Source of the DNA: Symploca sp. SIO1C2
Lineage (GTDB): Bacteria; Cyanobacteriota; Cyanobacteriia; Cyanobacteriales; Coleofasciculaceae
Length of the DNA stretch: 64,000 bases
Assembly (NCBI GenBank): GCA_010672925.1
Contig: JAAHFP010000001.1
Location: 381,037-445,036 of the forward strand
Reading direction: 5' to 3'
The first letter of the stretch is position 1. Every line of letters begins with the position of its first letter. Below are positions 1 through 64,000 of the stretch, one piece after another. A program made the translations under genes and the position numbers. A model generated the notes under the pieces. It searched no databases. It had not been told where the DNA came from and worked only from the letters and a program-made list of their open reading frames with translations.

Positions 1-1075
1 TGTTTGGTAGTGAATTACCAACTCAAACAGTAGAAACTCCAGCAACAACGACTGCGGAAGTGGATGATTTGGCTTCCCTCCTCGGTGAAGACATGCCTAC
101 CCAGGAACAGGAATTAGACTGGCAGACAGATTTGTTTGGTAGTGAATTACCAACTCAAACAGTAGAAACTCCAGCAACAACGACTGCGGAAGTAGACGAT
201 TTGGCTTCCCTCCTTGGTGAAGATATGCCTACCCAGGAACAGGAATTAGACTGGGAGACGGATTTATTTGATAGTGAAGTACCAGCTAAGATCTTGGAAA
301 CTCCCGCACCAACGGCGGCAGAAGTAGACGATTTGGCTTCCCTCCTCAGTGAAGATATACCTACCCAGAAACAGGAATTAGACTGGCAAACCGATTTGTT
401 TGGTAGTGAATTACCAACTGAAACAGTAGAAACTCCAGCACCAACGACTGCGGAAGTGGATGATTTGGCTTCCCTCCTCAGTGAAGACATGCCTACCCAG
501 GAGGAGGAAATAGACTGGCCAACTGATTTGTTTGGTAGTGAAGTACCAGCTGAGATCTTGGAAACTACAGCACCAACGGTGGCAGAAGTAGATGATTTGG
601 CTTCCCTCCTTAGTGAAGAAGTGCCAGACGAAGAGCCGGAGTTAGAGTTAACTGACAAACAAAAAATAGACAATTTACCAGAGGAGGAAATAACAGAAGT
701 ATTAGAACCAGAAGATAGGCAAGAGTTTCTTCCAGCTGAAGCAGATGGAGTTACAGATGCCCAAGAATGGCCAGGGGTTAGTGAAACAGTTGAAGATAGA
801 GAGCCTGAGGTAGTTTTTGAATTCAATCAGTTAGAAACAATGCTCGAAGAAGAAGCATCTCTGACTACTGTTTCCAGCACCACAGCTATGTTCGATGAGT
901 TAGAGACAATGCTTGACGAGGAAGCACCTTTAACTACTGCTTCTAGCACCACAGCTATGTTCGATGAGTTAGAAGCAATGCTCGATGAGGAACCATCTTT
1001 AACTACTGCTTCTAGCACCACAGCTATGTTTGATGAGTTAGAAGCAATGCTCCAAGAGGAGACACCGAAGATAGC
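1..1075 (+). repeat. In-frame coding repeats: 132-bp units then 69-bp units
   Basis: Units of exactly 132 bp (44 residues) begin at bases 63, 195, 327, 459 and 591, with a partial unit before base 60. Each starts DDLASLL and ends near TAEV. A second family of 69-bp (23-residue) units begins at 822, 891, 960 and 1029, each with an F-(D/N)-(E/Q)-LE-(T/A)-ML core. Both families share an acidic plus leucine pattern. They sit between the missing N-terminus and the CheA dimerisation helices. Confidence 0.95.
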
Positions 1076-3185
1076 TGAACAATCACCCCAGCAAGAAAAG
1101 ATTAAAGCGAAAGCGGAGGATGATGACGAATTTGGGGACTTAGAAATAATGCTGGAACAGGCGGATAAAACCATGGGAGGGCCGCCAACCATTAAAACTG
1201 ACCAGCGGCAAAACAAACCCCAAAGCCGTATGCGTCCCAGAATGTTTGATCAGACGATGCGGGTACAAATTAAACGCCTAGACGACCTGAGCAACTTGGT
1301 GGGAGAATTAGTAGTTAACCGCAATAGCTTGGAACAAGACCAAGAACGCTTAAGGCAATTCTTGGATAACTTAAATCATCAGGTATTGTCCCTAAATGAT
1401 GTTGGTGCGAGGATGCAAGACCTGTATGAGCGATCGCTATTGGAAAGTTCTTTGTTAGCTAGTCGCCACAACTACCGCTCTTTCTTCGGTGGAGAGTCAC
1501 CCCCAGAGAATAGTCAAGCCAATGCAGAGTACGATCCTTTAGAAATGGATCGATTTACCGGCTTTCATACCCTCTCCCAAGAAATGATCGAACTAATAGT
1601 TCGAGTGCGAGAGTCGGCATCTGACATTGTGTTTTTGGCGGATGGAACCGATCAGGTAGCCCGTACATTGCGGCAAATAACCACTCAACTGCAAGAAGGA
1701 CTAACGCGAGCCCGCATGGTACCTTTTGCTCAAACTGCTGACCGTTTGCCCCGTGCAGTGCGGGATATTTCTCTGAAGTTAGGCAAGCAGGCTGAGTTAC
1801 AGGTTGAAGGTAGGGAGACCTTGATAGACAAAATGATCATTGAACATCTCAATGCACCAATGACTCACCTTGTCAACAATGCGATTACTCACGGCATTGA
1901 GACCCCAGAAGTACGCCAAGCAGCCAATAAGCCAAGCGCAGGTAAAATTACTGTCCGGGCTTTCTATCAGGGTAACCAAGCAGTTATTTCCATCTCCGAC
2001 GATGGGGCAGGTATCAATCCTGAAAAAGTCAGAAACAAGATCATCGAGAAGAAACTTCTTACTCCAGCTGAAGCCAAGAAGCTAAGCAATTTGGATTTGT
2101 ACGAATTTCTCTTCGATGCTGGTTTTACCACCAAAGAAAAAGCTGATGATTTTTCAGGTCGTGGTGTTGGTATGGATGTTGTCCGTACCAAATTAAATGA
2201 AATTCGCGGGACAATCCATACTGATTCGACCCTAGGCAAAGGAACAACCTTTACCATCCGTCTACCCCTAACCCTAAGTATTGGTAAAGCACTCTGCTGT
2301 TTGAGTGAGCGAGCAACTATTGCTTTCCCAATGGATGGAGTTGAAGAAACTTTCGATATCCCCCCAGACCGGGTTCACACTGATTCAGAAGGTCAAAGCT
2401 TTATCCAATGGAAAGACACCAGGCTACCCTTCAAACCTCTCACTGAATTGTTGAAGTACAATCGTCACCTTAGTCGAGGTTCTGTCTATGGTGGCAAACG
2501 GGAAGATGGACTGATCTCAGTCTTGGTGTTGCGTAGTGCCAGTAACAACTTCCTCTCCATCCAAGTAGACCAGGTGCTCAGTGAGCAGGAAATAGTAATT
2601 AAGCAACTCGAAGGTCCAGCCCCCAAACCAGTAGGTATTGCAGGAGCAACGGTTTTGGGAGATGGACGCATTATGCCGATTGCTGATGTGATGGAACTTA
2701 TTGACCTCTCCAGAAGACCGAATCGTCCAGACTCTCCCATTTGGTCGAGGGCCGAAGGTCAAACTCCAGTAGAAGAAGCTCCCCATGAACCGATGGTACT
2801 GATTGTGGATGATTCTATTACAGTGCGCTCCCTACTGGAAATGACTTTCTCTAAAGCTGGTTATCGAGTTGAACAAGCCCGTGATGGTCAAGAAGCTTGG
2901 GAAAAACTCCGGTCTGGTCTACCTTGCGATATTATTTTCTGTGATATTGAAATGCCAAGAATGAATGGTATGGAACTGCTCAAAAAGCTCCAAGAAGATG
3001 AAAATCTCCGAGATATACCAATTTCTATGCTCACTTCTCGTGGGGCTGACCGACACCGACAAATGGCTGTTCAGTTAGGAGCTAGTGGCTACTTCACTAA
3101 ACCCTATTTGGAGGAAGTGTTATTGGAAGCTGCTCAGGAAATGATTAATGGAGAAGTACTGTTGGATGCTAGCAGTAATGCTTAG
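1..3185 (+). CDS. CheA-type hybrid histidine kinase/response regulator, 5' end outside window
   Basis: The reading frame is open from the left edge, so the N-terminus (including any P1 phosphotransfer domain) is missing. Visible order: 44-residue acidic repeats (to about base 640), 23-residue repeats (bases 822-1075), a CheA dimerisation helix pair (near base 1245, RLDDLSNLVGELVVNR), a HATPase domain (N box HLVNNAITHGIE near 1866; G boxes DDGAG and GRGVGMDVV near 2000 and 2160), a CheW-like domain (about 2260-2730) and a receiver domain (VLIVDDSITVRS from about 2790; phospho-acceptor Asp in CDIEMPRMNG near 2943; conserved Lys in YFTKPY). In cyanobacteria such CheA-REC hybrids serve type IV pilus motility or phototaxis clusters (PilL/HmpE/PixL type). 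Neighbouring che genes would lie upstream, outside the window, so the specific pathway is inferred. No chemotaxis gene follows it. Confidence 0.93.
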   Translation, partial: FGSELPTQTVETPATTTAEVDDLASLLGEDMPTQEQELDWQTDLFGSELPTQTVETPATTTAEVDDLASLLGEDMPTQEQELDWETDLFDSEVPAKILETPAPTAAEVDDLASLLSEDIPTQKQELDWQTDLFGSELPTETVETPAPTTAEVDDLASLLSEDMPTQEEEIDWPTDLFGSEVPAEILETTAPTVAEVDDLASLLSEEVPDEEPELELTDKQKIDNLPEEEITEVLEPEDRQEFLPAEADGVTDAQEWPGVSETVEDREPEVVFEFNQLETMLEEEASLTTVSSTTAMFDELETMLDEEAPLTTASSTTAMFDELEAMLDEEPSLTTASSTTAMFDELEAMLQEETPKIAEQSPQQEKIKAKAEDDDEFGDLEIMLEQADKTMGGPPTIKTDQRQNKPQSRMRPRMFDQTMRVQIKRLDDLSNLVGELVVNRNSLEQDQERLRQFLDNLNHQVLSLNDVGARMQDLYERSLLESSLLASRHNYRSFFGGESPPENSQANAEYDPLEMDRFTGFHTLSQEMIELIVRVRESASDIVFLADGTDQVARTLRQITTQLQEGLTRARMVPFAQTADRLPRAVRDISLKLGKQAELQVEGRETLIDKMIIEHLNAPMTHLVNNAITHGIETPEVRQAANKPSAGKITVRAFYQGNQAVISISDDGAGINPEKVRNKIIEKKLLTPAEAKKLSNLDLYEFLFDAGFTTKEKADDFSGRGVGMDVVRTKLNEIRGTIHTDSTLGKGTTFTIRLPLTLSIGKALCCLSERATIAFPMDGVEETFDIPPDRVHTDSEGQSFIQWKDTRLPFKPLTELLKYNRHLSRGSVYGGKREDGLISVLVLRSASNNFLSIQVDQVLSEQEIVIKQLEGPAPKPVGIAGATVLGDGRIMPIADVMELIDLSRRPNRPDSPIWSRAEGQTPVEEAPHEPMVLIVDDSITVRSLLEMTFSKAGYRVEQARDGQEAWEKLRSGLPCDIIFCDIEMPRMNGMELLKKLQEDENLRDIPISMLTSRGADRHRQMAVQLGASGYFTKPYLEEVLLEAAQEMINGEVLLDASSNA

Positions 3186-3401
3186 TGTTAGGTGGTAGGT
3201 GGTAGGTTTTAGGTGGTAGGTTTTAGGTTTTAGGTGGTAGGTTTTAGGTTTTATAAAAAAATTAAAAGTCCTGACATGCATACTTCCTTCTCTCACCTCC
3301 TGCCTCTTGCCTCCGGTTCCCCTCCTTGGAGGGGTTAGGGGTGGGTTTCTGCCTCCTGCTTTAGATTTTTGGTGTTAGGTATTAGGTGTTAGGGATTGAA
3401 A
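3186..3401. repeat. Intergenic short tandem repeats and a GGAGGGG palindrome
   Basis: The gap holds GGTAGGTTTTAGGT-type tandem repeats (3186-3255), a CCCCTCC-TT-GGAGGGG palindrome with the tail TTAGGGGTGGGTT (3318-3346), and GGTGTTAGGT repeats (3370-3395). The palindrome plus tail recurs near 43510 after the ATPase pair. No gene is apparent here. Confidence 0.8.
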
Positions 3402-4997
3402 ATGGTAAAGTTATCGCGCAGTCTAGTTTCCTACTTTGTACTTCAGACTTCATGCTTGTTTTGGGGGCTGAATGCTCTCAGTGCAACGGTTCCGCAAGAT
3501 GGAGAAATGGAGCTAAAAGTTGGGGTGGTACAAAGATTTGGAGCCGAAGCCAAAGATGAGCTAACCTTGCAAGCAACAGCTGGCGATCGCCTTACTTTAG
3601 GCTTTTTGTCAGGAGATATGCAACCCCAAACTCTCTCTACCGAGAAATTGAAACTGGAAGTGGCAATGCAACCCTTACCAGTTCCAACAGTAGAAGAGCG
3701 TCTAGTACTCAGTGACCACGGTACTTTTGAAACAGCAGAAGACAGTGCTAATCAGTGGCGATCGCGTGGCATTGAAGTGGAAGTTGTACAACCTGGTAGG
3801 TGGCAGGTTTGGGCAAAAAGAGATATTTATCAGACTCCTTTAATCAGACGCTTACTGCTGCAAAGTATTAAAGCCCAAGGAGATAGAATTGCCTATCTTG
3901 ACACAGCAATTGTTAAAGAAATACCACGAATTTCATTTGTTGTCGATGGCTATCGTTACAATCGTCTCAATTTGGAGATTAACTCCGAAAAAAACCTGAT
4001 TGAAGTGATTCGAGGTAAAGAGGGAAAAAATACCCGTCTGTATGGTGGAAAACTGCAAGTCCAACCCAATGCCTACGGTACCTACACCCTGGTAAATCAA
4101 GTACCAATAGAAACCTATTTACGAGGTGTTGTACCTCACGAAATTGGACCAGGAGCTCCCTATGAAGCAGTGGAAGCTCAGACCATTATTGCCAGAACTT
4201 ATGCTCTGAGAAACCTGCGGCGATTTGAGGCTGACAACTACCAACTTTGTGCTGATACTCACTGTCAGGTTTACCGAGGACTAACCGGTACTGTAGCGAG
4301 TGCAGACCAAGCGATCGCAGAAACTGAAAGTCTAGTATTGACTTACGATAATGAGCTAGTAGACGCCCTCTATTCTTCCACAACTGGTGGTATTACCGCT
4401 CCTTTCAGTCATGTTTGGAATGGTTCAGAGCGTCCTTACCTCAAAACTTTGATCGACTCTCCTAATCCAATCTGGGATTTAGAGAAAAAACCTTTAGCAA
4501 ATGAACAAAATTTCCGGGAGTTTATTAACTTAGAAGAGGGATTTAATGAATCTGATCGGGATGTCTTCCGCTGGAACAGGAAAAATAGCCTTGAGCAGAT
4601 CACAGCCCATTTAAAAAAGTACCTCAAAAGAACCAAACACCCTCTGGCGGAGTTTACTAAAATCCAACAGATGCAAGTAGTAGAACGCTCTCCAGCAGGA
4701 AGGGTGATCAAGCTGACTGTTAACACGGACAAGGGTGTTATTGAACTCCAGAAAAATGAAGCCCGCAGTGCTTTTGGACCTCCCCTCAGTACTTTCTTTT
4801 ACTTAGAACCCCTCTATGGAGCCAATAAAACTCTCACTGGCTATGCCTTCGTAGGAGGTGGTTTTGGACACGGGGTTGGTTTAAGTCAATACGGTTCTTA
4901 TAATTTAGCCAACCTTGGTTGGACAAGTGAGAAAATTCTGAGTTTTTACTATCCCGGAACGGAAATTAAGCCTTTAGATGATTCTATTGTTTTTTGA
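3402..4997 (+). CDS. SpoIID/LytB domain protein, exported
   Basis: About 531 residues with an N-terminal hydrophobic segment consistent with a signal peptide (basic MVKLSR start, then a Leu/Phe-rich stretch ending near LSA). The central and C-terminal half matches the SpoIID/LytB family: VPHEIGPGAPYEAVEAQ with the Glu corresponding to the lytic transglycosylase region, TIIARTYALRN, YSSTTGG, and a terminal GGGFGHGVGLSQYG followed by ILSFYYPGTEI. Family members cleave denuded peptidoglycan glycan strands in sporulating bacteria. In cyanobacteria the role is cell-wall remodelling, inferred only. I chose ATG at 3402, with AGGGATTG upstream; an in-frame TTG at 3396 adds two residues. It stands alone between repeat-rich gaps. 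Confidence 0.9.
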   Translation: MVKLSRSLVSYFVLQTSCLFWGLNALSATVPQDGEMELKVGVVQRFGAEAKDELTLQATAGDRLTLGFLSGDMQPQTLSTEKLKLEVAMQPLPVPTVEERLVLSDHGTFETAEDSANQWRSRGIEVEVVQPGRWQVWAKRDIYQTPLIRRLLLQSIKAQGDRIAYLDTAIVKEIPRISFVVDGYRYNRLNLEINSEKNLIEVIRGKEGKNTRLYGGKLQVQPNAYGTYTLVNQVPIETYLRGVVPHEIGPGAPYEAVEAQTIIARTYALRNLRRFEADNYQLCADTHCQVYRGLTGTVASADQAIAETESLVLTYDNELVDALYSSTTGGITAPFSHVWNGSERPYLKTLIDSPNPIWDLEKKPLANEQNFREFINLEEGFNESDRDVFRWNRKNSLEQITAHLKKYLKRTKHPLAEFTKIQQMQVVERSPAGRVIKLTVNTDKGVIELQKNEARSAFGPPLSTFFYLEPLYGANKTLTGYAFVGGGFGHGVGLSQYGSYNLANLGWTSEKILSFYYPGTEIKPLDDSIVF

Positions 4998-5264
4998 TAT
5001 ATGGGTAATCCCAAATTCGGGTATCAGAATAGGTGTTAGGTTGTAGGTAATTTAATCTAACTCTCTGCTGTCACTATCGGGAAAACAAAGTCAAAGCCAA
5101 ACTCTGAACGCCTTCCTAGCTAATGGTTTGAACTTTGAGTTTCTGTCAGAAACCCAAAAACGTAGCTAAAACGGGAAAAGTCTCGCCCAGTTTGACAGAA
5201 GAGAGCTAACTTTTGCCAGGGATCTACACTTAAAGAAAGAGAAGAAATCTTTGAGGTTTTGACT

Positions 5265-6578
5265 ATGGCTCCCGATCCCCAAATAATGAAAGCTGTCGAG
5301 CAGCTGGGTTACCGCGTTACCGTGGGAGATGTGTCTACCCAAGCTGGCTTGAATATTAATCTTGCACAGCAAGGATTACTCGCTCTTGCCTCTGATGCAG
5401 GAGGACATTTACAAGTAGCCGAATCAGGGGAAATTGCTTACTTGTTTCCCAAAAACTTTCGTTCCGTACTCCGCAACAAGTTCCTGCGGCTACAGTTACA
5501 GGAATGGTGGGACAAAATCTGGGGTGTTTTGTTTTACCTGATTCGGATTTCTTTTGGGATTATTTTACTGTTGTCCATTGTCCTAATTGTGGTTGCGATC
5601 GCGATTATCTTACAAGCTAGCAGCAATGATGACTCCGACAGCGGCAGTAGTAGTTCTCGTGGAGGGGGTGGTGGCATTTTCTTCTTCCCGCGCTTCTGGG
5701 GACCAGATATCTTTTGGTTTTTTGATCCTTACTATGACGGAGGTAGTTCCCGGCGACAACGAACCTCCGCTTCCCGTAGCAGTGAGCTGAATTTCTTAGA
5801 GGCAGTTTTCTCCTTTTTGTTTGGTGATGGCAATCCTAATGCTGATTTGGAAGAGCGCCGTTGGCAAGAAATTGGCACTGTTATTCGCAATTCAGGAGGT
5901 GCTGTAGCAGCGGAACAGGTTGCACCTTATCTTGATGATCTTGGAGAAAAGTACCAACAAGAGTCAGAAGACTATATGCTGCCGGTACTAACCCGATTTG
6001 ATGGACTCCCTCAAGTGAGTCCTGAGGGGGAAATTGTCTACCACTTCCCTCAATTACAAACCACAGCCAAAGCTACACAGCCAAAGTCGGTGCAAGCTTA
6101 CCTACGAGAGCGACTTTGGCGCTTTAGCCAAGCTAGTAGTGGGCAACTTATAGTGTCCATGGGACTAGGGGCGATAAATTTTGTTGGTGTCCTAATTCTG
6201 GGAAATCTCTTGAGTGGTGGTGCAATAGCGGCACAAATTGGAGGATTTGTTGCCTTCGTTAATGTGATTTATCCGCTGTTGTTAGTTTACGGCATTGGCT
6301 TTTTGGTCATACCCCTGATTCGTTACTTCTGGATTCAGTTGAAGAATAGTAAGATTGAGCAGCGGAACCAACAACGGCAAGAGCAAGCTGTTTTGCTTAA
6401 TCAAGCAGAGGATAGCTTACAGAAGAAGATTAGTTATGCTCAGCAGTTTGCTACTCAAAACATCATTACAGAAGAAGATTTAGTCTACACCAGCGAAACT
6501 GACTTGCTCGATCAAGATTTAAAAGCAAAAGATCAAATTGATGCTGAATGGCAACGACGTTTAGAGTCTGGTTCCTAG
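5265..6578 (+). CDS. Unknown membrane protein with duplicated winged-helix-like modules
   Basis: About 437 residues, not assigned to a named family. Residues about 5-65 and about 200-265 look like two related modules, each ending in a GEI-(A/V)-Y-(L/H)-FP motif, a pattern resembling a winged-helix repeat. Between them lie a long hydrophobic helix (about 85-115) and a Ser/Gly-rich stretch running into aromatic residues (GGGGGIFFFPRFWG, then FWFFDPYYDG). Two or three more membrane helices occupy about 295-360, followed by a charged, Gln-rich C-terminus likely to form a coil. ATG 5265 is preceded by GAGG eight bases upstream; TTG 5259 is the alternative. The organisation suggests a conserved cyanobacterial protein of unknown function at a membrane. 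No operon partner is evident. Confidence 0.75.
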   Translation: MAPDPQIMKAVEQLGYRVTVGDVSTQAGLNINLAQQGLLALASDAGGHLQVAESGEIAYLFPKNFRSVLRNKFLRLQLQEWWDKIWGVLFYLIRISFGIILLLSIVLIVVAIAIILQASSNDDSDSGSSSSRGGGGGIFFFPRFWGPDIFWFFDPYYDGGSSRRQRTSASRSSELNFLEAVFSFLFGDGNPNADLEERRWQEIGTVIRNSGGAVAAEQVAPYLDDLGEKYQQESEDYMLPVLTRFDGLPQVSPEGEIVYHFPQLQTTAKATQPKSVQAYLRERLWRFSQASSGQLIVSMGLGAINFVGVLILGNLLSGGAIAAQIGGFVAFVNVIYPLLLVYGIGFLVIPLIRYFWIQLKNSKIEQRNQQRQEQAVLLNQAEDSLQKKISYAQQFATQNIITEEDLVYTSETDLLDQDLKAKDQIDAEWQRRLESGS

Positions 6579-6754
6579 TGCAAGGAGGCAGGAGGCAGGA
6601 GGCAGGAGGCAGGAGGCAGGAGGTAATCAAGCTTGTTGAGTAGCTTTTTCCCAGCTTCCTCAGCTCCATTGACAATGATATTTTTGCCTTCACTTGTCAT
6701 CAATACTTAAAACCTACCACCTACCACCTAAAACCTACCACCTAAAACTTAATA
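6579..6754. repeat. GGAGGCA and CCTACCACCTA tandem repeats
   Basis: A five-fold GGAGGCA heptamer run begins just after the stop of the upstream gene (about 6584-6620). AAACCTACCACCTACC-type repeats occupy about 6710-6745, close to the tic20 stop codon on the other strand. No gene is seen between them. Confidence 0.8.
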
Positions 6755-7219
6755 TCACCTTACTTGCACATAAGCAGCTTCTGATATTCCTGGAAGTTCT
6801 GCGTAAAGTCCTAGGCAAGACTGTACAATCGAATAACCACAGGCAGCGAGTGTTCCGAGGAAAACAACGCTATACAAAGTTTCTGTGAGCAAGTTGATTC
6901 CCAACCATGGCAAGAGTAGAGAACACAAAAAGATAATAATTCCTATAAGGATTGACTGCATAGCATTGAAGCGAACAAAATGGGCAACTTTTTCATTTCT
7001 TACTACTGCTAAGAACAAGATAAAGAAAATGATTATGCCAGCATAAGGTACAGTTTGATATATTATCTGTACTGGTATTAGTGGTATTAAAATAACCTTC
7101 AAAAACGGAAATTGGTTAAACAGAAATCTGCCGAACGGAATGGCATCAAATAAAGGTATCAGATAAAGCAGAGAAGCGAAAATCCGGTGTTTAGCATCTG
7201 CTGAACCTCGCCAAGTCAT
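6755..7219 (-). CDS. Tic20 family protein
   Basis: 154 residues with four hydrophobic segments and the start TWRGSADAKHRIFASLLYLIPL typical of cyanobacterial Tic20-like proteins, followed by a conserved VRFNAMQSILIGI segment in the third helix. The plant relative is a core component of the chloroplast inner-envelope import channel. The cyanobacterial protein is a membrane protein whose own role is not settled. It lies 94 bp downstream of a small Cys-rich gene on the same strand and could share its transcript. ATG 7219 is the only sensible start. Confidence 0.88.
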   Translation of the reverse strand: MTWRGSADAKHRIFASLLYLIPLFDAIPFGRFLFNQFPFLKVILIPLIPVQIIYQTVPYAGIIIFFILFLAVVRNEKVAHFVRFNAMQSILIGIIIFLCSLLLPWLGINLLTETLYSVVFLGTLAACGYSIVQSCLGLYAELPGISEAAYVQVR

Positions 7220-7313
7220 GGTACTTGCTCCATTTATGGATATTTTTCTGACTAAATCCAGGATAGCGCACTTCTCTAATTTACCTTGTTATCCTTGTCT
7301 CTTCTCATCATGA

Positions 7314-7511
7314 CTATTCGACATGGGCAATCCGGAAGCCCATTTCACATTCATACTGCTCTGGTTGCTTGGGGGCGGGCTTACTTACTACATGACCACA
7401 GCCAAGTCTACCTTGACGCCAACGGGGTTGACCACTTTTGTCAGCTAGTAAGCAGCCTTGACAAACTTGAGCAGGGGAAAGTATTTGTTCATCTGCAAGA
7501 ATTACTAACAC
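7314..7511 (-). CDS. Small Cys-rich protein with CxxC motifs (65 aa)
   Basis: This short reverse-strand gene is favoured over a longer forward frame covering the same bases. It has a GTG start at 7511 preceded by AAAGGAGG, an excellent Shine-Dalgarno sequence. It contains a CQGCLLADKSGQPRWRQGRLGCGH core in which two Cys pairs (CxxC and a later GCGH) could bind a metal, as in a small zinc ribbon. I recall similar small proteins in other cyanobacteria, but the function is unknown. It precedes tic20 on the same strand by 94 bp. Confidence 0.7.
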   Translation of the reverse strand: MLVILADEQILSPAQVCQGCLLADKSGQPRWRQGRLGCGHVVSKPAPKQPEQYECEMGFRIAHVE

Positions 7512-7859
7512 AATACCTCCTTTGGCTAATACCTAAAGCAGCTTACTTCTAATTTTAATTTAGAGCTGGGGAAAATATTATAACTCAACATACAGCTTAA
7601 CTTTTAGGTAAATGCGACCTTTGATTTGGGTGAACTAAATATGAAGTGGCAATTTATAGCCTAAGCGTTCAAAAAATCAATCATAAGTTTTCCTTTTTAT
7701 CTCTATCTCCCCACACCTCCCACACTCCCCACACTCCCCACACTTTTTTTCCCTCACCCCCTTGATTTCCTGATATTCCTCAATTGAGGGTGACATTTGC
7801 TAATACAATAGTTGAGATAACGTTAAGACTGAAGAGCATCTCTAGGGATTAAATCAATA
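7512..7859. other. Divergent intergenic region upstream of glyA
   Basis: This gap separates the reverse-strand Cys-rich gene from forward glyA, so it should hold promoters in both directions. A CCCCACACT-type tandem run (about 7708-7748) is the only obvious repeat. I could not identify a convincing -10/-35 pair or a riboswitch. No ORF of note is present. Confidence 0.5.
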
Positions 7860-9119
7860 GTGACTCAAACTAACTTAGATTTTCTAGTTCAAACAGATCC
7901 TTCCGTGGCTGAGTTTCTCAACCAAGAACTCCAACGGCAGCGGCAGCACTTGGAGTTAATTGCTAGTGAAAACTTCACCTCACCAGCGGTGATGGCTGCT
8001 CAAAGCTCAGTACTTACGAACAAGTATGCTGAAGGATTGCCCGGTAAGCGCTACTACGGTGGCTGTGAGTTTACCGACAAAGTTGAGCAGTTGGCAATTG
8101 ACCGTGCTAAAGAATTATTTGGGGCTGCTCATGCCAATGTACAGCCTCACTCTGGTGCTCAAGCTAACTTTGCGGTGTTCTTGACCCTACTCAAACCTGG
8201 TGACACGATTATGGGTATGGATTTGTCCCATGGAGGACACCTGACTCACGGTTCACCGGTCAATGTCTCAGGTAAGTGGTTCAAGGTTTGTCACTACGGT
8301 GTCAGTCCTGAAACTGAACAACTCGATTATGCTCAAGTTCGGGAGATAGCCCTGAAAGAGCGTCCCAAGCTGATTATTTGTGGCTATTCCGCTTATCCTC
8401 GAATCATTGACTTTGAAAAATTCCGCAGCATTGCTGATGAGATAGATGCTTACTTAATGGCAGATATTGCCCACATTGCCGGTTTGGTTGCTACGGGTCA
8501 CCATCCTAACCCTATTCCTCACTGTGATGTAGTCACTACCACTACCCATAAAACCCTACGAGGTCCCAGAGGCGGTTTGATTCTCTGCCGTGATGCTGAA
8601 TTAGGAAAGAAATTGAACAAATCTGTCTTTCCTGGTTCCCAGGGTGGTCCTCTGGAACATGTGATTGCTGGTAAGGCGGTGGCATTTGGTGAAGCGTTGA
8701 AACCAAAGTTCAAAACTTACTCAGGGCAAGTGATTGCTAATGCTCAAGCTTTGGCCAAGGGATTGCAACAAAGAGGCTTCAAAATGGTTTCTGGTGGTAC
8801 AGAGAACCATGTAATGCTGGTGGATTTGCGTTCTATTGGTATGACAGGTAAGCAGGCGGACCAACTGATGAGCGGTGTTAATATTACTACCAACAAGAAC
8901 ACTGTTCCTTTTGATCCAGAGTCGCCTTTTGTCACTAGTGGCTTGCGGTTAGGTTCCCCGGCAATGACCACCAGGGGTATGGGAACAGAGGAATTTACTG
9001 AAATTGCCGAAATTATTGCAGATAGGTTACTGAGTCCAGAAGACGAGAAGGTGGCAACTGCATGTCGGGATCGAGTCGCTAAATTATGCGATCGCTTTCC
9101 CTTATATCCTCATTTGTAG
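7860..9119 (+). CDS. glyA: Serine hydroxymethyltransferase
   Basis: A full-length enzyme (419 aa) of the PLP-dependent type I fold. Visible signatures are [16 protein letters not shown] near the N-terminus, GKRYYGGCE, the [14 protein letters not shown] substrate/cofactor loop, and [13 protein letters not shown] containing the PLP-binding lysine. It interconverts serine plus tetrahydrofolate and glycine plus 5,10-methylene-tetrahydrofolate in the cytosol, supplying one-carbon units and, in phototrophs, taking part in photorespiratory glycine metabolism. The start is GTG at 7860, the first codon that gives the conserved N-terminus. It appears monocistronic, with divergent and repeat-rich flanks. 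Confidence 0.98.
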
Positions 9120-10308
9120 CGCTTCGCGCAGGTGTTAGGTATTAGGTGTTAGGTGTTAGGGGGATCGAAAGTACTGTTAAATAAAGGTTTGGTGATTATT
9201 CACCACAGTCAATCTGTAAACACACGAGCGCTCGTTGCTAGAACTGATTGAGGTAGAGATACGTGGGGACATATCGAGATAGAGATATGTAGGGGCGTAG
9301 CATTTGGGGAATAATTTAACCACTCCAGACCCGAGTAGATCAATCCAAATGCTACGCCCAACCCCTTAATGTAGATACAAGGGTTTCGCTGCCTCAAAGT
9401 AACTTACAAGATTAGGCGATCGCGCTTTCTTGCCCAAACCTTGATTTGGTGATATTATTTTTATAATGGGATAGTTGTGCGCCTATAAAGTCTGTTCAGT
9501 TACAACATGCAATGTAGGGGCGGGTTTAGGGACATTGGTGTCAACTTAAGGTGAAAAGCGCTTGAAGTTAGGGAGCTGAGGAAGCTGAGGGAGCTGGGGG
9601 AGCAAAAGAATGCTCCTGCGGCTGGATCTTTTTACTGTTAATCAGGTAGGGTAACACTACCGGTTCAGTTGAAGTAGAACGTCTCTAAAGCATCAATTGG
9701 CAATGGTTGTGGCTTAAGTTGACACCGATGGTTTAGGGATAATTCAAGCCATTTGACCCTAATCTTGATATCAAAACCCGCCCTGAAGCTACCCCAATCA
9801 ATCCAACCCATCGCCACATAAATCAGCGAGCGATTGCTTTCAGCACCAGCGAAGCTGATCGCATAATTATAGACTTCTTACATAAATCCGGTTAGAGCGT
9901 ACCACCTGCTAGGTCGGGAAGAAACAAGGTTTTTTCCTCTTTCCTCCTACCTTAGAGCTTTAAAGTCTTGGAACCTTCTTTCCCTCTGCCTTCTAGCCTA
10001 GTGTTTCTTGAAAGCGCCCGACGGGCGGTGCACCGCCCCCTACAAATGGAAGAAACAAGGTCTTTTCCTGTTCCCTGTTCCCTATTCCCTGTTCCCTTGT
10101 TTCTGAAGAGCAATTAGCCATTAACCATTAGCCATTAGCTAGAGTATTTCTTAAAAGTTTTAGAAAAAAGTACCACACTTTCAGCATAGAATATGACCAA
10201 AGATAAAAATATTTACCTTTAAATTGCCAACCCGCGATCAATCCCATGTCTCCCTTGTGGCTAGGACGTGGGATTAATTGCGAATCAAGCTAAAAGACCT
10301 TTGGTGAT
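9120..10308. other. 1.2-kb repeat-rich gap without a recognised gene
   Basis: Contents in order: TTAGGTG heptamers (9130-9160); an inverted pair around GGGGCGTAGCATTTGG and its complement (9291-9366); one copy of a dispersed palindromic element with TAATGGGATAGTTGTGCGCCTATA (about 9450-9490); a GTAGGGGCGGGTTTAGGG repeat split by a 198-bp MITE (9533-9730); a GGGCGGTGCACCGCCC palindrome (about 10022-10038); and short CCTGTTCC runs (about 10065-10095). No coding sequence was convincing. Confidence 0.7.
9533..9730. mobile_element. 198-bp MITE with 18-bp inverted ends and 9-bp target duplication
   Basis: The ends are CATTGGTGTCAACTTAAG and, at the other side, CTTAAGTTGACACCGATG, which are inverted copies with one mismatch. 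Directly outside lie identical 9-bp repeats GTTTAGGGA (9524-9532 and 9731-9739), the expected target-site duplication. Its interior carries about four AGCTGAGG-type 9-bp units and no ORF. A related, longer copy lies at 46311-46767. It must be mobilised by a transposase encoded elsewhere. Confidence 0.85.
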
Positions 10309-11367
10309 ATGCCTACTCAGCTGTACCTTTATCATCTCATTGCATTTCTTGCTTCCATGACCGTTGTCCTGTGGTGTACACCAGTTGTTAAGAGTATAGG
10401 TCTTAAGAGTGGGCATGTTGATCGACCAAATGACCGGAAAATTCACCAGCGTCCGATGGTGCGCTTAGGAGGTATCTCGATTTTTGGTGGTACTTTAACA
10501 GCTTTATTAATTGTCTGGTGGACAGGGGGATTTGGCTTACTACCCTTCGACAAAGAATGGGAAGTTTGGGGAGTTACCCTTGGAGGTATCGCTTTTTTTA
10601 TTATTGGTCTTCTTGATGACTTATTCAATCTCTCTGCTTTTGGCCGGTTAATCATGCAAAGCAGTGTAGCTGGTATTGCTTGGGGGGTAGGAGTCCGCAT
10701 TGATTTTCTCTCAATTCCCTTTGATGGTTTAGTGGAAATTGACCCTTGGCTAAGTCTACCCATCACAATTATTTGGCTAGTGGGGATGGCCAATGCGATT
10801 AACTGGATTGATGGTTTAGATGGCTTGGCTGCGGGAGTTTCTGGTATTGCGGCTGTGGTTATGCTGATTGTGGCTTTGTTTATGGAACAATCGGCAGCGG
10901 CACTAATTGCGGCAGCCCTTGCTGGGGGAACATTAGGATTTTTGCGCTACAACTTTAACCCTGCCGAAATCTTTATGGGGGATGGAGGTTCTTACTTTAT
11001 AGGATTTACCCTTGCTGGGGTTGGTGTCATTGGTCTAGTGAAAACTACTGTGGTGACTGCGGTTGTACTCCCTTATCTGATTTTGGCTGTACCACTGTTG
11101 GATATGTCAGCAGTAATTGTCTCCCGGTTGAGTAATGGCAAATCTCCCTTTGTTGCTGATAAGCGCCATTTACATCACCGCCTTCTCAGGGCAGGTTTAT
11201 CCCAACGGCTAACAGTTTTGTTAATTTATGCTCTTACTCTCTGGGTAGGAAGTTTGGCACTAGCTTTTTCCGGGATTCCCAGTGGTTATGCCTATGCTTT
11301 AGCAGCGACAATGTTGTTGAGTTATGTTGGTTGGCAGGCTTGGCGCAATGCTCGAATAAGTAATTAG
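10309..11367 (+). CDS. WecA/MraY-type undecaprenyl-phosphate sugar-1-phosphate transferase
   Basis: 352 residues with about ten membrane helices. Family signatures are RKIHQRPMVRLGGISIFGG, GLLDD (Asp pair for Mg), NAINWIDGLDGLAAG, NPAEIFMGDGGS and the DKRHLHHRLL segment near the C-terminus, which is characteristic of WecA/TagO-like rather than MraY enzymes. These transfer a HexNAc-1-phosphate from a UDP-sugar to a polyprenyl phosphate at the inner membrane, starting O-antigen, teichoic acid-like or capsular polymers. The exact sugar cannot be read from sequence. The start is ATG 10309. It stands alone after a long repeat-rich gap. Confidence 0.92.
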   Translation: MPTQLYLYHLIAFLASMTVVLWCTPVVKSIGLKSGHVDRPNDRKIHQRPMVRLGGISIFGGTLTALLIVWWTGGFGLLPFDKEWEVWGVTLGGIAFFIIGLLDDLFNLSAFGRLIMQSSVAGIAWGVGVRIDFLSIPFDGLVEIDPWLSLPITIIWLVGMANAINWIDGLDGLAAGVSGIAAVVMLIVALFMEQSAAALIAAALAGGTLGFLRYNFNPAEIFMGDGGSYFIGFTLAGVGVIGLVKTTVVTAVVLPYLILAVPLLDMSAVIVSRLSNGKSPFVADKRHLHHRLLRAGLSQRLTVLLIYALTLWVGSLALAFSGIPSGYAYALAATMLLSYVGWQAWRNARISN

Positions 11368-11495
11368 GTGATTTCTATGAAAAAATGTACCTATCGTAGG
11401 GTGTGTTAGCGCAGCGTAACGCACCAAATTCTGGGTACAATCATTTTGAAAAATCGCCTTAGTCTAAGGAGTTTGAAAGAAGGGTTGAACTAGAG

Positions 11496-11681
11496 ATGGA
11501 AGATAATCTACGGTCAGAATATGATTTAAAGAGTCTACGAGTCAGAAAGTTAGGTTCTGGACGGAAGAGTTTTGGTGGGACAACTGTGCGTTTAGAAGCT
11601 GGTGAAAAGAACTCACAACAAAGGCACATTCTCCGAAGGAGTTCCCGAAGGGTAGAACACAAAGGAAATTTATACTTCTGA
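11496..11681 (+). pseudogene. Truncated antitoxin-like or small conserved protein
   Basis: The first 34 residues (EDNLRSEYDLKSLRVRKLG and then RKSFGGTTVRLE) resemble the N-terminus of a short conserved cyanobacterial protein that I recall being near toxin-like genes. After VRLE the sequence turns into Arg/Ser-rich residues unlike that family and stops just where a dispersed 145-bp repeat begins (about 11680). I read it as a gene whose 3' half was lost or replaced. It might still be translated as a 61-residue peptide. The family recollection is from memory and unchecked. Confidence 0.4.
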
Positions 11682-11822
11682 TGAATGGCGTTATCTTGTT
11701 TTTGGATAAAAGTTGTAATTATCGTGATTGTTTGCTATTATCTCGATAATAGAATAGGTGTACGCCTGTATAGTATGAATTTCTGTTCCTAATCTTAATA
11801 AACATGTTAACAGTGGAATAAG
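11680..11822 (+). repeat. Dispersed ~145-bp repeat, copy 1
   Basis: It begins TGATGAATGGCGTTATCTTG and contains GGATAAAAGTTGTAATTATCGTGA, an AT-rich inverted core (TTGCTATTATCTCGATAATAG) and GGTGTACGCCTGTATAG, ending near GTGGAATAAGTAGGTTGGG. The whole unit recurs at 18281-18422, and most of it at 12574-12700. It is non-coding. Confidence 0.8.
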
Positions 11823-11926
11823 TAGGTTGGGTGTAGCGATAGCGTAACCCAACAGGGGAATGTGCTATAGGTCAAAACCTTTCATGCGATCGCTACGTCC
11901 ATCAGCAGCGGACGCAATACCACTAA

Positions 11927-12301
11927 TCAAGAAATTGATACTGATTGAGTATTAATCTCTGTTATCCTCGTCAGTTTAAGATCATTTGTCAACAAATTGG
12001 CATTTAGGCTCTTTGCCGTTGCCGCCACTATAGCATCGGGAAGCTTTAACTTGTAGTTTTTACGAAAAGCGATCGCTAACTCTTTAATCTTGTTGTTGAG
12101 ACCGACTACTGTAATTTTATCTAAAAAATCTCTAACTATAAGTTCTTCACTTTCACTCATGCTTGGATAAGAGAGTAGTTCCATCTCCGTAATGACAGAC
12201 ACCAAATATTTTCCAATGGGTAAGGTGCTTGTTAAACGATTGCCCAAGTAGTACAAGACTACATTGGTATCTAATAAAATTAATACCTCTGCCACTACCA
12301 T
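11927..12301 (-). CDS. PIN-domain toxin, VapC type
   Basis: 124 residues with the PIN-domain acidic residues in their usual places: Asp11 in ILLDTN, Glu41 in TEMELLSYP, Asp89 in KLPDAIVAATA, and Asp107 in LLTNDLKL. VapC toxins are Mg-dependent ribonucleases, usually acting on tRNA or rRNA, neutralised by a co-expressed antitoxin. The ATG at 12301 overlaps the stop of the upstream antitoxin gene by 7 bp, the normal coupled arrangement. All four acidic positions are intact, so it should be active. It lies between dispersed repeats in an accessory region. Confidence 0.88.
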   Translation of the reverse strand: MVVAEVLILLDTNVVLYYLGNRLTSTLPIGKYLVSVITEMELLSYPSMSESEELIVRDFLDKITVVGLNNKIKELAIAFRKNYKLKLPDAIVAATAKSLNANLLTNDLKLTRITEINTQSVSIS

Positions 12302-12507
12302 TCACCCCTTATTTCTTGCTGATACTCTAAAGGGTCTTTTCCCAATTTAATCGCCCCAGCATATTTGGCTATATCGAACTCTTCCTTGCCTGACCATTCA
12401 GAATTTTCTAATAACTTCTCAATTTTCTGCCAGTCTTGATAATCGATTAACACAGCAACTGGGCGCATTGCCTCGTCAGTGACGATTTGTTTTTTTACAT
12501 CCAGCAT
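12295..12507 (-). CDS. Antitoxin paired with VapC-type toxin
   Basis: 70 residues from the ATG at 12507. The N-terminal MLDVKKQIVTDEAMRPVAVLI and DYQDWQKIEKLLE match the AbrB/Phd-like short antitoxins that precede PIN toxins in cyanobacteria. The C-terminal half (KEEFDIAKYAGAIK, then LGKDPLEYQQEIRGEW) would wrap the toxin. The frame is open a further 100 codons upstream, but those bases belong to a dispersed repeat and a GC-rich palindrome, so the longer version is rejected. Antitoxins of this kind usually repress their own promoter; no operator was identified. Confidence 0.82.
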   Translation of the reverse strand: MLDVKKQIVTDEAMRPVAVLIDYQDWQKIEKLLENSEWSGKEEFDIAKYAGAIKLGKDPLEYQQEIRGEW

Positions 12508-12573
12508 AAACTTTCGCTTTTCTAGAGATAATTTAACTATTGTAACAAATTTCCTACTGACTCCCACAACAGC

Positions 12574-12700
12574 ATTTTTTGGATAAAAGTTGTAATCATC
12601 GTGATTTTTTGCTATTATTTTAATAATAGAATAGGTGTGCGCTTGTAAGGTATAAATTTCTATTTCTAACCTCAATAAGCTTATTAACCAATGTAGGTTG
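12574..12700 (+). repeat. Dispersed ~145-bp repeat, copy 2
   Basis: It starts TTTTTTGGATAAAAGTTGTAAT and continues with the TTGCTATTATTTTAATAATAG core and GGTGTGCGCTTGTAAGG, ending near CCAATGTAGGTTGGG. It lies directly upstream of the antitoxin gene and may supply or disrupt its promoter. Confidence 0.8.
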
Positions 12701-12739
12701 GGTAGAGCAAAGCAGATGCTGTAGGCGAAATTAATATTT

Positions 12740-12872
12740 GGAAATATTTGCAACAAAACGAAAGTTTTTGAAGCCCCCCAGCCCCCAATTCTGGGGGAGT
12801 CCGGACTCAAAGTCCCCCAGAATTGGGGGATTTAGGGGGCATTCAGCAGTTGATATATATTACGAAATATTT
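12740..12872. repeat. GC-rich palindromic element
   Basis: The core inverted repeat CCCCCAATTCTGGGGGAGTC meets its complement GACT..CCCCCAGAATTGGGGG around 12782-12831. Outer arms GGAAATATTTG (12740) and CGAAATATTTCC (about 12861-12872) extend the symmetry to about 133 bp. It could fold into a long cruciform or RNA hairpin. It resembles a MITE, but I could not identify a target duplication. Confidence 0.7.
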
Positions 12873-13082
12873 CCCAACTGCATCAGCAAAGCGAGACCCA
12901 ACACCGAGTCTCTGCTATAGATATCAGTTTTAGGAAATACACCCCTAGCGAGCGCATGGTTTTGGAACTGCATGATTATCGATAGGATGGTCATCGATTG
13001 GGCATTTTGTATTATTGTTATCGTTAAATGCGATAAGATATCCCTAAACCCACCCTTACAAGTCTTGCTGGATTTTCTCCTA

Positions 13083-13119
13083 ATTCTAAATTCTAAATTC
13101 TAAATTCTAAATTCTAAAC
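13083..13119 (+). repeat. AATTCTA heptamer run abutting a start codon
   Basis: About five consecutive 7-bp units of TAAATTC type end three bases before the ATG at 13120. No Shine-Dalgarno sequence is present in this stretch, so the repeat replaces the usual ribosome-binding region. Confidence 0.85.
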
Positions 13120-14220
13120 ATGGCTGCTGCTTCATCATCAAATTGCCCGTTTTTAGCAGGTGGGATGCTGACGGAACGTATGTTCTTTGTTGGGCGAGAA
13201 GATGAAATTCGGTTTATTATTCAGAATATGACGAATGCCCAACCGACTAGCGTTAATATTGTGGGCGATCGCAAAATAGGCAAATCTTCCCTACTCCATC
13301 ATATCTACCAGACTTACGAAGAGCGAGTCCCCGCTTACGGAAGACAACCACAAGACTTTGTAGTGGTGTACCTGTCCCTGAAAAGTGCCAATTGCCGGAA
13401 ACCTGAGGATTTCTACCAGGCAGTTGCTCAAGAATTCCTTAGTAGAGCTAGTGTACAAGCCAATCTCGATTTATCACAACCGCTTCAGGTGACTCCCTTT
13501 GATGTCCATAGTTTTTCCCAGGCAATGGGGAAGTGGAAGCAGGCAAAGGTATTACCGGTGATTTGTTTAGATGATTTTGAAGAACTTTTAGAAGCAAATA
13601 GTCCTTTTGACGATCCGTTTTATGATAATTTGCGATCGCTAGAGAACCTCAGTCAGTTAATGTTGGTGATTGGTTCCCGCAAGAAACTGCAAGATTACAT
13701 TAGTCGGCAAAGTGGGCGAACTTCCGGCTTTTTTAATGTGTCTCAGACTTGGAGATTACAAGGCTTTAGCCCCGCCAAAGCTATGGATTTAGTTCGTTTA
13801 CCTGGGGTAAACAATCCGGCATTGAGTGAAGAAAGACAGAATTTAGCAATTAAGTGGGGTGAAGGGCAACCTTACCTCTTACAGTTAGCCGGGAAGTGTT
13901 TATGGGAAGCACAAACGCACAATCAATCGGACGAGTGGGCAAAGCGCCGGTTTGAGGAAGATGCTCATCAAGTGCTCAGATCTCGTAACTATGGGCGGAT
14001 GATTTTTATGGCGATTGGGCGGATTGGTTCTTGGGGACAGAATTTAGGAGATACAGCAGACGATTGGGGGAATTTTCTCAAGGGAATGATCACTCTGGTG
14101 ACTTTCTCTCTATTGCTACTTGGGATTGTCAAATGGCAGGATTTTGCTGGTTTTATGCAGCAGAGTCTTAATGAGATTTTAGATAATGCTCAAACCAAGG
14201 AAGAGGACAATAAAGAATGA
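13120..14220 (+). CDS. P-loop ATPase (Orc/STAND-like) with C-terminal membrane helix
   Basis: 366 residues. The N-terminus FFVGREDEI is the usual opener of Orc1/STAND-like AAA ATPases. Walker A is GDRKIGKSS (about 49-57) and Walker B is VICLDDFEELLE (about 147-158). GQPYLLQLAGKC near 250 matches the helical lid seen in these families. One hydrophobic helix at about 323-343 precedes a charged tail, which should anchor the ATPase domain to a membrane. The next gene overlaps it by 4 bp (ATGA), so the two are translationally coupled and probably form one complex. Many such cyanobacterial ATPases sit in signalling or conflict systems; the role here is unknown. Confidence 0.85.
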   Translation: MAAASSSNCPFLAGGMLTERMFFVGREDEIRFIIQNMTNAQPTSVNIVGDRKIGKSSLLHHIYQTYEERVPAYGRQPQDFVVVYLSLKSANCRKPEDFYQAVAQEFLSRASVQANLDLSQPLQVTPFDVHSFSQAMGKWKQAKVLPVICLDDFEELLEANSPFDDPFYDNLRSLENLSQLMLVIGSRKKLQDYISRQSGRTSGFFNVSQTWRLQGFSPAKAMDLVRLPGVNNPALSEERQNLAIKWGEGQPYLLQLAGKCLWEAQTHNQSDEWAKRRFEEDAHQVLRSRNYGRMIFMAIGRIGSWGQNLGDTADDWGNFLKGMITLVTFSLLLLGIVKWQDFAGFMQQSLNEILDNAQTKEEDNKE

Positions 14221-16688
14221 CAGCAGACAGCCTTTGGCAAGATATTCGGGAATCTGGACAACTGCTGTACTGGATTTATTTTAAACCCTTTACTTTGCGG
14301 CAGAAGTTACAGGAAATTCACCCAGATTTAAAACCAAATACTAATCCCTTTACCCTCAAGGCTGAGTTTCCTGGCAATCCAGCACTGAAACGCTATGCAG
14401 GTCAGGTGTGGTGCCTGATAGTTGTTACGCCCATCATAACTACGATTTTTATCGCTCCTTTGATCTCAATATTTAATGATGAAGGGTTTAATTGGTTACT
14501 CAATGGATTGTTTCTCATTGGTTGGATTTTAGGACTATCCTTATCTACTCTTAACTCGAAAAGATTAATTCGCTATGCCTGGTGGTTTATTTTACTGGTG
14601 ATAGCAGCAATATTTTTTTTTAATGCAGGAATCACGCCAAAGCTCTTAGCTGAGTATGACAATCATGAATTAATTGGTATAACTCGCCTTTTGATCAGTC
14701 TTTTATTCGCGTTTGGTGTCGCGCTAGGTATCGCGCTAGGTGTCGCGAGAGGTGCCGTGCTAGGCGTTGCGGGAGGTGTCGCGCTAGGTGTCCCGGTAGG
14801 TGTTGCGGTAGGTGTCACGGGAGGTGTCGCGCTAGGTGTCACGGGAGGTGTCGCGGTAGGTGTCGCGCTAGGTGTCACGGGAGGTGTCACGGGAGGTGTC
14901 CCGGTAGGTGTTGCGGTAGGTATCACGGGAAGTGTCGCGGTAGGTGTCGCGCTAGGTGTCGCGTTAGGTGTCATGTTCGATGTCGCGTTAGGTGTCGCGT
15001 TTGGTGTCACCTACGTGTTAGGAGTTTTACGGGTATATTTTTGGCTACCGGAATTGATGTGGGTTCTTATCCTCAATCTTGCCACGCCCCCAACCCAAGC
15101 AGCCTCTGTTCTCCGCCGTTTACCACCTTACTTCGACCAAATAATCCATCTCCCCCTACCATTTCTCGATAAATTTATCATCAATGCCTACCGTAACAAT
15201 CCTAGCGCCGCCCAAAACACTATCGACTATCTCATCAACTTCACCAACCAGCAAAAAATTGCCCTCCGCGCTATGGCAGGAATTGCTATCAGTACCCTCA
15301 GCCGATGCCGCTACGTCACCGATATTACCAGCACCGTTGACAATCTTCACTGGATACCCCGCAATTCCCAAGATTTAAGTCCCGCCTTACTTAGTCTCCT
15401 AGACATTGCCGCTAGCATTCGCGCCGCTTACGATGGGACTACTCCCTACCGTAAAATAGAACTCTTAGAACAGCCCATTACGGAACTAAGCCAACTACAG
15501 CGGGATTTAGCAACAAGGGAATTAGCCAAAGATGCCCCTTTATTGGGCAGTATTACCAACCAATGGTTACAGATTCTCCAAGATAGCCGCAAGACATTAG
15601 AAGAGGAAGCCGCCAACTCTCCGGAAATCCCCAACGTTTACCTAGCAGGTAACGCCCTCCTTCCTAATGATGCTAAAGAACGTTTCAAGGGTCGCCAAGA
15701 TATTTTTCGGGCAATTGAAGACATTTCTCTCTCCGCTCAATCCCCGGTATTTTTACTATACGGCAGGAGAAGATCCGGTAAAACCTCCGCACTAAACTAC
15801 TTACCTCAAAAAGTGGGTAGTGATTTAATTCCCCTTTTTGTTGACGTGCAAAATATAGCCAGTTTTACCAGCTATGAAAATATTGTCAATTCCCTAGTAG
15901 AGCAAATCAAAGCTAGCGCCTTTAGTGCCCGTAATCTAAGGCTGCCCCATGCTAATGCCGATGCTATTAGCCAAGACCCTTTTGCTGGACTTCAACAGTG
16001 GATGAGTCTGGTGGAAAAAAAGATCAGCAATAAGCGCTTCTTGCTTTGTCTCGATGAATTTGAACGGTTTGAAGAAGTTATTGAAAGTACCAATAGCCGC
16101 ACTTTGCTCAATTTTCTGCGCCATGTAATGCAGCATCGCCCTCAATGGATTTTACTCTTTAGCGGTTCTCACCGACTCAATGAACTCAAGCCCTATTGGA
16201 GTGATTGTTTAATCGGCACTCGCACTCTACACCTAACCTACCTCAACAAATCTGAAGCCCAGGAACTGATTCAGCAACCTGTTACCAACTTTCGAGATAT
16301 TTACGAACTCGATGCGGTAGAGGAAATTGTATATCTTACCAACGGACAACCCTATCTCATCCAGCTGATCTGTTCCTGCATTATCGATCATCTCAACCGA
16401 GATATACGCCAAAGTCAAATTTTCCGCAAAGCCACAAGGCAAGATGTACGAGATGTTGTCTCTACAGTCCTTGAGCAAGGTGAAGGCTATTTTGTAGAAT
16501 TCTGGCAATACCTGTCCGAGAGAGAGAGAATAATCTTAAGAACCTTAGCCCAACAGGGCACAGTAGATGCTCCAGATCAGTTAATTATTAATAAACTAGT
16601 TCAAGCTGAAATCATCCGTCAGAATCAGGGAAATATTGAGTTTCAGGTTCCCTTAATTAGGTCTTATATTGAAACATTGGTAGAATAA
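14217..16688 (+). CDS. Membrane P-loop ATPase with glycine-zipper repeat domain
   Basis: 823 residues in three parts. Residues about 65-155 contain three or four conventional membrane helices. Residues about 165-265 are a near-continuous run of GVAx/GVTG tetrapeptides, with Gly every fourth position, encoded by 12-bp tandem repeats. After a helical linker, residues about 490-820 form a second Orc/STAND-like ATPase: FKGRQDIFRAI, Walker A YGRRRSGKTS (about 515-524), Walker B LLCLDEFERF (about 608-617), GQPYLIQLIC, and a C-terminal winged-helix-like segment (LSERERIILRTLAQQG). It overlaps the preceding ATPase gene by 4 bp. A membrane-inserted Gly-zipper joined to an ATPase switch could be a pore-type effector, but that is inference. 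I recognise no named family for the full architecture. Confidence 0.85.
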   Translation: MTADSLWQDIRESGQLLYWIYFKPFTLRQKLQEIHPDLKPNTNPFTLKAEFPGNPALKRYAGQVWCLIVVTPIITTIFIAPLISIFNDEGFNWLLNGLFLIGWILGLSLSTLNSKRLIRYAWWFILLVIAAIFFFNAGITPKLLAEYDNHELIGITRLLISLLFAFGVALGIALGVARGAVLGVAGGVALGVPVGVAVGVTGGVALGVTGGVAVGVALGVTGGVTGGVPVGVAVGITGSVAVGVALGVALGVMFDVALGVAFGVTYVLGVLRVYFWLPELMWVLILNLATPPTQAASVLRRLPPYFDQIIHLPLPFLDKFIINAYRNNPSAAQNTIDYLINFTNQQKIALRAMAGIAISTLSRCRYVTDITSTVDNLHWIPRNSQDLSPALLSLLDIAASIRAAYDGTTPYRKIELLEQPITELSQLQRDLATRELAKDAPLLGSITNQWLQILQDSRKTLEEEAANSPEIPNVYLAGNALLPNDAKERFKGRQDIFRAIEDISLSAQSPVFLLYGRRRSGKTSALNYLPQKVGSDLIPLFVDVQNIASFTSYENIVNSLVEQIKASAFSARNLRLPHANADAISQDPFAGLQQWMSLVEKKISNKRFLLCLDEFERFEEVIESTNSRTLLNFLRHVMQHRPQWILLFSGSHRLNELKPYWSDCLIGTRTLHLTYLNKSEAQELIQQPVTNFRDIYELDAVEEIVYLTNGQPYLIQLICSCIIDHLNRDIRQSQIFRKATRQDVRDVVSTVLEQGEGYFVEFWQYLSERERIILRTLAQQGTVDAPDQLIINKLVQAEIIRQNQGNIEFQVPLIRSYIETLVE
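14713..15010 (+). repeat. In-frame 12-bp tandem repeat encoding GVAx tetrapeptides
   Basis: About 25 units of the form GGTGTCGCG(CTA/GTA), with variants GGTGTCACGGGA and GGTGTCCCGGTA. Every unit keeps the 3-bp frame, so copy-number change would lengthen or shorten the membrane segment four residues at a time without a frameshift. The complementary strand is also open but encodes only Thr/Pro/Ala low complexity. Confidence 0.93.
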
Positions 16689-16812
16689 TTGGACGCGATC
16701 GCGGCATATAGCGTTTTTCATTTAGATGAGATACATTCATTATTGATTTTTGGGAATAGGGAATGGGGAATAGGGAATGGGAAATGTACCTCACGGATGG
16801 GAGAATTGCTAT
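16689..16812. other. Short gap with GGGAATAGGGAATGG repeats
   Basis: A GGGAATAGGGAATGGGGAATAG run (about 16753-16784) follows the ATPase operon, with no clear terminator hairpin. No gene is seen. Confidence 0.5.
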
Positions 16813-17271
16813 AGGTGTTAGATAGTAGTTTTCGGATTCGTAGGGGCGGGTTTAGGGTCGCCGTTAACACATTCGGCAATAATTGTAATACAAAACCCGC
16901 CCTTTATCTGTGCCGATAATCGATATTTTGTAGGGGCGGATTTAGGGTCGCCGTTAACACATTCGGCAGTAATTGAAATACAAAACCCGCCCTTTATCTG
17001 TGCCGATAATCGATATTTCGTAGGGGCGGGTTTAGGGTCGCCGTTAACACATTTGGCAGTAATTGAAATACAAAACCCGCCCTTTATCTGTGCCCATAAT
17101 CGATATGTTGGGTTTATTGATAGACGATGGGGGGAGATATCGAGGGCGGGTTTTGATGGGAAAGTTGCTCGATTTTAGGGCAATTCATTAACTAAACCAG
17201 CCCCTACAACCGATATGATATGCCGATAATCTGGATATGCGATCGCATAGCACCTGGAAAGCCATCATTTT
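16813..17271. repeat. Three 90-bp tandem units plus tail, left copy of a long direct repeat
   Basis: Units start at 16840, 16930 and 17020, each with GTAGGGGCGG(G/A)TTTAGGGTCG and an internal inverted pair GGGCGGGTTT...AAACCCGCCC. They are followed by a tail (CGATATGTTGGGTTTA through GCGATCGCATAGCACCTGGAAA). The same block with one unit recurs at 17993-18270, so the two-gene module between them is bracketed by direct repeats. Confidence 0.9.
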
Positions 17272-17289
17272 GTAATGGTGTTAGGTTTG

Positions 17290-17574
17290 TTAGTTGAGCA
17301 ATTTTTCCTCTAACTGTTGAAAATCATTAGCTTTTGGGTGAGATTCAAACCATAAAGCATCCGCACAAAATTCTATTTCCCCTGGCCATTGAATGTATCT
17401 ACCTCTCTCTCCTATCGAAACTTGGGCAAAAAATTCTGGATCTGCCAGCTTTGTTAGTATGCCACCTTTTTGAATTATGGGATGAAAATCGACAATTATA
17501 CTACTCTCATTAGTGTAAAAAATCCGCAATTTACGCTCTTCTTCTACGGTCACTTTTGTGATTTGATACAGCAT
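17290..17574 (-). CDS. DUF2442 domain protein
   Basis: 94 residues matching the DUF2442 pattern: an N-terminal LYQITKVTVEEERKLRIFYTNE strand pair, the DFHPIIQKGGI loop, then FFAQVSIGERGRYIQWPGEIEFCADALWFES. Members are small proteins of unknown function, commonly encoded beside DUF4160, as here (14-bp gap, same strand). The pair looks like a toxin-antitoxin-type module by size, order and presence in accessory regions, but no activity is established. An AAAGGA ribosome-binding site lies 11 bp before ATG 17574. Confidence 0.88.
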   Translation of the reverse strand: MLYQITKVTVEEERKLRIFYTNESSIIVDFHPIIQKGGILTKLADPEFFAQVSIGERGRYIQWPGEIEFCADALWFESHPKANDFQQLEEKLLN

Positions 17575-17588
17575 ATTAATTTTTTCCT

Positions 17589-17849
17589 TTATTCCAAGGG
17601 TTCAATTCGCAATAGCGGTTCACCTTGACGGCAACGGTTCCAGTTGTCTGATAGTTCTTGTTGATGTAGTGCTGTCCATTCCAAAACCATAGAACGTACA
17701 CGATTTGGTGCTTTTCCTTGCAGGATAGTAATAGGAGAAATGGTTACAATTAATTCATATTCTCCGTAAACAGCATGAAAATGAGGTGGTACGTGGTCGT
17801 TGTAGAACATCCTAATCAGGATACCATAAAATTGAGAAACAACTGGCAT
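17589..17849 (-). CDS. DUF4160 domain protein
   Basis: 86 residues with the hallmark YGILIRMFYNDHVPPHFHA motif of DUF4160, whose DH-PPH-H cluster could bind metal or act catalytically. It then has YELIVTISPITILQGKAPNR and VLEWTALHQQELSDNWNRC. It is first in a two-gene unit with the DUF2442 gene downstream. The module sits between two copies of a long direct repeat (16813-17271 and 17993-18270), which suggests acquisition or movement as a cassette. The function is unknown. Confidence 0.88.
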   Translation of the reverse strand: MPVVSQFYGILIRMFYNDHVPPHFHAVYGEYELIVTISPITILQGKAPNRVRSMVLEWTALHQQELSDNWNRCRQGEPLLRIEPLE

Positions 17850-17992
17850 TAGTTCTAACGGTTATAATTATCTAGCATAACTATTATTTTATCAGATTGT
17901 CCGGTTTGATTATATGGAATACGATCGCTATCAAAAATTTCTACAAATCTTCCAATAATACAACCGCCACAAATTAGTAGAGGCAGCCAATG
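17850..17992. other. Upstream region of the DUF4160/DUF2442 pair
   Basis: An AT-rich 143-bp stretch between the DUF4160 start and the right-hand direct repeat. It presumably carries the promoter of the pair. I see no distinctive operator. Confidence 0.4.
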
Positions 17993-18270
17993 AGGTGTTA
18001 GGTAGTAGGTTTCGGATTCGTAGGGGCGGGTTTAGGGTCAGGTGTTAACATATTCGGCAATAATTGTAATACAAAACCCGCCCTTTATCTGTACCGATAA
18101 TCGATATGTTGGGTTTAATTATAGACAATGGGGTTAAGATATCGAGGGCGGGTTTTGATGGGAAAGTTGCTCGATTTTAGGGCAATTCATTAACTAAACC
18201 CGCCCCTACGACCGATATGATATGCCGATAATCTGGATATGCGATCGCATAGCACCTGGAAAGTCACCAT
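17993..18270. repeat. Right copy of the long direct repeat
   Basis: It carries one 90-bp-type unit starting at 18020 followed by the same tail as 17109-17271, ending at GCGATCGCATAGCACCTGGAAAG. Identity to the left copy is high by eye, with small differences such as an AGGTGTTAAC insertion. Confidence 0.9.
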
Positions 18271-18280
18271 TTTTTATCTG

Positions 18281-18596
18281 ATGATGAATAGCCTTATCTT
18301 ATTTTTGGATAAAAGTTGTAATTATCGTGATTTTTTGCTATTATTTTAATAATGGAATAGGTGTGCGCTTGTAAGGTATAAATTTCTATTCCTAACCTTA
18401 ATAAACATGTCAAAAGTGGAATAAGTAGGTTGGACGTAGCGATAGCAGAACCCAAAACTTTCGTGTGCTGCGTTGGGTTTCACTGCGTTACACCCAACCT
18501 ACATTTTTGGAGAATCTTTTTTGTGGGGTTCTCTATTCCCAATTCCCAATTCCCAATTCCCAATTCCCAATTCCCAATTCCCAATTCCTAATTCCC
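18281..18596. repeat. Dispersed ~145-bp repeat copy 3 and CAATTCC run
   Basis: 18281-18422 duplicates the repeat at 11680-11822. It is followed by GTAGGTTGG and its inverted counterpart (CCCAACCTACA near 18493). A seven-fold TTCCCAA heptamer run (18537-18593) then abuts the stop codon of the reverse-strand molybdoenzyme gene. Confidence 0.85.
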
Positions 18597-20831
18597 TTAA
18601 AAATAAATAGCAACAGGAACTCGCTTAAATGCAGGTGTACCACTTTGGGCATCAATAGTGGCACTAAAAAGACAATTGGCTTCTGGATAGAACATAAAGG
18701 CGACTCCTTCGCGAATGGCTCCAGCAATGATTTCAATGTTTTCGAGTTTGCTACGATTGCCCTGGACAGTAACCCGTTGATGTTCCTTGAATCCCGCATT
18801 TTTGATATCCCTAGCATTGAGCAGAATACAGTAGCGGTGGGGCATACCACGATATTGATCTGCTTCTCGATAAACCACCGTGTTATGCTGTCCGTAGCTG
18901 CGCCCTGAACCTAAAATAGCCACCATACCAGTCACATGCTTAGGAATTGGGAAGCTTGCTAAACTAGGTATGGAAAGTTCCGGTAAGGGAATTATATCCA
19001 TCCGTGCACGACCAGAAGGAGTGGCAAATTTCGGTTCAGTGAAAATCCGTCCGTCAATAGTGAATTCTTCCTGGGTGCGGTCAATTTCCCCAATTTGTTT
19101 GTAGCCAGGAATAGTTTTAGCAATCAGCGATCGCACATATGCGGTATCTTGTAATTTACGCCAATTAATCGGCTGATCTCCGTGGAGTCGGTAGGCAATT
19201 TCGGTAATTAGTTCCACTTCAGAAATCAAATCCCCTTGAAGATGAGTTGTGCCGGGATTATTGAGGCGCACAAAATTATTCCCCGATTCCGTTGTGGTTT
19301 TCTGGGGATTTTCAAAGCGATTAAACACTGGTAAAATCAGAGTTTGACGACGAGCTAAACCATGGAAATGTCCCAGATTGGGCTTAGTGGAAACATAGAA
19401 AATCGTATCAATTTTACTAAGAGCCCTTTGAGCTTGGAGCAAATCCGGGTTAGCAGCGTAGAAATTGCCTCCTAAACAGAGCAATGTGTCAATTTTTGAG
19501 GCATCAGCAGCATCCATCAAGCCGCGAGCATCATAACCTTGATTCAGTGCCAAAGGACGCTTTAACAACACCTCCAACGCCTGACGGATATCTTGCCGTA
19601 AGCGAGTTGTCACTGCCATAGATCCGAAGCCTTGGACATTAGAATGTCCTCGGATGGGCATAGTTCCGGTTCCTATTCTACCGGCATTTCCCGTTATCAA
19701 AGCCGTATTAGCGATCGCTTTAACATTATCTGTGCCATTCTGATGTTGAGTAATACCCATTGCCCAAGCAAAGACAACTTTTGAGGATGTACCAATAACA
19801 TAGGCAACTTCTTCAATTTCCTCTTGGAACAAGCCACAAATCTCTGTCAATGTTGACCAATCAGTAGCTTTGGCAAACTCCAGCACCTCTTGCCAGCCTT
19901 CCGTGTACTGCTGCAAATAATCCATGTTGACCAGATTTTGCTCTAGCAGAGATTTTTGAATCGCCACCTGCAAGGCAGTATCACTCCCCGGTATAGGTTG
20001 CAGGTAGAGGGTCGAAATCTCAGAACCTCCTTTGAGTAGAGATTTAATCGGGAAGGCAGGGGAGGCAAATTTAACTAAACCAATCTCAATTTGGGGATTA
20101 ATCATAATCACCCGTCCACCACGATCCCGCAATTGGATTAACTCATTCATCAAACGGGGATGATTTGCCGGGGCATTGGAACCGATTAAGACCACACAGT
20201 CACTCTGCTGGAGACTGGCCAAACTTACCATAGAAGTGCCAGAACCAAACACTTGCTTTAATCCCACCCCAGAGGGAGCATGACACAAGTCCGAACAATC
20301 GGCGAGATTATTACTCCCCAAAGCACGCATCATCAATTGTAGTAAATATGCCGCCTCATTAGAAGAGCGCCCTGAACTATAACTGGCAACCCTTTCCGGA
20401 GATTGCCGAAACGCCTTAGCAGCAATCTGATACACTTCCTCCCAACTGAGGCGCTGATAATAATCTGAACCTTCCCGTAGAATCATTGGGTATTGTAACC
20501 TACCCAAGCCATCGCATTCTCTAGAAGATAGTTGTTGTAATTCCTTGATAGAAGTGCCCCCGAAAACAGCTTCCTCAATACCTGCTTGTAACTCCGCCGC
20601 GATCGCTTCTACACTTTTAGCACAGCGTTGTAGATATTCCCCCGTCTCATTAACAAATCCTCCTTGTTGTCCTCCTGTCCCCCAAGCACAAGACAGGCAA
20701 GCACTGTGATGATTTAGGGTTTGCCAGAGTTTGAGCCCTGTAGGAGAGAGAGTTTTTTCTGCCCAATATTTGATGACAGGTATTCCACCGCCAGTTTCAG
20801 GCTGGTTGTCGTGATGGGGAAGATTGCTCAT
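18597..20831 (-). CDS. FdhF/YdeP family molybdopterin oxidoreductase
   Basis: About 744 residues from ATG 20831. The start [23 protein letters not shown] and the [20 protein letters not shown] cluster identify the YdeP branch of formate-dehydrogenase-like enzymes, which keep a reduced Cys motif rather than a full 4Fe-4S ferredoxin domain. Later segments ([44 protein letters not shown], and the C-terminal molydopterin-dinucleotide domain with [14 protein letters not shown]) match the Mo-bis-MGD fold. The electron donor and substrate of YdeP proteins are not well defined; E. coli YdeP is linked to acid resistance. A TTG 63 bp upstream extends the frame but adds an atypical N-terminus. The stop abuts a heptamer repeat run. 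Confidence 0.9.
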
Positions 20832-20980
20832 GGGACATCCGTCAGTAGTGCACGGAAAAATTGTAAGATGTGCTTGACCATTTTTTGAATGCAAAATTCA
20901 AAATTTGCCGGACTCCGTCCCGCTGCGCTAACGCTTTGCTCACCATGCTACGCAAACAAAATTCAAAATTAGCTTTTATC

Positions 20981-21835
20981 CTAAATCCTGATTAAAACTT
21001 CATCGGGTTTGCAACCAGTAACCATAAATATGCCAAATCCAGCCCAAGCCTCGGCGACGTTTATAAGTGAATAAGTATCTTTTTTGGCTCGTTCGGCAAA
21101 AATTGCTAAATCTTTATACTGGGAGTAATAAGGACTGCCAAAGGACAAAAGATTCAATATGGTTTTGAGGCCAAATTTATCGCTAGTTATTACTTCTACT
21201 TGAGTATCTATTTTAATAAAGCCCGCTTTACTAAAATAACTCCAAAGCTTGCGTCCCACATAAGCATCTCCTCCTTGAGATTGCTGAATAGCGGCTATCT
21301 TGCGAGCTAATTTAGTTAAAGACTCTGGTTTGGGATAGATAGTAAACCAATCATTATCTATATCAAAAACACAAAAAATTCCTCCCGGCTTGAGAACTCG
21401 ATATATATTCTCTATTGCGACCATTGGGTTAGTCAGATGCTGGAAGAAAAATCGCGCATGGATAAAATCAAAATAATTATCTGGAAAATTTAAATGGTAA
21501 ACATCGACTAGCTCAAGGTCTAAATTATTAATTCCTTTGCTCTTTTTCACCTCTATTGCCTTCTCCAGCATGGCTTCACTAAAATCAACTCCAATCACAG
21601 TGCCGGGGTAAGTAATTTTAGCAATTTCGCAGCTGGTAAACCCCGCACCACAACCCAGGTCTAATGCCTTCATGCCTGACTTTAATCCTGCCTTCACCCA
21701 TTTTGCTTTTTCTAGTTCGATAAAAAAATCGGCTTTACGCTCCAATCTATCCAATTCCTGATGCCTATATTCCTTATGTAAAGTATCGAATCGATAGGAG
21801 CCAGTCGTATTATTCATCATTAGGGTTTGCCTCAT
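20981..21835 (-). CDS. Class I SAM-dependent methyltransferase
   Basis: 284 residues. Motif I is ALDLGCGAGFTS and is followed by VIGVDFSEAML (acidic ribose-binding residue). FPDNYFDFIHARFFFQHL and VLKPGGIFCVFD complete the Rossmann-fold methyltransferase signature of the UbiE/Methyltransf_11 type. The acceptor cannot be inferred. The N-terminal YRFDTLHKEYRHQELDRLERKAD and C-terminal WAGFGIFMVTGCKPDE resemble stand-alone small-molecule methyltransferases near secondary-metabolite or unknown loci. ATG 21835 is used; a second ATG lies 15 bp inside. It is separated from the molybdoenzyme by about 150 bp and is probably an independent unit. Confidence 0.88.
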   Translation of the reverse strand: MRQTLMMNNTTGSYRFDTLHKEYRHQELDRLERKADFFIELEKAKWVKAGLKSGMKALDLGCGAGFTSCEIAKITYPGTVIGVDFSEAMLEKAIEVKKSKGINNLDLELVDVYHLNFPDNYFDFIHARFFFQHLTNPMVAIENIYRVLKPGGIFCVFDIDNDWFTIYPKPESLTKLARKIAAIQQSQGGDAYVGRKLWSYFSKAGFIKIDTQVEVITSDKFGLKTILNLLSFGSPYYSQYKDLAIFAERAKKDTYSLINVAEAWAGFGIFMVTGCKPDEVLIRI

Positions 21836-21950
21836 CGAGTCAATTGATTCGGGTTTTGAAGTAATAAGCAGTAGTAGGACTTCAGTCCAAAAAGAAGCCA
21901 GAAACTAATCATTTATCCCAGTTCAATTGTAGGGTGTGTTAGCGTAGCGT

Positions 21951-22600
21951 AAGACAGGCTAGAAGCCTGTTCCACAAAGCAGTTCCCATTAGGCATTAAG
22001 CGATCGCAAAGTTATTGATATTAGAGAAATCTGTTATATATAAGCGCATACTTTTCCCATTATATTAAAATATTAGCAAATAATCGTGGCTAACACAACT
22101 CAAAAAGGGACGTATTTCCTACCCGCAGTATCCTATACAAGGAAGAGAGTTAATCTAAGAAACCTTGATATCAAAAATGCGATCGCCTTTAATTTCAATT
22201 ATGTAAGACAGGCTAGAAGCCTGTTCCACAAACCGGTTCCCATTGGGCATTAAGCGATCGCAAAGTTATTGATATTAGAGAAACCTGTTATATATAAGCG
22301 CACACCTTCCCCATTATCTTAAAATAATAGCAAATAATCGCGGCTAACACAACTCAAAAAGGGACGTATTTCCTACCCGCAGTATCCTATACAAGGAAGA
22401 GAGTTAATCTAATAAACCTTGATATCAAAAAAGCGATCGCCTTTAATTTCAATTATGTAAGACAGGCTGGAAGCCTGTTTCACAAACCGGTTACTATTAG
22501 GCATTAAGCGATCGCAAAGTTATTGATATTAGAGAAACCTGTTATATATAAGCGCACACCTTTCCCATTATTTTAAAATAATAGCAAATAATCGTGGCGA
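21951..22600. repeat. 254-bp tandem repeat, about 2.5 copies
   Basis: Units start at AAGACAGGCT in 21951, 22205 and 22459, giving a period of 254 bp. Each holds GACAGGCTAGAAGCCTGTTCCAC (an inverted repeat), a HIP1 site, the TATATAAGCGCACACC plus TTAAAATAATAGCAAATAATCG core shared with other dispersed repeats, and a GTTAATCTA(A)(G/T)AAACC tail. The third unit breaks off after about 140 bp. No ORF spans them. Confidence 0.93.
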
Positions 22601-22764
22601 TTGCAATATCGAGCCAATCAAGCGATCGCGACTCAATAATACAGGCTAGAAGCCTGTTCCACCAATTCCCAATTCTCCATTCCCAATTCTCCATTCTCAA
22701 TTCCCCATTCTCAATTCTCAATTCTCAATTCTCAATTCTCAATTCTCAATTCCCCATTCCCCAT
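22601..22764. repeat. ATTCTCA/ATTCCCA short tandem run
   Basis: A degenerate heptamer array (about 22667-22760, CAATTCT/CCATTCT/CAATTCC units) fills the space between the 254-bp repeats and the acsF terminator. A short forward frame across it encodes only the repeat and is not called. Confidence 0.8.
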
Positions 22765-22796
22765 AAAAAAACGGTTCCACAAACCAGTAGAACCGT
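22765..22796 (-). terminator. Rho-independent terminator of acsF
   Basis: On the reverse strand the stem ACGGTTC...GAACCGT is followed by a run of seven T, about 28 bp after the acsF stop codon. This is a standard intrinsic terminator geometry. Confidence 0.8.
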
Positions 22797-22823
22797 CCAA
22801 CATCAAAATTAGCGGAGTGAAAC

Positions 22824-23900
22824 TTAGTAAACAGTTCCTTGCTTAACAGTCATATCAATCGGCTTCATCAGGTACAACTTCAAGAACTGCCAACCATTAG
22901 AGACGTAGTGAGGCAACTTCTGGAGTAATTTTAAAGGCTTAGGTGCGCTAGAAGAAACGATCGCTCTCAACTGCTCATTATTCTTGACACAGACTTCCAA
23001 ACGCTCATAGAACTCTGGCTTTTCTACATCCAGAACTACAGGGAATACCCTTCCAGAAGTTTCATTGGTCTTCTCGATCACATATTTATCATAGTCACGA
23101 GCATTTAAACCAATGGAAGCATAGAAATCAGAGCGCTGGATGTCATTGAGATACATTGTAGCAAACACCGACAGTAAGAAGAAGCGACACCAGAGTTTTG
23201 CCTGCCAGTCATTCAAACAGCTAGGTTTGGCTCTCATGATGGCATCGAAGAAGTCACCGTGGCGGTTTTCATCCTGACACCAGTTTTCAAAGAAGCGGAA
23301 AATCGGATAAATCCTGTCTTCAGGATGAGCTTCCAAATGTCGATAAATGGTGATATAGCGCCAATAGCCAATCTTCTCTGACAAATAAGTAGCATAGAAG
23401 ATAAACTTCGGCTTAAAGAAGGTGTAGTTTTTACTCTTAGTCAGGAATCCTAAATCCAGTTCCAGATTGAAATCTGACATTGCCTTATTCAGGAAACCAG
23501 CGTGCCTTGCCTCATCACGAGACATCAGGGTAAAGCACTCCGCCAAGACTGCATTTTTGTTCTTTAGACGACGTCCTAGTTCCTTGTAGAGTAAGAAACC
23601 AGAAAATTCTGCCGTACAGGAGCGCTCCAGAAACTCGACAAATAACCGTCGTGTTTCCCCATCAATATGATCCCAAGACTGCTTAAACTCCTCATCCCGG
23701 ACAAAGTGGTGACGATTGTAGTCAGTACGGAACTCTTCGAGGATAGCCAGCAACTCGTCTTCATTGGGCGAGATATCCATCTGCGCCATTTCCTCAAAGT
23801 CAGTGGTGTAGAAGCGAGGCGTCAAGAGAGTTTCCTTCGCCGGTGCTTTAACCCCTGGTCGTATTTCTTCAAAAGTTGGTTTTTTCAGAGAATCTACCAT
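22824..23900 (-). CDS. acsF: Mg-protoporphyrin IX monomethyl ester oxidative cyclase
   Basis: 358 residues, full length for the aerobic cyclase. The diiron ligands are visible as EARH (Glu130-His133) and ENRH (Glu211-His214), together with acidic residues in [13 protein letters not shown]. The enzyme builds the isocyclic fifth ring of chlorophyll from Mg-protoporphyrin monomethyl ester using O2, converting it to protochlorophyllide at the membrane. This firmly marks an oxygenic phototroph. Cyanobacteria often carry two isoforms used at high and low oxygen; which one this is cannot be told here. A clear intrinsic terminator follows. The divergent upstream space carries GTTGTTT repeats, so it is transcribed alone. 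Confidence 0.97.
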
Positions 23901-24318
23901 ATCACAAGTGGCTCTTGATCTTTACTTACGATTTTTTAGGTTGTCTGGTATGGCAATATGCAGTTGTTTTTTATTTACGCCCATACTGAAGCCGTTTTCT
24001 GAGTGTACCAAGGTCTAGGTGAGTGCAAGACCCAATTAAGGTTAAGAATTGTTATTTGTTGTTTGTTGTTGGTTGTTTGTTGTTGGTTGTTTGTCGTTTG
24101 TTGTTTGTTGTTGGTTGTTGGTTGTTGGTTGTTTGTTGTTTGTTGTTGGTCATTGGTTATTTGGGAATTGCTTCCTTGTCTCCCCATCTCCCTTGTCTCC
24201 CCATCTCCCATCTCCCCCTTGTCCCCCTTGTCTCCCCACCTCCCCAACCTCCCCACACACCAATGGGCAAAAAATTTATCATTGAGTTAGATACCTCTTA
24301 CTTGAGCCTTAGCTAGAG
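23901..24318. repeat. Gap with TTGTTGTTTGTTGG and TCTCCCCATC repeats
   Basis: A GTTGTTTGTTGTTGGTT heptamer-type array runs from about 24050 to 24165, followed by CTTGTCTCCCCATCTCCC repeats to about 24255. Open frames on both strands here are only repeat read-through. The acsF and TM2-gene promoters must lie in or near this stretch. Confidence 0.75.
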
Positions 24319-24834
24319 ATGAATAACCTTGGCACCACCTATTTCTTTTGGTTTGCTTGTGTTTTTGGCTTTGCCGGAATCCACCGTATCTATAACAAAA
24401 AATTCTTCAGTGGCTTTTTGTGGATGTTTACTTTCGGCTTCCTCGGTATTGGACAGTTGATTGACTTGGTATTGATTCCCAGTATGGTAGATGAGCACAA
24501 CATCAAGCTCAAACAACAACTGGGTTTATCTGAAGTTGGAGCCCCATTGGAACAACAAGCGATCGCAACTACAGTTTATGAGCCACAACAACATAACCAA
24601 GTAATGACAACAGCTGCCTCCAGCGCACCAAACCGTGAAGAATTAATGGTTCAGTTGCTGAAGGCAGCTCATAGTAGGGGAGGGCAAATCTCAGTTACCC
24701 AAGCTGTTTTAGACACCGGTGCTAGCTTTGCCGAAGTGGAAGCCACTTTAAAGGAAATGGTCAACAACGGTTATGTCAGTGTAGACAATCATCCCGTCAG
24801 TGGTGTTGTCGTTTATCAGTTTGTTGAACTGTAG
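24319..24834 (+). CDS. TM2 domain protein
   Basis: 171 residues. The first 60 form a TM2 domain: two membrane helices around FFWFACVFGFAGIHRIYNKK and FLWMFTFGFLGIGQLIDL with the conserved FGIHRFY-like turn and DL end. The C-terminal 70 residues (REELMVQLLKAAHSRGGQIS, TQAVLDTGASFAEVEATLKEM) look like a winged-helix module. The domain pair is known from bacterial proteins of undefined function; membrane location is predicted, with the C-terminal module in the cytosol. ATG 24319 follows a weak ribosome-binding region. Confidence 0.85.
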   Translation: MNNLGTTYFFWFACVFGFAGIHRIYNKKFFSGFLWMFTFGFLGIGQLIDLVLIPSMVDEHNIKLKQQLGLSEVGAPLEQQAIATTVYEPQQHNQVMTTAASSAPNREELMVQLLKAAHSRGGQISVTQAVLDTGASFAEVEATLKEMVNNGYVSVDNHPVSGVVVYQFVEL

Positions 24835-24943
24835 GAATGGAGAATAGATAATGGAGAATGGATAATGGATAATTGAGACCAATGACCAACAACCAATAAC
24901 CAACAACCAATAACAAACAACAAACAACAAACAACAAACCCAC

Positions 24944-25414
24944 TCAATTCCAAGCTAACCACTTCTGAGCATTGAGCCGCTGGATGACGTAAAACACCAT
25001 CAGATCCAAGGTCACTTTGCGCTCATCAATCATAAAAGACTCTATAGTACTGGGTTTGACACCATTGGCAGAAGAGGAGAAAGCCTTCCGCTTTTTGATA
25101 TCTTCATCGGGAAAATAAACGTTGAATTGACGCTGCCCCTGATTCCAGTTACCCTTCACTTGCCAGCAATCATCAGTGGGACTCATGCCAGGAATCTGGA
25201 TTTTTTCCTTGACAAAAGTCACGTCTACATCACTAACTCCTTGTTTGGCAAAAGCAGTCTTCAAAGCCGGTAAGTAATGCTGTTCGATAAACTCATTAAA
25301 AGGTTTAGTTTCCACTGCTGGTGGTTTTGCTTTCTTGGCTTTGGCTTCCTTAGCAGCTGGCTTCTCAGGGGGAGTCTGCGCTTCTTCGGGGTTGGGTTTG
25401 GTTTCTTCTGCCAT
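24944..25414 (-). CDS. DUF2996 domain protein
   Basis: 156 residues. A Pro/Glu/Lys/Ala-rich, probably disordered N-terminus (about 1-38) precedes a compact domain with PFNEFIEQHYLPALKTAF, DDCWQVKGNWNQGQRQFNVYF and the C-terminal DERKVTLDLMVFYVIQRLNAQKWL, which is the DUF2996 signature found in cyanobacteria and plastids. The plant relative LPA3 helps assemble photosystem II, so a thylakoid-related role is plausible but not shown for this protein. It is divergent from sfsA with 65 bp between. Confidence 0.85.
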   Translation of the reverse strand: MAEETKPNPEEAQTPPEKPAAKEAKAKKAKPPAVETKPFNEFIEQHYLPALKTAFAKQGVSDVDVTFVKEKIQIPGMSPTDDCWQVKGNWNQGQRQFNVYFPDEDIKKRKAFSSSANGVKPSTIESFMIDERKVTLDLMVFYVIQRLNAQKWLAWN

Positions 25415-25479
25415 AACTCAGGTGAATCCTTATCTGTAATATCAGGAAGAACGCTTAATTTTAAGTCTTGATCTATCTT

Positions 25480-26235
25480 ATGCCAGATTGGATTTACCGC
25501 TACCCACCGCTAGAGGCTGGAACTCTCCTCAAACGCTACAAACGCTTTCTTGCTGATATTGAGTTGCAATCAGGAGAAGTAATCACTGCTCACTGTCCCA
25601 ACACTGGTCCGATGCTTGGTCTTTGTGCTCCCGGTAGTCCAGTCCAGATTTCCCGTAGTGACAACCCAAAGCGAAAGCTAGCCTACACCTGGGAGATGAT
25701 CCAGGTCAATGATACCCAACCAACCTGGGTGGGAGTCAACACTGGTTTACCCAATCGGGTAATTAAATTAGCTTTAGAACAACACCTCATTCCGGAGTTA
25801 GCCAATAGCTATAGTAAGATCCGCACCGAAGTTCCCTACGGCAAAAACAACAAAAGTAGGGTAGATTTTCTCTTGAGTAGCGATCGGTCTTTAAAGGAAA
25901 CTAAAGACGAATCCTTAAATACTCCCATCTATGTGGAAGTCAAAAGTGCGACTTTAGCTGAGGACAAGGTGGCATTATTCCCTGATACAGTAACCACTCG
26001 TGGACAAAAGCACCTGCGAGAACTAACCGCACTACTTCCCCAGGCCCAAGCAGTAATGCTCTATTTCATTAATCGTAGTGACTGTTCTCAGTTTGCTCCT
26101 GGTGATAATTACGATGCAGTCTACGGTGAACTATTGCGTGATGCTCTTACCCAAGGTATCAAAGTTTTACCCTGCCGCTTTGAAATTACCCCCGAAGGAA
26201 TTCGCTATTTGGGTTTAGCGGAATTTCTGTTGTGA
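25480..26235 (+). CDS. sfsA: SfsA family DNA/RNA-binding protein
   Basis: 251 residues from ATG 25480 (a TTG 12 bp earlier is also in frame). Family motifs are LLKRYKRFLADIEL, HCPNTGPMLGL, KSRVDFLL, YVEVKSATL, FPDTVTTRGQKHLREL and FINRSDC. The VDFLL..EVKSAT..RG..H segment carries the PD-(D/E)XK-type acidic/lysine residues. In E. coli SfsA was found as a sugar-fermentation stimulator that binds DNA; current annotation names it a DNA/RNA nuclease. The physiological role in cyanobacteria is not known. It stands divergent to the DUF2996 gene. Confidence 0.93.
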   Translation: MPDWIYRYPPLEAGTLLKRYKRFLADIELQSGEVITAHCPNTGPMLGLCAPGSPVQISRSDNPKRKLAYTWEMIQVNDTQPTWVGVNTGLPNRVIKLALEQHLIPELANSYSKIRTEVPYGKNNKSRVDFLLSSDRSLKETKDESLNTPIYVEVKSATLAEDKVALFPDTVTTRGQKHLRELTALLPQAQAVMLYFINRSDCSQFAPGDNYDAVYGELLRDALTQGIKVLPCRFEITPEGIRYLGLAEFLL

Positions 26236-26461
26236 GTAGGCAATAGGCAACAGGCAACGGGCAACGGGCAATAGACAATATTCTCAGAAATCTCAGCTGA
26301 TACAAAATTCAGCCAAACGGGGAATAGATAAATTAAGGATACATCAAGCAATTGGTATAGCTAAGCGCATTGCGCTTATGACAACGCTAAATGCTGAAAA
26401 TTTTACCTGTCTAATCTTTTCCCTTCTGCCTTCTGCCTTGGAGCCTTCTGCCTTTCACTAT

Positions 26462-27433
26462 ATGAAATCTACTACGGATTTACCAGCTGAACAGACTACT
26501 ATTGACCAGATGCCAGTAGTAGAGACTTCTGACTTGACTAAAGTCTACCGTACTGGCTTCTGGATGAATCAAACCATTAAATCCCTGACAAAATGCTCCT
26601 TGAGAGTCTATCAAGGGGAAACCTTCGGCTTACTTGGTCCTAATGGTGCAGGGAAGACTACTCTCTTGAAGCTGTTGTTGAGTATTGTGGCTCCTACTTC
26701 TGGACGAGGATTTTTGCTAGGAAAACCTCTAGGCGATCGCACTGTTAAGCAGAAAATCGGTTACCTACCAGAGAATGCCTACTTCTATGATTATCTGACC
26801 GGTTGGGAATTTTTGCAATTTACTGCTGGACTGTTCCAAATCCCTCGTGAAGTACAGCGAAAGCGTATTCCCATGCTCTTGGAGTTAGTGGGTTTATCCA
26901 AATTAGCTGCCAAGAAAAAGCAGCTGCGACAGTATTCCAAAGGGATGCTTCAGCGCATTGGGGTGGCCCAAGCAATTATTAATGATCCAGAAGTGGTATT
27001 TTTGGATGAACCAATGTCTGGGCTTGACCCTATTGGACGTTACCAAATTCGCGAGATTATTCTCTCACTAAAGAACCAAGGTAAAACGATCTTTTTCAAT
27101 AGCCATGTACTTTCTGACGTAGAGAAGATTTGCGATCGCATTGCGATTCTATATGGTGGGGAATTATTGTGTATCGGCTCCCTAGACGAACTTTTGGGTA
27201 CGACGAAGACTTACCAGGTTCAAGGCAAAGGGGGCAATAGAGAGCTGCTTCAATCCTGGGTAAAAGGACTAGTGTATGAGGATAATCGCTGGTATGGTCA
27301 GTTGCCAGGAAATCCTCAAGAGTTTCTCGCTAGTCTCCCATCGATGGACGCTCAGCTGATTAGCCTCAATCTTGCCCATATGTCCTTAGAAGAGTTTTTT
27401 ATGCAACAGGTAAACTCGCAACGAAGGGATTAA
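26462..27433 (+). CDS. ABC transporter ATP-binding protein
   Basis: 323 residues from ATG 26462. Walker A is LLGPNGAGKTTL, the Q-loop is near YLPENAYFYD, the signature is QYSKGMLQRIG, and Walker B is VVFLDEPMSGLDP, with the H-loop in FFNSHVLSD. The C-terminal extension is typical of CcmA/NatA-like exporters of the ABC-2 class. No permease gene follows in the window, so the membrane partner must be encoded elsewhere. The frame extends 28 codons upstream, but those encode a CTTCTGCCTT repeat, so the inner ATG is preferred. Confidence 0.92.
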   Translation: MKSTTDLPAEQTTIDQMPVVETSDLTKVYRTGFWMNQTIKSLTKCSLRVYQGETFGLLGPNGAGKTTLLKLLLSIVAPTSGRGFLLGKPLGDRTVKQKIGYLPENAYFYDYLTGWEFLQFTAGLFQIPREVQRKRIPMLLELVGLSKLAAKKKQLRQYSKGMLQRIGVAQAIINDPEVVFLDEPMSGLDPIGRYQIREIILSLKNQGKTIFFNSHVLSDVEKICDRIAILYGGELLCIGSLDELLGTTKTYQVQGKGGNRELLQSWVKGLVYEDNRWYGQLPGNPQEFLASLPSMDAQLISLNLAHMSLEEFFMQQVNSQRRD

Positions 27434-27929
27434 AAATTTTCTCTCCTAACTCCTGGCTCCCATTTTCAGATTAGCCGGGGACTGGAATCTATTGTTTTTC
27501 TAAGGCTTAAAATATTCTTTTTTAGTAGAATATTTCTGAAATAATTACTATAATTAATCTCAATACATTGAAGGATTAGAAATTTTTATTTAGAACCAAG
27601 AGAATGATTGCTCAACTTGATGCTGTAAATCTAAAAAAAAGCTAAAATTTTTCTAAAACAATTCTAAAGTTTTCTACAGGGTAATTCTTTACATAACAGG
27701 TAGTGGCCAAAAATGACTAGTTCAAGAATGCAGAAGGCAGTCCCAATGACAAATTTCACCACCGTGCATGAAAATCAATCTCCCCGTATCTATTTTCAAT
27801 TCAGAAGAGAATAAAACTTGTACAGTAAGCTTTTCTGTCAGGAAGCTCCAGAGCCTGCATCCAGCTTGATGATGAAGAGACCGAGAAAGCCGCTATAGAA
27901 CCGCAAAACATTCAGCAGGAAGCAGAATA
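27434..27929. other. AT-rich gap with one dispersed repeat
   Basis: About 500 bp without a convincing gene. The segment 27733-27775 (GGCAGTCCCAATGAC, then CACCACCGTGCATGAAAATC) is a copy of a repeat also found at 38306-38350 and, inverted, at 61948-61990. The rest is AT-rich and should contain the kinase promoter. I see no repeat of the short tandem class here. Confidence 0.6.
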
Positions 27930-29624
27930 ATGAACGCAAATGCCTTGGAAGAGAAGATTGAAACAGCTCAACAATGTCTAGCAGCCTTATTGCGTCGTGC
28001 GGATGAATTGCCTCTACCCCAAGAAAAGTTTTTCGCAACACTGCTAGAGGAACTCTTTGTCAACTTGAAGGAGTTGCAAGGGAGTATAGAGGAGCTACAT
28101 AGCAAAAACGAGGAATTGACTTATAGCTATTTGACTTGGGAGACAGCACTACAACAGTGCCAAATGAACTATGGCTCCCTAGTGGGAGCTCAAGGTGAAC
28201 TAGTTTGTCGTTTCCAGTCTATTGGAACAATCACCTTCGTTAACACCACTTTTGCTAACTATTTCGGCAAGCAACCTCAGGAGTTGATTGGGCAAAACTG
28301 GATTTCTATGGCTCTCGAGGCGGAACAAGAGGCACTACTCAAGCACTTAGCTTCCCTGAGTCGAGGAAATTCTTTGGGAACTATAGAGCATCGTGTGAAG
28401 TTATCTAATGGAGAAATACGCTGGCAAAAGTGGCATCACCGGGCAATATTTAATGCTGAGGGTGACTTTATCGAGTTCCTCTCAAGAGGGCAAGACATTA
28501 TCTGCTCAGCATTTTTTCAAGGTAAGCAAACGAGTGAGGGAAAAAAGGAGTTACAGGCACTTCAGACATGGGACGCACCGGACGGATGGAATGGAAATCC
28601 TACGCCCAATTTCGTTTACCCCCAGCAAATAGAGAAAAAGACGCCATTGATTAACAAACGACTTCCAGAGGTGTTGGATGCTCTCCCTGGAGCAGTTGCT
28701 TGGATTAGTGCAGATTTGCAGTTTCTGGGAGTTAACCGCTATTTAGCTAGTACTTGGGGTTTACCTCCTGAAACTTTTGTTGGAGAAGAGGTTGGCTCTC
28801 TAAAAAATTTTGTTGATTTCCGTAAATTCGTAGAAAATTTTTTTCACAGTCCAATAGAGCAGTCATCCCAAGAAGTTAAGCTAAATATTGATGGCACTCT
28901 CCGATATTATCTGTTTGTCGGTTATCAGTATGGCTCTCCAGGAGAAGCTGTGTTTCTAGGCACAGATGTTACTGAGTATAAACAAACTCAACAGCAAATA
29001 GAAGCAGCGATCGCAGAAAAAGAAATTCGCCTACAAGAACTGCATCACCGCATCAAGAATAATTTTCAGTCAATTTACTCTCTGCTCCAGTTTCAATCCA
29101 GCGAAATCAAAGACCGACGACTACTGGAGCTATTGAGAGATATTCAAAGTAGGCTCAAAACTATGGGGCTTCTTCACCAAAAATTGTATCATTACCCAGA
29201 TTCAACTAAGGTCAACCTGGCTGAATATATCCAAGATTTAGCTAATTATTTATTTCTGACTTACTACCAGGAATCAAAGAAGGTTGTTCTCAAATTACAG
29301 ATGGATAGAGTTGATGCTGGTATCAAAACTGCAATAGCTTGTGGACAAATTATTACGGAACTGTTGTCTAATTCCCTAAAACATGCTTTCCCTAAAGACA
29401 AAAAAAATGAAATTTTCATTAAGTTAATGCACAACAGTTATGGAAAATTAGTCTTGATAGTTGGCGATAATGGAGTGGGTTTGCCAGAAAAGATAGACTT
29501 CAATAACTGCCAGTCTTTGGGTTTGCGCTTAGTCAAGTTTTTGATCAAAGATATTCAAGGTTATAGCGAAATTAATGGAAATAACGGTACAACCTTTAAA
29601 ATTAGTTTTCAATCATCGGTTTAG
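27930..29624 (+). CDS. PAS-containing histidine kinase, HisKA_2 type
   Basis: 564 residues without membrane helices. A coiled N-terminus is followed by two PAS domains (about 75-180, with GTITFVNTTFANYFG, and about 245-350, ending FLGTDVTEYKQ). The kinase core is of the HisKA_2/HATPase_c subtype: phospho-acceptor His in ELHHRIKNNFQ (about residue 371), ELLSNSLKHAFP (N box), GDNGVGLP (G1) and GLRLVKFLI. Soluble PAS kinases of this class sense redox, light or small ligands through bound cofactors, which cannot be inferred here. No cognate response regulator is adjacent. ATG 27930 has GGAAG upstream. Confidence 0.9.
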   Translation: MNANALEEKIETAQQCLAALLRRADELPLPQEKFFATLLEELFVNLKELQGSIEELHSKNEELTYSYLTWETALQQCQMNYGSLVGAQGELVCRFQSIGTITFVNTTFANYFGKQPQELIGQNWISMALEAEQEALLKHLASLSRGNSLGTIEHRVKLSNGEIRWQKWHHRAIFNAEGDFIEFLSRGQDIICSAFFQGKQTSEGKKELQALQTWDAPDGWNGNPTPNFVYPQQIEKKTPLINKRLPEVLDALPGAVAWISADLQFLGVNRYLASTWGLPPETFVGEEVGSLKNFVDFRKFVENFFHSPIEQSSQEVKLNIDGTLRYYLFVGYQYGSPGEAVFLGTDVTEYKQTQQQIEAAIAEKEIRLQELHHRIKNNFQSIYSLLQFQSSEIKDRRLLELLRDIQSRLKTMGLLHQKLYHYPDSTKVNLAEYIQDLANYLFLTYYQESKKVVLKLQMDRVDAGIKTAIACGQIITELLSNSLKHAFPKDKKNEIFIKLMHNSYGKLVLIVGDNGVGLPEKIDFNNCQSLGLRLVKFLIKDIQGYSEINGNNGTTFKISFQSSV

Positions 29625-29817
29625 CCAGAGCCATGCTTAATTCTTAATTCTTAACCAGGGCTTCCAATCTGGCTCATTACCGGTTAGTATTGATTAGGGC
29701 TTACTGGATAAAATTAGGAACCTTACCTACAACCTATAACCTACCACCTATTTCAACCGAGAATTAGGACAAACTTCAGCGAACCCTAATTAACGATTCC
29801 CCTCCCGTGAGGTTTTG
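29625..29817. other. Gap upstream of proA
   Basis: TTCTTAATTCTTAA and CCTACAACCTATAACCTACC short repeats. A good ribosome-binding site (CGTGAGGTTTTG) precedes the proA start. No gene is seen. Confidence 0.5.
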
Positions 29818-31149
29818 ATGACAGCTTCTACTGATTTTCCCCTTTCCCTCAATGCGATCACTCGCGGTAATGATTTGTTGCATATTGCCCAAGCCACCCG
29901 TCAAGTAGCAAGGCAACTGGCAGTGTTGCCAACGGATGCGAAGAACCAAGCAATTGAAGCTATCGCCCAAGCTTTGGAAGCAGCAGCCCCAGAAATTTTG
30001 GCGGCAAATGCAGCAGATTGCCAAGCAGCGGAGGCAGAGGGCATTCCCCAGGCTTTGTATAAGCGACTGAAGTTAGATGAAACTAAGCTCAAGGGGGCTA
30101 TTGAGGGAGTAAGAGATGTAGGTAAATTAGAAGACCCGGTGGGCGGAGTACAAATTCATCGAGAACTAGATGAGGGATTAATCCTGAAGCGAGTTACCTG
30201 CCCCTTGGGTGTACTCGGTATCATTTTTGAAGCCCGTCCCGATGCCTTAATTCAAATTACCTCCCTAGCAATCAAATCTGGTAACGGCGTCATCCTCAAA
30301 GGAGGCAAAGAAGCTATTCGCTCTTGTGAAACCTTAGTAAAAGCTATTCATCAAGGACTATCTACCACAGTAGTTGACCCAGCAGCAGTACAGCTTTTAA
30401 CCACGAGAGAAGAAATCAAGGCGCTGTTGCAGCTAGATGAATACGTGGATTTGATTATTCCTAGAGGTTCCAACTCTTTTGTACGGTATGTACAGGAGAA
30501 TACCCGTATCCCAGTACTCGGTCATGCTGATGGTATTTGTCATCTCTACATAGATCAAGCCGCTGACTTGCAGAAAGCAGTGGATATTACTATTGATGCT
30601 AAAACTCAATATGCTGCCGTCTGCAATGCTATTGAAACACTACTAGTTCACGCTGCGATCGCGCCAAGTTTCCTCCCTCTTGCTGCTGCTGCTTTGGAGA
30701 AGCGTCAGGTAAAATTGCTAGGGGATGAGGCAACTAAGAAAATTATTGACATCCCAGCAGCGACAGCAGCGGATTGGTCTACGGAGTACAATGATTTAGT
30801 GCTCTCGATCAAAGTAGTAGACTCCCTGGAAGAAGCAATTAATCACATCAATACCTACGGTTCCGGTCACACTGATGCCATTGTTACCGAAGACCAAGCC
30901 GTTGCCAACAATTTCCTCAATCAAGTAGACGCTGCCAATGTCTTTCACAACTGTTCTACTCGCTTTGCTGATGGTTTCCGCTACGGCTTCGGTGCAGAAG
31001 TTGGTATCAGCACGCAGAAAATGCCTCCCCGTGGACCAGTAGGATTGGAGGGATTAGTAACTTATAAGTATAAGATGACTGGCAAGGGTCACATTGTGGA
31101 TACTTACGCTGGTAAGGATGCTAAGCCCTTTACTCACAAGGATATGTGA
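29818..31149 (+). CDS. proA: Gamma-glutamyl phosphate reductase
   Basis: 443 residues, near the usual length. It reduces gamma-glutamyl phosphate to glutamate-5-semialdehyde with NADPH, the second step of proline synthesis, in the cytosol. Signatures are [27 protein letters not shown], the catalytic Cys in [28 protein letters not shown] and the C-terminal [13 protein letters not shown]-like segment ([19 protein letters not shown]). ATG 29818 follows GTGAGG; an in-frame TTG adds one residue. proB is not adjacent. Confidence 0.97.
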
Positions 31150-31255
31150 TATTCCAAATGGACACGAGGACATCCGCAACGGATGAAAAAACAAGCAAAA
31201 CCCTCTTTCCTCCTGCCCTCTGCCTCCTGCCTCCTGCCCCCTGCCTCTTAAAAGT

Positions 31256-31768
31256 CTAAGCAAGTTCCTTGGTGATGACATTAATAGGATCAGAGCAATA
31301 GACACAAAGCTTATTAGCAATTTCAATTGCTTCCTCGGGACTTTTATCCAAGTACATTGCTGTTAAAGCAAAATGTTCTCCTGCACCAATAGCGCCAAAC
31401 TCATTAATTTTCTCTACTAGGTAGCTATCACACACGCGGAAAATTTCGTCCTCAATACCGAGCAAATACTCATTCTTACGACCAAAGGAATCATCTTTTC
31501 CTTTTGCCCAACTGTAAAATTCAACCATAAAGTCTAAAACCGCTTCCACTGTTGGAGATGCTGGACTGTGGTTGCGGGCAAATATTTGCATGAAGCTCAG
31601 CTCCATGATATATCCTACACTGCCGATAATCATATTATTCACCTCGAATAACTTTCCCCGTTCATCCCCAGTAACTCGGTGAGTTTCCTTGAGGTATCCC
31701 GAAACACGGATGCTATCCGATGCAAAAACTAACTTATCGGGGTATTTCCTGGCTGCAACAACGCTCAT
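31256..31768 (-). CDS. HslV/Anbu-like Ntn-hydrolase family protein
   Basis: 170 residues. The opening MSVVAARKYPDKLVFASDS resembles the N-terminal strands of proteasome-type Ntn hydrolases, in which the residue after the initiator Met is the nucleophile; here that is Ser2 rather than the usual Thr. The later GAIGAGEHFALTAMYL and PEEAIEIANKLCVYCSDPINVI match the G-x-G-x-x-A-L-A and C-terminal helix pattern of HslV/20S beta subunits. Length is close to HslV. No hslU-like ATPase is nearby. An AGGAGTGATT ribosome-binding site precedes ATG 31768. Activity as a protease is inferred, not shown. Confidence 0.75.
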   Translation of the reverse strand: MSVVAARKYPDKLVFASDSIRVSGYLKETHRVTGDERGKLFEVNNMIIGSVGYIMELSFMQIFARNHSPASPTVEAVLDFMVEFYSWAKGKDDSFGRKNEYLLGIEDEIFRVCDSYLVEKINEFGAIGAGEHFALTAMYLDKSPEEAIEIANKLCVYCSDPINVITKELA

Positions 31769-31954
31769 TAATCACTCCTAAATGGGAATTGGGAATTGGG
31801 AATTGGGAATTGGGAGCATATTGCTCCCTAAAATGAAAGCAAACAGGCAAGATGCCTGTACTACAAATAGATGTTCCCTATAAATCTGGCTTCCCGCACT
31901 AATTTCTAGATCTATACTCTAGATATAGAGTAGCAGCTCTACAAAAATGAAAAT
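31769..31954. repeat. GGGAATT heptamers and an AT-rich palindrome
   Basis: GGGAATTGGGAATT units (31783-31816) lie just upstream of the HslV-like gene. A symmetric TATACTCTAGATATAGAGTA sequence (about 31912-31931) lies downstream of the ABC operon end. No strong terminator T-run is seen. Confidence 0.6.
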
Positions 31955-32737
31955 TTAACAATTCAACAACCTAAGCAAATCCTTAATTTCTCCTACATAA
32001 TCTTGAAATTGAGGTTGACGCTTAATTTTATAGTTGCGCACGTTAGAGGGATCCGCGAACTCACTACTTGGTAATTCAATCTGTAGTTCTCGCTCAACGG
32101 TACCAGGTCGTGCCGTCAAAACATAAATCCGTTGGGAGAGAAATACTGCTTCTTCAACATCGTGAGTAATCATCAAAATCGTGGTACCAGTATGTTGCCA
32201 AACCTGAAGTAGAAATTGCTGCATCGTCTCTTTAGTTTGCACATCCAAAGCACCAAAAGGCTCATCCATCAACAAGATTTTAGGTTTGCAGGCCAGGGCT
32301 CGTGCGATCGCGACTCGCTGCTTCATACCTCCTGAGAGTTCTTTAGGATAAGATTTAGCAAATTCAGACAAGCCTACCACTTCTAAATAATAGGAAGCAA
32401 TCTCTCTACGTTTCGACTTTGCCACTCCTTGCAGCTTGAGACCAAATTCAACATTTTCTGCTACCTTCATCCAAGGATACAGAGTGTATTTCTGGAATAC
32501 CATACCTCGATCAGAACCTGGTCCAGTAACTGGTACGCCATCAACTTTAATTTTCCCTGCCGTTGGCATATCCAGTCCTGCAATCAGCCTCAGAATAGTT
32601 GATTTACCAGAACCGGAGGTTCCCACTACACAAACCAATTCTCCTGAGTCTACATACAGGTTAATATTTTTGAGAACAAGTAGAGAACCTTGTTTGGTCG
32701 AGAATTCTTTATAAAGATTAGAAACTTCTAAATGCAT
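31955..32737 (-). CDS. ABC transporter ATPase, nitrate/sulfonate/taurine class
   Basis: 260 residues: Walker A VVGTSGSGKSTI, Q-loop VFQKYTLYPWM, signature LSGGMKQRVAIARAL, Walker B ILLMDEPFGALD, H-loop MITHDVEEAVFL. This layout is that of SsuB/TauB/NrtD-type importers. It is the last gene of an operon with the permease, the lipoprotein binding protein and an OmpA-fused binding protein upstream. The substrate is not readable from sequence. Confidence 0.93.
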   Translation of the reverse strand: MHLEVSNLYKEFSTKQGSLLVLKNINLYVDSGELVCVVGTSGSGKSTILRLIAGLDMPTAGKIKVDGVPVTGPGSDRGMVFQKYTLYPWMKVAENVEFGLKLQGVAKSKRREIASYYLEVVGLSEFAKSYPKELSGGMKQRVAIARALACKPKILLMDEPFGALDVQTKETMQQFLLQVWQHTGTTILMITHDVEEAVFLSQRIYVLTARPGTVERELQIELPSSEFADPSNVRNYKIKRQPQFQDYVGEIKDLLRLLNC

Positions 32738-32785
32738 TTAAACTCATTACTCATTACTCATTACTTATTACTTATTACTTATTAC

Positions 32786-33634
32786 TTAATCAACCGCCCA
32801 TTTACAGCTAATCTTTAAAAACCAACGAAAGCATAAATCAAGAGCAAAGCCGATAACTCCTAGAATAATTAAACAAGCAAAAATTTCATCAGTCTTTAAG
32901 AACTTTTGAGCCAATAAAATACGTTTGCCCAAACCTTGCTCTGCGGCTACAAGTTCCGACACAATTACCAAATTCCAGGAAGTGGCGATATTGATGCGAA
33001 AAGTATCAATAATATTAGGAAAAATATAAGGAGTAATAACTTGTAAAAGAATCTGCCTTCGGTCTCCTCCTAAAGTATAAGTAGTTTCAATTAAATCCTT
33101 GGGAACAAACTTCACTGCATCCATAATCATCAAAGTATTGTAGAAGACAGTACCAAGGAAAATCAGGATAATTTTCGGTTCCTCGTTAATGCCCAGATAA
33201 AGAATCAACAGAGGAATAAAAGCAGGAGCAGGCATGTAGCGCACGAGACCGATAATGGGTTCTGTAAGGGCACGGATACTAGCAAATGCTCCCATTGAAA
33301 TCCCTAAAGGTACTGAAATTACTGCGGCTAATACAAAGCCACCAGTGACCCGCAGGAAACTAGCAACCGTATCTTGGGTAAGAAAACCCTTTTCCCAAAG
33401 ACGGACAAAAGCTTCCCCTACTTGATTTGGGGAAGGTAGAAAAACAGCATCTATTCCAGCAAAGTTGGAGAGTAACCACCAAGCCAGGTAAGGAAGGGCA
33501 AAGGAGAGGGCAATTAAACTCCAGCTGAGGGACTGGGGAATATCCTCAGCTAGACGCCAGAAGACTGTTGGAGGTAAGTTTTTTCTAGATATTTCAGCAT
33601 TAATGAGTGGGGAACTATCGACGGATTCATTCAT
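32786..33634 (-). CDS. ABC transporter permease, nitrate/sulfonate/taurine class
   Basis: 282 residues with about six membrane helices and the EAA-type cytoplasmic loop GGDRRQILLQVITPYIFPNI that docks on the ATPase. FLPSPNQVGEAF near the N-terminus is a common opener in SsuC/TauC permeases. The gap to the ATPase gene is 48 bp and consists of TTACTCA/TTACTTA heptamers. The substrate is set by the binding proteins, whose ligand is unknown. Confidence 0.92.
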   Translation of the reverse strand: MNESVDSSPLINAEISRKNLPPTVFWRLAEDIPQSLSWSLIALSFALPYLAWWLLSNFAGIDAVFLPSPNQVGEAFVRLWEKGFLTQDTVASFLRVTGGFVLAAVISVPLGISMGAFASIRALTEPIIGLVRYMPAPAFIPLLILYLGINEEPKIILIFLGTVFYNTLMIMDAVKFVPKDLIETTYTLGGDRRQILLQVITPYIFPNIIDTFRINIATSWNLVIVSELVAAEQGLGKRILLAQKFLKTDEIFACLIILGVIGFALDLCFRWFLKISCKWAVD

Positions 33635-33676
33635 TAAACTTATTACTTATTACTTATTACTTAAAAAAAGTAAAAC

Positions 33677-34723
33677 CTAACTACCTTGTGATTCTGCATA
33701 AGCTTTAACAAATTGGTCATCAAGTATCTTGTCCAAATCAGGTGCTTTTTCAATAAAGCCTACATCCAGCATGAATTTGGTCATTTTTTTTGCAGCGAAG
33801 GGCATATGCTTCATACTGTCACCAGGACTGAATGCTTCTAGGTTTTCTTCCAGAGTAAAAATTTTGGTTCCTTCCTTAAATTGCTGGAACTCTTCCACAC
33901 TGACATCAGCTCGTTTGGCCATAATTTCATCTGCCTTATCGGGATTCTTTTCGATAAAATCTAAGGTAGCAAACCAAGTATTAACTAGAGCTTCTACTTG
34001 CTCTGGCTGTTCATCAATTAACTTTTGGGTAACCACCAGTAAATCGGGAATTGCCCCAGGGAAATCCTTGGAACTGATAAGTTCCTTACTTCCTTCTCGT
34101 TTGAGAGCAGTTAGCCAGTGGGGAGGGAAAGCACCAACAGCATCAACTTTTCCAGAGACAAAGGCGGCGGCAGCAGCTCCTGTTTCCAAATTCTCAATCT
34201 CAACTTCATCCCTAGATATGCCCTTTTCTTCTAATGCTAGGGTTAGTAGAAAATCATCCACCACTCCCTCTTCCACTGCTACTTTTTTTCCTTTGAGGTC
34301 TTCCAAGCTATTAATGTCTTCTGCCACAATAATTTTGTCATTACCAGCTGAATTATCATTAACCAGAACAGCTACCTCTCCATGAATCGCATCAGCAGCA
34401 AAAGAGATGGTATCGTTTAAGGTTTGGCAATTAGCATCTAATCGTCCAGCACCTAAAGCTTGCATCGATTCCAAATAGCCGTCAAACCACTTGAGTTCAA
34501 CATTGACTCCATTTTCTGCAAACAAACCTGCTTCTTTGGCGATCGCCCAAGGCCACCACCCAGGCCAATTGCTATACCCCATAACTATTTTAGCAGATGC
34601 CCCTGTGCCGAGACTTCCCTGAGAATCGGTAACATCGGGATCTGTTGTTGGATTGCAACTGATAGTCAATACCAAACTGAGTACAAAGACAACACAAAGA
34701 GGTAGTAATTTGCGAATTTTCAT
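33677..34723 (-). CDS. ABC transporter substrate-binding lipoprotein (NMT1/SsuA-like)
   Basis: 348 residues. The leader MKIRKLLPLCVVFVLSL ends in the lipobox LTISC, so the mature protein is lipid-anchored outside the inner membrane. The body starts with IVMGYSNWPGWWPWAIAKEAGLF and has the two-lobe periplasmic fold of NMT1/SsuA/TauA proteins (DLKGKKVAVEEG, DAVGAFPPHWLTAL). This subfamily is close to binding proteins annotated for sulfonates, taurine or urea-derived compounds, without proof. It is the second gene of the operon. Confidence 0.92.
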   Translation of the reverse strand: MKIRKLLPLCVVFVLSLVLTISCNPTTDPDVTDSQGSLGTGASAKIVMGYSNWPGWWPWAIAKEAGLFAENGVNVELKWFDGYLESMQALGAGRLDANCQTLNDTISFAADAIHGEVAVLVNDNSAGNDKIIVAEDINSLEDLKGKKVAVEEGVVDDFLLTLALEEKGISRDEVEIENLETGAAAAAFVSGKVDAVGAFPPHWLTALKREGSKELISSKDFPGAIPDLLVVTQKLIDEQPEQVEALVNTWFATLDFIEKNPDKADEIMAKRADVSVEEFQQFKEGTKIFTLEENLEAFSPGDSMKHMPFAAKKMTKFMLDVGFIEKAPDLDKILDDQFVKAYAESQGS

Positions 34724-34840
34724 AGTATTCCCTGACGAATGTAGTATTAAAATCGAAGATAGCCAGTACTCAAAACTAAAGTAAACTGTTCTTCACTTGT
34801 TACTTGTTACTTATTACTTACTACTTGTTATTGCAAAGCC

Positions 34841-36400
34841 CTAGTTAATCCGAACTAGGCGAATCTCTGTGCGTTGTTGGCGAGGGTCTTCTGGAGAAAT
34901 CCCTGCCATTGGTAGAGAAAAACCCTTACCCTCTGGCACAAAATTGTGCTGAAGACCTTGATTACGGAGAGCATTCACCACTACCTGTGCTCGTTGTTGG
35001 CTCAGTTTTTGGTTAAATTCAGGAATACCAGTTTTAGAAGTATGCCCAATCACACGCACTGCAACTGTTTGTGGGTTGAATTCTGTAATCTCTTGGGCTA
35101 ATTTAACCAAGGTTTGTTTGCCTTCATTAGTTAACTCCGCAGAACCACTATCAAATTTCACTTCTCCCCTCACTTGTAAGTTACCGATATCAGGAGCATT
35201 TGCCACCTTGCTAGCATTCACTTTCTGAGTCGCCGCAATGGTGTTCCCTTTGCCTGCCAGTCTGTCTGCTAGTTCCGGGTTATCTGCACGCACCAACTCA
35301 ATGAGAGTCTCGGTGTTGCTGGCCGCTTTGTTAATGAACTGGGAACTAAACAACTCTGGGGGATTTTGGGGAACCTGATTCATCTCCCCAGCCAGCACCA
35401 ATACTGCTCCAGTAGAACCAATTCTTTTTTCGAGAGTACCATCGCTCATCCAATCTTTTGCTTCAACAGCACTAAAAAAGTCAATACCCTGTAAAACCGT
35501 AGCAGCATCTTTGGTAGCTAAATTACCATCCTCAGCAATTTGCTTCTGTAACTGGGAAGGCTGGCGGACATTGGCATCAATGCGGCGGTAGTAGGCTTCT
35601 AGTAGTTCGGTAATTTTTGCAGGTTGAGACTGAATTAGTTGGTTAGAAGCAACAATCACATCCACAATTGCTTTGGGGGCATCTTTACTGGATAAGACGA
35701 CAGTATAGCCCTGCTGACGCGCTTGGGTAACAAAAGGCTCCCAGACTACAGCAATTGCGACATTCTCATTCGGATCTCGTAACATCTGCCAAGCCTCAGA
35801 AGCATCTGCCACTTCTTTTACTTCAAAATCTGACAAATTCAACGCCTCGAACTTAGTACTTAAGACCAAAGCTAAGTACTCGCTAGGAGTATCTCCTGCA
35901 TAGGCAATACTGAGGCTCTTTCCTTGGGATTGTTGTTCCTGCACCAGTTTGCCTAAATCCAGCAGTGACTTCAGACTGGGATACTTTTTCGTATTGAGGA
36001 CAACCGCATCTGCCCCCACTGTGCGGTCAATTAACCCGACTATCTTCCCTTGGGGCTGGTGTTTGAGAAACTGGTCTAGGGTGGTAACAAATAAATCAGC
36101 TTTACCTTGATTGAGAAGTTGAGCTCTTTGCGCCTGATCAAATTCATCCTGATAGGTGAGGCTCAACCCTACTTCCTGGAGCACATCCTGAAACTCAGGA
36201 CTACGAAAGGTACTATAGCCACTAAAAGTATCTCCCAAGATGGTTAATTGCTTGGTCTCCCTAGAAGTATCAGTTTGGTCAGAGCCTCCAGAAACTAATC
36301 CTGGTAAGCTCCCCCTCAATATCCAAAAACCGCCTCCAATCAGACCAAGAGTAACAACTAAAGCCAAAACTAATACAACTGGATTGTCACGCTTACTCAT
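34841..36400 (-). CDS. Substrate-binding domain fused to OmpA-family domain
   Basis: 519 residues. One N-terminal membrane helix (about 8-30) anchors the protein. Residues about 48-350 form an SsuA/NMT1-like binding domain (LTILGDTFSGYSTFRSPEF, ADLFVTTLDQFLKHQP, AIAVVWEPFV). Residues about 405-519 form an OmpA domain (VKFDSGSAELTNEGKQTL, GHTSKTGIPEFN, LSQQRAQVVVNAL, RTEIRLV) of the kind that binds peptidoglycan. The gene heads the ABC operon and its binding domain parallels that of the following lipoprotein. The fusion would tether a solute-capture domain to the cell wall. The ligand is unknown. The start is ATG 36400. Confidence 0.9.
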   Translation of the reverse strand: MSKRDNPVVLVLALVVTLGLIGGGFWILRGSLPGLVSGGSDQTDTSRETKQLTILGDTFSGYSTFRSPEFQDVLQEVGLSLTYQDEFDQAQRAQLLNQGKADLFVTTLDQFLKHQPQGKIVGLIDRTVGADAVVLNTKKYPSLKSLLDLGKLVQEQQSQGKSLSIAYAGDTPSEYLALVLSTKFEALNLSDFEVKEVADASEAWQMLRDPNENVAIAVVWEPFVTQARQQGYTVVLSSKDAPKAIVDVIVASNQLIQSQPAKITELLEAYYRRIDANVRQPSQLQKQIAEDGNLATKDAATVLQGIDFFSAVEAKDWMSDGTLEKRIGSTGAVLVLAGEMNQVPQNPPELFSSQFINKAASNTETLIELVRADNPELADRLAGKGNTIAATQKVNASKVANAPDIGNLQVRGEVKFDSGSAELTNEGKQTLVKLAQEITEFNPQTVAVRVIGHTSKTGIPEFNQKLSQQRAQVVVNALRNQGLQHNFVPEGKGFSLPMAGISPEDPRQQRTEIRLVRIN

Positions 36401-36768
36401 GAACTGTCAGCCACTTGTCACATTCTCCACCATACTACCTGCTGCAACTTGGGTAATAAGCATTAGAAGGCAGGAGGAAGAAGAGTTTTCCTTGCCTAAA
36501 AATAAGCCAGAAACTAGTCATATCAAAGGATTCGGTCATCGCTTTTCATTTTTAGTTTTTGAAGAGCTCATGAGGAGCGCTTCACGCCCCCAGTAAAAGA
36601 TGAGAAACAAGTTAGCTTTCCTTAGAACCTTGGAGCCTTAAGCTTGTATTGATTTAATCTAAAATCTAAAATCTAAAATCTAAAATTGTTTCTCAAGAGT
36701 AGTTAAAATAGAAAATGAGAAGCCCGCTCTAAAGTTCTAGCCAACTCCTACATTTGATTACGTTCACT
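36401..36768. other. Divergent intergenic region with ATCTAAA repeats
   Basis: It separates the ABC operon from a rightward gene set. It has TAAAATCTAAAATC heptamers (about 36657-36688) and otherwise non-repetitive sequence. Promoters for both directions should lie here, but none is obvious. Confidence 0.5.
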
Positions 36769-37008
36769 ATGACTTTGTTTCGTCAGTACATTGCCCCTTT
36801 CTTAATCGTACTGGTCTTTTTGGTTGCTTTATTAGCAGTCAGCTCTCGCATTTTTTTGCCCAACGATATGGCCGCACCTGCACCGATTGAAGAGGTTGAT
36901 GCCGTCAGTTGGGATTCACCAACTGCCAATGCTATTGCTAGTCTGCTCACTGTGGATAAGCGAACTTTATCTAGATCTGTTTACCCTTTTGCAGGCACTG
37001 GTGTTTGA
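36769..37008 (+). CDS. Small single-pass membrane protein, unknown
   Basis: 79 residues from ATG 36769. A strong membrane helix (FLIVLVFLVALLAVSSRIFL) is followed by a short acidic, Ala/Pro-rich tail. The last 8 bases (GTGTTTGA) overlap the GTG start of the downstream acetyltransferase, so translation of the two is coupled. I do not recognise a named family. An in-frame TTG 15 bp upstream is less likely. Confidence 0.6.
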   Translation: MTLFRQYIAPFLIVLVFLVALLAVSSRIFLPNDMAAPAPIEEVDAVSWDSPTANAIASLLTVDKRTLSRSVYPFAGTGV

Positions 37009-37525
37009 GGAAATATTACCGGGCTACCACCTACGTCCAGGCTTAGTTCGGGAACGGGCAACTTTGCTGAAGTTTATACAGCTAAGTTACCAAGAACTCT
37101 TCCCAGAGCAGGATGAATTTTCCCATCTCGCAGTAACTGTGGAAAAGTATTTTTCTCAAGAAACACCTTTGTGGTGGGTAGAATTAGCTGAATCAGCTGT
37201 TTCTTCAGACTCACCAACTGTTTCCTGGTTACAGCCAATCGCTTGTCTATGGTTAGGGAATGCAGTTGATCAGATACTAGGTGATCGCCATGCTCATATT
37301 TTTTTACTTTACGTGATGCCAAAATACCGACGCCAAGGCATTGGCTCAGCGTTAATGCGGTATGCTGAAAGTTGGGCAAAGGCAAGAGGCGATCGCCAAA
37401 TTGGTCTTCAAGTCTTTCAGAGGAACCAACCGGCTTTGCATCTTTACCATAAACTGGGCTACCAAGCTCAATCCTTGTGGATGATCAAGCCACTCCACCG
37501 TTCCGACAAACCTATGCAGAGCTAG
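37001..37525 (+). CDS. GNAT family N-acetyltransferase
   Basis: About 174 residues. HIFLLYVMPKYRRQGIGSALM contains the acetyl-CoA-binding R-x-x-G-x-G motif, followed by GLQVFQRNQPALHLYHKLGY, a standard GNAT C-terminal half. GTG 37001 is chosen because it overlaps the stop of the upstream gene and gives the sensible opening VFEEILPGYHLRPGLV; the frame is open further upstream, but there it overlaps the membrane-protein gene in another frame. The substrate is unknown. It is followed 16 bp later by the HEAT-repeat gene, so an operon is likely. Confidence 0.85.
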   Translation: MFEEILPGYHLRPGLVRERATLLKFIQLSYQELFPEQDEFSHLAVTVEKYFSQETPLWWVELAESAVSSDSPTVSWLQPIACLWLGNAVDQILGDRHAHIFLLYVMPKYRRQGIGSALMRYAESWAKARGDRQIGLQVFQRNQPALHLYHKLGYQAQSLWMIKPLHRSDKPMQS

Positions 37526-37541
37526 GCAAGTATAGCCATAT

Positions 37542-38297
37542 ATGTATGATGATGATCTGAGTGTACTCGATGATGCGGCTGATCTAGAAAGCCCTCTAGA
37601 TGATCTAGAGCCAGTTGATAGCGAGTTAGAAGCTCAAAAGCCTGACCCAGAAGCAATGCTAGCATTATTGACGTCACCAGAGACGCCCCAACGGATGCTG
37701 GCAGCTAGAGCTTTTTGCGAAATTGAGGATGAACGGGCAATTCCTCATCTAATTCACCTATTGACAGATGTCTGTCCCCTAGTGCGGGTAAGTGCGGCCT
37801 ATGCCCTCGGACGCAATCCTAGCGCTACTGCTGTAGAGCCATTAATTAAACAGCTCAACCTTGACTTCAATGGCTATGTGCGTAAAGGTGTAGTTTGGGC
37901 TTTAGGGAACTCTTGCGATCGCCGTGCACTTTTTCCTTTGATTGATGCCCTAAAAACTGATATTTCTGCAGTACGTTTATGGGCTGCTAGTTCTTTAGCA
38001 CAGATAGCTAATTTAGAATATGAGGACATGGTGGCCTGTATTCCACCCCTAATTACTTCCCTCAAACAAGATTCTATCGCAGCGGTGCGGAGTAACTGCG
38101 CTTGGTCTCTGGGGCAACTGTGTAGAGAACTACCCTCCAATGCTATTTATGGTGGGGCTGTGGACGGGATGATTGAAGCTTTTGCCGAAGATGAAGATTT
38201 GGGAGTTCAGGAAGATGCCAAAGCTGCACTGCTAAAATTAGGTGATCCTCGTGCTCTCCAAATGATTGAGACCATTGAGCAGGAAGGGTTGTTTTAG
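37542..38297 (+). CDS. HEAT-repeat protein (PBS lyase-like)
   Basis: 251 residues. An acidic N-terminal 45 residues is followed by about six HEAT-like repeats with the LxxAL-G..A--PLI pattern (for example VRVSAAYALGRNPSATAVEPL, RKGVVWALGNSCDRRALFPL, VQEDAKAALLKLGDP). In cyanobacteria such repeats occur in phycobilin lyases and in general scaffolding proteins. The absence of nearby phycobilisome genes makes scaffolding equally likely. It is probably in an operon with the GNAT gene. Confidence 0.88.
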   Translation: MYDDDLSVLDDAADLESPLDDLEPVDSELEAQKPDPEAMLALLTSPETPQRMLAARAFCEIEDERAIPHLIHLLTDVCPLVRVSAAYALGRNPSATAVEPLIKQLNLDFNGYVRKGVVWALGNSCDRRALFPLIDALKTDISAVRLWAASSLAQIANLEYEDMVACIPPLITSLKQDSIAAVRSNCAWSLGQLCRELPSNAIYGGAVDGMIEAFAEDEDLGVQEDAKAALLKLGDPRALQMIETIEQEGLF

Positions 38298-38529
38298 TGA
38301 TTTGAAGGCAGTCCCAATGGAAAAACTTTACCACCATCATAGATGAAAAAGTTAATTTTGTTTTATTGAGAATGATGACTATTTTTATTGATTTACATTT
38401 TCAAATTATCGAAAAAGTTGACGAAAGAGGTTGTGAACAGCGAACACATGTATAAGTCAAAAATAATTGAGTCGCCATGGAGCGTAATCTACTGCTAATT
38501 TTAAGTTATTAGTTGTGAGCAATTAGCTT
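38298..38529. other. Gap with dispersed CACCAT repeat copy
   Basis: 38306-38350 (GGCAGTCCCAATGGAAAAAC, then TTACCACCATCATAGATGAAAAAG) is a diverged copy of the repeat at 27733 and 61948. The rest is AT-rich and non-coding. Confidence 0.5.
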
Positions 38530-40932
38530 GTGAAACCTAAGAGTGGGGAGTTAACTCAAAACTCAGCACAATCAGAGGAAACTGCGATATACACAAATCA
38601 GGAAGAGAGTCAAGTCACGACTCCGGCAAAACTTTCTATCGTTTGGTCGCACCTGAAACGTGTAGGTGGCTCCATGATTAAACATCCGGCGTTAGTGGCA
38701 AGTTTGACTGTTACTAGTCTACTGCTAATAGGTCGTCAGATGGGCTTCCCCCAGCCTCTGGAACTTAGTGCTTATGACCGGCTTCTACAGCTGCGACCCG
38801 CACTACCACCAGACGAACGACTCCTAGTGGTGGAAATTACCGAGGAGGATGTTCAGTCTTTGGAAGAATGGCCAATGACTGACCAACTGATGAATCAGCT
38901 GTTAGGGAAGCTAGAACAACAGAAACCAGCAGTGATTGGTGTGGATATTTTTCGGGATATTCCAGTACCACCAGGCCACGACAAGTTATCTAACCGACTG
39001 AAAAATAGCGATCGCATCATTCCCATCTGTAGCCGAGAGCAGGGAGGAGGCACTCCCCAACCTCCAGTAGTTCCAGAAGATCGTGTAGGTCTTTCTGACC
39101 TAACAATTGATCCTAATGGGATAGTTCGACGAGGTCTATTGTTTGACTATAACACCACCGACGGCTGTACTACTTATTCTTCCTTCAGCTTTCAACTAGC
39201 AAGAAGTTACCTAGAACAAAAGGGAATTAAACCAGAAACAATCGAGCAAAACGAGCAAGAGTATCTCAAATTTGGTCAAGTAATCTTTAAACCATTATTG
39301 CCTAACTCCGGAGCCTACCAAAAAGCGGATACCGGAGGTTACCAAATTTTATTGAATTATCGCTCTCCTGACTCTCCTGCTCGTAACGTTACCTTAAAAG
39401 AAGTTCTGAATAATCAGATTGACCCTAACTGGGTGAAAGACCGCATTGTTTTGATTGGAGTTAGTGCTCCTAGTCTGAAAGATAACTTCTACACTCCCTA
39501 CAGCTTTGCTCAAAAAAAGATTAAGCAAATGCCAGGAGTGATGATACATGGTCAACTGGTAAGTCAAATTTTGAGTACTGTTCTAGATGAACAGCCTTTG
39601 TTCTGGTTTTGGCCAGAATGGGGAGAGGTGTTGTGGATTTGGGGTTGGTCGTTTGTTGGTGGTTTTCTGGTGCTGGTGTTGCAGCATCCTGGGAAGTTAG
39701 TACTGGCAGAAGGGGTAGCCCTCAGTCTCTTGCTAGGAACATCCGTGGGATTGTTTTTCTGGTCAGGATGGGTTCCCGTTGTAGCTCCCAGCCTGGGATT
39801 GATGACTGCTGGAGTTGGTGTTCTTGCTTACAGTGCCTACAAAGCTTTGCAAGAGCGCACTCATTTTGCTGAACTAGTCCAAGAGCAAGAAGATAATATT
39901 GCAATGCTCTCAGCTCTTTTGAGTGATAGAGGCACTACTATACCAGTAACTGAGATCCCCACAGTACTAAGTCCTCAAACAGAAATATCTCCTGATGAGG
40001 AACCCACTGTCACTTGGGAGGATAATAATACTGAGGATGACGAGACTATAGTTTATCCACCAGGGAAGAATCAGCAAGATAAAAAGCAAGAAAGTAAAAG
40101 TACTTCAACATCAACAGAACCCGACCTATTAAAAAAACGCTATGAAATAAAAAGTACTATTGGTTGTGGTGGGTTTGGTCTTACCTATTTAGCAACAGAT
40201 ACCCAGCGTCCAGGTAAACCCCAATGTGTAGTCAAGCAATTGAAACCCGCTCATCAAGATGAAAAATTCTTAAAAATTGCCAGACGTTTATTTGAAACTG
40301 AGGCAGAAATCTTAGAAAAGTTAGGTACTCATCCTCAGATTCCTCAGCTACTAGCTTATTTTGAAGAACATAGAGAATTCTACTTAGTCCAAGAACATAT
40401 TCAAGGTCACCCTCTAAGTGAGGAAATGCCCAAGGAAAAGCGATTTCCAGAAGCCCAAGTAGTAGAAATTTTGAGGGGAGTCTTAGAAATTCTGAGTTTT
40501 GTTCACAAGTACCAAGTTATTCATCGGGATATCAAGCCTGGTAATATCATGCGTCGTGACTTAGACAGTAAATTAGTCCTAATTGACTTTGGTGCAGTCA
40601 AACAATTTCAATCCAAAGAACAGATTCAAGAAAATGATTCAACAATCGCCATTGGTACGAGTGGCTATGCTCCACCAGAACAGTACGCTGGACGGCCAAA
40701 ATTGAGCAGTGATATTTATGCTCTAGGGATGATTGGGATTCAAGCCCTCACTGGTATTCACCCCAGCCAGCTATCGGTTTCAGATGAGACTGGTGACTTA
40801 AGCTGGCGTAATTTGGCGAATGTTAGTGAAGAATTAGCTCAGATTTTGGAAAAGATGGTAAGCTACCACTTCATTGACAGATATCAGTCAGTAGCTTTAG
40901 TTATTGAGGATTTAAATAAAATTAACTGCTAG
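38530..40932 (+). CDS. CHASE2-domain serine/threonine protein kinase
   Basis: 800 residues. The N-terminal helix near 56-72 and three helices near 365-440 frame an extracellular CHASE2 sensor (LSAYDRLLQLRP, RLLVVEITEEDVQSL, GVDIFRDIPVPPGH, RIVLIGVSAPSLKDNF). The cytosolic kinase domain starts at RYEIKSTIGCGGFG (about 535) with VVKQL (ATP-binding Lys), VIHRDIKPGNIM (catalytic loop, about 664), LIDFGAVK (Mg-binding) and GTSGYAPPEQYAGRP (activation/P+1). This CHASE2-kinase layout is common in filamentous cyanobacteria. The ligand and targets are unknown. The start is GTG 38530. Confidence 0.93.
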   Translation: MKPKSGELTQNSAQSEETAIYTNQEESQVTTPAKLSIVWSHLKRVGGSMIKHPALVASLTVTSLLLIGRQMGFPQPLELSAYDRLLQLRPALPPDERLLVVEITEEDVQSLEEWPMTDQLMNQLLGKLEQQKPAVIGVDIFRDIPVPPGHDKLSNRLKNSDRIIPICSREQGGGTPQPPVVPEDRVGLSDLTIDPNGIVRRGLLFDYNTTDGCTTYSSFSFQLARSYLEQKGIKPETIEQNEQEYLKFGQVIFKPLLPNSGAYQKADTGGYQILLNYRSPDSPARNVTLKEVLNNQIDPNWVKDRIVLIGVSAPSLKDNFYTPYSFAQKKIKQMPGVMIHGQLVSQILSTVLDEQPLFWFWPEWGEVLWIWGWSFVGGFLVLVLQHPGKLVLAEGVALSLLLGTSVGLFFWSGWVPVVAPSLGLMTAGVGVLAYSAYKALQERTHFAELVQEQEDNIAMLSALLSDRGTTIPVTEIPTVLSPQTEISPDEEPTVTWEDNNTEDDETIVYPPGKNQQDKKQESKSTSTSTEPDLLKKRYEIKSTIGCGGFGLTYLATDTQRPGKPQCVVKQLKPAHQDEKFLKIARRLFETEAEILEKLGTHPQIPQLLAYFEEHREFYLVQEHIQGHPLSEEMPKEKRFPEAQVVEILRGVLEILSFVHKYQVIHRDIKPGNIMRRDLDSKLVLIDFGAVKQFQSKEQIQENDSTIAIGTSGYAPPEQYAGRPKLSSDIYALGMIGIQALTGIHPSQLSVSDETGDLSWRNLANVSEELAQILEKMVSYHFIDRYQSVALVIEDLNKINC

Positions 40933-41058
40933 GTGGTAGGTCAAATTAATCTTGAAAAGTGCGATCGCGCTGCTATGATCTAGTTAGGGATTGCTGGAGA
41001 AGTAATAAGTAATCAGTAATTTAAAGTAGCTTTAGAGAAAATTGTGTAGAGGGAGATC
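40933..41058. other. Promoter region of the ATPase/Toprim-like pair
   Basis: 126 bp with a HIP1 site and an AATAAGTAATCAGTAA stretch. A strong GAGGGAGATC ribosome-binding site precedes ATG 41059. No operator is apparent. Confidence 0.45.
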
Positions 41059-42603
41059 ATGTTAACCAGGTTAAAAGTTTCTGGTTTTAAGAACCTTGTT
41101 GATGTCGATGTTCGCTTTGGAGCCTTTACATGTGTAGCAGGAGCAAATGGTGTAGGGAAATCTAATTTATTTGATGCCATTAGGTTTTTGAGTGCCCTAG
41201 CGGATCTTCCTCTGATTGAAGCTGCTTTATCTGTCCGGGATGAGGGAGGGAGGACAGGAGATATACGTAGTCTGTTTCACCGTGTCGGCAATGAGTATGA
41301 TCCGAAAATGTTCTTCACCGCTGAAATGATTGTGCCAGCGGAGGGCGTTGATGATTTAGGACAGACGGCTCAAGCTAGCATTACTTTTCTTCGCTACTCA
41401 TTGGAATTAGCTTACCGCGAAGATGATAGCATTCGTTCTCTAGGTTCATTGGAGCTTCTCAAAGAAGAGTTAGTTCATATCAAACTTGGTGAGGCTCCTA
41501 AGCAACTGCTATTTCCTCACAAAGCGAAAACTTGGCGTAAATCAGCAGTCAAAGGACAACGGAGAGCACCTTTTTTTATCTCGACAGCAGGTGAAGGGAC
41601 AAATAGGATTATTAAGCTTCATCAAGACGGGGGGATCAGTGGCAGAGCCTTGGCTAGATCAGCAGTGGATCTCCCCCGCACCGTGCTTTCGGTGACTAAT
41701 GCAGCGGAAAGTCCAACAGCACTTTTAGCACGCCGGGAAATGCAATCTTGGCAGTTACTCCAACTAGAACCTTCATCCTTGCGACAACCTGACCCTTTTA
41801 CTGCTACTCCCCAACTAGGAACAGATGGCTCTCATCTTCCTGGAACTCTATATCATCTAGCGCGGTTGAAAAAAAAGCAGGAAATGAATCGACAGTCTGA
41901 GGCTGAAGTTGAGACACAGGTTTATGCTCAAGTTGCAGGTCGTTTGGCAGAGTTGCTAGATGATGTTGATGAGGTGGAAATAGATCGTGATGATCGCCGG
42001 GAACTTCTCACTCTGATGGTTAAAACTAGAGATGGTACAATCCATCCAGCGCGATCGCTTTCCGATGGGACGATGCGCTTTTTGGCATTGGCTGTACTGG
42101 AATTAGACCCAGAAGCTCAAGGTTTGCTTTGTTTGGAAGAACCGGAAAATGGTATTCATCCAGAGCGTATTCCCAAAATCCTCAGATTACTTCAAGACAT
42201 CGCCACTGATGTTGAAGAACCTGTTGAGCGAGATAATCCCCTACGTCAAGTTGTTGTCAATACCCACTCACCAGCAGTTGTACAGCAAGTACCTGAAGAT
42301 AGCTTATTAGTCGCTGAGTTGAAGGAGGAAAAAATGGATTCAGGTCAAAGGTTTAAACGAGTATGTTTTAGTTGTTTATCTGACACCTGGCGACATAAAG
42401 CACCTGAAGGAATAAGTTCTGTTTCTATGGGAAAACTACTCGCTTACCTAAATCCAGTACTAACTGAAGAATCAGAAACAGACAGTAACAGAAATTGGGA
42501 AGCCAGCCAATCTTCTCAACGTACACAGCCTAAAAAACGTCGAGTTGTGGATAGAGAAGACATTCAACCTTTGATTCCAGGTTTCCCCAGAGAATGGGTA
42601 TGA
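41059..42603 (+). CDS. OLD/RecF-like AAA (ABC-class) ATPase
   Basis: 514 residues. It opens LTRLKVSGFKNLVDVDVRFG with Walker A GANGVGKSN (28-36), typical of the AAA_21/OLD group. The signature-type SLSDGTMRFLAL and Walker B LLCLEEPENGIHPE (about 355-368) follow, then NTHSPAVVQQV (switch His). The middle insert is family-variable. ATPases of this class pair with nuclease or Toprim subunits in anti-phage systems (OLD, Gabija, PARIS, RloA/AbiL-like). The gene overlaps the next one through ATGA, indicating a two-subunit unit. Specific system assignment is not secure. No nuclease domain is fused to it. Confidence 0.9.
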   Translation: MLTRLKVSGFKNLVDVDVRFGAFTCVAGANGVGKSNLFDAIRFLSALADLPLIEAALSVRDEGGRTGDIRSLFHRVGNEYDPKMFFTAEMIVPAEGVDDLGQTAQASITFLRYSLELAYREDDSIRSLGSLELLKEELVHIKLGEAPKQLLFPHKAKTWRKSAVKGQRRAPFFISTAGEGTNRIIKLHQDGGISGRALARSAVDLPRTVLSVTNAAESPTALLARREMQSWQLLQLEPSSLRQPDPFTATPQLGTDGSHLPGTLYHLARLKKKQEMNRQSEAEVETQVYAQVAGRLAELLDDVDEVEIDRDDRRELLTLMVKTRDGTIHPARSLSDGTMRFLALAVLELDPEAQGLLCLEEPENGIHPERIPKILRLLQDIATDVEEPVERDNPLRQVVVNTHSPAVVQQVPEDSLLVAELKEEKMDSGQRFKRVCFSCLSDTWRHKAPEGISSVSMGKLLAYLNPVLTEESETDSNRNWEASQSSQRTQPKKRRVVDREDIQPLIPGFPREWV

Positions 42604-43253
42604 ATCAACTACGATTACGATATACTCTGTTAACCGATGGGAGTTCGGACAAGGCGCTTCTACCTATTCTTACTTGGTTATTGGAATGGCATTTAGTTGA
42701 TTACGTTATTGAGTCTGAATGGGCTGATCTTAACCGATTGCGTAGACGTCCAAAGAATCTCTCAGAAAAAATTAAACTCAGCTTGGAGCTTTATCCCTGC
42801 GATATTCTGTTTGTACATCGAGATGCAGAAAAGGAACCTCGCGAGAACCGTGTTTCTGAAATCTCTAGGGCAATTAAGGAAGTTGGCAAATCTGTTACCG
42901 TTCCTGTTGTTTGCGTTGTGCCAGTTCGCATGACGGAAGCTTGGTTATTATTTGATGAAATTGCTATACGAAAAGCCGCAGAAAATCTTCAGGAAAAACA
43001 AACTTTACAGTTACCAAAGCTTGCTAAAGTTGAACAGCTGCCCGATCCAAAAAACTATCTTTGCCAACTTTTGCGTCAAGCCAGTGGTGCAACAGGTAGA
43101 AACTTGAAGAAATTCAAAGCCAGAGAAAGAGAAAAAATTCAGCGAGTTGCTGAACTAATTGATGATTTCTCTCCACTGCGAACTTTATGGGCTTTTAAAG
43201 CGCTAGAAGATGACTTAGTAAAGGCTCTCCAAAGGCAAGGTTGGGCTGGCTAA
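42600..43253 (+). CDS. Toprim-like/RloB-like partner of the ATPase
   Basis: 217 residues from ATG 42600, which overlaps the ATPase stop as ATGA; ATG 42594 is also in frame. The N-terminal LLTDGSSDKALLPILTWLL and the segment CDILFVHRDAEKE place acidic residues (Asp13, Asp17, Asp75, Glu77) as in a Toprim or DUF4276/RloB-type fold, followed by VPVRMTEAWLLFD. The C-terminal third is basic and helical. By analogy with ATPase-Toprim pairs the protein may be the nuclease or regulator of an abortive-infection system. I could not assign a named family with certainty. Confidence 0.75.
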   Translation: MNQLRLRYTLLTDGSSDKALLPILTWLLEWHLVDYVIESEWADLNRLRRRPKNLSEKIKLSLELYPCDILFVHRDAEKEPRENRVSEISRAIKEVGKSVTVPVVCVVPVRMTEAWLLFDEIAIRKAAENLQEKQTLQLPKLAKVEQLPDPKNYLCQLLRQASGATGRNLKKFKAREREKIQRVAELIDDFSPLRTLWAFKALEDDLVKALQRQGWAG

Positions 43254-43554
43254 CTTGACTATTGGCTATCAGCTTTTTTGATGCCGTAGGCAATCGCAGC
43301 AACACCCTATTGCACATCTATAGGTGCACACCTTTTTTATTATTCATAATAATAGCAAAAAAATGGTAGTGTGACTAAATGCTCGCTAATAACACCAAAA
43401 AGTAATCAGAATTTTCGCGATCGTGGTCTATTTCACGTTGATAATTGAATTTGGTGCAGCTTGGAGGTACTCTAGCTCAGCACCTTCGTAGAAAATTCCC
43501 TACCACCGGTTCCCCTCCTTGGAGGGGTTAGGGGTGGGTTCTAACACCTACCAA
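43254..43554. other. Convergent gap between the ATPase pair and clpB
   Basis: 43311-43362 carries an inverted copy of the dispersed palindromic core (GGTGCACACC, then ATTATTCATAATAATAGCAAA). Its TGCAC...GTGCA stem before a T-run may act as a weak terminator for the ATPase pair. The CCCCTCCTTGGAGGGG palindrome near 43512-43527 repeats the one near 3320. No gene. Confidence 0.55.
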
Positions 43555-46179
43555 CTAAGATTGGGTAGTCAACAACTCTGCTGGCAAGCGCTTAAAAGCA
43601 AGCCGCTCATTCTCAACATCCACAAAGATAGTATCACCATCATTAAACTCACTCCGGAGAATACCCTTGGCAATTTGAGTTTCTAGTTCCCGCTGAATTG
43701 CTCGCTTGAGGGGACGTGCCCCGAAGACTGGATCATAACCTAGTTCTGCCAGGAATTCGATCGCGCTTTCCGAAAGCTTCAGAGACATCTTACGCTCAGC
43801 TAAGCGTTTTTCTAGACGTTGGGTTTGCAGCTGGACAATATACTGCAACTGCTCTCTTTGTAAAGCGTGGAAGATAATGACCTCATCAATCCGGTTCAGA
43901 AACTCTGGACGGAAACTAGTACGCATAGCTTCCATTACCCGATTCCGCATTTCGTCGTATTGAGAGTCATCCCCAACCACATCTAGAATGTACTGGGAAC
44001 CGATGTTGCTGGTCATAATGATCACACTGTTTTTGAAATCTACTGTATGACCCTGAGCATCGGTAACACGCCCATCATCCAGAATTTGCAGCATGACATT
44101 AAAAACATCTGCGTGAGCTTTCTCAATTTCGTCGAAGAGTATCACCGCATAGGGTCGCCTACGGATAGCTTCTGTTAGTTGTCCTCCTTCTTCATAACCG
44201 ACGTATCCTGGAGGAGCACCAATCAGTCGGGAGACGGTGTGTTTTTCCATATACTCAGACATATCTATCCGCACCATCGCATCTTCAGTATCAAAGAGAT
44301 AGGTAGCAAGGGCTTTGGCTAGTTCCGTCTTGCCAACACCGGTGGGACCGAGGAAAATAAAGCTAGCGGTGGGACGATTGGGGTCCGCTAAACCAGCACG
44401 CGATCGCTGAATGGCATCAGCAACGGCAGTAACGGCTTCATTTTGTCCGACTACCCGCTTGTGTAGTTCTTCTTCTAAGTTGAGCAGTCTTTCTTTCTCC
44501 GACTCCACTAGCTTGCTAATGGGAATTCCTGTCCATTTGGAGATAATTTCAGCAATGTCGGCTTCAGTAACTTCCTCTCGCAGTAAAGATTTGCCACTAG
44601 TTTGGGTCGCACTAAGTTGGGATTCAGTTGCTTGTAGTGATTTGTGCAACTGTGCCAATTTACCATGTTTCAGCTCTGCTAGCCGGTTAAGGTCGTAATC
44701 TCGCTCAGCTTGCTGAATTTCTATATTAATGCGGTCAATCTCCTCTTTAATACCCTGAATGCGGTCAATTACACCTTTTTCTGACTGCCACTGGGCGCTC
44801 AAAGTTCTTTGCTCTTCCTTAAGATCGGCGAGTTCTTTTTCTCGTCTTTCCAATCTTTCTAGGGACGCAGGGTTACTTTCCTTCTGTAAAGATAACTTCT
44901 CCATCTCCAGTTGGAGAATTTTGCGGTCGATTTCATCGAGTTCCTCGGGTTTGGAAGTAATCTCCATTTTCAGCCTTGCTGCTGCTTCATCTACTAAGTC
45001 AATGGCTTTGTCTGGCAAAAAGCGATCGCTAATATAACGAGTAGATAAAGTTGCCGCTGCGACTAGGGAATTATCGGAAATCTTGACCCCGTGGTGGACT
45101 TCGTAGCGCTCTTTGAGGCCCCGCAAAATGGATATGGTATCTTCTACCGTGGGCTGGTCAATATAAACCTGTTGGAATCTACGCTCTAGAGCCGCATCTT
45201 TTTCCACATACTTGCGGTATTCATCCAGGGTAGTAGCACCGATACAACGCAACTCACCCCGCGCCAGCATTGGTTTCAGGAGGTTACCGGCATCCATTGA
45301 GCCTTGGGTTGCCCCAGCACCAACAACAGTGTGAATTTCATCAATAAAGAGGATAATTTGACCTTGGGAGTCAGTAACTTCTTTGAGTACAGCTTTGAGG
45401 CGTTCTTCAAATTCACCCCGGAACTTGGCTCCGGCAATCAAAGCCCCCATATCCAAAGCAATCAAACACCTATCTTTGAGAGACTGGGGTACATCACCAG
45501 CTACAATTCGTTGTGCCAATCCTTCTGCGATCGCTGTTTTCCCAACTCCCGGTTCTCCGATTAATATCGGGTTGTTTTTTGTACGGCGGGAGAGGATTTG
45601 TATCGTGCGGCGAATTTCATCATCCCGTCCAATCACCGGGTCAAGCTTACCTTCCCGGGCTGCTTGCGTCAAGTCCCGTCCATATTTTTCTAGTGCTTCG
45701 TACTTGCCTTCTGGATTTTGATCCGTCACTTTCTGGTTCCCTCGAATCTGCGCAATCGTGCTTTTGAGCCTCTGTTCATTCAGTTTAAATTCTTGGAAGA
45801 GAGCTTTGCCAAAGCGGTTATCTTTAAGATATGCCAGAATCAGGTGCTCGATCGAGATATATTCGTCTTTGTAGTCTTTGCGATAGGACTCAGCCCTATC
45901 TAAAAGGGTATCAAGGCTACGTCCCAGATAGATCGACTCACCGTTACCGGAAACCTTAGGCTTACTTTGAATAAAATCTTCTGTAGCTTGTCGCAGTTGC
46001 TGTACCGGTACTTCTGCTTTGTTGAAAATACTGGTAGCTAGTCCTTGTTGCTCCAGCAGTGCCTGCATCAAATGTTCGCTCTCAATTTGCTGCTGCTGAG
46101 CCGCCTTCGCCATATCTGGGGTACGGGCGATCGCTTCCCAGGCTTTTTCTGTAAATTGGTTAGGATTAGTTGGTTGCAT
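43555..46179 (-). CDS. clpB: ATP-dependent disaggregase ClpB
   Basis: 874 residues, full length. Clp N domain (two repeats, residues 1-145), first AAA domain with Walker [14 protein letters not shown], the coiled middle domain (about 410-530), and second AAA domain with [14 protein letters not shown]. ClpB is a hexameric ring that extracts proteins from aggregates with DnaK. No IGF/IGL-type ClpP-binding loop was noticed, in line with ClpB rather than ClpC. A perfect 12-bp inverted repeat sits between the promoter region and the start codon (see 46183-46220). Cyanobacteria usually have two clpB genes; which this is cannot be told. Confidence 0.97.
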
Positions 46180-46182
46180 AAA

Positions 46183-46220
46183 AATATCTTTAGCCGTTGA
46201 TTTTGAGTGCTAAAGATATT
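46183..46220 (-). promoter_or_regulatory. 12-bp inverted repeat in the clpB leader
   Basis: On the coding (reverse) strand AATATCTTTAGC is followed by a 14-base loop and GCTAAAGATATT, ending three bases before the ATG. The left arm and loop contain TTAGCACTC, which equals one CIRCE half-site, but the right half is not the CIRCE partner and spacing differs. As RNA it would sequester the ribosome-binding region. Either a degenerate HrcA operator or a translational hairpin fits. Confidence 0.6.
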
Positions 46221-46310
46221 CTAAAAACTAGAGTGCGATCGCCTAGATCGGTGTTCCCCTATTCCTTTTGGGGTATTGCCGTCCTTCTTTTGTAGGGATG
46301 CACTGATGTG

Positions 46311-46767
46311 CATTGGTGTCAACTTAAGGTGAAAAGCAGCTGAAGAGCTGAGGAAGCTGAGGGAGCTGAGGAAGCTGAGGGAGCTGAGAGAGCTGAGAGA
46401 GCTGAGGGAGCTGAGGGAGCTGAGGGAGCTGAGAGAGCTGAGAGAGCTGAGAGAGCTGAGGGAGCTGAGGGAGCTGAGGGAGCTGAGGGAGCAAAAGAAT
46501 GCTCCTGCCGGTGGCTCTTTTTACTGTTAATCAGGTAGGGTGGGTGAACGAAATTTTGGGTGGGATTTCTTGAGCTTTGTCTCCAAAAATTATCAGTTCT
46601 CCCTTCTTCCTCTGCTCCTCTGCTCCTCTGCTCCTCTGCTCCTCCGCCCCTCCGCTCCCCACCCTTTTTTTCGCTCACCCAGGTAGGGTAACGCTACCCG
46701 CTCTGTTGAAGTAGAACGTCTCGAAAGCATTAATTGGCAATAGTTGTGGCTTAAGTTGACACCAATG
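46311..46767. mobile_element. MITE, second copy, with expanded 9-bp array and nested insertion
   Basis: The ends CATTGGTGTCAACTTAAG and CTTAAGTTGACACCAATG are perfect inverted repeats, the same as those of 9533-9730. Flanking 9-mers ACTGATGTG (46302-46310) and ACCGATGTG (46768-46776) differ by one base, again a 9-bp target duplication. The interior array of AGCTGAGGG/AGCTGAGAG units (about 46341-46494) has about 17 copies against about four in the other element. It is interrupted by a second element at 46542-46680. Confidence 0.85.
46542..46680. mobile_element. 139-bp element nested inside the MITE
   Basis: The ends GGGTGAACGAAATTTTGGG and the complement of CCCTTTTTTTCGCTCACCC form about 23-bp imperfect inverted repeats. 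The 9-mer AGGTAGGGT flanks it on both sides (46533-46541 and 46681-46689). The related MITE at 9533 has only one AGGTAGGGT at the same place, so this is a clean insertion. It is non-coding, with a CTCCTCTGCTC run inside. Confidence 0.85.
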
Positions 46768-46791
46768 ACCGATGTGCGCCCTAAACTTCCG

Positions 46792-47568
46792 TTACAAAAA
46801 CTCTTCTGGTGACAGCGGCTCATCCGTGCGACGCTCTTTGGGTTTTTCGAGTTTGTAAATAATTGGTGGTTCCGGTATCAGCAAATATCGAGGGCCCCAG
46901 CCACCATTATAGTCTTCTGGTTTTTGTGGAGGTGGTGTAGTTTTACCCGTCGGTAAGTCAATAGTCATCATTTGACTTGTTTGAACAAACCTTTCGCCGT
47001 TGGACGTATTGCGGATAAAATTATTCGCAATCTTGATACCCTGCCTGTGCAGCTGCCGTTCTATTTCTGAGAATTGAGTAGTAGGAGCCAGGGTAGCAAG
47101 GAAGGTGACTTCAGGTTCAGGTTCTAGCTTCAGGCCAAGTTCAGACTGACCCAGTTGCCAGTCTTCTTGAAACTGACCATCTGGTGCAATTTTCCAGAGG
47201 TTCAGGTTAATTTGCCATTTTCCTTCATTTACCTTGACATCTTGATAATCCAAAATAGAATAGGTCGCCTCCGAGTTAATATCCTCAGAGGGTTGTTCCT
47301 CATAACGCAGATATCTAATAGCCGCTACTGCAATACGACTATCATCTGGAAGATTGGTATTCCCTTCTATTTCATATTTCCCCTTGTTCCCTAAAGGTTT
47401 GACCCGCATCTCAAAACCAGTTTGCATTTTTATACCTGGTAAGAAGCTTGGTAATTGCTCTACTGGTAATGGTGCTTCGGCACATGCAGTACATAAAATG
47501 AGGAGTAGGGTAATGCTAACTAATCTTTGGAGGGGATAAAATTTCTTCTGTGTTAGTACTTTGAGCAT
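46792..47568 (-). CDS. Putative lipoprotein, unknown
   Basis: 258 residues. The N-terminal segment (LQRLVSITLLLILCTAC) ends in a lipobox-like LCTAC, so an exported lipid-anchored protein is predicted. The body has beta-rich stretches (FEMRVKPLGNKGKYEIEG, KWQINLNLWKIAPDG, LEPEPEVTFLATLAP) and a Pro-rich C-terminus (PPPQKPEDYNGGWGPRYL). I recognise no named family. It lies between the MITE and a 9-bp repeat array and appears to be transcribed alone. Confidence 0.75.
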   Translation of the reverse strand: MLKVLTQKKFYPLQRLVSITLLLILCTACAEAPLPVEQLPSFLPGIKMQTGFEMRVKPLGNKGKYEIEGNTNLPDDSRIAVAAIRYLRYEEQPSEDINSEATYSILDYQDVKVNEGKWQINLNLWKIAPDGQFQEDWQLGQSELGLKLEPEPEVTFLATLAPTTQFSEIERQLHRQGIKIANNFIRNTSNGERFVQTSQMMTIDLPTGKTTPPPQKPEDYNGGWGPRYLLIPEPPIIYKLEKPKERRTDEPLSPEEFL

Positions 47569-47880
47569 TTAAGAATTTAGCTAGAGAAATTTGACCGAAA
47601 ATCAGAAGATGCAAACCCGAAATTTCTATTTATTGGGTATCAGCCCATGGGCATAAATTTCCCAGGCTCTAAGCTATACCATTTAAATGCTAGCATCATT
47701 TAATATCTAAGTAGGGCGTAATGAATGAACCTATAAGCTATATCAGGCAGTGCTTTCGAGCTGTTTGAATAAGCAATAAATCCGCCATCTATCGGAAGAA
47801 TCGCTCCAATTATAGATAACTTACTACACAAGCTTTAGGGAACTTCAAGAAATAAATCATCCCACTTTTTGGACAAAACT
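47569..47880. other. Upstream region of the lipoprotein gene
   Basis: 312 bp of mostly unique AT-rich sequence between the lipoprotein start and the 9-bp array. I see no recognisable element. Confidence 0.4.
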
Positions 47881-48087
47881 AGCTCCCCCAGCTCCCTCAG
47901 CTCCCTCAGCTCCCCCAGCTCCCTCAGCTTCCCCAGCTCCCTCAGCTTCCTCAGCTTCCTCAGCTCCCTCAGCTCCCTCAGCTCCCTCAGCTTCCTCAGC
48001 TCCCTCAGCTCCCTCAGCTCCCTCAGCTCCCTCAGCTCCCCCAGCTCCCTCAGCTTCCTCAGCTTCCCCAGCTTCCCCAGCTCCCCT
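47881..48087. repeat. 9-bp tandem array (AGCTCCCTC), about 23 units
   Basis: Units AGCTCCCTC, AGCTTCCTC and AGCTCCCCC repeat without interruption and end about 10 bp from the stop codon of the M20 gene. It is the complement of the unit in both MITE copies. Because 9 is a multiple of 3, all frames stay open and give artefactual ORFs on both strands. Confidence 0.95.
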
Positions 48088-48097
48088 AAGAAGTCCC

Positions 48098-49276
48098 TTA
48101 ACCGGGCTGTTGCCAATACTGATAGATAGCATAAGCAAGAGTCACCACACCAGTAACGATCGCAGATTCATCGACTTCAAATTGGGGATGGTGTAGAGGG
48201 TAGTTAGGTTTATCTTGAAAACCAACACCAAGACGGATCATGCTGCCAGGACTGTGCTCAAGATATACGGAAAAGTCTTCAGCCCCCAAAGATGGTTCGA
48301 GGAGGATTTGGACGCGATCGCTTCCCCAGGCTTCTTTCGCTGACTCTTCCAGCAGCTGAGTTAGAGCTAAGTCATTTTGTACTGAGGGTACTCCTCGTCG
48401 ATAGTTCATCTCATAGCGAGCACCGTAAGCTTGACAAACACTGGCGACAATCCCCTCAATCCAAGCCGGTATATTAGCGTGGGTTTCCGGATGAGTCGTT
48501 CGTACTGTTCCTGTCAGCCGCACTTGATCAGCAATCACATTGGGGGCTCGCCCCCCACTAATCTGTCCAATTGTCAAGACCATGGGACGCAGAGGATTTT
48601 GGGTACGACTAATGGCTTGCTGGAGGTTAGTAATTACTTGGGAAGCAATCCAAATAGCATCAATTGCTTCATGGGGACGAGCACCATGACCAGACTCTCC
48701 CATAATAGTAAGTTCCAAATCGTCCGCTGCTGCTGTCAGAGCACCATAACGGATACCGATGGAACCAGCAGGAATCGAAGGGAAAACATGCACCCCGAAA
48801 ATGGCACTGACATCATTCATTGCCCCATCTTGCACCATCCAACGAGCACCTTGAGCAATTTCCTCCGCTGCTTGAAATAAGAAGCGGACATTACCAGGAA
48901 AGACTTCTCCGAGTTTAGAGAGCACCATGGCTGTACCTAAACCCAAGGTCGTATGGACATCGTGACCACAAGCGTGCATCACTCCTGGCTGACGAGACCT
49001 GAATTCCAGATGGGTGCATTCGTTAATCGGTAAAGCATCCATATCTGTTCGCAGTGCCACTAATCGGTCATCAGTACGACCAACTAGCTCTCCAATAACA
49101 CCAGTTTGACCTACTGCCTCTTGCACAACGATGCCACAGGAAGATAGAACCCCAGCAATATAGGCAGCTGTCTGGTATTCCTGACCACTTAGTTCTGGGT
49201 GAGAGTGAATATGACGTCTGATTTCGATTAAGCGAGGTGCTAATTCTTGGGCTAAGTCTTTAATACGAGTGAGCAT
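48098..49276 (-). CDS. M20-family amidohydrolase (hippurate/IAA-amino acid hydrolase-like)
   Basis: 392 residues. Metal-binding signatures are MHACGHDVHTTLGLGTA and LFQAAEEIAQGARWM, with RTDMDALPI upstream, and a dimerisation insert (about 180-290). The C-terminal GAEDFSVYLEHSPGSMIRLG completes the M20D pattern. Members hydrolyse N-acyl or indole-acetyl amino acids with two metal ions; the natural substrate here is unknown. The start is ATG 49276, only about 28 bp from the end of the IS605-type element, so its native promoter may have been displaced. Confidence 0.93.
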   Translation of the reverse strand: MLTRIKDLAQELAPRLIEIRRHIHSHPELSGQEYQTAAYIAGVLSSCGIVVQEAVGQTGVIGELVGRTDDRLVALRTDMDALPINECTHLEFRSRQPGVMHACGHDVHTTLGLGTAMVLSKLGEVFPGNVRFLFQAAEEIAQGARWMVQDGAMNDVSAIFGVHVFPSIPAGSIGIRYGALTAAADDLELTIMGESGHGARPHEAIDAIWIASQVITNLQQAISRTQNPLRPMVLTIGQISGGRAPNVIADQVRLTGTVRTTHPETHANIPAWIEGIVASVCQAYGARYEMNYRRGVPSVQNDLALTQLLEESAKEAWGSDRVQILLEPSLGAEDFSVYLEHSPGSMIRLGVGFQDKPNYPLHHPQFEVDESAIVTGVVTLAYAIYQYWQQPG

Positions 49277-49303
49277 GAGGAGTTTGTAAAGTAGGGTCGC
49301 CTA

Positions 49304-49500
49304 TTGACACTCCCACGGCTAGAAGCGCGTGGGATTCTTGCTTCATCCAGCCAACTTAAATTAGAGGAGTTTCCCCACCTAAACAGAGGTTGTTCTGTCC
49401 ACAAGCTTTAGATACCGAATGCCCTGCGGTACGCTGTGTATTCCTTTGAGCAAAATTTGTTTAGCAGCATTATGGTCACGGTGCATCACTGTTCCACAGG
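49304..49500 (-). ncRNA. Probable omega/reRNA at the tnpB 3' end
   Basis: TnpB nucleases use a guide RNA made from the 3' end of tnpB plus the element's right end, terminating at the element boundary. The matching region here overlaps the last 120 bases of tnpB and includes the TCCCACG...CGTGGGA hairpin followed by TTGACA (complement) near the boundary. Limits are inferred from this known arrangement. Sequence beyond 49304 would supply the guide. Confidence 0.45.
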
Positions 49501-50524
49501 TATGACATCTGTGGGTACGAGTAGACAAAGATTTTTTAACTCGTGTACCACACACAGAACAGTCAGTAGATGTGTAGTGTGGTGCAACTGCTATTGCCCA
49601 AGTATCAAAAACTTTGGCGTAGTAGTCAACCCAATCAGTGAATAATGACCATGATGCATCGCTAATAGATTTAGCTAAACGACGGTTTTTAACCATGTTT
49701 TTTACCTGCAAGTCCTCATAGACTACCAAGTCGCTAGACTGGACAAGCGCTCTTGCTGTCTTCACAACAAAATCTTTACGCTGTCTACTTACCTTGAGGT
49801 GTTTCTTAGCTAAAGTATTAACTTCTTTGCGACGATTAGAAGAACCTTTTTTACGTTGAGAAACCTGACGTTGTTGACGTCTTAAAGCCTTTTCAGCTTT
49901 ACGCAAGAGTCTAGGATTTTCAACAGTATCACCATTAGAATCAGTATAGAAAAATTCAAGTCCTACATCAATTCCGACTTGGTGACCACTATGCTGATGT
50001 TCTTCTTGACGCTTGACGTCAACACAGAATTGACAATAATAGCCGTCTGCTCGTTTAATTATTCGGACACGCTTAATCTGCTGTAGAGAGTAGAAACTGA
50101 GGTCACGAGTACCAACAAGTTTAAACTTACCAGAATTAAAACCATCGCTAAATGTGATGTATTTTCCCTCAGTTCCAAGTTGCCATCCTGAGGTTTTATA
50201 CTCTACAGAATGTCCACGTTTTTTAAATCGTGGAAATCCTTTTTTACCTGGTTTATTAGTTTTGCAATTGTGGTAAAAGCGCTTAATTGCCAACCATGCT
50301 CTGTCAGCAGAAGCTTGACGTGCCATAGAGTTAAGCTTCTTGGCAAACTCAAATTCTTTGGCTAAAACAGCACAAAGTTTTTGTAGGTCATTTTTGCCAA
50401 CATCTTTGTTATCCATCCAATGTCTGAGAGCCTTGTTACGAATAAACAAAGCAGTTCTAATAGCTTCATCTAAGGAATCGTACTGATATTGCTTACCTTT
50501 TAACTTGGCTTCTAAAACTAACAT
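49379..50524 (-). CDS. tnpB: RNA-guided nuclease TnpB (IS200/IS605 family)
   Basis: 381 residues. The RuvC-like catalytic triad is intact: Asp186 in VGIDVGLE, Glu270 in VVYEDLQVKN and Asp350 in HRDHNAA. The zinc-finger Cys residues are C322, C325, C340 and C343 (CSVCG...CHTCG). The N-terminal REC/WED part carries GFPRFKKRG. TnpB, ancestor of Cas12, cuts DNA guided by the element-encoded RNA and helps retain the element. All key residues are present, so it should be active. Start ATG 50524. Confidence 0.93.
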   Translation of the reverse strand: MLVLEAKLKGKQYQYDSLDEAIRTALFIRNKALRHWMDNKDVGKNDLQKLCAVLAKEFEFAKKLNSMARQASADRAWLAIKRFYHNCKTNKPGKKGFPRFKKRGHSVEYKTSGWQLGTEGKYITFSDGFNSGKFKLVGTRDLSFYSLQQIKRVRIIKRADGYYCQFCVDVKRQEEHQHSGHQVGIDVGLEFFYTDSNGDTVENPRLLRKAEKALRRQQRQVSQRKKGSSNRRKEVNTLAKKHLKVSRQRKDFVVKTARALVQSSDLVVYEDLQVKNMVKNRRLAKSISDASWSLFTDWVDYYAKVFDTWAIAVAPHYTSTDCSVCGTRVKKSLSTRTHRCHTCGTVMHRDHNAAKQILLKGIHSVPQGIRYLKLVDRTTSV

Positions 50525-50635
50525 CGGCTCGACCTGTTGACGATAAATTTAAGATAGTAGAATATGGTTGATAAGTGCAAGCTATTGACACAAATGTAGC
50601 AAAACTTTACAAATAACAAGTAGATACCGACATAA

Positions 50636-50791
50636 AACAACATCAGGGACTTTTCAAGAATACTAAGACAAGAATTTCCACATTTATTAAAGCTTCCTTC
50701 AATGTGGACTAGAAGTTATTTTTGTGGAACTGCTGGTGATGCATCTACCGAAACAATCAAAAAATACATTGCTAATCAAAAAACAAGATAG
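50636..50791 (+). pseudogene. tnpA: C-terminal remnant of IS200-like transposase TnpA
   Basis: Translating from 50636 gives residues NNIRDFSRILRQEFPHLLKL, then PSMWTRSYFCGTAG and DASTETIKKYI, then a stop at 50789-50791. This matches the C-terminal third of Y1 transposases (FPHLLKLPSMW-type, SYF..TAG, IKKYI). The preceding codon is a stop, and the HUH and Tyr catalytic motifs are absent, so the gene is dead. It reads opposite to tnpB, as in IS605. Confidence 0.8.
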
Positions 50792-50874
50792 ACTGCACCT
50801 GAAGGTGCTACGCATTCATCCCACTCCTTCTAGGTGTGGGCTTTCTGCTTTAATTACTGTAAGTCCTCTAAATA

Positions 50875-51132
50875 TTAGCTGATAGCATTGCTCTGAAGAA
50901 AGGCCAAAATAACAGCTTTTCTTCTAATCAAATCTAAGGATTTGACGAAATTAGCAGCGGCAGCAGAATTGTCAGTATACATTTGCAATGTTTGTAAATC
51001 TATTTTGACCTGATACCAATTTTGCTTACTCCAGCTTTCCAGATAGCCTTTCTCTTGCTGAGCTTGAGTGATTTCCTGCTGTTGAAAAATTGATTTAAGT
51101 ATGGTCAGTTTTTGACTGTAGCTTATAGTCAT
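50875..51132 (-). CDS. Small protein, unknown
   Basis: 85 residues with a hydrophilic, helix-rich composition (ILKSIFQQQEITQAQQEKGYLESW, then a C-terminal KAVILAFLQSN). I do not recognise a family. It lies just outside the IS605-type element on the same strand as tnpB. The frame is clean with an ATG start, but there is no strong Shine-Dalgarno sequence, so it could be a chance frame. Confidence 0.45.
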   Translation of the reverse strand: MTISYSQKLTILKSIFQQQEITQAQQEKGYLESWSKQNWYQVKIDLQTLQMYTDNSAAAANFVKSLDLIRRKAVILAFLQSNAIS

Positions 51133-51416
51133 GAGTTTTTATACTCAAAATTTTATTTATCCGGAAGATGATAGGTCTAAGCATTATTACTCAGCTGTGA
51201 CTTAAGACCTGTTTTTTTGTAAAGAAGATCACAGTATTAATTGCTTAGCTAGAGGATAATCTACTGCCTTACCTGTAAGTAGCTAATTTCAGCCTTGGAA
51301 ATTAATTATACGTTCAAAATGTTAACTTTTGTAACTATCCTGCATAACTTCCGGAAGTGGAACAGAGGAGTTAATAGAGGCTGATTTACAGAGTTTCATT
51401 TGCGGAGAATCTACAG
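51133..51416. other. Gap between two small genes
   Basis: 284 bp, AT-rich, no recognised repeat. TTGCGGAGAATCTACAG just before 51417 supplies a GGAG ribosome-binding site for the next gene. Confidence 0.4.
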
Positions 51417-51680
51417 ATGCAGCGTAGTTATCAGAGTGCTAATTACCAAATGACTTCACCGACAAAGGCAACCCCTTCTATAAAGACTTGCGATAAGTAT
51501 CGCGGGGTTGATATCCAACAATGGAGAACATTATTCGCAGAAGTTAACAGCTGCTCATCTAAGACTCAGAGAACTAATCCTCAGCAGCAAGCACCTCAAC
51601 CATTAAAGTATCGTAGTGCTGATATCCAACAATGGAGGACATTATTTGGAGCAGTTAACGGCTGTGCGTTAAGTAACTGA
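51417..51680 (+). CDS. Small protein with two internal repeats, unknown
   Basis: 87 residues. The motif KYRGVDIQQWRTLFAEVNSC recurs later as KYRSADIQQWRTLFGAVNGC, about 43 residues apart, with Ser/Thr/Gln-rich linkers. Both copies end in Cys. It has a GGAG ribosome-binding site and an ATG start. No named family is recognised. It sits between the IS605-type element and dndB, convergent with dndB, separated from it by a perfect palindrome that could terminate both. Confidence 0.55.
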   Translation: MQRSYQSANYQMTSPTKATPSIKTCDKYRGVDIQQWRTLFAEVNSCSSKTQRTNPQQQAPQPLKYRSADIQQWRTLFGAVNGCALSN

Positions 51681-51720
51681 TATCAAATCTTGTATAAACA
51701 AACCCCTTATGTCCTACTTT

Positions 51721-51748
51721 GTAGAGACGTTGCCTGCAACGTCTCTAC
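51721..51748. repeat. 13-bp perfect inverted repeat GTAGAGACGTTGC
   Basis: GTAGAGACGTTGC, a two-base spacer, and GCAACGTCTCTAC. Such a stem is a widespread cyanobacterial dispersed repeat. Located between convergent genes, it could act as a bidirectional hairpin, although only a short T-run follows. Confidence 0.85.
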
Positions 51749-51789
51749 AAGGTTTTCGCGGTTTCCTTAGCCTGTTGTCTGTTGCCTTG

Positions 51790-53391
51790 CTAAATCAAAG
51801 AAGGCAATCCTACTTCCTTTGGCTTTACCAATTTACCCTCAAAACTCATTGCTTGATTTCTCCCCATAGCTCTTGCATCTGCCACAGCTATGCGCAATTC
51901 TGCACGTTCTAAATTATCTTGAGTACACCCTAGCAAATACACAATCAGCTTAGTCGCTAAATCTCGCCCAGAAACTAGCACTCGCTTGCGATTGGGGTCA
52001 AACAAAACTCCATACCAGGGAGAGTGGGGATAATCCATTCGACTAAAGCCACCTTCGGCGTCATACTGCCGCAGTTTCTCAAAAATTTCCTTCAAGGATA
52101 ACCCTTTCTGAAATACCGCAATTCCCAAAGCTTGAGCAAGAGCAACTTGTCCAACAGGACGGAACAGTAAGTTACCTTCCCCCGCTCCTCTCTCATGGCT
52201 AAACCGCCTCAGCTGCGGAGTTTCGGTTTCAGCTTCCAGTTTTTGATAGCTAGGTAAGCTTGCTAAATAATCGAAAAGTGCTTTAAACTCCTCTAAACCT
52301 TGTTTTAATTCCTCATCCTCAGGACGCATGGGAATTAGACCTTTTTCTGAAGGTTTCCAATGAAAGAATTTATACCCCAAGTACAACTCAGACATTTCCT
52401 TAAGAGCTTGTAAGGTTGTTAAAACTGTTGACTTAGCGGCAACTGTGGCACTATCCCAGTTGACCCGAGGATTACGCTTTTCTGAATCTTTGAGCAAGGG
52501 ATGAGTTACCGCAGTTTTTCTGGCAACAATCGAAAAACCATCATCTTCATTAAGCAAAGCCAGCTGTCCTTTGCTTAGCCGAATAGCCATCAAGTTAACA
52601 TGGGCAAAGATTGAGCGAACTCGCCGTCGCGCTTCTTCACGAGTTTCTCCCTGGACAACCGCAGGCACAAACTCAATGCCAATCTTTTCTTGGGCTAAAC
52701 TTTGGAGATAAGCAGGCTCTACTTGATATTCCTTAATCAAGTCATCCATAGTAATCACGGAGCCCGCAGGTTTCTTTGCCTTGTTATACTTCTGAAGTCT
52801 ACCGGTTTTAATTAACTCCATCAAACCTTGGATACCCATAAGTCGATGTTGACCATCTAAGGCAAAAATCGAAACATTCTCCGAAACATCTAGTAATCCG
52901 ACTATCCCATCTTTGTCTAAAGCTGTGAATTCAGCAGCGGAAGTGAGAGCACGTCTGTGTTGATTCCATTCAGCTGCCTGAGGTTCATCCACCCATCGGG
53001 AGCTAAGCACTACTAGCACTGCGGGAAACTTGTGAGTCTTTCGCGCTGCGAGGTACTGTGCCAAAGGTGCCTGACGAGACCAATCGAGAGGACGTTGCTG
53101 AAGTTCTTCGATAGTTTCTGCATCCCTCACCACATTATTGGTTTGAGGATCGAACTTTTGTTGAAACAGGGGTAGTTGAGAAGCAAAGCGTACCCGAATG
53201 GCTAACCATTCCAGAGTCACTGCGCCAATAAACGCTTCCGTACTACCCATCTTGGTTTTCTGCACTAGCAGTTGATCATTTCTCGCCAAATGCCTATCTA
53301 GGAGTAGTGCTAGCGCCTGTCTTTCTTGGTTTTCCTGTTCCAGGATTTGGCTAGCAAGGTCTTTGCTTGCGGGAGTTACACTGTCTTTCAC
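51790..53391 (-). CDS. dndB: DndB-like DGQHR-domain protein
   Basis: 533 residues, start GTG 53391. The IFALDGQHRLMGIQGL motif defines the DGQHR/DndB family, supported by FVPAVVQGETREEARRRVRSIFAHVN and LSKGQLALLNEDDGFSIVAR. In known dnd clusters DndB is a transcriptional regulator that binds the dnd promoter and affects modification frequency, not an essential enzyme. Here it is divergent from dndC with 194 bp between, and that gap contains palindromes (53395-53472) that are candidate binding sites. Usual clusters have dndB in line with dndCDE. Confidence 0.88.
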   Translation of the reverse strand: MKDSVTPASKDLASQILEQENQERQALALLLDRHLARNDQLLVQKTKMGSTEAFIGAVTLEWLAIRVRFASQLPLFQQKFDPQTNNVVRDAETIEELQQRPLDWSRQAPLAQYLAARKTHKFPAVLVVLSSRWVDEPQAAEWNQHRRALTSAAEFTALDKDGIVGLLDVSENVSIFALDGQHRLMGIQGLMELIKTGRLQKYNKAKKPAGSVITMDDLIKEYQVEPAYLQSLAQEKIGIEFVPAVVQGETREEARRRVRSIFAHVNLMAIRLSKGQLALLNEDDGFSIVARKTAVTHPLLKDSEKRNPRVNWDSATVAAKSTVLTTLQALKEMSELYLGYKFFHWKPSEKGLIPMRPEDEELKQGLEEFKALFDYLASLPSYQKLEAETETPQLRRFSHERGAGEGNLLFRPVGQVALAQALGIAVFQKGLSLKEIFEKLRQYDAEGGFSRMDYPHSPWYGVLFDPNRKRVLVSGRDLATKLIVYLLGCTQDNLERAELRIAVADARAMGRNQAMSFEGKLVKPKEVGLPSLI

Positions 53392-53394
53392 GCT

Positions 53395-53472
53395 TAGTTT
53401 TAGAAAAATAATACTAGTTTATAAAAACTATAAATAAAAATGAGATGTTTGTAAGCTAGTTTTTAAAAACTA
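53395..53472. promoter_or_regulatory. Phased TAGTTTTTAAAAACTA palindromes between dndB and dndC
   Basis: TAGTTTTTAAAAACTA at 53457-53472 is a perfect palindrome. TAGTTTATAAAAACTA at 53415-53430 is near perfect. TAGTTTTAGAAAAATA at 53395-53410 is a degenerate third copy. Offsets are 20 and 42 bp, about two and four helical turns. The position in a divergent promoter suggests an operator, possibly for DndB. Confidence 0.65.
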
Positions 53473-53585
53473 AAAATATGTGCAATAATTAAACTACTAT
53501 GGGAGTACTGTTGTATTAATTTAATAGTTCTCTTCCCCTTTATCAGTCAATTGCTAATTGACCGAATATTAATAATACGTGAGCA

Positions 53586-55328
53586 ATGAATAAACCCCAA
53601 CAGTCAGAAAAACAGCAGAATAACCGCACAGTTCCTGAGTTGGTGGCAGATATCGAAGCTCTCACCAACGAAATTCAAGAATTGTACTGTCTAGATGCCA
53701 TTCCCTGGGTTATCGGATACAGCGGAGGCAAAGATAGTACTACAGTTTTGCAGCTAGTCTGGAATGCGATCGCAGCTCTCCCTCTAGAAAAACGTACTAA
53801 GGCTATTCATGTTATTACTACAGATACTCTGGTTGAGAATCCTATTGTATCTGCTTGGATAAACAACTCTTTAAAGCAGATGAAGATTGCGGCACAAGAG
53901 CAGCAAATGCCGGTAGAACCCCATCTGCTTTATCCTGAAGTAAAGGATACCTTCTGGGTATGTTTAATTGGTAAAGGCTACCCAGCACCACGAAACCGGT
54001 TTCGCTGGTGTACTGAACGACTGAAAATTACTCCTGCAAACCGCTTTATCCGTGAAATGGTTAGAGCAAGTGGGGAAGTAATTCTGGTTTTAGGTATGCG
54101 TAAAGCAGAAAGCAACAAACGTGCCAGCGTCATGGCAAAGCACGCAAAAGGTCGAGTGCGAGACCGCCTCAATCCAAGAGCCAGTTTAATTAACTCCCTC
54201 ATTTACACCCCTATAGAAGACTGGCGTAATGATGAAGTTTGGATTTACTTGAATCAGTGGCCAAATCCTTGGGGAAATAGTAATAAAGACTTATTTACTA
54301 TGTACCGAGGTGCAACAGCAGACAATGAATGTCCTCTGGTCATCGATACTTCTACTCCTAGTTGTGGCGATTCCCGCTTTGGTTGCTGGGTTTGCACAAT
54401 GGTAAATAAAGATAGATCCATGGAGGCGATGATTCAAAATGATGAAGAAAAAGAATGGATGCAGCCTCTACTAGATATCCGCAATGAGTTAGATCTTTAT
54501 GATGACCGCGATCGCAGGGACTTTCGTCGCATCTATGGCAAAGTAGAATTATTCGAGCGCAATGTCAAAGGGGAAATTTCAGTAGAGCCCATTCCTGGTC
54601 CTTATACTAAACAATGGCGAGAACATTGGCTGCGGCGAGTCTTAGAAGCTCAAACCAAAATTCGTCGCTCTGGTCCAGAAGAGATGAGTAATATTACCCT
54701 AATTACAGAAGAAGAACTCAGTGAAATTCGTCGGATCTGGCTAGAAGAAAAACACGAATTTGATGACAGCTTACCTCATATCTATCAACAAGTCACTGGA
54801 GAAATCTTTAAAGACTCCCGCCCCGGAGCCGATAATCGACTCTTAGGTAGTGATGAATGGCAGGTTTTAGAAGAAATTTGCGGTGATGACGCCATGCACC
54901 TAGAACTAATGGCAAAGCTGCTAGACACAGAACGCCAGTATCGTACCATGTCTCGTCGCATTGGGCTCAATGAAGCTTTGGAAAAGTGTTTCAATACTAG
55001 TTCTCGCTCTAAAGAGGAAGCAATTGAAAATGCTCACTTTAAACGGGATTTGAAACATGCAGCTAGTGAAGGTGACGTTCAAACTATTCAGCTAACTTTG
55101 AAAGCAGCTGCTACTAGCATTAGTTCAGCACTCCCAGAGGAGCAAGTGAAGGCAGAGGAAAGTTCAGCAAAACCTTTGCCCCAGACTGGAGAGAAGGTAG
55201 AAGGAAAGGAAAAAGTTTGTAAAGTAAAAGGAAATGATGAGGGTTTAACTAAACAGGAAATTACCACTCCCGAACAGCAGACTTGGGCAAACCGTAAGTT
55301 TCCAGCTCACAGTAAGGAGGGAAGATAA
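53586..55328 (+). CDS. dndC: DndC, phosphorothioation PP-loop ATPase/sulfurtransferase
   Basis: 580 residues. The PP-loop VIGYSGGKDSTTVLQL (about 42-58) and FRWCTERLKITP, GMRKAESNKRASVM and NECPLVIDTSTPSCGDSRFGCWVCTMV identify DndC, which carries a 4Fe-4S cluster (Cys in CTERLK, CPL, CGDSRFGCWVC) and activates DNA for replacement of a non-bridging phosphate oxygen by sulphur. The C-terminal 80 residues are charged and longer than usual. dndD and dndE do not follow; the next gene is rsmI, convergent. The start is ATG 53586, after TGAGCA. Confidence 0.93.
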   Translation: MNKPQQSEKQQNNRTVPELVADIEALTNEIQELYCLDAIPWVIGYSGGKDSTTVLQLVWNAIAALPLEKRTKAIHVITTDTLVENPIVSAWINNSLKQMKIAAQEQQMPVEPHLLYPEVKDTFWVCLIGKGYPAPRNRFRWCTERLKITPANRFIREMVRASGEVILVLGMRKAESNKRASVMAKHAKGRVRDRLNPRASLINSLIYTPIEDWRNDEVWIYLNQWPNPWGNSNKDLFTMYRGATADNECPLVIDTSTPSCGDSRFGCWVCTMVNKDRSMEAMIQNDEEKEWMQPLLDIRNELDLYDDRDRRDFRRIYGKVELFERNVKGEISVEPIPGPYTKQWREHWLRRVLEAQTKIRRSGPEEMSNITLITEEELSEIRRIWLEEKHEFDDSLPHIYQQVTGEIFKDSRPGADNRLLGSDEWQVLEEICGDDAMHLELMAKLLDTERQYRTMSRRIGLNEALEKCFNTSSRSKEEAIENAHFKRDLKHAASEGDVQTIQLTLKAAATSISSALPEEQVKAEESSAKPLPQTGEKVEGKEKVCKVKGNDEGLTKQEITTPEQQTWANRKFPAHSKEGR

Positions 55329-55945
55329 CTTCCTTATATTAACTATTTTAGGGTGCGTTAGCGTTTGCGTAGCATTCCGTAGTGGTGTGGCACAGCTAAA
55401 AATGTGGAATAGTAGGTTGGGTAGAGTTTTCTTCATGACCCAACTTTCTTATATCAAGTTCGGTTGAATACTTACACTGTGGAACAGGCATCTTGCCTGT
55501 AATAATTCCACAGGCTTTACAGGCGCAAACTTATACCATTATTCAAAATAATACAAAAAAACTATGAGAAAGTGCAAGGAATAGATAGACTGAAAATTGC
55601 GCTCGTAAGTAATTCGGTGCGTTACGCTTCGCTAACACACCCTACAATACATATAAATTTAATATCAAGTTCAGATAATCACTGATAACTCCCTTCTACC
55701 TTGCAACCTTATTTCTTCCCTTCTGACTTCTGCCCTCTGCCTTCTGCCCTCTGCCTTGTTGCCACCGAAATGTAAGTATTCAACCGAACTTGTATAACAT
55801 GCAAAAACCCTCAGCTAGGTGCTGAGGGGATTTATCAAAGCAGTTCTAGTAGGTAGGAATACCAGCATTATTACCTTATCTTAACCATATGAAAAATTTG
55901 TGAAAACCTGAATATTTTTTTTGAACTGCTGAAGTTTAGGAGTTT
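55329..55945. other. Convergent repeat-rich gap after dndC
   Basis: It contains GTGCGTTAGCGTTTGCGTAGC, an inverted GGTGCGTTACGCTTCGCTAACACACCC (about 55617-55644), a reverse copy of the AT-rich palindromic core near 55520-55560, CTTCTGCCCTCTGCC runs (about 55728-55760), and the rsmI terminator. No dndD/dndE fragment was found. Confidence 0.6.
55803..55828 (-). terminator. Intrinsic terminator for rsmI
   Basis: On the reverse strand CCCTCAGC, a five-base loop and GCTGAGGG are followed by TTTTTGC, about 118 bp beyond the rsmI stop. The 8-bp GC-rich stem and T-run fit an intrinsic terminator. Confidence 0.75.
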
Positions 55946-56626
55946 CTAATTCTTGACTCGATCACTCGTACCAGCAATAACTACAGTATACTCCCCTCTG
56001 GGCTCAGTTTCATCAAACAAGCTCAAAAGTTCTGAAAGAGTTCCTCTTTGAACCTTTTCGTACATCTTAGTTAAATCTTTGACTAAGGCAGCTCGACGAT
56101 CACCTAATACTTCGATCGCATCTTTAAGGAATGCTTTGATTCTATGAGGGCTTTCATAGAAGATCAATGTATGGGGTGAATCTTTGTCTACTTCGATAAA
56201 CTTGAGTCGAGGACCAGGTTTGCGTGGTGGAAACCCACGAAAAGTAAACCCATGAACTGCCAACCCAGATAAAACTAAAGCTAGGACAAAGGCACTGGCA
56301 CCAGGAATCATGGTAATTTCAATCTCGGCTTCAATCGCACTACGTACTATGGTAAATCCTGGATCGCAAATTCCTGGAGTTCCGGCATTGGTGACAACAG
56401 CTACAGATTTTCCTTGAGTCAGCAAACTAATGATCTTTTCTCCACTGCGTTGCTCATTGTATTCATGAAATGAGATTTGTGGTTTTTTGATATCAAAGTG
56501 TTTGAGCAATCTTCCAGTTTTACGGGTGTCTTCACTAGCAATAAAGTCAACCTCGCGCAAAGTATCAAGCGCTCGCAAACTGATATCACTTAGATTTCCA
56601 ATTGGTGTAGCAACCAGATATAACAT
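55946..56626 (-). CDS. rsmI: 16S rRNA cytidine-1402 2'-O-methyltransferase, short form
   Basis: 226 residues. Family motifs are [63 protein letters not shown] and IFYESPHRI. RsmI methylates the ribose of C1402 in the decoding centre. Typical members run to about 280 residues with a C-terminal helical domain; this one stops at [10 protein letters not shown] plus five residues, so that domain is missing. The catalytic Rossmann-like part is complete. ATG 56626. Confidence 0.92.
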
Positions 56627-56754
56627 GTGGGGAATTGTTGTTTGTTATTTGTTGTTTGTTATTTGTTGTTTGTTATTTGTCATTTGTCGTTTGAGAATTG
56701 GAAGTATCTCCTTTATTACCCCATTTCCTAATCTCCCTTGTCTCCCCTCTCTTC
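56627..56754. repeat. TTGTTATTTGTTGTT array between rsmI and comF
   Basis: GTTGTTTGTTATTTGTTGTTTG units (about 56637-56690), then CTCCCTTGTCTCCCC. The same family lies at 24050-24165 and, inverted, at 24882-24938. Confidence 0.8.
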
Positions 56755-57459
56755 CTATCTCCGCGTCCCCGCGTCCGGTGTGTCTCTATTGGTAGTCGCG
56801 ATCGCAACTACCCCATATACTGATATTCCTTGTTGGTGTAATATTTTGGCAGCTGATTTAACTGTAGCACCGGTGGTGTAGATATCATCAACTAATAGTA
56901 CAGGGGAAGTTGGGGGACGTTGGCGCAGGTTTTTACCTAAAATAAAGGCATCTGCTAAATTTTGGGCTCGCTCTTCTCCAGACAAACCAAATTGAGCTTC
57001 AGTGGCGCGAACTCTTTCTAATCCTTGAGGTTGCTGTTTGTAGCCGGTAAACTCACAAAAACTTTGGGCTATTAGTTCGGCCTGATTGAAACCCCGTTGC
57101 TTTAGCTTGGTAGAGTGGAGGGGGATGGGAATAGCAGTTAATTTTTTGGCACGTTTGGCAGCAGGAGATTTCAACCATGCTTCCCCTAACCAATGACCCA
57201 TCGGACGTGCTAGCTGGGGTTGGTCTTCATACTTTAAGGCAGCAAGGGCTCGTTTGAGGACTCCGCCGTAATTACCCCAGACAAATACTGGTAATTCTCC
57301 TTGCCACAAATAGCTAGGTTGATTAAGTTGACAGCGTTTTAGCTGTCGCTGACAGTATTCACATAACTCAATATCGGCAGGGCGATCGCACAGAGGACAA
57401 TTAGGCTTCAGAAACAGAGAAAGAAGTGCATTTTTTAGCTTTTGAAGTTCCTTGGCCAT
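56755..57459 (-). CDS. comF: ComF family phosphoribosyltransferase-like protein
   Basis: 234 residues. An N-terminal four-Cys zinc ribbon (CPLCDRPADIELCEYC) is followed by a PRTase fold with LTAIPIPLHSTKLKQRGFNQAELIA and the PRPP-loop VLLVDDIYTTGAT. ComF is linked to DNA uptake and is required with type IV pili in natural transformation of several bacteria, including cyanobacteria; the biochemical reaction is unproven. It follows the divergent gap upstream of the VIT/vWA gene's end and is probably transcribed alone or with rsmI (128-bp gap). Confidence 0.92.
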   Translation of the reverse strand: MAKELQKLKNALLSLFLKPNCPLCDRPADIELCEYCQRQLKRCQLNQPSYLWQGELPVFVWGNYGGVLKRALAALKYEDQPQLARPMGHWLGEAWLKSPAAKRAKKLTAIPIPLHSTKLKQRGFNQAELIAQSFCEFTGYKQQPQGLERVRATEAQFGLSGEERAQNLADAFILGKNLRQRPPTSPVLLVDDIYTTGATVKSAAKILHQQGISVYGVVAIATTNRDTPDAGTRR

Positions 57460-57989
57460 TATCTTTTTTGTTAATAGCGGTTTCCAATTGGTTAAACTAA
57501 TTTAACTAATTATTCGATTACTTCATCTTTAACATTTTCTTGGCATTTACCTGTTTAAGTTTGGCTCTCCCGTACTAATGTTGATAAAATTTATTTATAT
57601 AAGCCAAAAAATTCCTTGACTTTAGTCTTGGCTCGGAGCGCTAGCGGAGAGTCAAGACTACACTAGTCAGTACTCTTAACGCTTTGACAGCCCTGCCTCT
57701 CCTAGACTTGGCAATTGCACGCATTCTTGGGACACCATCGACTGAATTGATTGATTTTTTATCTTGCGGACTATCAGACTTTGGAGTTTCGCACTCCTAA
57801 CTAGTCTAAACTCCAGTTAATTAAAAGGTTTAGTCAAGCTCAGATAGTCTAATGCTTCGCGCCTAGGTATAAAAAATCATGGTAAGGTGCAAAGAATAGT
57901 CAGATGGGAAGTAGCGATCGCATGGCGAACTTTCAACTGACTGAATCCCGGCAACGGGATTTAAACCAATCCAGCGATCGCTATTTGTA
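57460..57989. other. 530-bp gap with hairpins, no gene
   Basis: TAGTCTTGGCTC...GAGAGTCAAGACTA (about 57625-57660) is an imperfect inverted repeat. AATCCCG-GCAA-CGGGATT (57944-57961) is a perfect stem 29 bp beyond the VIT/vWA stop and might stabilise that transcript. The rest is unremarkable. Confidence 0.5.
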
Positions 57990-60479
57990 TCATGCATAAA
58001 TGCACAAAGTTAAGCGTACCGTACTAGACACAGATTGAGGAACCCGCCAACTAGAGAGCGATCGCTTAATCAAGTCAATCACTACTGTTTCCTCTAAAGT
58101 TGAAGCCTGGTCATCTAGTACAATTCTTCCTACACGACCCTTACGTACTAGAAACTCGAAGACAATTTCGCCACTGGACTTAGGTGATAAACTCAGCTGT
58201 AGCTTTTGCAGATGTTGTTTAAGGGCAGTGATAGCTGTTTCATTCAAGCCGATGGCACTAATAACTTGTACCCTGCGATGACTGGCTTTGATTCGAGACT
58301 TAATCTGAGGTTTTGCCTTGCTACCAAAGAAAGGGCTCAATAATTCACAAGTACCAGTACTAGGTATGGCTAAAGTTTCCCCTCCCACTACCATTGAAGT
58401 CAAGCTAGAACAATTTGCTAATCGTTTCCTGGATGAAGTTTTTGGCGTATGGTTAGTACTACTGCGCAACTTAGAACGGATGGAGGGAAAGGGAGTGGCA
58501 TAAGCAGCTGAACCAAAAATGCCTTGACGACTGACACCCTCCGGCATCTCCACCGGTACTTGCATAGAGATGTAGCTGATATTAGCAAGGATTGGCAAGT
58601 TATCTTCCCCCTGCACTGTCTCACTACTAGGCTTAGGGCTAACCTTAACTTGATTACCGACAGCAACAAAAGCAGTATAAGGAGACAAAAGCTGATAGTC
58701 CAAAGCTGTTTGTGTAACTGTATCCACCCCTGACTTAGTTTCAACGCCGAACATTCCCTGCATCAAGTCTTTAATCCTAGCCCGACCCCAGAGTTGGGCA
58801 ATAGCCGGATTGCCTTCTTCATCAAATTTTAGGTTAAATCTTTGCTCATAAAGGTTGCCACCTGCCACCGTACCGGTAAGACGCAAAGAATAATTGGGGT
58901 ACTTTTCTGTTTCTGGGGGAAGAGATAAGGGGGAAATTCGTCCTAACAATACTAATGGTTGCTGGGCAAATAAGTCAGGGGGAGCTGAGGGATAAATCAC
59001 TAATTCTGGATTTCTTCCCACTGTCTTCATTTCTGTGCCTTCTTCTAAAGACGCAGTTGATACCTCTACTTGGATATTCGTCAATACAGGGTTATTGATT
59101 TGGCGAAAAAACTTTTCTGCTACCTCCCCAGTAGGCTCATCCTGACGCACAATTTGAGCTGTCCCTCGTCCAATCTCAGCTAAACGATTGAGTAAAAAAT
59201 GGTTGGGGGAACTACCAATACCAAAGCTGTAGAGGCGATTTCCTGGCTTGAGTTGTTGTTGTACTTGAACTAATACTTCATGTTCATTGCCAATGTAACC
59301 ATCTGTCAGCAGCACGATGCTCCGTAACCTTCCCTCTTCCGCCGCTGGAAAATTCAGCACGGCTTGAATACCCCGACGTAAATAGGTACAACCATTGGCT
59401 TGCAACTTATTGATATAGTTAATCGCCTCGGTGCAGTTTTTCTGCGTATTCTGGAGAGGTTTGGTAGATAGCTGGCTGGTAGTATCGGCAAAGTCAATAA
59501 TGGTGAATGTGTCGTTAGGATTTAAGCCTTTGATAAACCGCCGCATTAATTCCTGGGATTTTCGCAAAGGGTCACCTTGTTGGGAACCAGAAGTATCGAC
59601 AAGAAAAACCACATCTTTGGGTACAATGGCCGCAGGGGAATATTCTAAGGCGGGAATCAAATAAATAGCAAAGTGACCACCTCTTTGATCTACCTGGCTT
59701 AAGATAGTTGCCTGAGTCTGTTCCCTCCCTACTCGATAGCGCAAAATCAAGTCTTTATTGGGAATAGTGTCTTTACCAATCAGTTCCACCCGTACAATTT
59801 GCTGGTCATGTTCTACTCTAAACTGGTGAGAAGGAGAACACACATCAGAAACTGGTAAACCTGCCTCAATCTCAACTGTTATCCCAATATCGTGTCCTGA
59901 ACGAGTTTCAGGGGGAATGATTGGGGGCATAATTCGGGAAGCATCGGGAACTCTGTCTGTATCAGCAGTTTCATCAATTGGTGTACCGGGAATGAAACGA
60001 GGGCCGACCACCATTGGGAAGATAAATTCGTAGTCCCCACCTTCAAATTTAAGGCTATTTGTGTAGCGAAGGGAAACCTCTATTGTCTCTCCTGGTTGAA
60101 TATTAGCTAGGGACTGGGTAAAAATATTGTCTCTTTCTTGCTCTAATAATCCTGCGACTTGCCCTTTCTGTCGAGCTTGCTCGTAAATTTTTTGGGCTTC
60201 TTCTCGTTTTTTGATATTACCCTTAATTAAGCGATCGCCTAATCTAATTTCCATCTCATCCACCGCTGCTTCATCCGGCAGAGGGAAGACATAGATTGCT
60301 TCTAATGGCTGAGAGAAGGGATTGTCAAAAGTCTGCCTTACCTCTACTCGCGACAGATTGCCAGCAATTTTTGCCTCAACTTCTGTATGTTTGAGAGGGA
60401 AAACTAGCCGTTGCTCATCAGTTTGGACATACAAGCCTCCTAGCTTTCGCTGGGAGAGATTACTTGTAGTTGTCGTCAT
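57990..60479 (-). CDS. VIT/vWA domain protein with TonB-like C-terminus
   Basis: 829 residues from ATG 60479, which has GAGGGA upstream; the frame is open 15 codons further. VIT domain (about 10-140, VEVRQTFDNPFSQPLEAIYVFPLPDEAAV), vWA domain (about 290-470) with MIDAS DTSGS and TDGYIG, a beta-rich region, a Ser-rich linker, and a C-terminal TonB/AgmX-like module (GEIVFEFLVRKGRVGRIVL ... SLSSWRVP). No signal peptide was seen, yet VIT-vWA-TonB proteins elsewhere are cell-surface or envelope adhesion/motility factors. The function here is inferred only. Confidence 0.9.
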   Translation of the reverse strand: MTTTTSNLSQRKLGGLYVQTDEQRLVFPLKHTEVEAKIAGNLSRVEVRQTFDNPFSQPLEAIYVFPLPDEAAVDEMEIRLGDRLIKGNIKKREEAQKIYEQARQKGQVAGLLEQERDNIFTQSLANIQPGETIEVSLRYTNSLKFEGGDYEFIFPMVVGPRFIPGTPIDETADTDRVPDASRIMPPIIPPETRSGHDIGITVEIEAGLPVSDVCSPSHQFRVEHDQQIVRVELIGKDTIPNKDLILRYRVGREQTQATILSQVDQRGGHFAIYLIPALEYSPAAIVPKDVVFLVDTSGSQQGDPLRKSQELMRRFIKGLNPNDTFTIIDFADTTSQLSTKPLQNTQKNCTEAINYINKLQANGCTYLRRGIQAVLNFPAAEEGRLRSIVLLTDGYIGNEHEVLVQVQQQLKPGNRLYSFGIGSSPNHFLLNRLAEIGRGTAQIVRQDEPTGEVAEKFFRQINNPVLTNIQVEVSTASLEEGTEMKTVGRNPELVIYPSAPPDLFAQQPLVLLGRISPLSLPPETEKYPNYSLRLTGTVAGGNLYEQRFNLKFDEEGNPAIAQLWGRARIKDLMQGMFGVETKSGVDTVTQTALDYQLLSPYTAFVAVGNQVKVSPKPSSETVQGEDNLPILANISYISMQVPVEMPEGVSRQGIFGSAAYATPFPSIRSKLRSSTNHTPKTSSRKRLANCSSLTSMVVGGETLAIPSTGTCELLSPFFGSKAKPQIKSRIKASHRRVQVISAIGLNETAITALKQHLQKLQLSLSPKSSGEIVFEFLVRKGRVGRIVLDDQASTLEETVVIDLIKRSLSSWRVPQSVSSTVRLTLCIYA

Positions 60480-60571
60480 GGTTGTTTCCCTCAAAAACCT
60501 GGGTAAATGGATTAACTTCACCACGGTCGTGAAGTGCAGTACATCAGCAATAACCCACTAGTTAAAAAGGT

Positions 60572-60600
60572 AAAAAAAGCCTACTATTCAAGCTTTTTTT
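60572..60600. terminator. AAAAAAAGC...GCTTTTTTT bidirectional terminator
   Basis: A 9-bp stem with A- and T-runs on both sides, 133 bp beyond the stop of the STAS-sugar transferase gene (reverse strand) and upstream of the VIT/vWA gene. It is the likely end of the sugar-transferase transcript. Confidence 0.7.
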
Positions 60601-60732
60601 CCTCGGAGCCTCTTGCACTAGTTAGAGGGGAGTGGGGTTGTAATCCTTTATCCTAGCCTTTCAGTACTGGTCAGTTCTAATAATGTAAAGAATTGTTAAA
60701 CAAACAACCACCGTCAGCTCCGAAGCTGGCTG

Positions 60733-61728
60733 CTAAACAGCACCACTCTCTTTATTGAAAACTACCCAAATGGTTTTGAAGATGAGCTTTATGTCATAGA
60801 GCAAACTCCAGTTTTTCTGGTAGCGCAAATCTAATTCAATGATGTCTTCAAATTGACGGATAGTTGATCGTCCATTCACCTGCCATTCACCTGTCATCCC
60901 TGGCTTGACATCTAAACGCTGCCACTCTGGTACTTCATAAATGTCCACTTCATTAGGAGTAGGGGGTCTGGTGCCCACCAAACTCATCTCCCCTTTGAGA
61001 ACATTCCAAAACTGGGGCAACTCGTCTAGACTAGTTTTGCGCAAGAAGCGACCTACTTTGGTAATTCTGGGGTCGTTTTCGTTCTTGAAGACCTTACCAT
61101 CTGCCTGATTTTTGATGGTCTTTTTGAGGGCTTCCGCATCAACACACATCGAGCGGAATTTCCAAATCTTAAAGGGTTTACCCATCCAACCTAGGCGGGT
61201 TTGACTAAAGAAAATTGGACCTGGACTGTTAAGTTTGATGGCAAGGGCAATAGGCACAAAAACCAGACTAGTAAGCACCAAACCAACTATGGCTCCTAGA
61301 ATGTCAAGTGAGCGCTTGATCTGTGATCGCACTGAAGGGTGAGTTGTTGGTAAAAGGGTCTCTGAGACCTTAGCAGTAGTGCTAGTACTATCTTTAGCGG
61401 CTTCAAAGGTCAAAACCTGGTCGAGTCCCGTCAAAGACAACACCGCCTTCACTGGGGGAGTCACTCCCCTAAGTAACAGGGGAATATCTTTTTGGCGGGC
61501 GTGTTTAAGATTGCTTACTAGGGCACCTACACCACTGCTATCGATAAAAGTGGTTTTGCTGAAATCGAAAATAATTTTTTCCGGAAGGCTAGTATCTTGC
61601 AGAAGCTGCTGAAAAGTTTGTTTAAACGCTACAGCTTCCAGGACAATGAGGCGAGCTGGTAGCTGCACAACCGCAGTACCTTTTGCTTGTATAATCGGAA
61701 ATTCGGTTTCTGGAGTGGGCTGAGTCAT
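60733..61728 (-). CDS. STAS domain fused to bacterial sugar transferase
   Basis: 331 residues. Residues about 10-110 are a STAS domain with the conserved [19 protein letters not shown] strand-turn; Ser64 is in the place of the phosphorylated Ser of SpoIIAA. A membrane helix (about 140-165) leads to the sugar-transferase domain: [55 protein letters not shown]. Such transferases move a sugar-1-phosphate to undecaprenyl phosphate to start exopolysaccharide. It is about 555 bp from, and divergent to, a gene with the same STAS-transferase half. Confidence 0.92.
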
Positions 61729-62334
61729 AAAAACCTGGGAGTCTAAAGTAAAGCTCAGTATTCAAGATGCAAGAATAGGCTAATATAATAATTTTGGCAC
61801 GTTACTCTTTTACATGTCATTGACTTGACCAAATTTTTATAAAAGCATCCGACAGGCAACAGGCTACCCTCAGTGAAGGGAAAAACAAGGTCTAATCCGA
61901 AAATAGACACGGGGACGCGGGGACGCGGGGACGCGGAGACAGGGATTTTCATGCACGGTGGTGAAAATTTTTTTCATCGAGACTGCCTCGGAGCCTCCTG
62001 CCTTGTTTCTTGAAAGCTTGCCATGAAATCTATGATCCGGAACTAGCCAAGATTCATTGTAAAAAGTATTACTAATTGTTTACTTTCACTAAAAAAAAAG
62101 TCAACATCTCCCCTAGGACGGTAACAAATGTGTCACCCCTTGCAATTTCGGAAATAATTAGGTTATTCTCAATAATAACCTAGGTTAACATAAGTTAACT
62201 GAAGTACAACAGGGAGCATCACTAGTAGTTTATTTAAATTATTATCTTAACCTACTCTATCAGAAGCTCCAGAGTTCAGTACTATGTTGTTAGACCAAAA
62301 AATATTCTCTCTCGAGGAAAAAGGGAAGAATTAT
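61729..62334. promoter_or_regulatory. Divergent promoter region of the two STAS-transferase genes
   Basis: GGGGACGCGGGGACGCGG repeats (61912-61940), an inverted copy of the GCACGGTGGTGAAAA dispersed repeat (61948-61990), a TAGGTTATT...AATAACCTA inverted repeat (62159-62182) and GTTAACATAAGTTAAC (62183-62199). The last two, within 150 bp of the forward gene, are candidate operators. No promoter was assigned with certainty. Confidence 0.5.
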
Positions 62335-64000
62335 ATGGACACAGTCAGGATTCTTAACTTAGATATCGATAATTTTTTTCAAGGTGAATTACTTGAAAAA
62401 TTAGATCAAGGTATTGTATTTACTCCCAATGTAGATCATTTGATAAATTTACAAATAGATGAAGATTTTCGCAAAATTTATGACCAGGCTGACTATAAGG
62501 TCTGTGATAGCCAAATTATTTTCTACATTGCCAAGTATTTATTGAAAACACCAATTAAGCAAAGAATTGCAGGTTCTGATTTTTTTCCTGCTTTTTATGA
62601 GCATCACAAGAACAATGAAAATATTAAAATTTTTCTTTTAGGTGCTGCTGAAGGCGTAGCAGATAAAGCAAAAGAAAATATTAATGCAAAATTGGATAGA
62701 GAAATTGTAACTGATACCTACTCTCCAATTTTTGGATTTGAAAAAAGCGAAGAAGAATGCGCCAAAATAATTGATATAGTAAATAATTCAGAAGCCACAG
62801 TATTGGCAGTAGGACTTGGAGCGCCCAAGCAAGAAAAATTTATATGTAAATACAAAGATAAGTTTACAAAGATTAAAGTCTTCTTGGCAATAGGTGCAAC
62901 TATCGATTTTGAAGCGAACCAAGTGTCTCGTTGCCCAGAATGGTTAAGTAAGCTAGGATTTGAATGGCTTTACCGATTAGCCTGTGACCCTCGCCGTTTA
63001 TGGAAAAGATATTTTAAGGACTTAGCTTTTTTTGGTCTAGTTCTTAAACAAAAGTACAACCTTTATATAGAACCATTTAGTGATTTATACCGCTATATCA
63101 TCAAACGTTCTGAAGGTCCTCAGATCATTCCTCAAGGAAAAACTGCTGTAATTCAGATGCCTGAGCGCCTGACTGTTATCGAAGCTGTAGCTTTTAAGGA
63201 AGACTGTCAGGCACTTTTGCAAGAAACTAGCACACTTGAAAAAATTGTTTGCGATTTCAGTCAGACTAATTTTATAGACAGCAGTGGTGTTGGTGCGCTA
63301 GTGAGTAATCTCAAACAGGCTCGGGCAAAAGAGGTTGAGCTGTCTCTTAATGGCGTTACTCCTCCAGTAATGGCAGTTTTGGAACTGACTGGACTAGACA
63401 AAGTTTTGGCGATTGATTCATCTCTCCAATTTACAAAATCTGATTTAGAAGAACAGTTACCAACGACTCACCCTTCTGTACGGTCTTGGGTGAAGCGATG
63501 GATAGATATCCTGGGAGCTATTGTGGGTTTGCTCATTACTGCCATTTTGTATCTTCCTATTGCTATTGCAATTAAACTTAATGACAATGGTCCAATTTTC
63601 TATCCCTCAATCCGTTGTGGTTGGTTAGGACGAGAGTTTAAGACGTGGAAATTCCGCACAATGGTTGTCAATGCCCAAGAACTAGAAGGCCCCAACAAAG
63701 ATCTAGGCAAAGGGGTATTTACTCATCCAGACGACCCCAAAATTACACAAGTGGGTCGTTTCTTAAGGAAAACTGGTTTGGATGAATTGCCTCAATTCTG
63801 GAATGTACTCAAAGGAGAAATGAGCCTGGTGGGTACTAGACCACCGACACCATATGAGATTGCCAACTATGAAGTATCGGAATGGCGACGTTTAAATGTC
63901 AAACCAGGGATTACTGGTGAGTGGAAGATTGTTGACGACCGCTCGCAAATTAAAGATTTTGAAAACATCGTCAAGCTAGATTTAGACTACCAAAAAGACT
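62335..64000 (+). CDS. GT26 (WecG/TagA)-STAS-sugar transferase fusion, 3' end outside window
   Basis: The frame is open to the right edge (555 codons seen). Residues about 1-240 are a GT26 glycosyltransferase: VFTPNVDHL, VCDSQIIFYIAK, RIAGSDFFPAFYE, IFLLGAAEGVADKA, VGLGAPKQEKFI, WLYRLACDPRRLWKRYF. Residues about 262-360 are a STAS domain with [11 protein letters not shown] (Ser316 at the SpoIIAA site). A membrane helix near 388-413 leads to a sugar-transferase domain ([44 protein letters not shown]). One protein thus joins two steps of lipid-linked glycan assembly to a regulatory module. ATG 62335 has GAGGAAAAAGGGAAG upstream; ATG 62284 adds 17 residues. Confidence 0.92.
   Translation, partial: MDTVRILNLDIDNFFQGELLEKLDQGIVFTPNVDHLINLQIDEDFRKIYDQADYKVCDSQIIFYIAKYLLKTPIKQRIAGSDFFPAFYEHHKNNENIKIFLLGAAEGVADKAKENINAKLDREIVTDTYSPIFGFEKSEEECAKIIDIVNNSEATVLAVGLGAPKQEKFICKYKDKFTKIKVFLAIGATIDFEANQVSRCPEWLSKLGFEWLYRLACDPRRLWKRYFKDLAFFGLVLKQKYNLYIEPFSDLYRYIIKRSEGPQIIPQGKTAVIQMPERLTVIEAVAFKEDCQALLQETSTLEKIVCDFSQTNFIDSSGVGALVSNLKQARAKEVELSLNGVTPPVMAVLELTGLDKVLAIDSSLQFTKSDLEEQLPTTHPSVRSWVKRWIDILGAIVGLLITAILYLPIAIAIKLNDNGPIFYPSIRCGWLGREFKTWKFRTMVVNAQELEGPNKDLGKGVFTHPDDPKITQVGRFLRKTGLDELPQFWNVLKGEMSLVGTRPPTPYEIANYEVSEWRRLNVKPGITGEWKIVDDRSQIKDFENIVKLDLDYQKD

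Follow-up and report, generated by a model that had tools for sequence, protein, structure and literature searches.

A GT26-STAS-PGT fusion in Symploca and RsbW-like kinase genes in tandem with its two-part relatives: possible partner-switch control of a polysaccharide starter enzyme

Locus and domain layout

The window, i.e. the whole stretch of 64,000 nucleotides from Symploca sp. SIO1C2 analysed here, ends within a gene which encodes a GT26 (WecG/TagA) domain, a STAS domain and a monotopic PGT (bacterial sugar transferase) domain in one frame (Table 1). In the host contig, the frame continues for 107 bases beyond the window edge to a stop at L004:9143; the completed gene has no internal stop and retains all three domains. 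Each of them scores above its curated Pfam cut-off, namely Glyco_tran_WecG at aa 69-243 (PF03808, E 7.6e-53, 179.2 bits, cut-off 27.4), STAS (PF01740, E 2e-14, 53.7 bits, cut-off 22.6) and Bac_transf (PF02397, E 3.5e-60, 203 bits, cut-off 27), which confirms the three-part layout proposed in the first-pass annotation.

The STAS segment is also matched by TIGR00377 (53.8 bits, cut-off 53.45). When compared by sequence to solved structures, the fusion matches TagA, WbaP, PglC and the STAS protein TM1442 (E 1.4e-8 for TM1442). An AlphaFold2 model was computed from an alignment of 101 sequences (pLDDT 87.3, pTM 0.70) and is usable for the domain folds; its domain packing is unreliable. A Foldseek search of this model against the PDB returned TagA, WbaP/PglC and TM1442/SpoIIAA/RsbV, and STAS domains of SLC26 transporters match too. 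Profile, sequence and fold together rule out that the middle segment is not STAS.

The same stop-free three-domain frame was found in five assemblies, three of the window's genus (G000, G001 and G002) and two of the same family (G013 and G017), the relatives being 60-80% identical to the window's protein. A stop or frameshift between the domains, named in the annotation as grounds for rejecting its reading, is absent in the host contig and in all five assemblies. Since these share the frame, neither a chimeric contig nor an overlooked stop is a likely cause, and an assembly artefact was ruled out.

Table 1. Features of the fusion gene and its divergent neighbour (window coordinates)
Feature	Position	Strand	Size or residues	Basis or remark
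GT26-STAS-PGT gene	62284..64000 (end equivalent to 64107)	+	607 aa	open frame and host contig
GT26 (WecG/TagA) domain with C-terminal appendage	62335..63054	+	aa 18-257	Pfam; alignment to TagA 7mpk
STAS domain	63139..63429	+	aa 286-382	profile, sequence, fold
Ser333 codon	63280..63282	+	first Ser of FIDSSGVG	candidate phosphoserine
Monotopic PGT (bacterial sugar transferase) domain	63493..64000	+	aa 404-590	last codons past window edge
Asp500-Glu501, catalytic dyad of monotopic PGTs	63781..63786	+	LDELPQ at 499	invariant in 5 fusions
KIVDDR replacing usual PGT QVNGR	63925..63942	+		genus-specific change
Two-part STAS-PGT paralogue, divergent neighbour	60733..61728	-	331 aa	63% identical to matching fusion part; QVNGR intact

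Beside the paralogue, a VIT/VWA-domain protein is encoded at 57990-60524; G001 and G002 also have a similar gene next to their paralogue. Downstream of the fusion follow genes for two NTP transferases, an FAD oxidoreductase, an RmlC-like epimerase, a DRL-type oxidoreductase, an NAD epimerase and a UDP-glucose dehydrogenase. This nucleotide-sugar run (L004:9564-17266, i.e. window position 64528 onward, past the edge) has the same gene order in G001, and its product may be an unusual sugar. The fusions of G013 and G017 are embedded in a polysaccharide cluster that also encodes a GT2, a GT4 and a chain-length-type ATPase scoring above cut-off for CbiA and below it for Wzz. The suggestion that the protein serves a gliding-associated polysaccharide is not supported: the tested neighbours are nucleotide-sugar genes and the VIT/VWA protein, with no motility genes, and no link to gliding or hormogonia was found near the fusion gene among the proteins tested.

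Occurrence and origin of the three-part layout

The survey of the three-domain order proposed in the annotation was run on 388 genomes of the order; among the matches listed, five genomes carry the three-part frame, all of one family, of which 20 genomes were included. Besides the window's genome, the carriers are Symploca sp. SIO2E6, Symploca sp. SIO2C1, Coleofasciculus sp. LEGE 07092 and Limnofasciculus baicalensis. In a phylum sample of 386 genomes, into which these four had not been drawn, the frame appeared among the matches listed in the window's own genome only. Both searches scored three candidates per genome and listed them best first. A scan of contigs by GT26 patterns gave 58 loci with titles that are cyanobacterial as far as checked. 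The two-part STAS-PGT is common, accounting for most of the order's listed matches and extending beyond the order to several further families of its class. One match in G407, which seemed to run GT26 into STAS, turned out to be a plain GT26 of 257 aa.

The genomes G012 and G017 belong to one genus and share the locus, including the flanking genes. Of the two, only G017 has GT26 there, and DNA similarity between them sets in again at fusion codon 245; GT26 was thus gained or lost cleanly at a domain boundary. This offers a natural experiment on the joining of the first two steps within one genus. In the trees, the fused GT26 halves fall together with unfused GT26 from G003 and G014 (support 86/88, not strong), and the STAS-PGT halves of G013 and G017 group with the unfused STAS-PGT of G012 (support 93/87, not strong). 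Both trees require two label changes, and the starred branches force one only. Separate neighbouring genes for GT26 and STAS-PGT, as a pre-fusion state, were not found among the loci examined. The same polysaccharide cluster of G012 contains a second, very divergent STAS-PGT of 320 aa (L077:7504-8463).

Residues and constraint in the two enzyme halves

In the GT26 half, the equivalents of the TagA active site (T47, N49, D75, R94, Q183, E184, R231, R238 and R242; alignment to TagA 7mpk, residue roles from PMC6493773) are invariant across the five fusions, including the arginines of the appendage. The fusion does not have the N-terminal four-helix membrane bundle plus accessory domain of the large, WbaP-type PGTs; its N-terminal part consists of GT26 and STAS. 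The Asp-Glu dyad named for monotopic PGTs in PMC10942596 and many other PGT positions are intact. The motif QVxGR, present in WbaP and in most STAS-PGTs, reads K[IV]V[DE][DE]R in three of the five fusions, i.e. in all members of the window's genus, and QVNGR is kept in G013 and G017. The G002 fusion additionally has GTKPP for GTRPP.

Within the window's genus, dN/dS is 0.10-0.14 for the GT26 part, 0.28-0.32 for the STAS part and 0.21-0.22 for the PGT part, the latter being about 2.4 to 3.5 times the value of the neighbour paralogue (0.06-0.09). Between G013 and G017, the PGT part gives 0.07, with synonymous sites near saturation. The stem of the fusion branch has a length of 0.68 versus 0.26 for the neighbour paralogue. 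Hence all parts of the fusion are constrained, but STAS and PGT of the window's protein have either shifted in role or weakened. Because QVNGR is lost and dN/dS is raised in the window's genus, priming activity of the fused PGT half is uncertain there. Of the original claim that priming and addition of the second sugar are joined in this protein, the three domains and the intact GT26 residues stand; with the altered motif and the weaker constraint on the PGT half, the joining of both activities is not secure.

A possible reading of these changes, which we hold at clearly less than even confidence, is that the window's genus uses its fused PGT half as membrane anchor and switch platform for GT26 and no longer for priming, which would be done by the neighbouring STAS-PGT or another copy. 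The replaced motifs of the three genus members, the higher dN/dS of the PGT and STAS parts compared to GT26 and the paralogue, and the long stem would fit. However, the dyad and many further PGT positions are intact, a dN/dS near 0.2 still means purifying selection, and the explanation is inapplicable to G013 and G017, where the motif is retained.

Flanking sequence of at least 2.5 kb on each side was available for 51 distinct GT26 genes. Four of these adjoin a PGT gene, three of them on the same strand; therefore adjacency alone is no proof of coupling. At L100:9893-11568, L109:9893-11567 and L078:9283-10732, the gene directly after GT26 encodes a PGT without STAS; here each step has its own gene, and the two genes are neighbours.

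Close relatives of the GT26 half carry further domains. An N-terminal EAL domain is fused to GT26 at L133:7953-9464, L137:9254-10723 and L261:3900-5354 (Pfam; Acaryochloris relatives), and four more such fusions (L132, L136, L142 and L143) were assigned by length and sequence. EVLLR is retained in these EAL parts. Where DDFG would be expected, six of the seven have DN[FY] and one has DDFA; because of this degeneracy, the EAL parts look like receptors instead of enzymes, and EAL-GT26 is a possible candidate for a c-di-GMP receptor on the second-step enzyme. Other GT26 proteins have a C-terminal extension of 150-250 aa with a DUF4388 match below cut-off (L106:9998-11482, L264:4942-6171, L259:3718-4929 and L134:7005-8216). 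The GT26 subfamily of the fusion seems prone to acquiring regulatory domains, which would suit a gate-keeping enzyme.

Conserved serine, tandem kinase genes and a proposed switch

Asp-Ser occurs at the STAS site in every one of the 100 sequences compared, 95 two-part and five three-part proteins. The first serine of DS[ST]G, the residue phosphorylated in SpoIIAA and RsbV, corresponds to residue 333 of the fusion, which is therefore the candidate phosphoserine; the phosphosite had initially been placed at Ser316, which must be corrected. In SypA, the phosphoserine is Ser56 (PMC4517449).

A comparison of neighbours at 21 loci revealed a gene for a small protein directly after many two-part STAS-PGT genes. 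This protein was HATPase_c_2 in four of four cases tested (Pfam), and one matches the serine kinase RsbW (PDB 6m36, E 2.3e-6). Of 95 distinct two-part genes, 48 are directly followed on their own strand by the RsbW-like kinase gene, with gaps of -61 to +486 bp. The 95 genes represent the top of the similarity lists plus 40 hand-picked lower rows and are not a random draw; they were obtained from 99 STAS-PGT rows after removal of four truncated repeats (L002, L006, L007 and L146), and for L197 only 631 bp downstream are available. Outside the order, five of seven loci have the kinase beside the STAS-PGT (L249, L250, L251, L254 and L255, not L252 and L253); L256, from inside the order, has a STAS-PGT without neighbour kinase. 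Wherever a kinase frame occurs in a STAS-PGT locus (64 frames, counting repeats), it adjoins the STAS-PGT. The control set of 96 loci lacking STAS-PGT, which partly overlap and total 1.14 Mb, contained no member of this kinase family. The ATP-site motifs E..TN, D.G and GRGL are kept at ≥95% in 55 distinct kinases. In four loci, a SpoIIE/PP2C-type phosphatase gene is third, after the kinase (many loci extend about 1.5 kb downstream only), and in two of two tested, GAF and PAS domains precede the SpoIIE phosphatase (Pfam).

The other 47 of the 95 genes lack a neighbour kinase; among them are all 19 members of family f33 placed in the tree, and in one genome of this family, G053, the best kinase match is distant (E 1.1e-23). 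In G026 and G054, divergent STAS-PGTs are present and neither genome has a match to the RsbW-like kinase. The Asp-Ser site is retained even where the neighbour-type kinase is missing; it is therefore either served by a different kinase or used for something else. No kinase gene adjoins any of the five fusions, and neither HATPase_c_2 nor SpoIIE was matched on the window's contig at E up to 0.001. Eight SpoIIE matches occur elsewhere in the window's own genome, and all five fusion genomes encode a STAS-PGT with adjacent kinase at another place (from matching coordinates; for G000 and G017 also by reading of the locus).

Tandem kinases, control loci and the invariant Asp-Ser support partner-switch control on the priming enzyme itself. 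Direct control of the enzyme by a kinase/phosphatase switch had been proposed in the first-pass annotation, and the evidence is now stronger because the kinase and SpoIIE tandems exist in its unfused relatives; for the fusions, the missing adjacent kinase speaks against it. Altogether, the interpretation is strengthened for the two-part family and weakened for the PGT half of the window's protein.

In our assessment, the chances are even that the fusion is a bifunctional PGT of polysaccharide synthesis, in which a PGT unit bears a partner-switch receiver and GT26 is joined in front. In a two-part STAS-PGT, the RsbW-like kinase, often from the next gene, would bind the STAS domain and phosphorylate the conserved serine, and the SpoIIE/PP2C phosphatase would reverse this. 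Loading of the lipid carrier with sugar phosphate by the membrane enzyme would be permitted or not according to the state of the STAS domain. In the three-part form, a GT26 of the kind extending the lipid-PP-sugar made by the PGT would have been joined ahead at the clean domain boundary, and the committing second step would thereby be held at the membrane beside the same switch. TagA was reported to be active once its C-terminal appendage contacts the membrane (PMC6493773); fusion to a monotopic membrane enzyme would keep GT26 at the membrane and the switch next to the TagA-like appendage. The PGT would have come under direct partner-switch control via its own antagonist domain, with the next enzyme joined in one family. 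The phosphorylation is inferred, and so are its direction and effect, the choice of sugars and, for the fusion, the action in trans of a kinase encoded elsewhere. The 47 two-part genes without neighbour kinase, the five fusions without adjacent kinase, the few GT26-PGT pairs and the altered PGT half are the points against this reading.

The tandem genes would also fit a reverse flow of information, in which the STAS domain of the enzyme is an anti-sigma antagonist which binds the RsbW-like kinase, frees a sigma factor or regulator and so reports synthesis capacity to transcription. Classically, STAS/RsbW pairs work in this way (PMC8256260), but here the antagonist is part of a membrane enzyme and no sigma gene was noticed in the tandem; we consider this explanation unlikely. 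Similarly improbable, in our view, is a STAS domain that serves in structure or ligand binding, for dimerisation or to sense nucleotides or lipids, with phosphorylation not being its main role. It would be comparable to the accessory domain of WbaP, which binds uridine nucleotides and was proposed to be regulatory (PMC10942596); the two-part genes without neighbour kinase, the two genomes without the kinase family and the matches of SLC26 transporter STAS domains to the fusion model agree with it. Against such a module speak the invariant Asp-Ser and the tight linkage with a kinase of intact motifs.

Among known systems, EpsZ (NF041877) and EpsA (NF041872) are similar to the PGT and GT26 halves of the fusion, both far below the NCBIfam cut-offs. 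They presumably serve one Myxococcus pathway. In the Caulobacter holdfast, a PGT, HfsE, is likewise followed by a WecG/TagA-family enzyme, HfsJ, the two acting in sequence (PMC6372794). They differ from the fusion in being separate proteins without STAS, regulated by a small inhibitor and c-di-GMP. HfsJ is inhibited by HfiA through its C-terminus (PMC3900383) and therefore gives a precedent for control at that point of GT26. The Bi-PGT class (O'Toole 2021) resembles the fusion in having functional domains fused to the PGT core, according to PMC10942596; the word STAS is absent from the account given there, and the class is likened to the fusion by definition only.

For Anabaena sp. PCC 7120, All4160 is described as a glycosyltransferase with N-terminal STAS (PMC8256260), and all4160 is needed for the heterocyst envelope polysaccharide (PMC4390870). 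With STAS ahead of a glycosyltransferase it is like the STAS-PGTs, a likeness drawn from the description, which in the excerpts covered mentions neither a GT26 part nor a kinase partner. The statement that no named system has this layout therefore holds for the three-part order in the open-licence literature searched, as excerpted, where no report of a STAS-PGT-kinase operon or of the three-part layout was found, and not for a STAS-glycosyltransferase as such, which is already in print with all4160.

In SypA/SypE of Vibrio fischeri and HmpU/V/W of Nostoc punctiforme, a STAS protein is likewise under a serine kinase and phosphatase and controls polysaccharide or hormogonia (PMC10120452, PMC4517449, PMC8256260). 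The STAS proteins SypA and HmpV are free small proteins with targets stated there as unknown, in contrast to the fusion, where STAS is a covalent part of the enzyme; SypA acts below transcription (PMC10120452). It is plausible, if slightly short of an even chance, that across cyanobacteria the partner switch acts directly on the starter enzyme of surface polysaccharide, and not on a sigma factor, with the antagonist domain built covalently into the target. By analogy, the targets of SypA and HmpV might be priming or GT26 enzymes, and the three-part fusion would extend the switch to the second step.

Priming of lipid-linked glycans commits limited carrier lipid, and overuse of UndP is discussed in PMC10942596. 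Cells may control the production of their sugar coat directly at the starter enzyme, and the operon of kinase and STAS-PGT represents a directly testable post-translational switch at the priming step. The covalent STAS-PGT also proposes a class of targets for free STAS regulators such as SypA. Directly upstream of one STAS-PGT gene, a frame of 115 aa matches STAS (G004:C622:3188-3487) and could encode a free STAS competitor.
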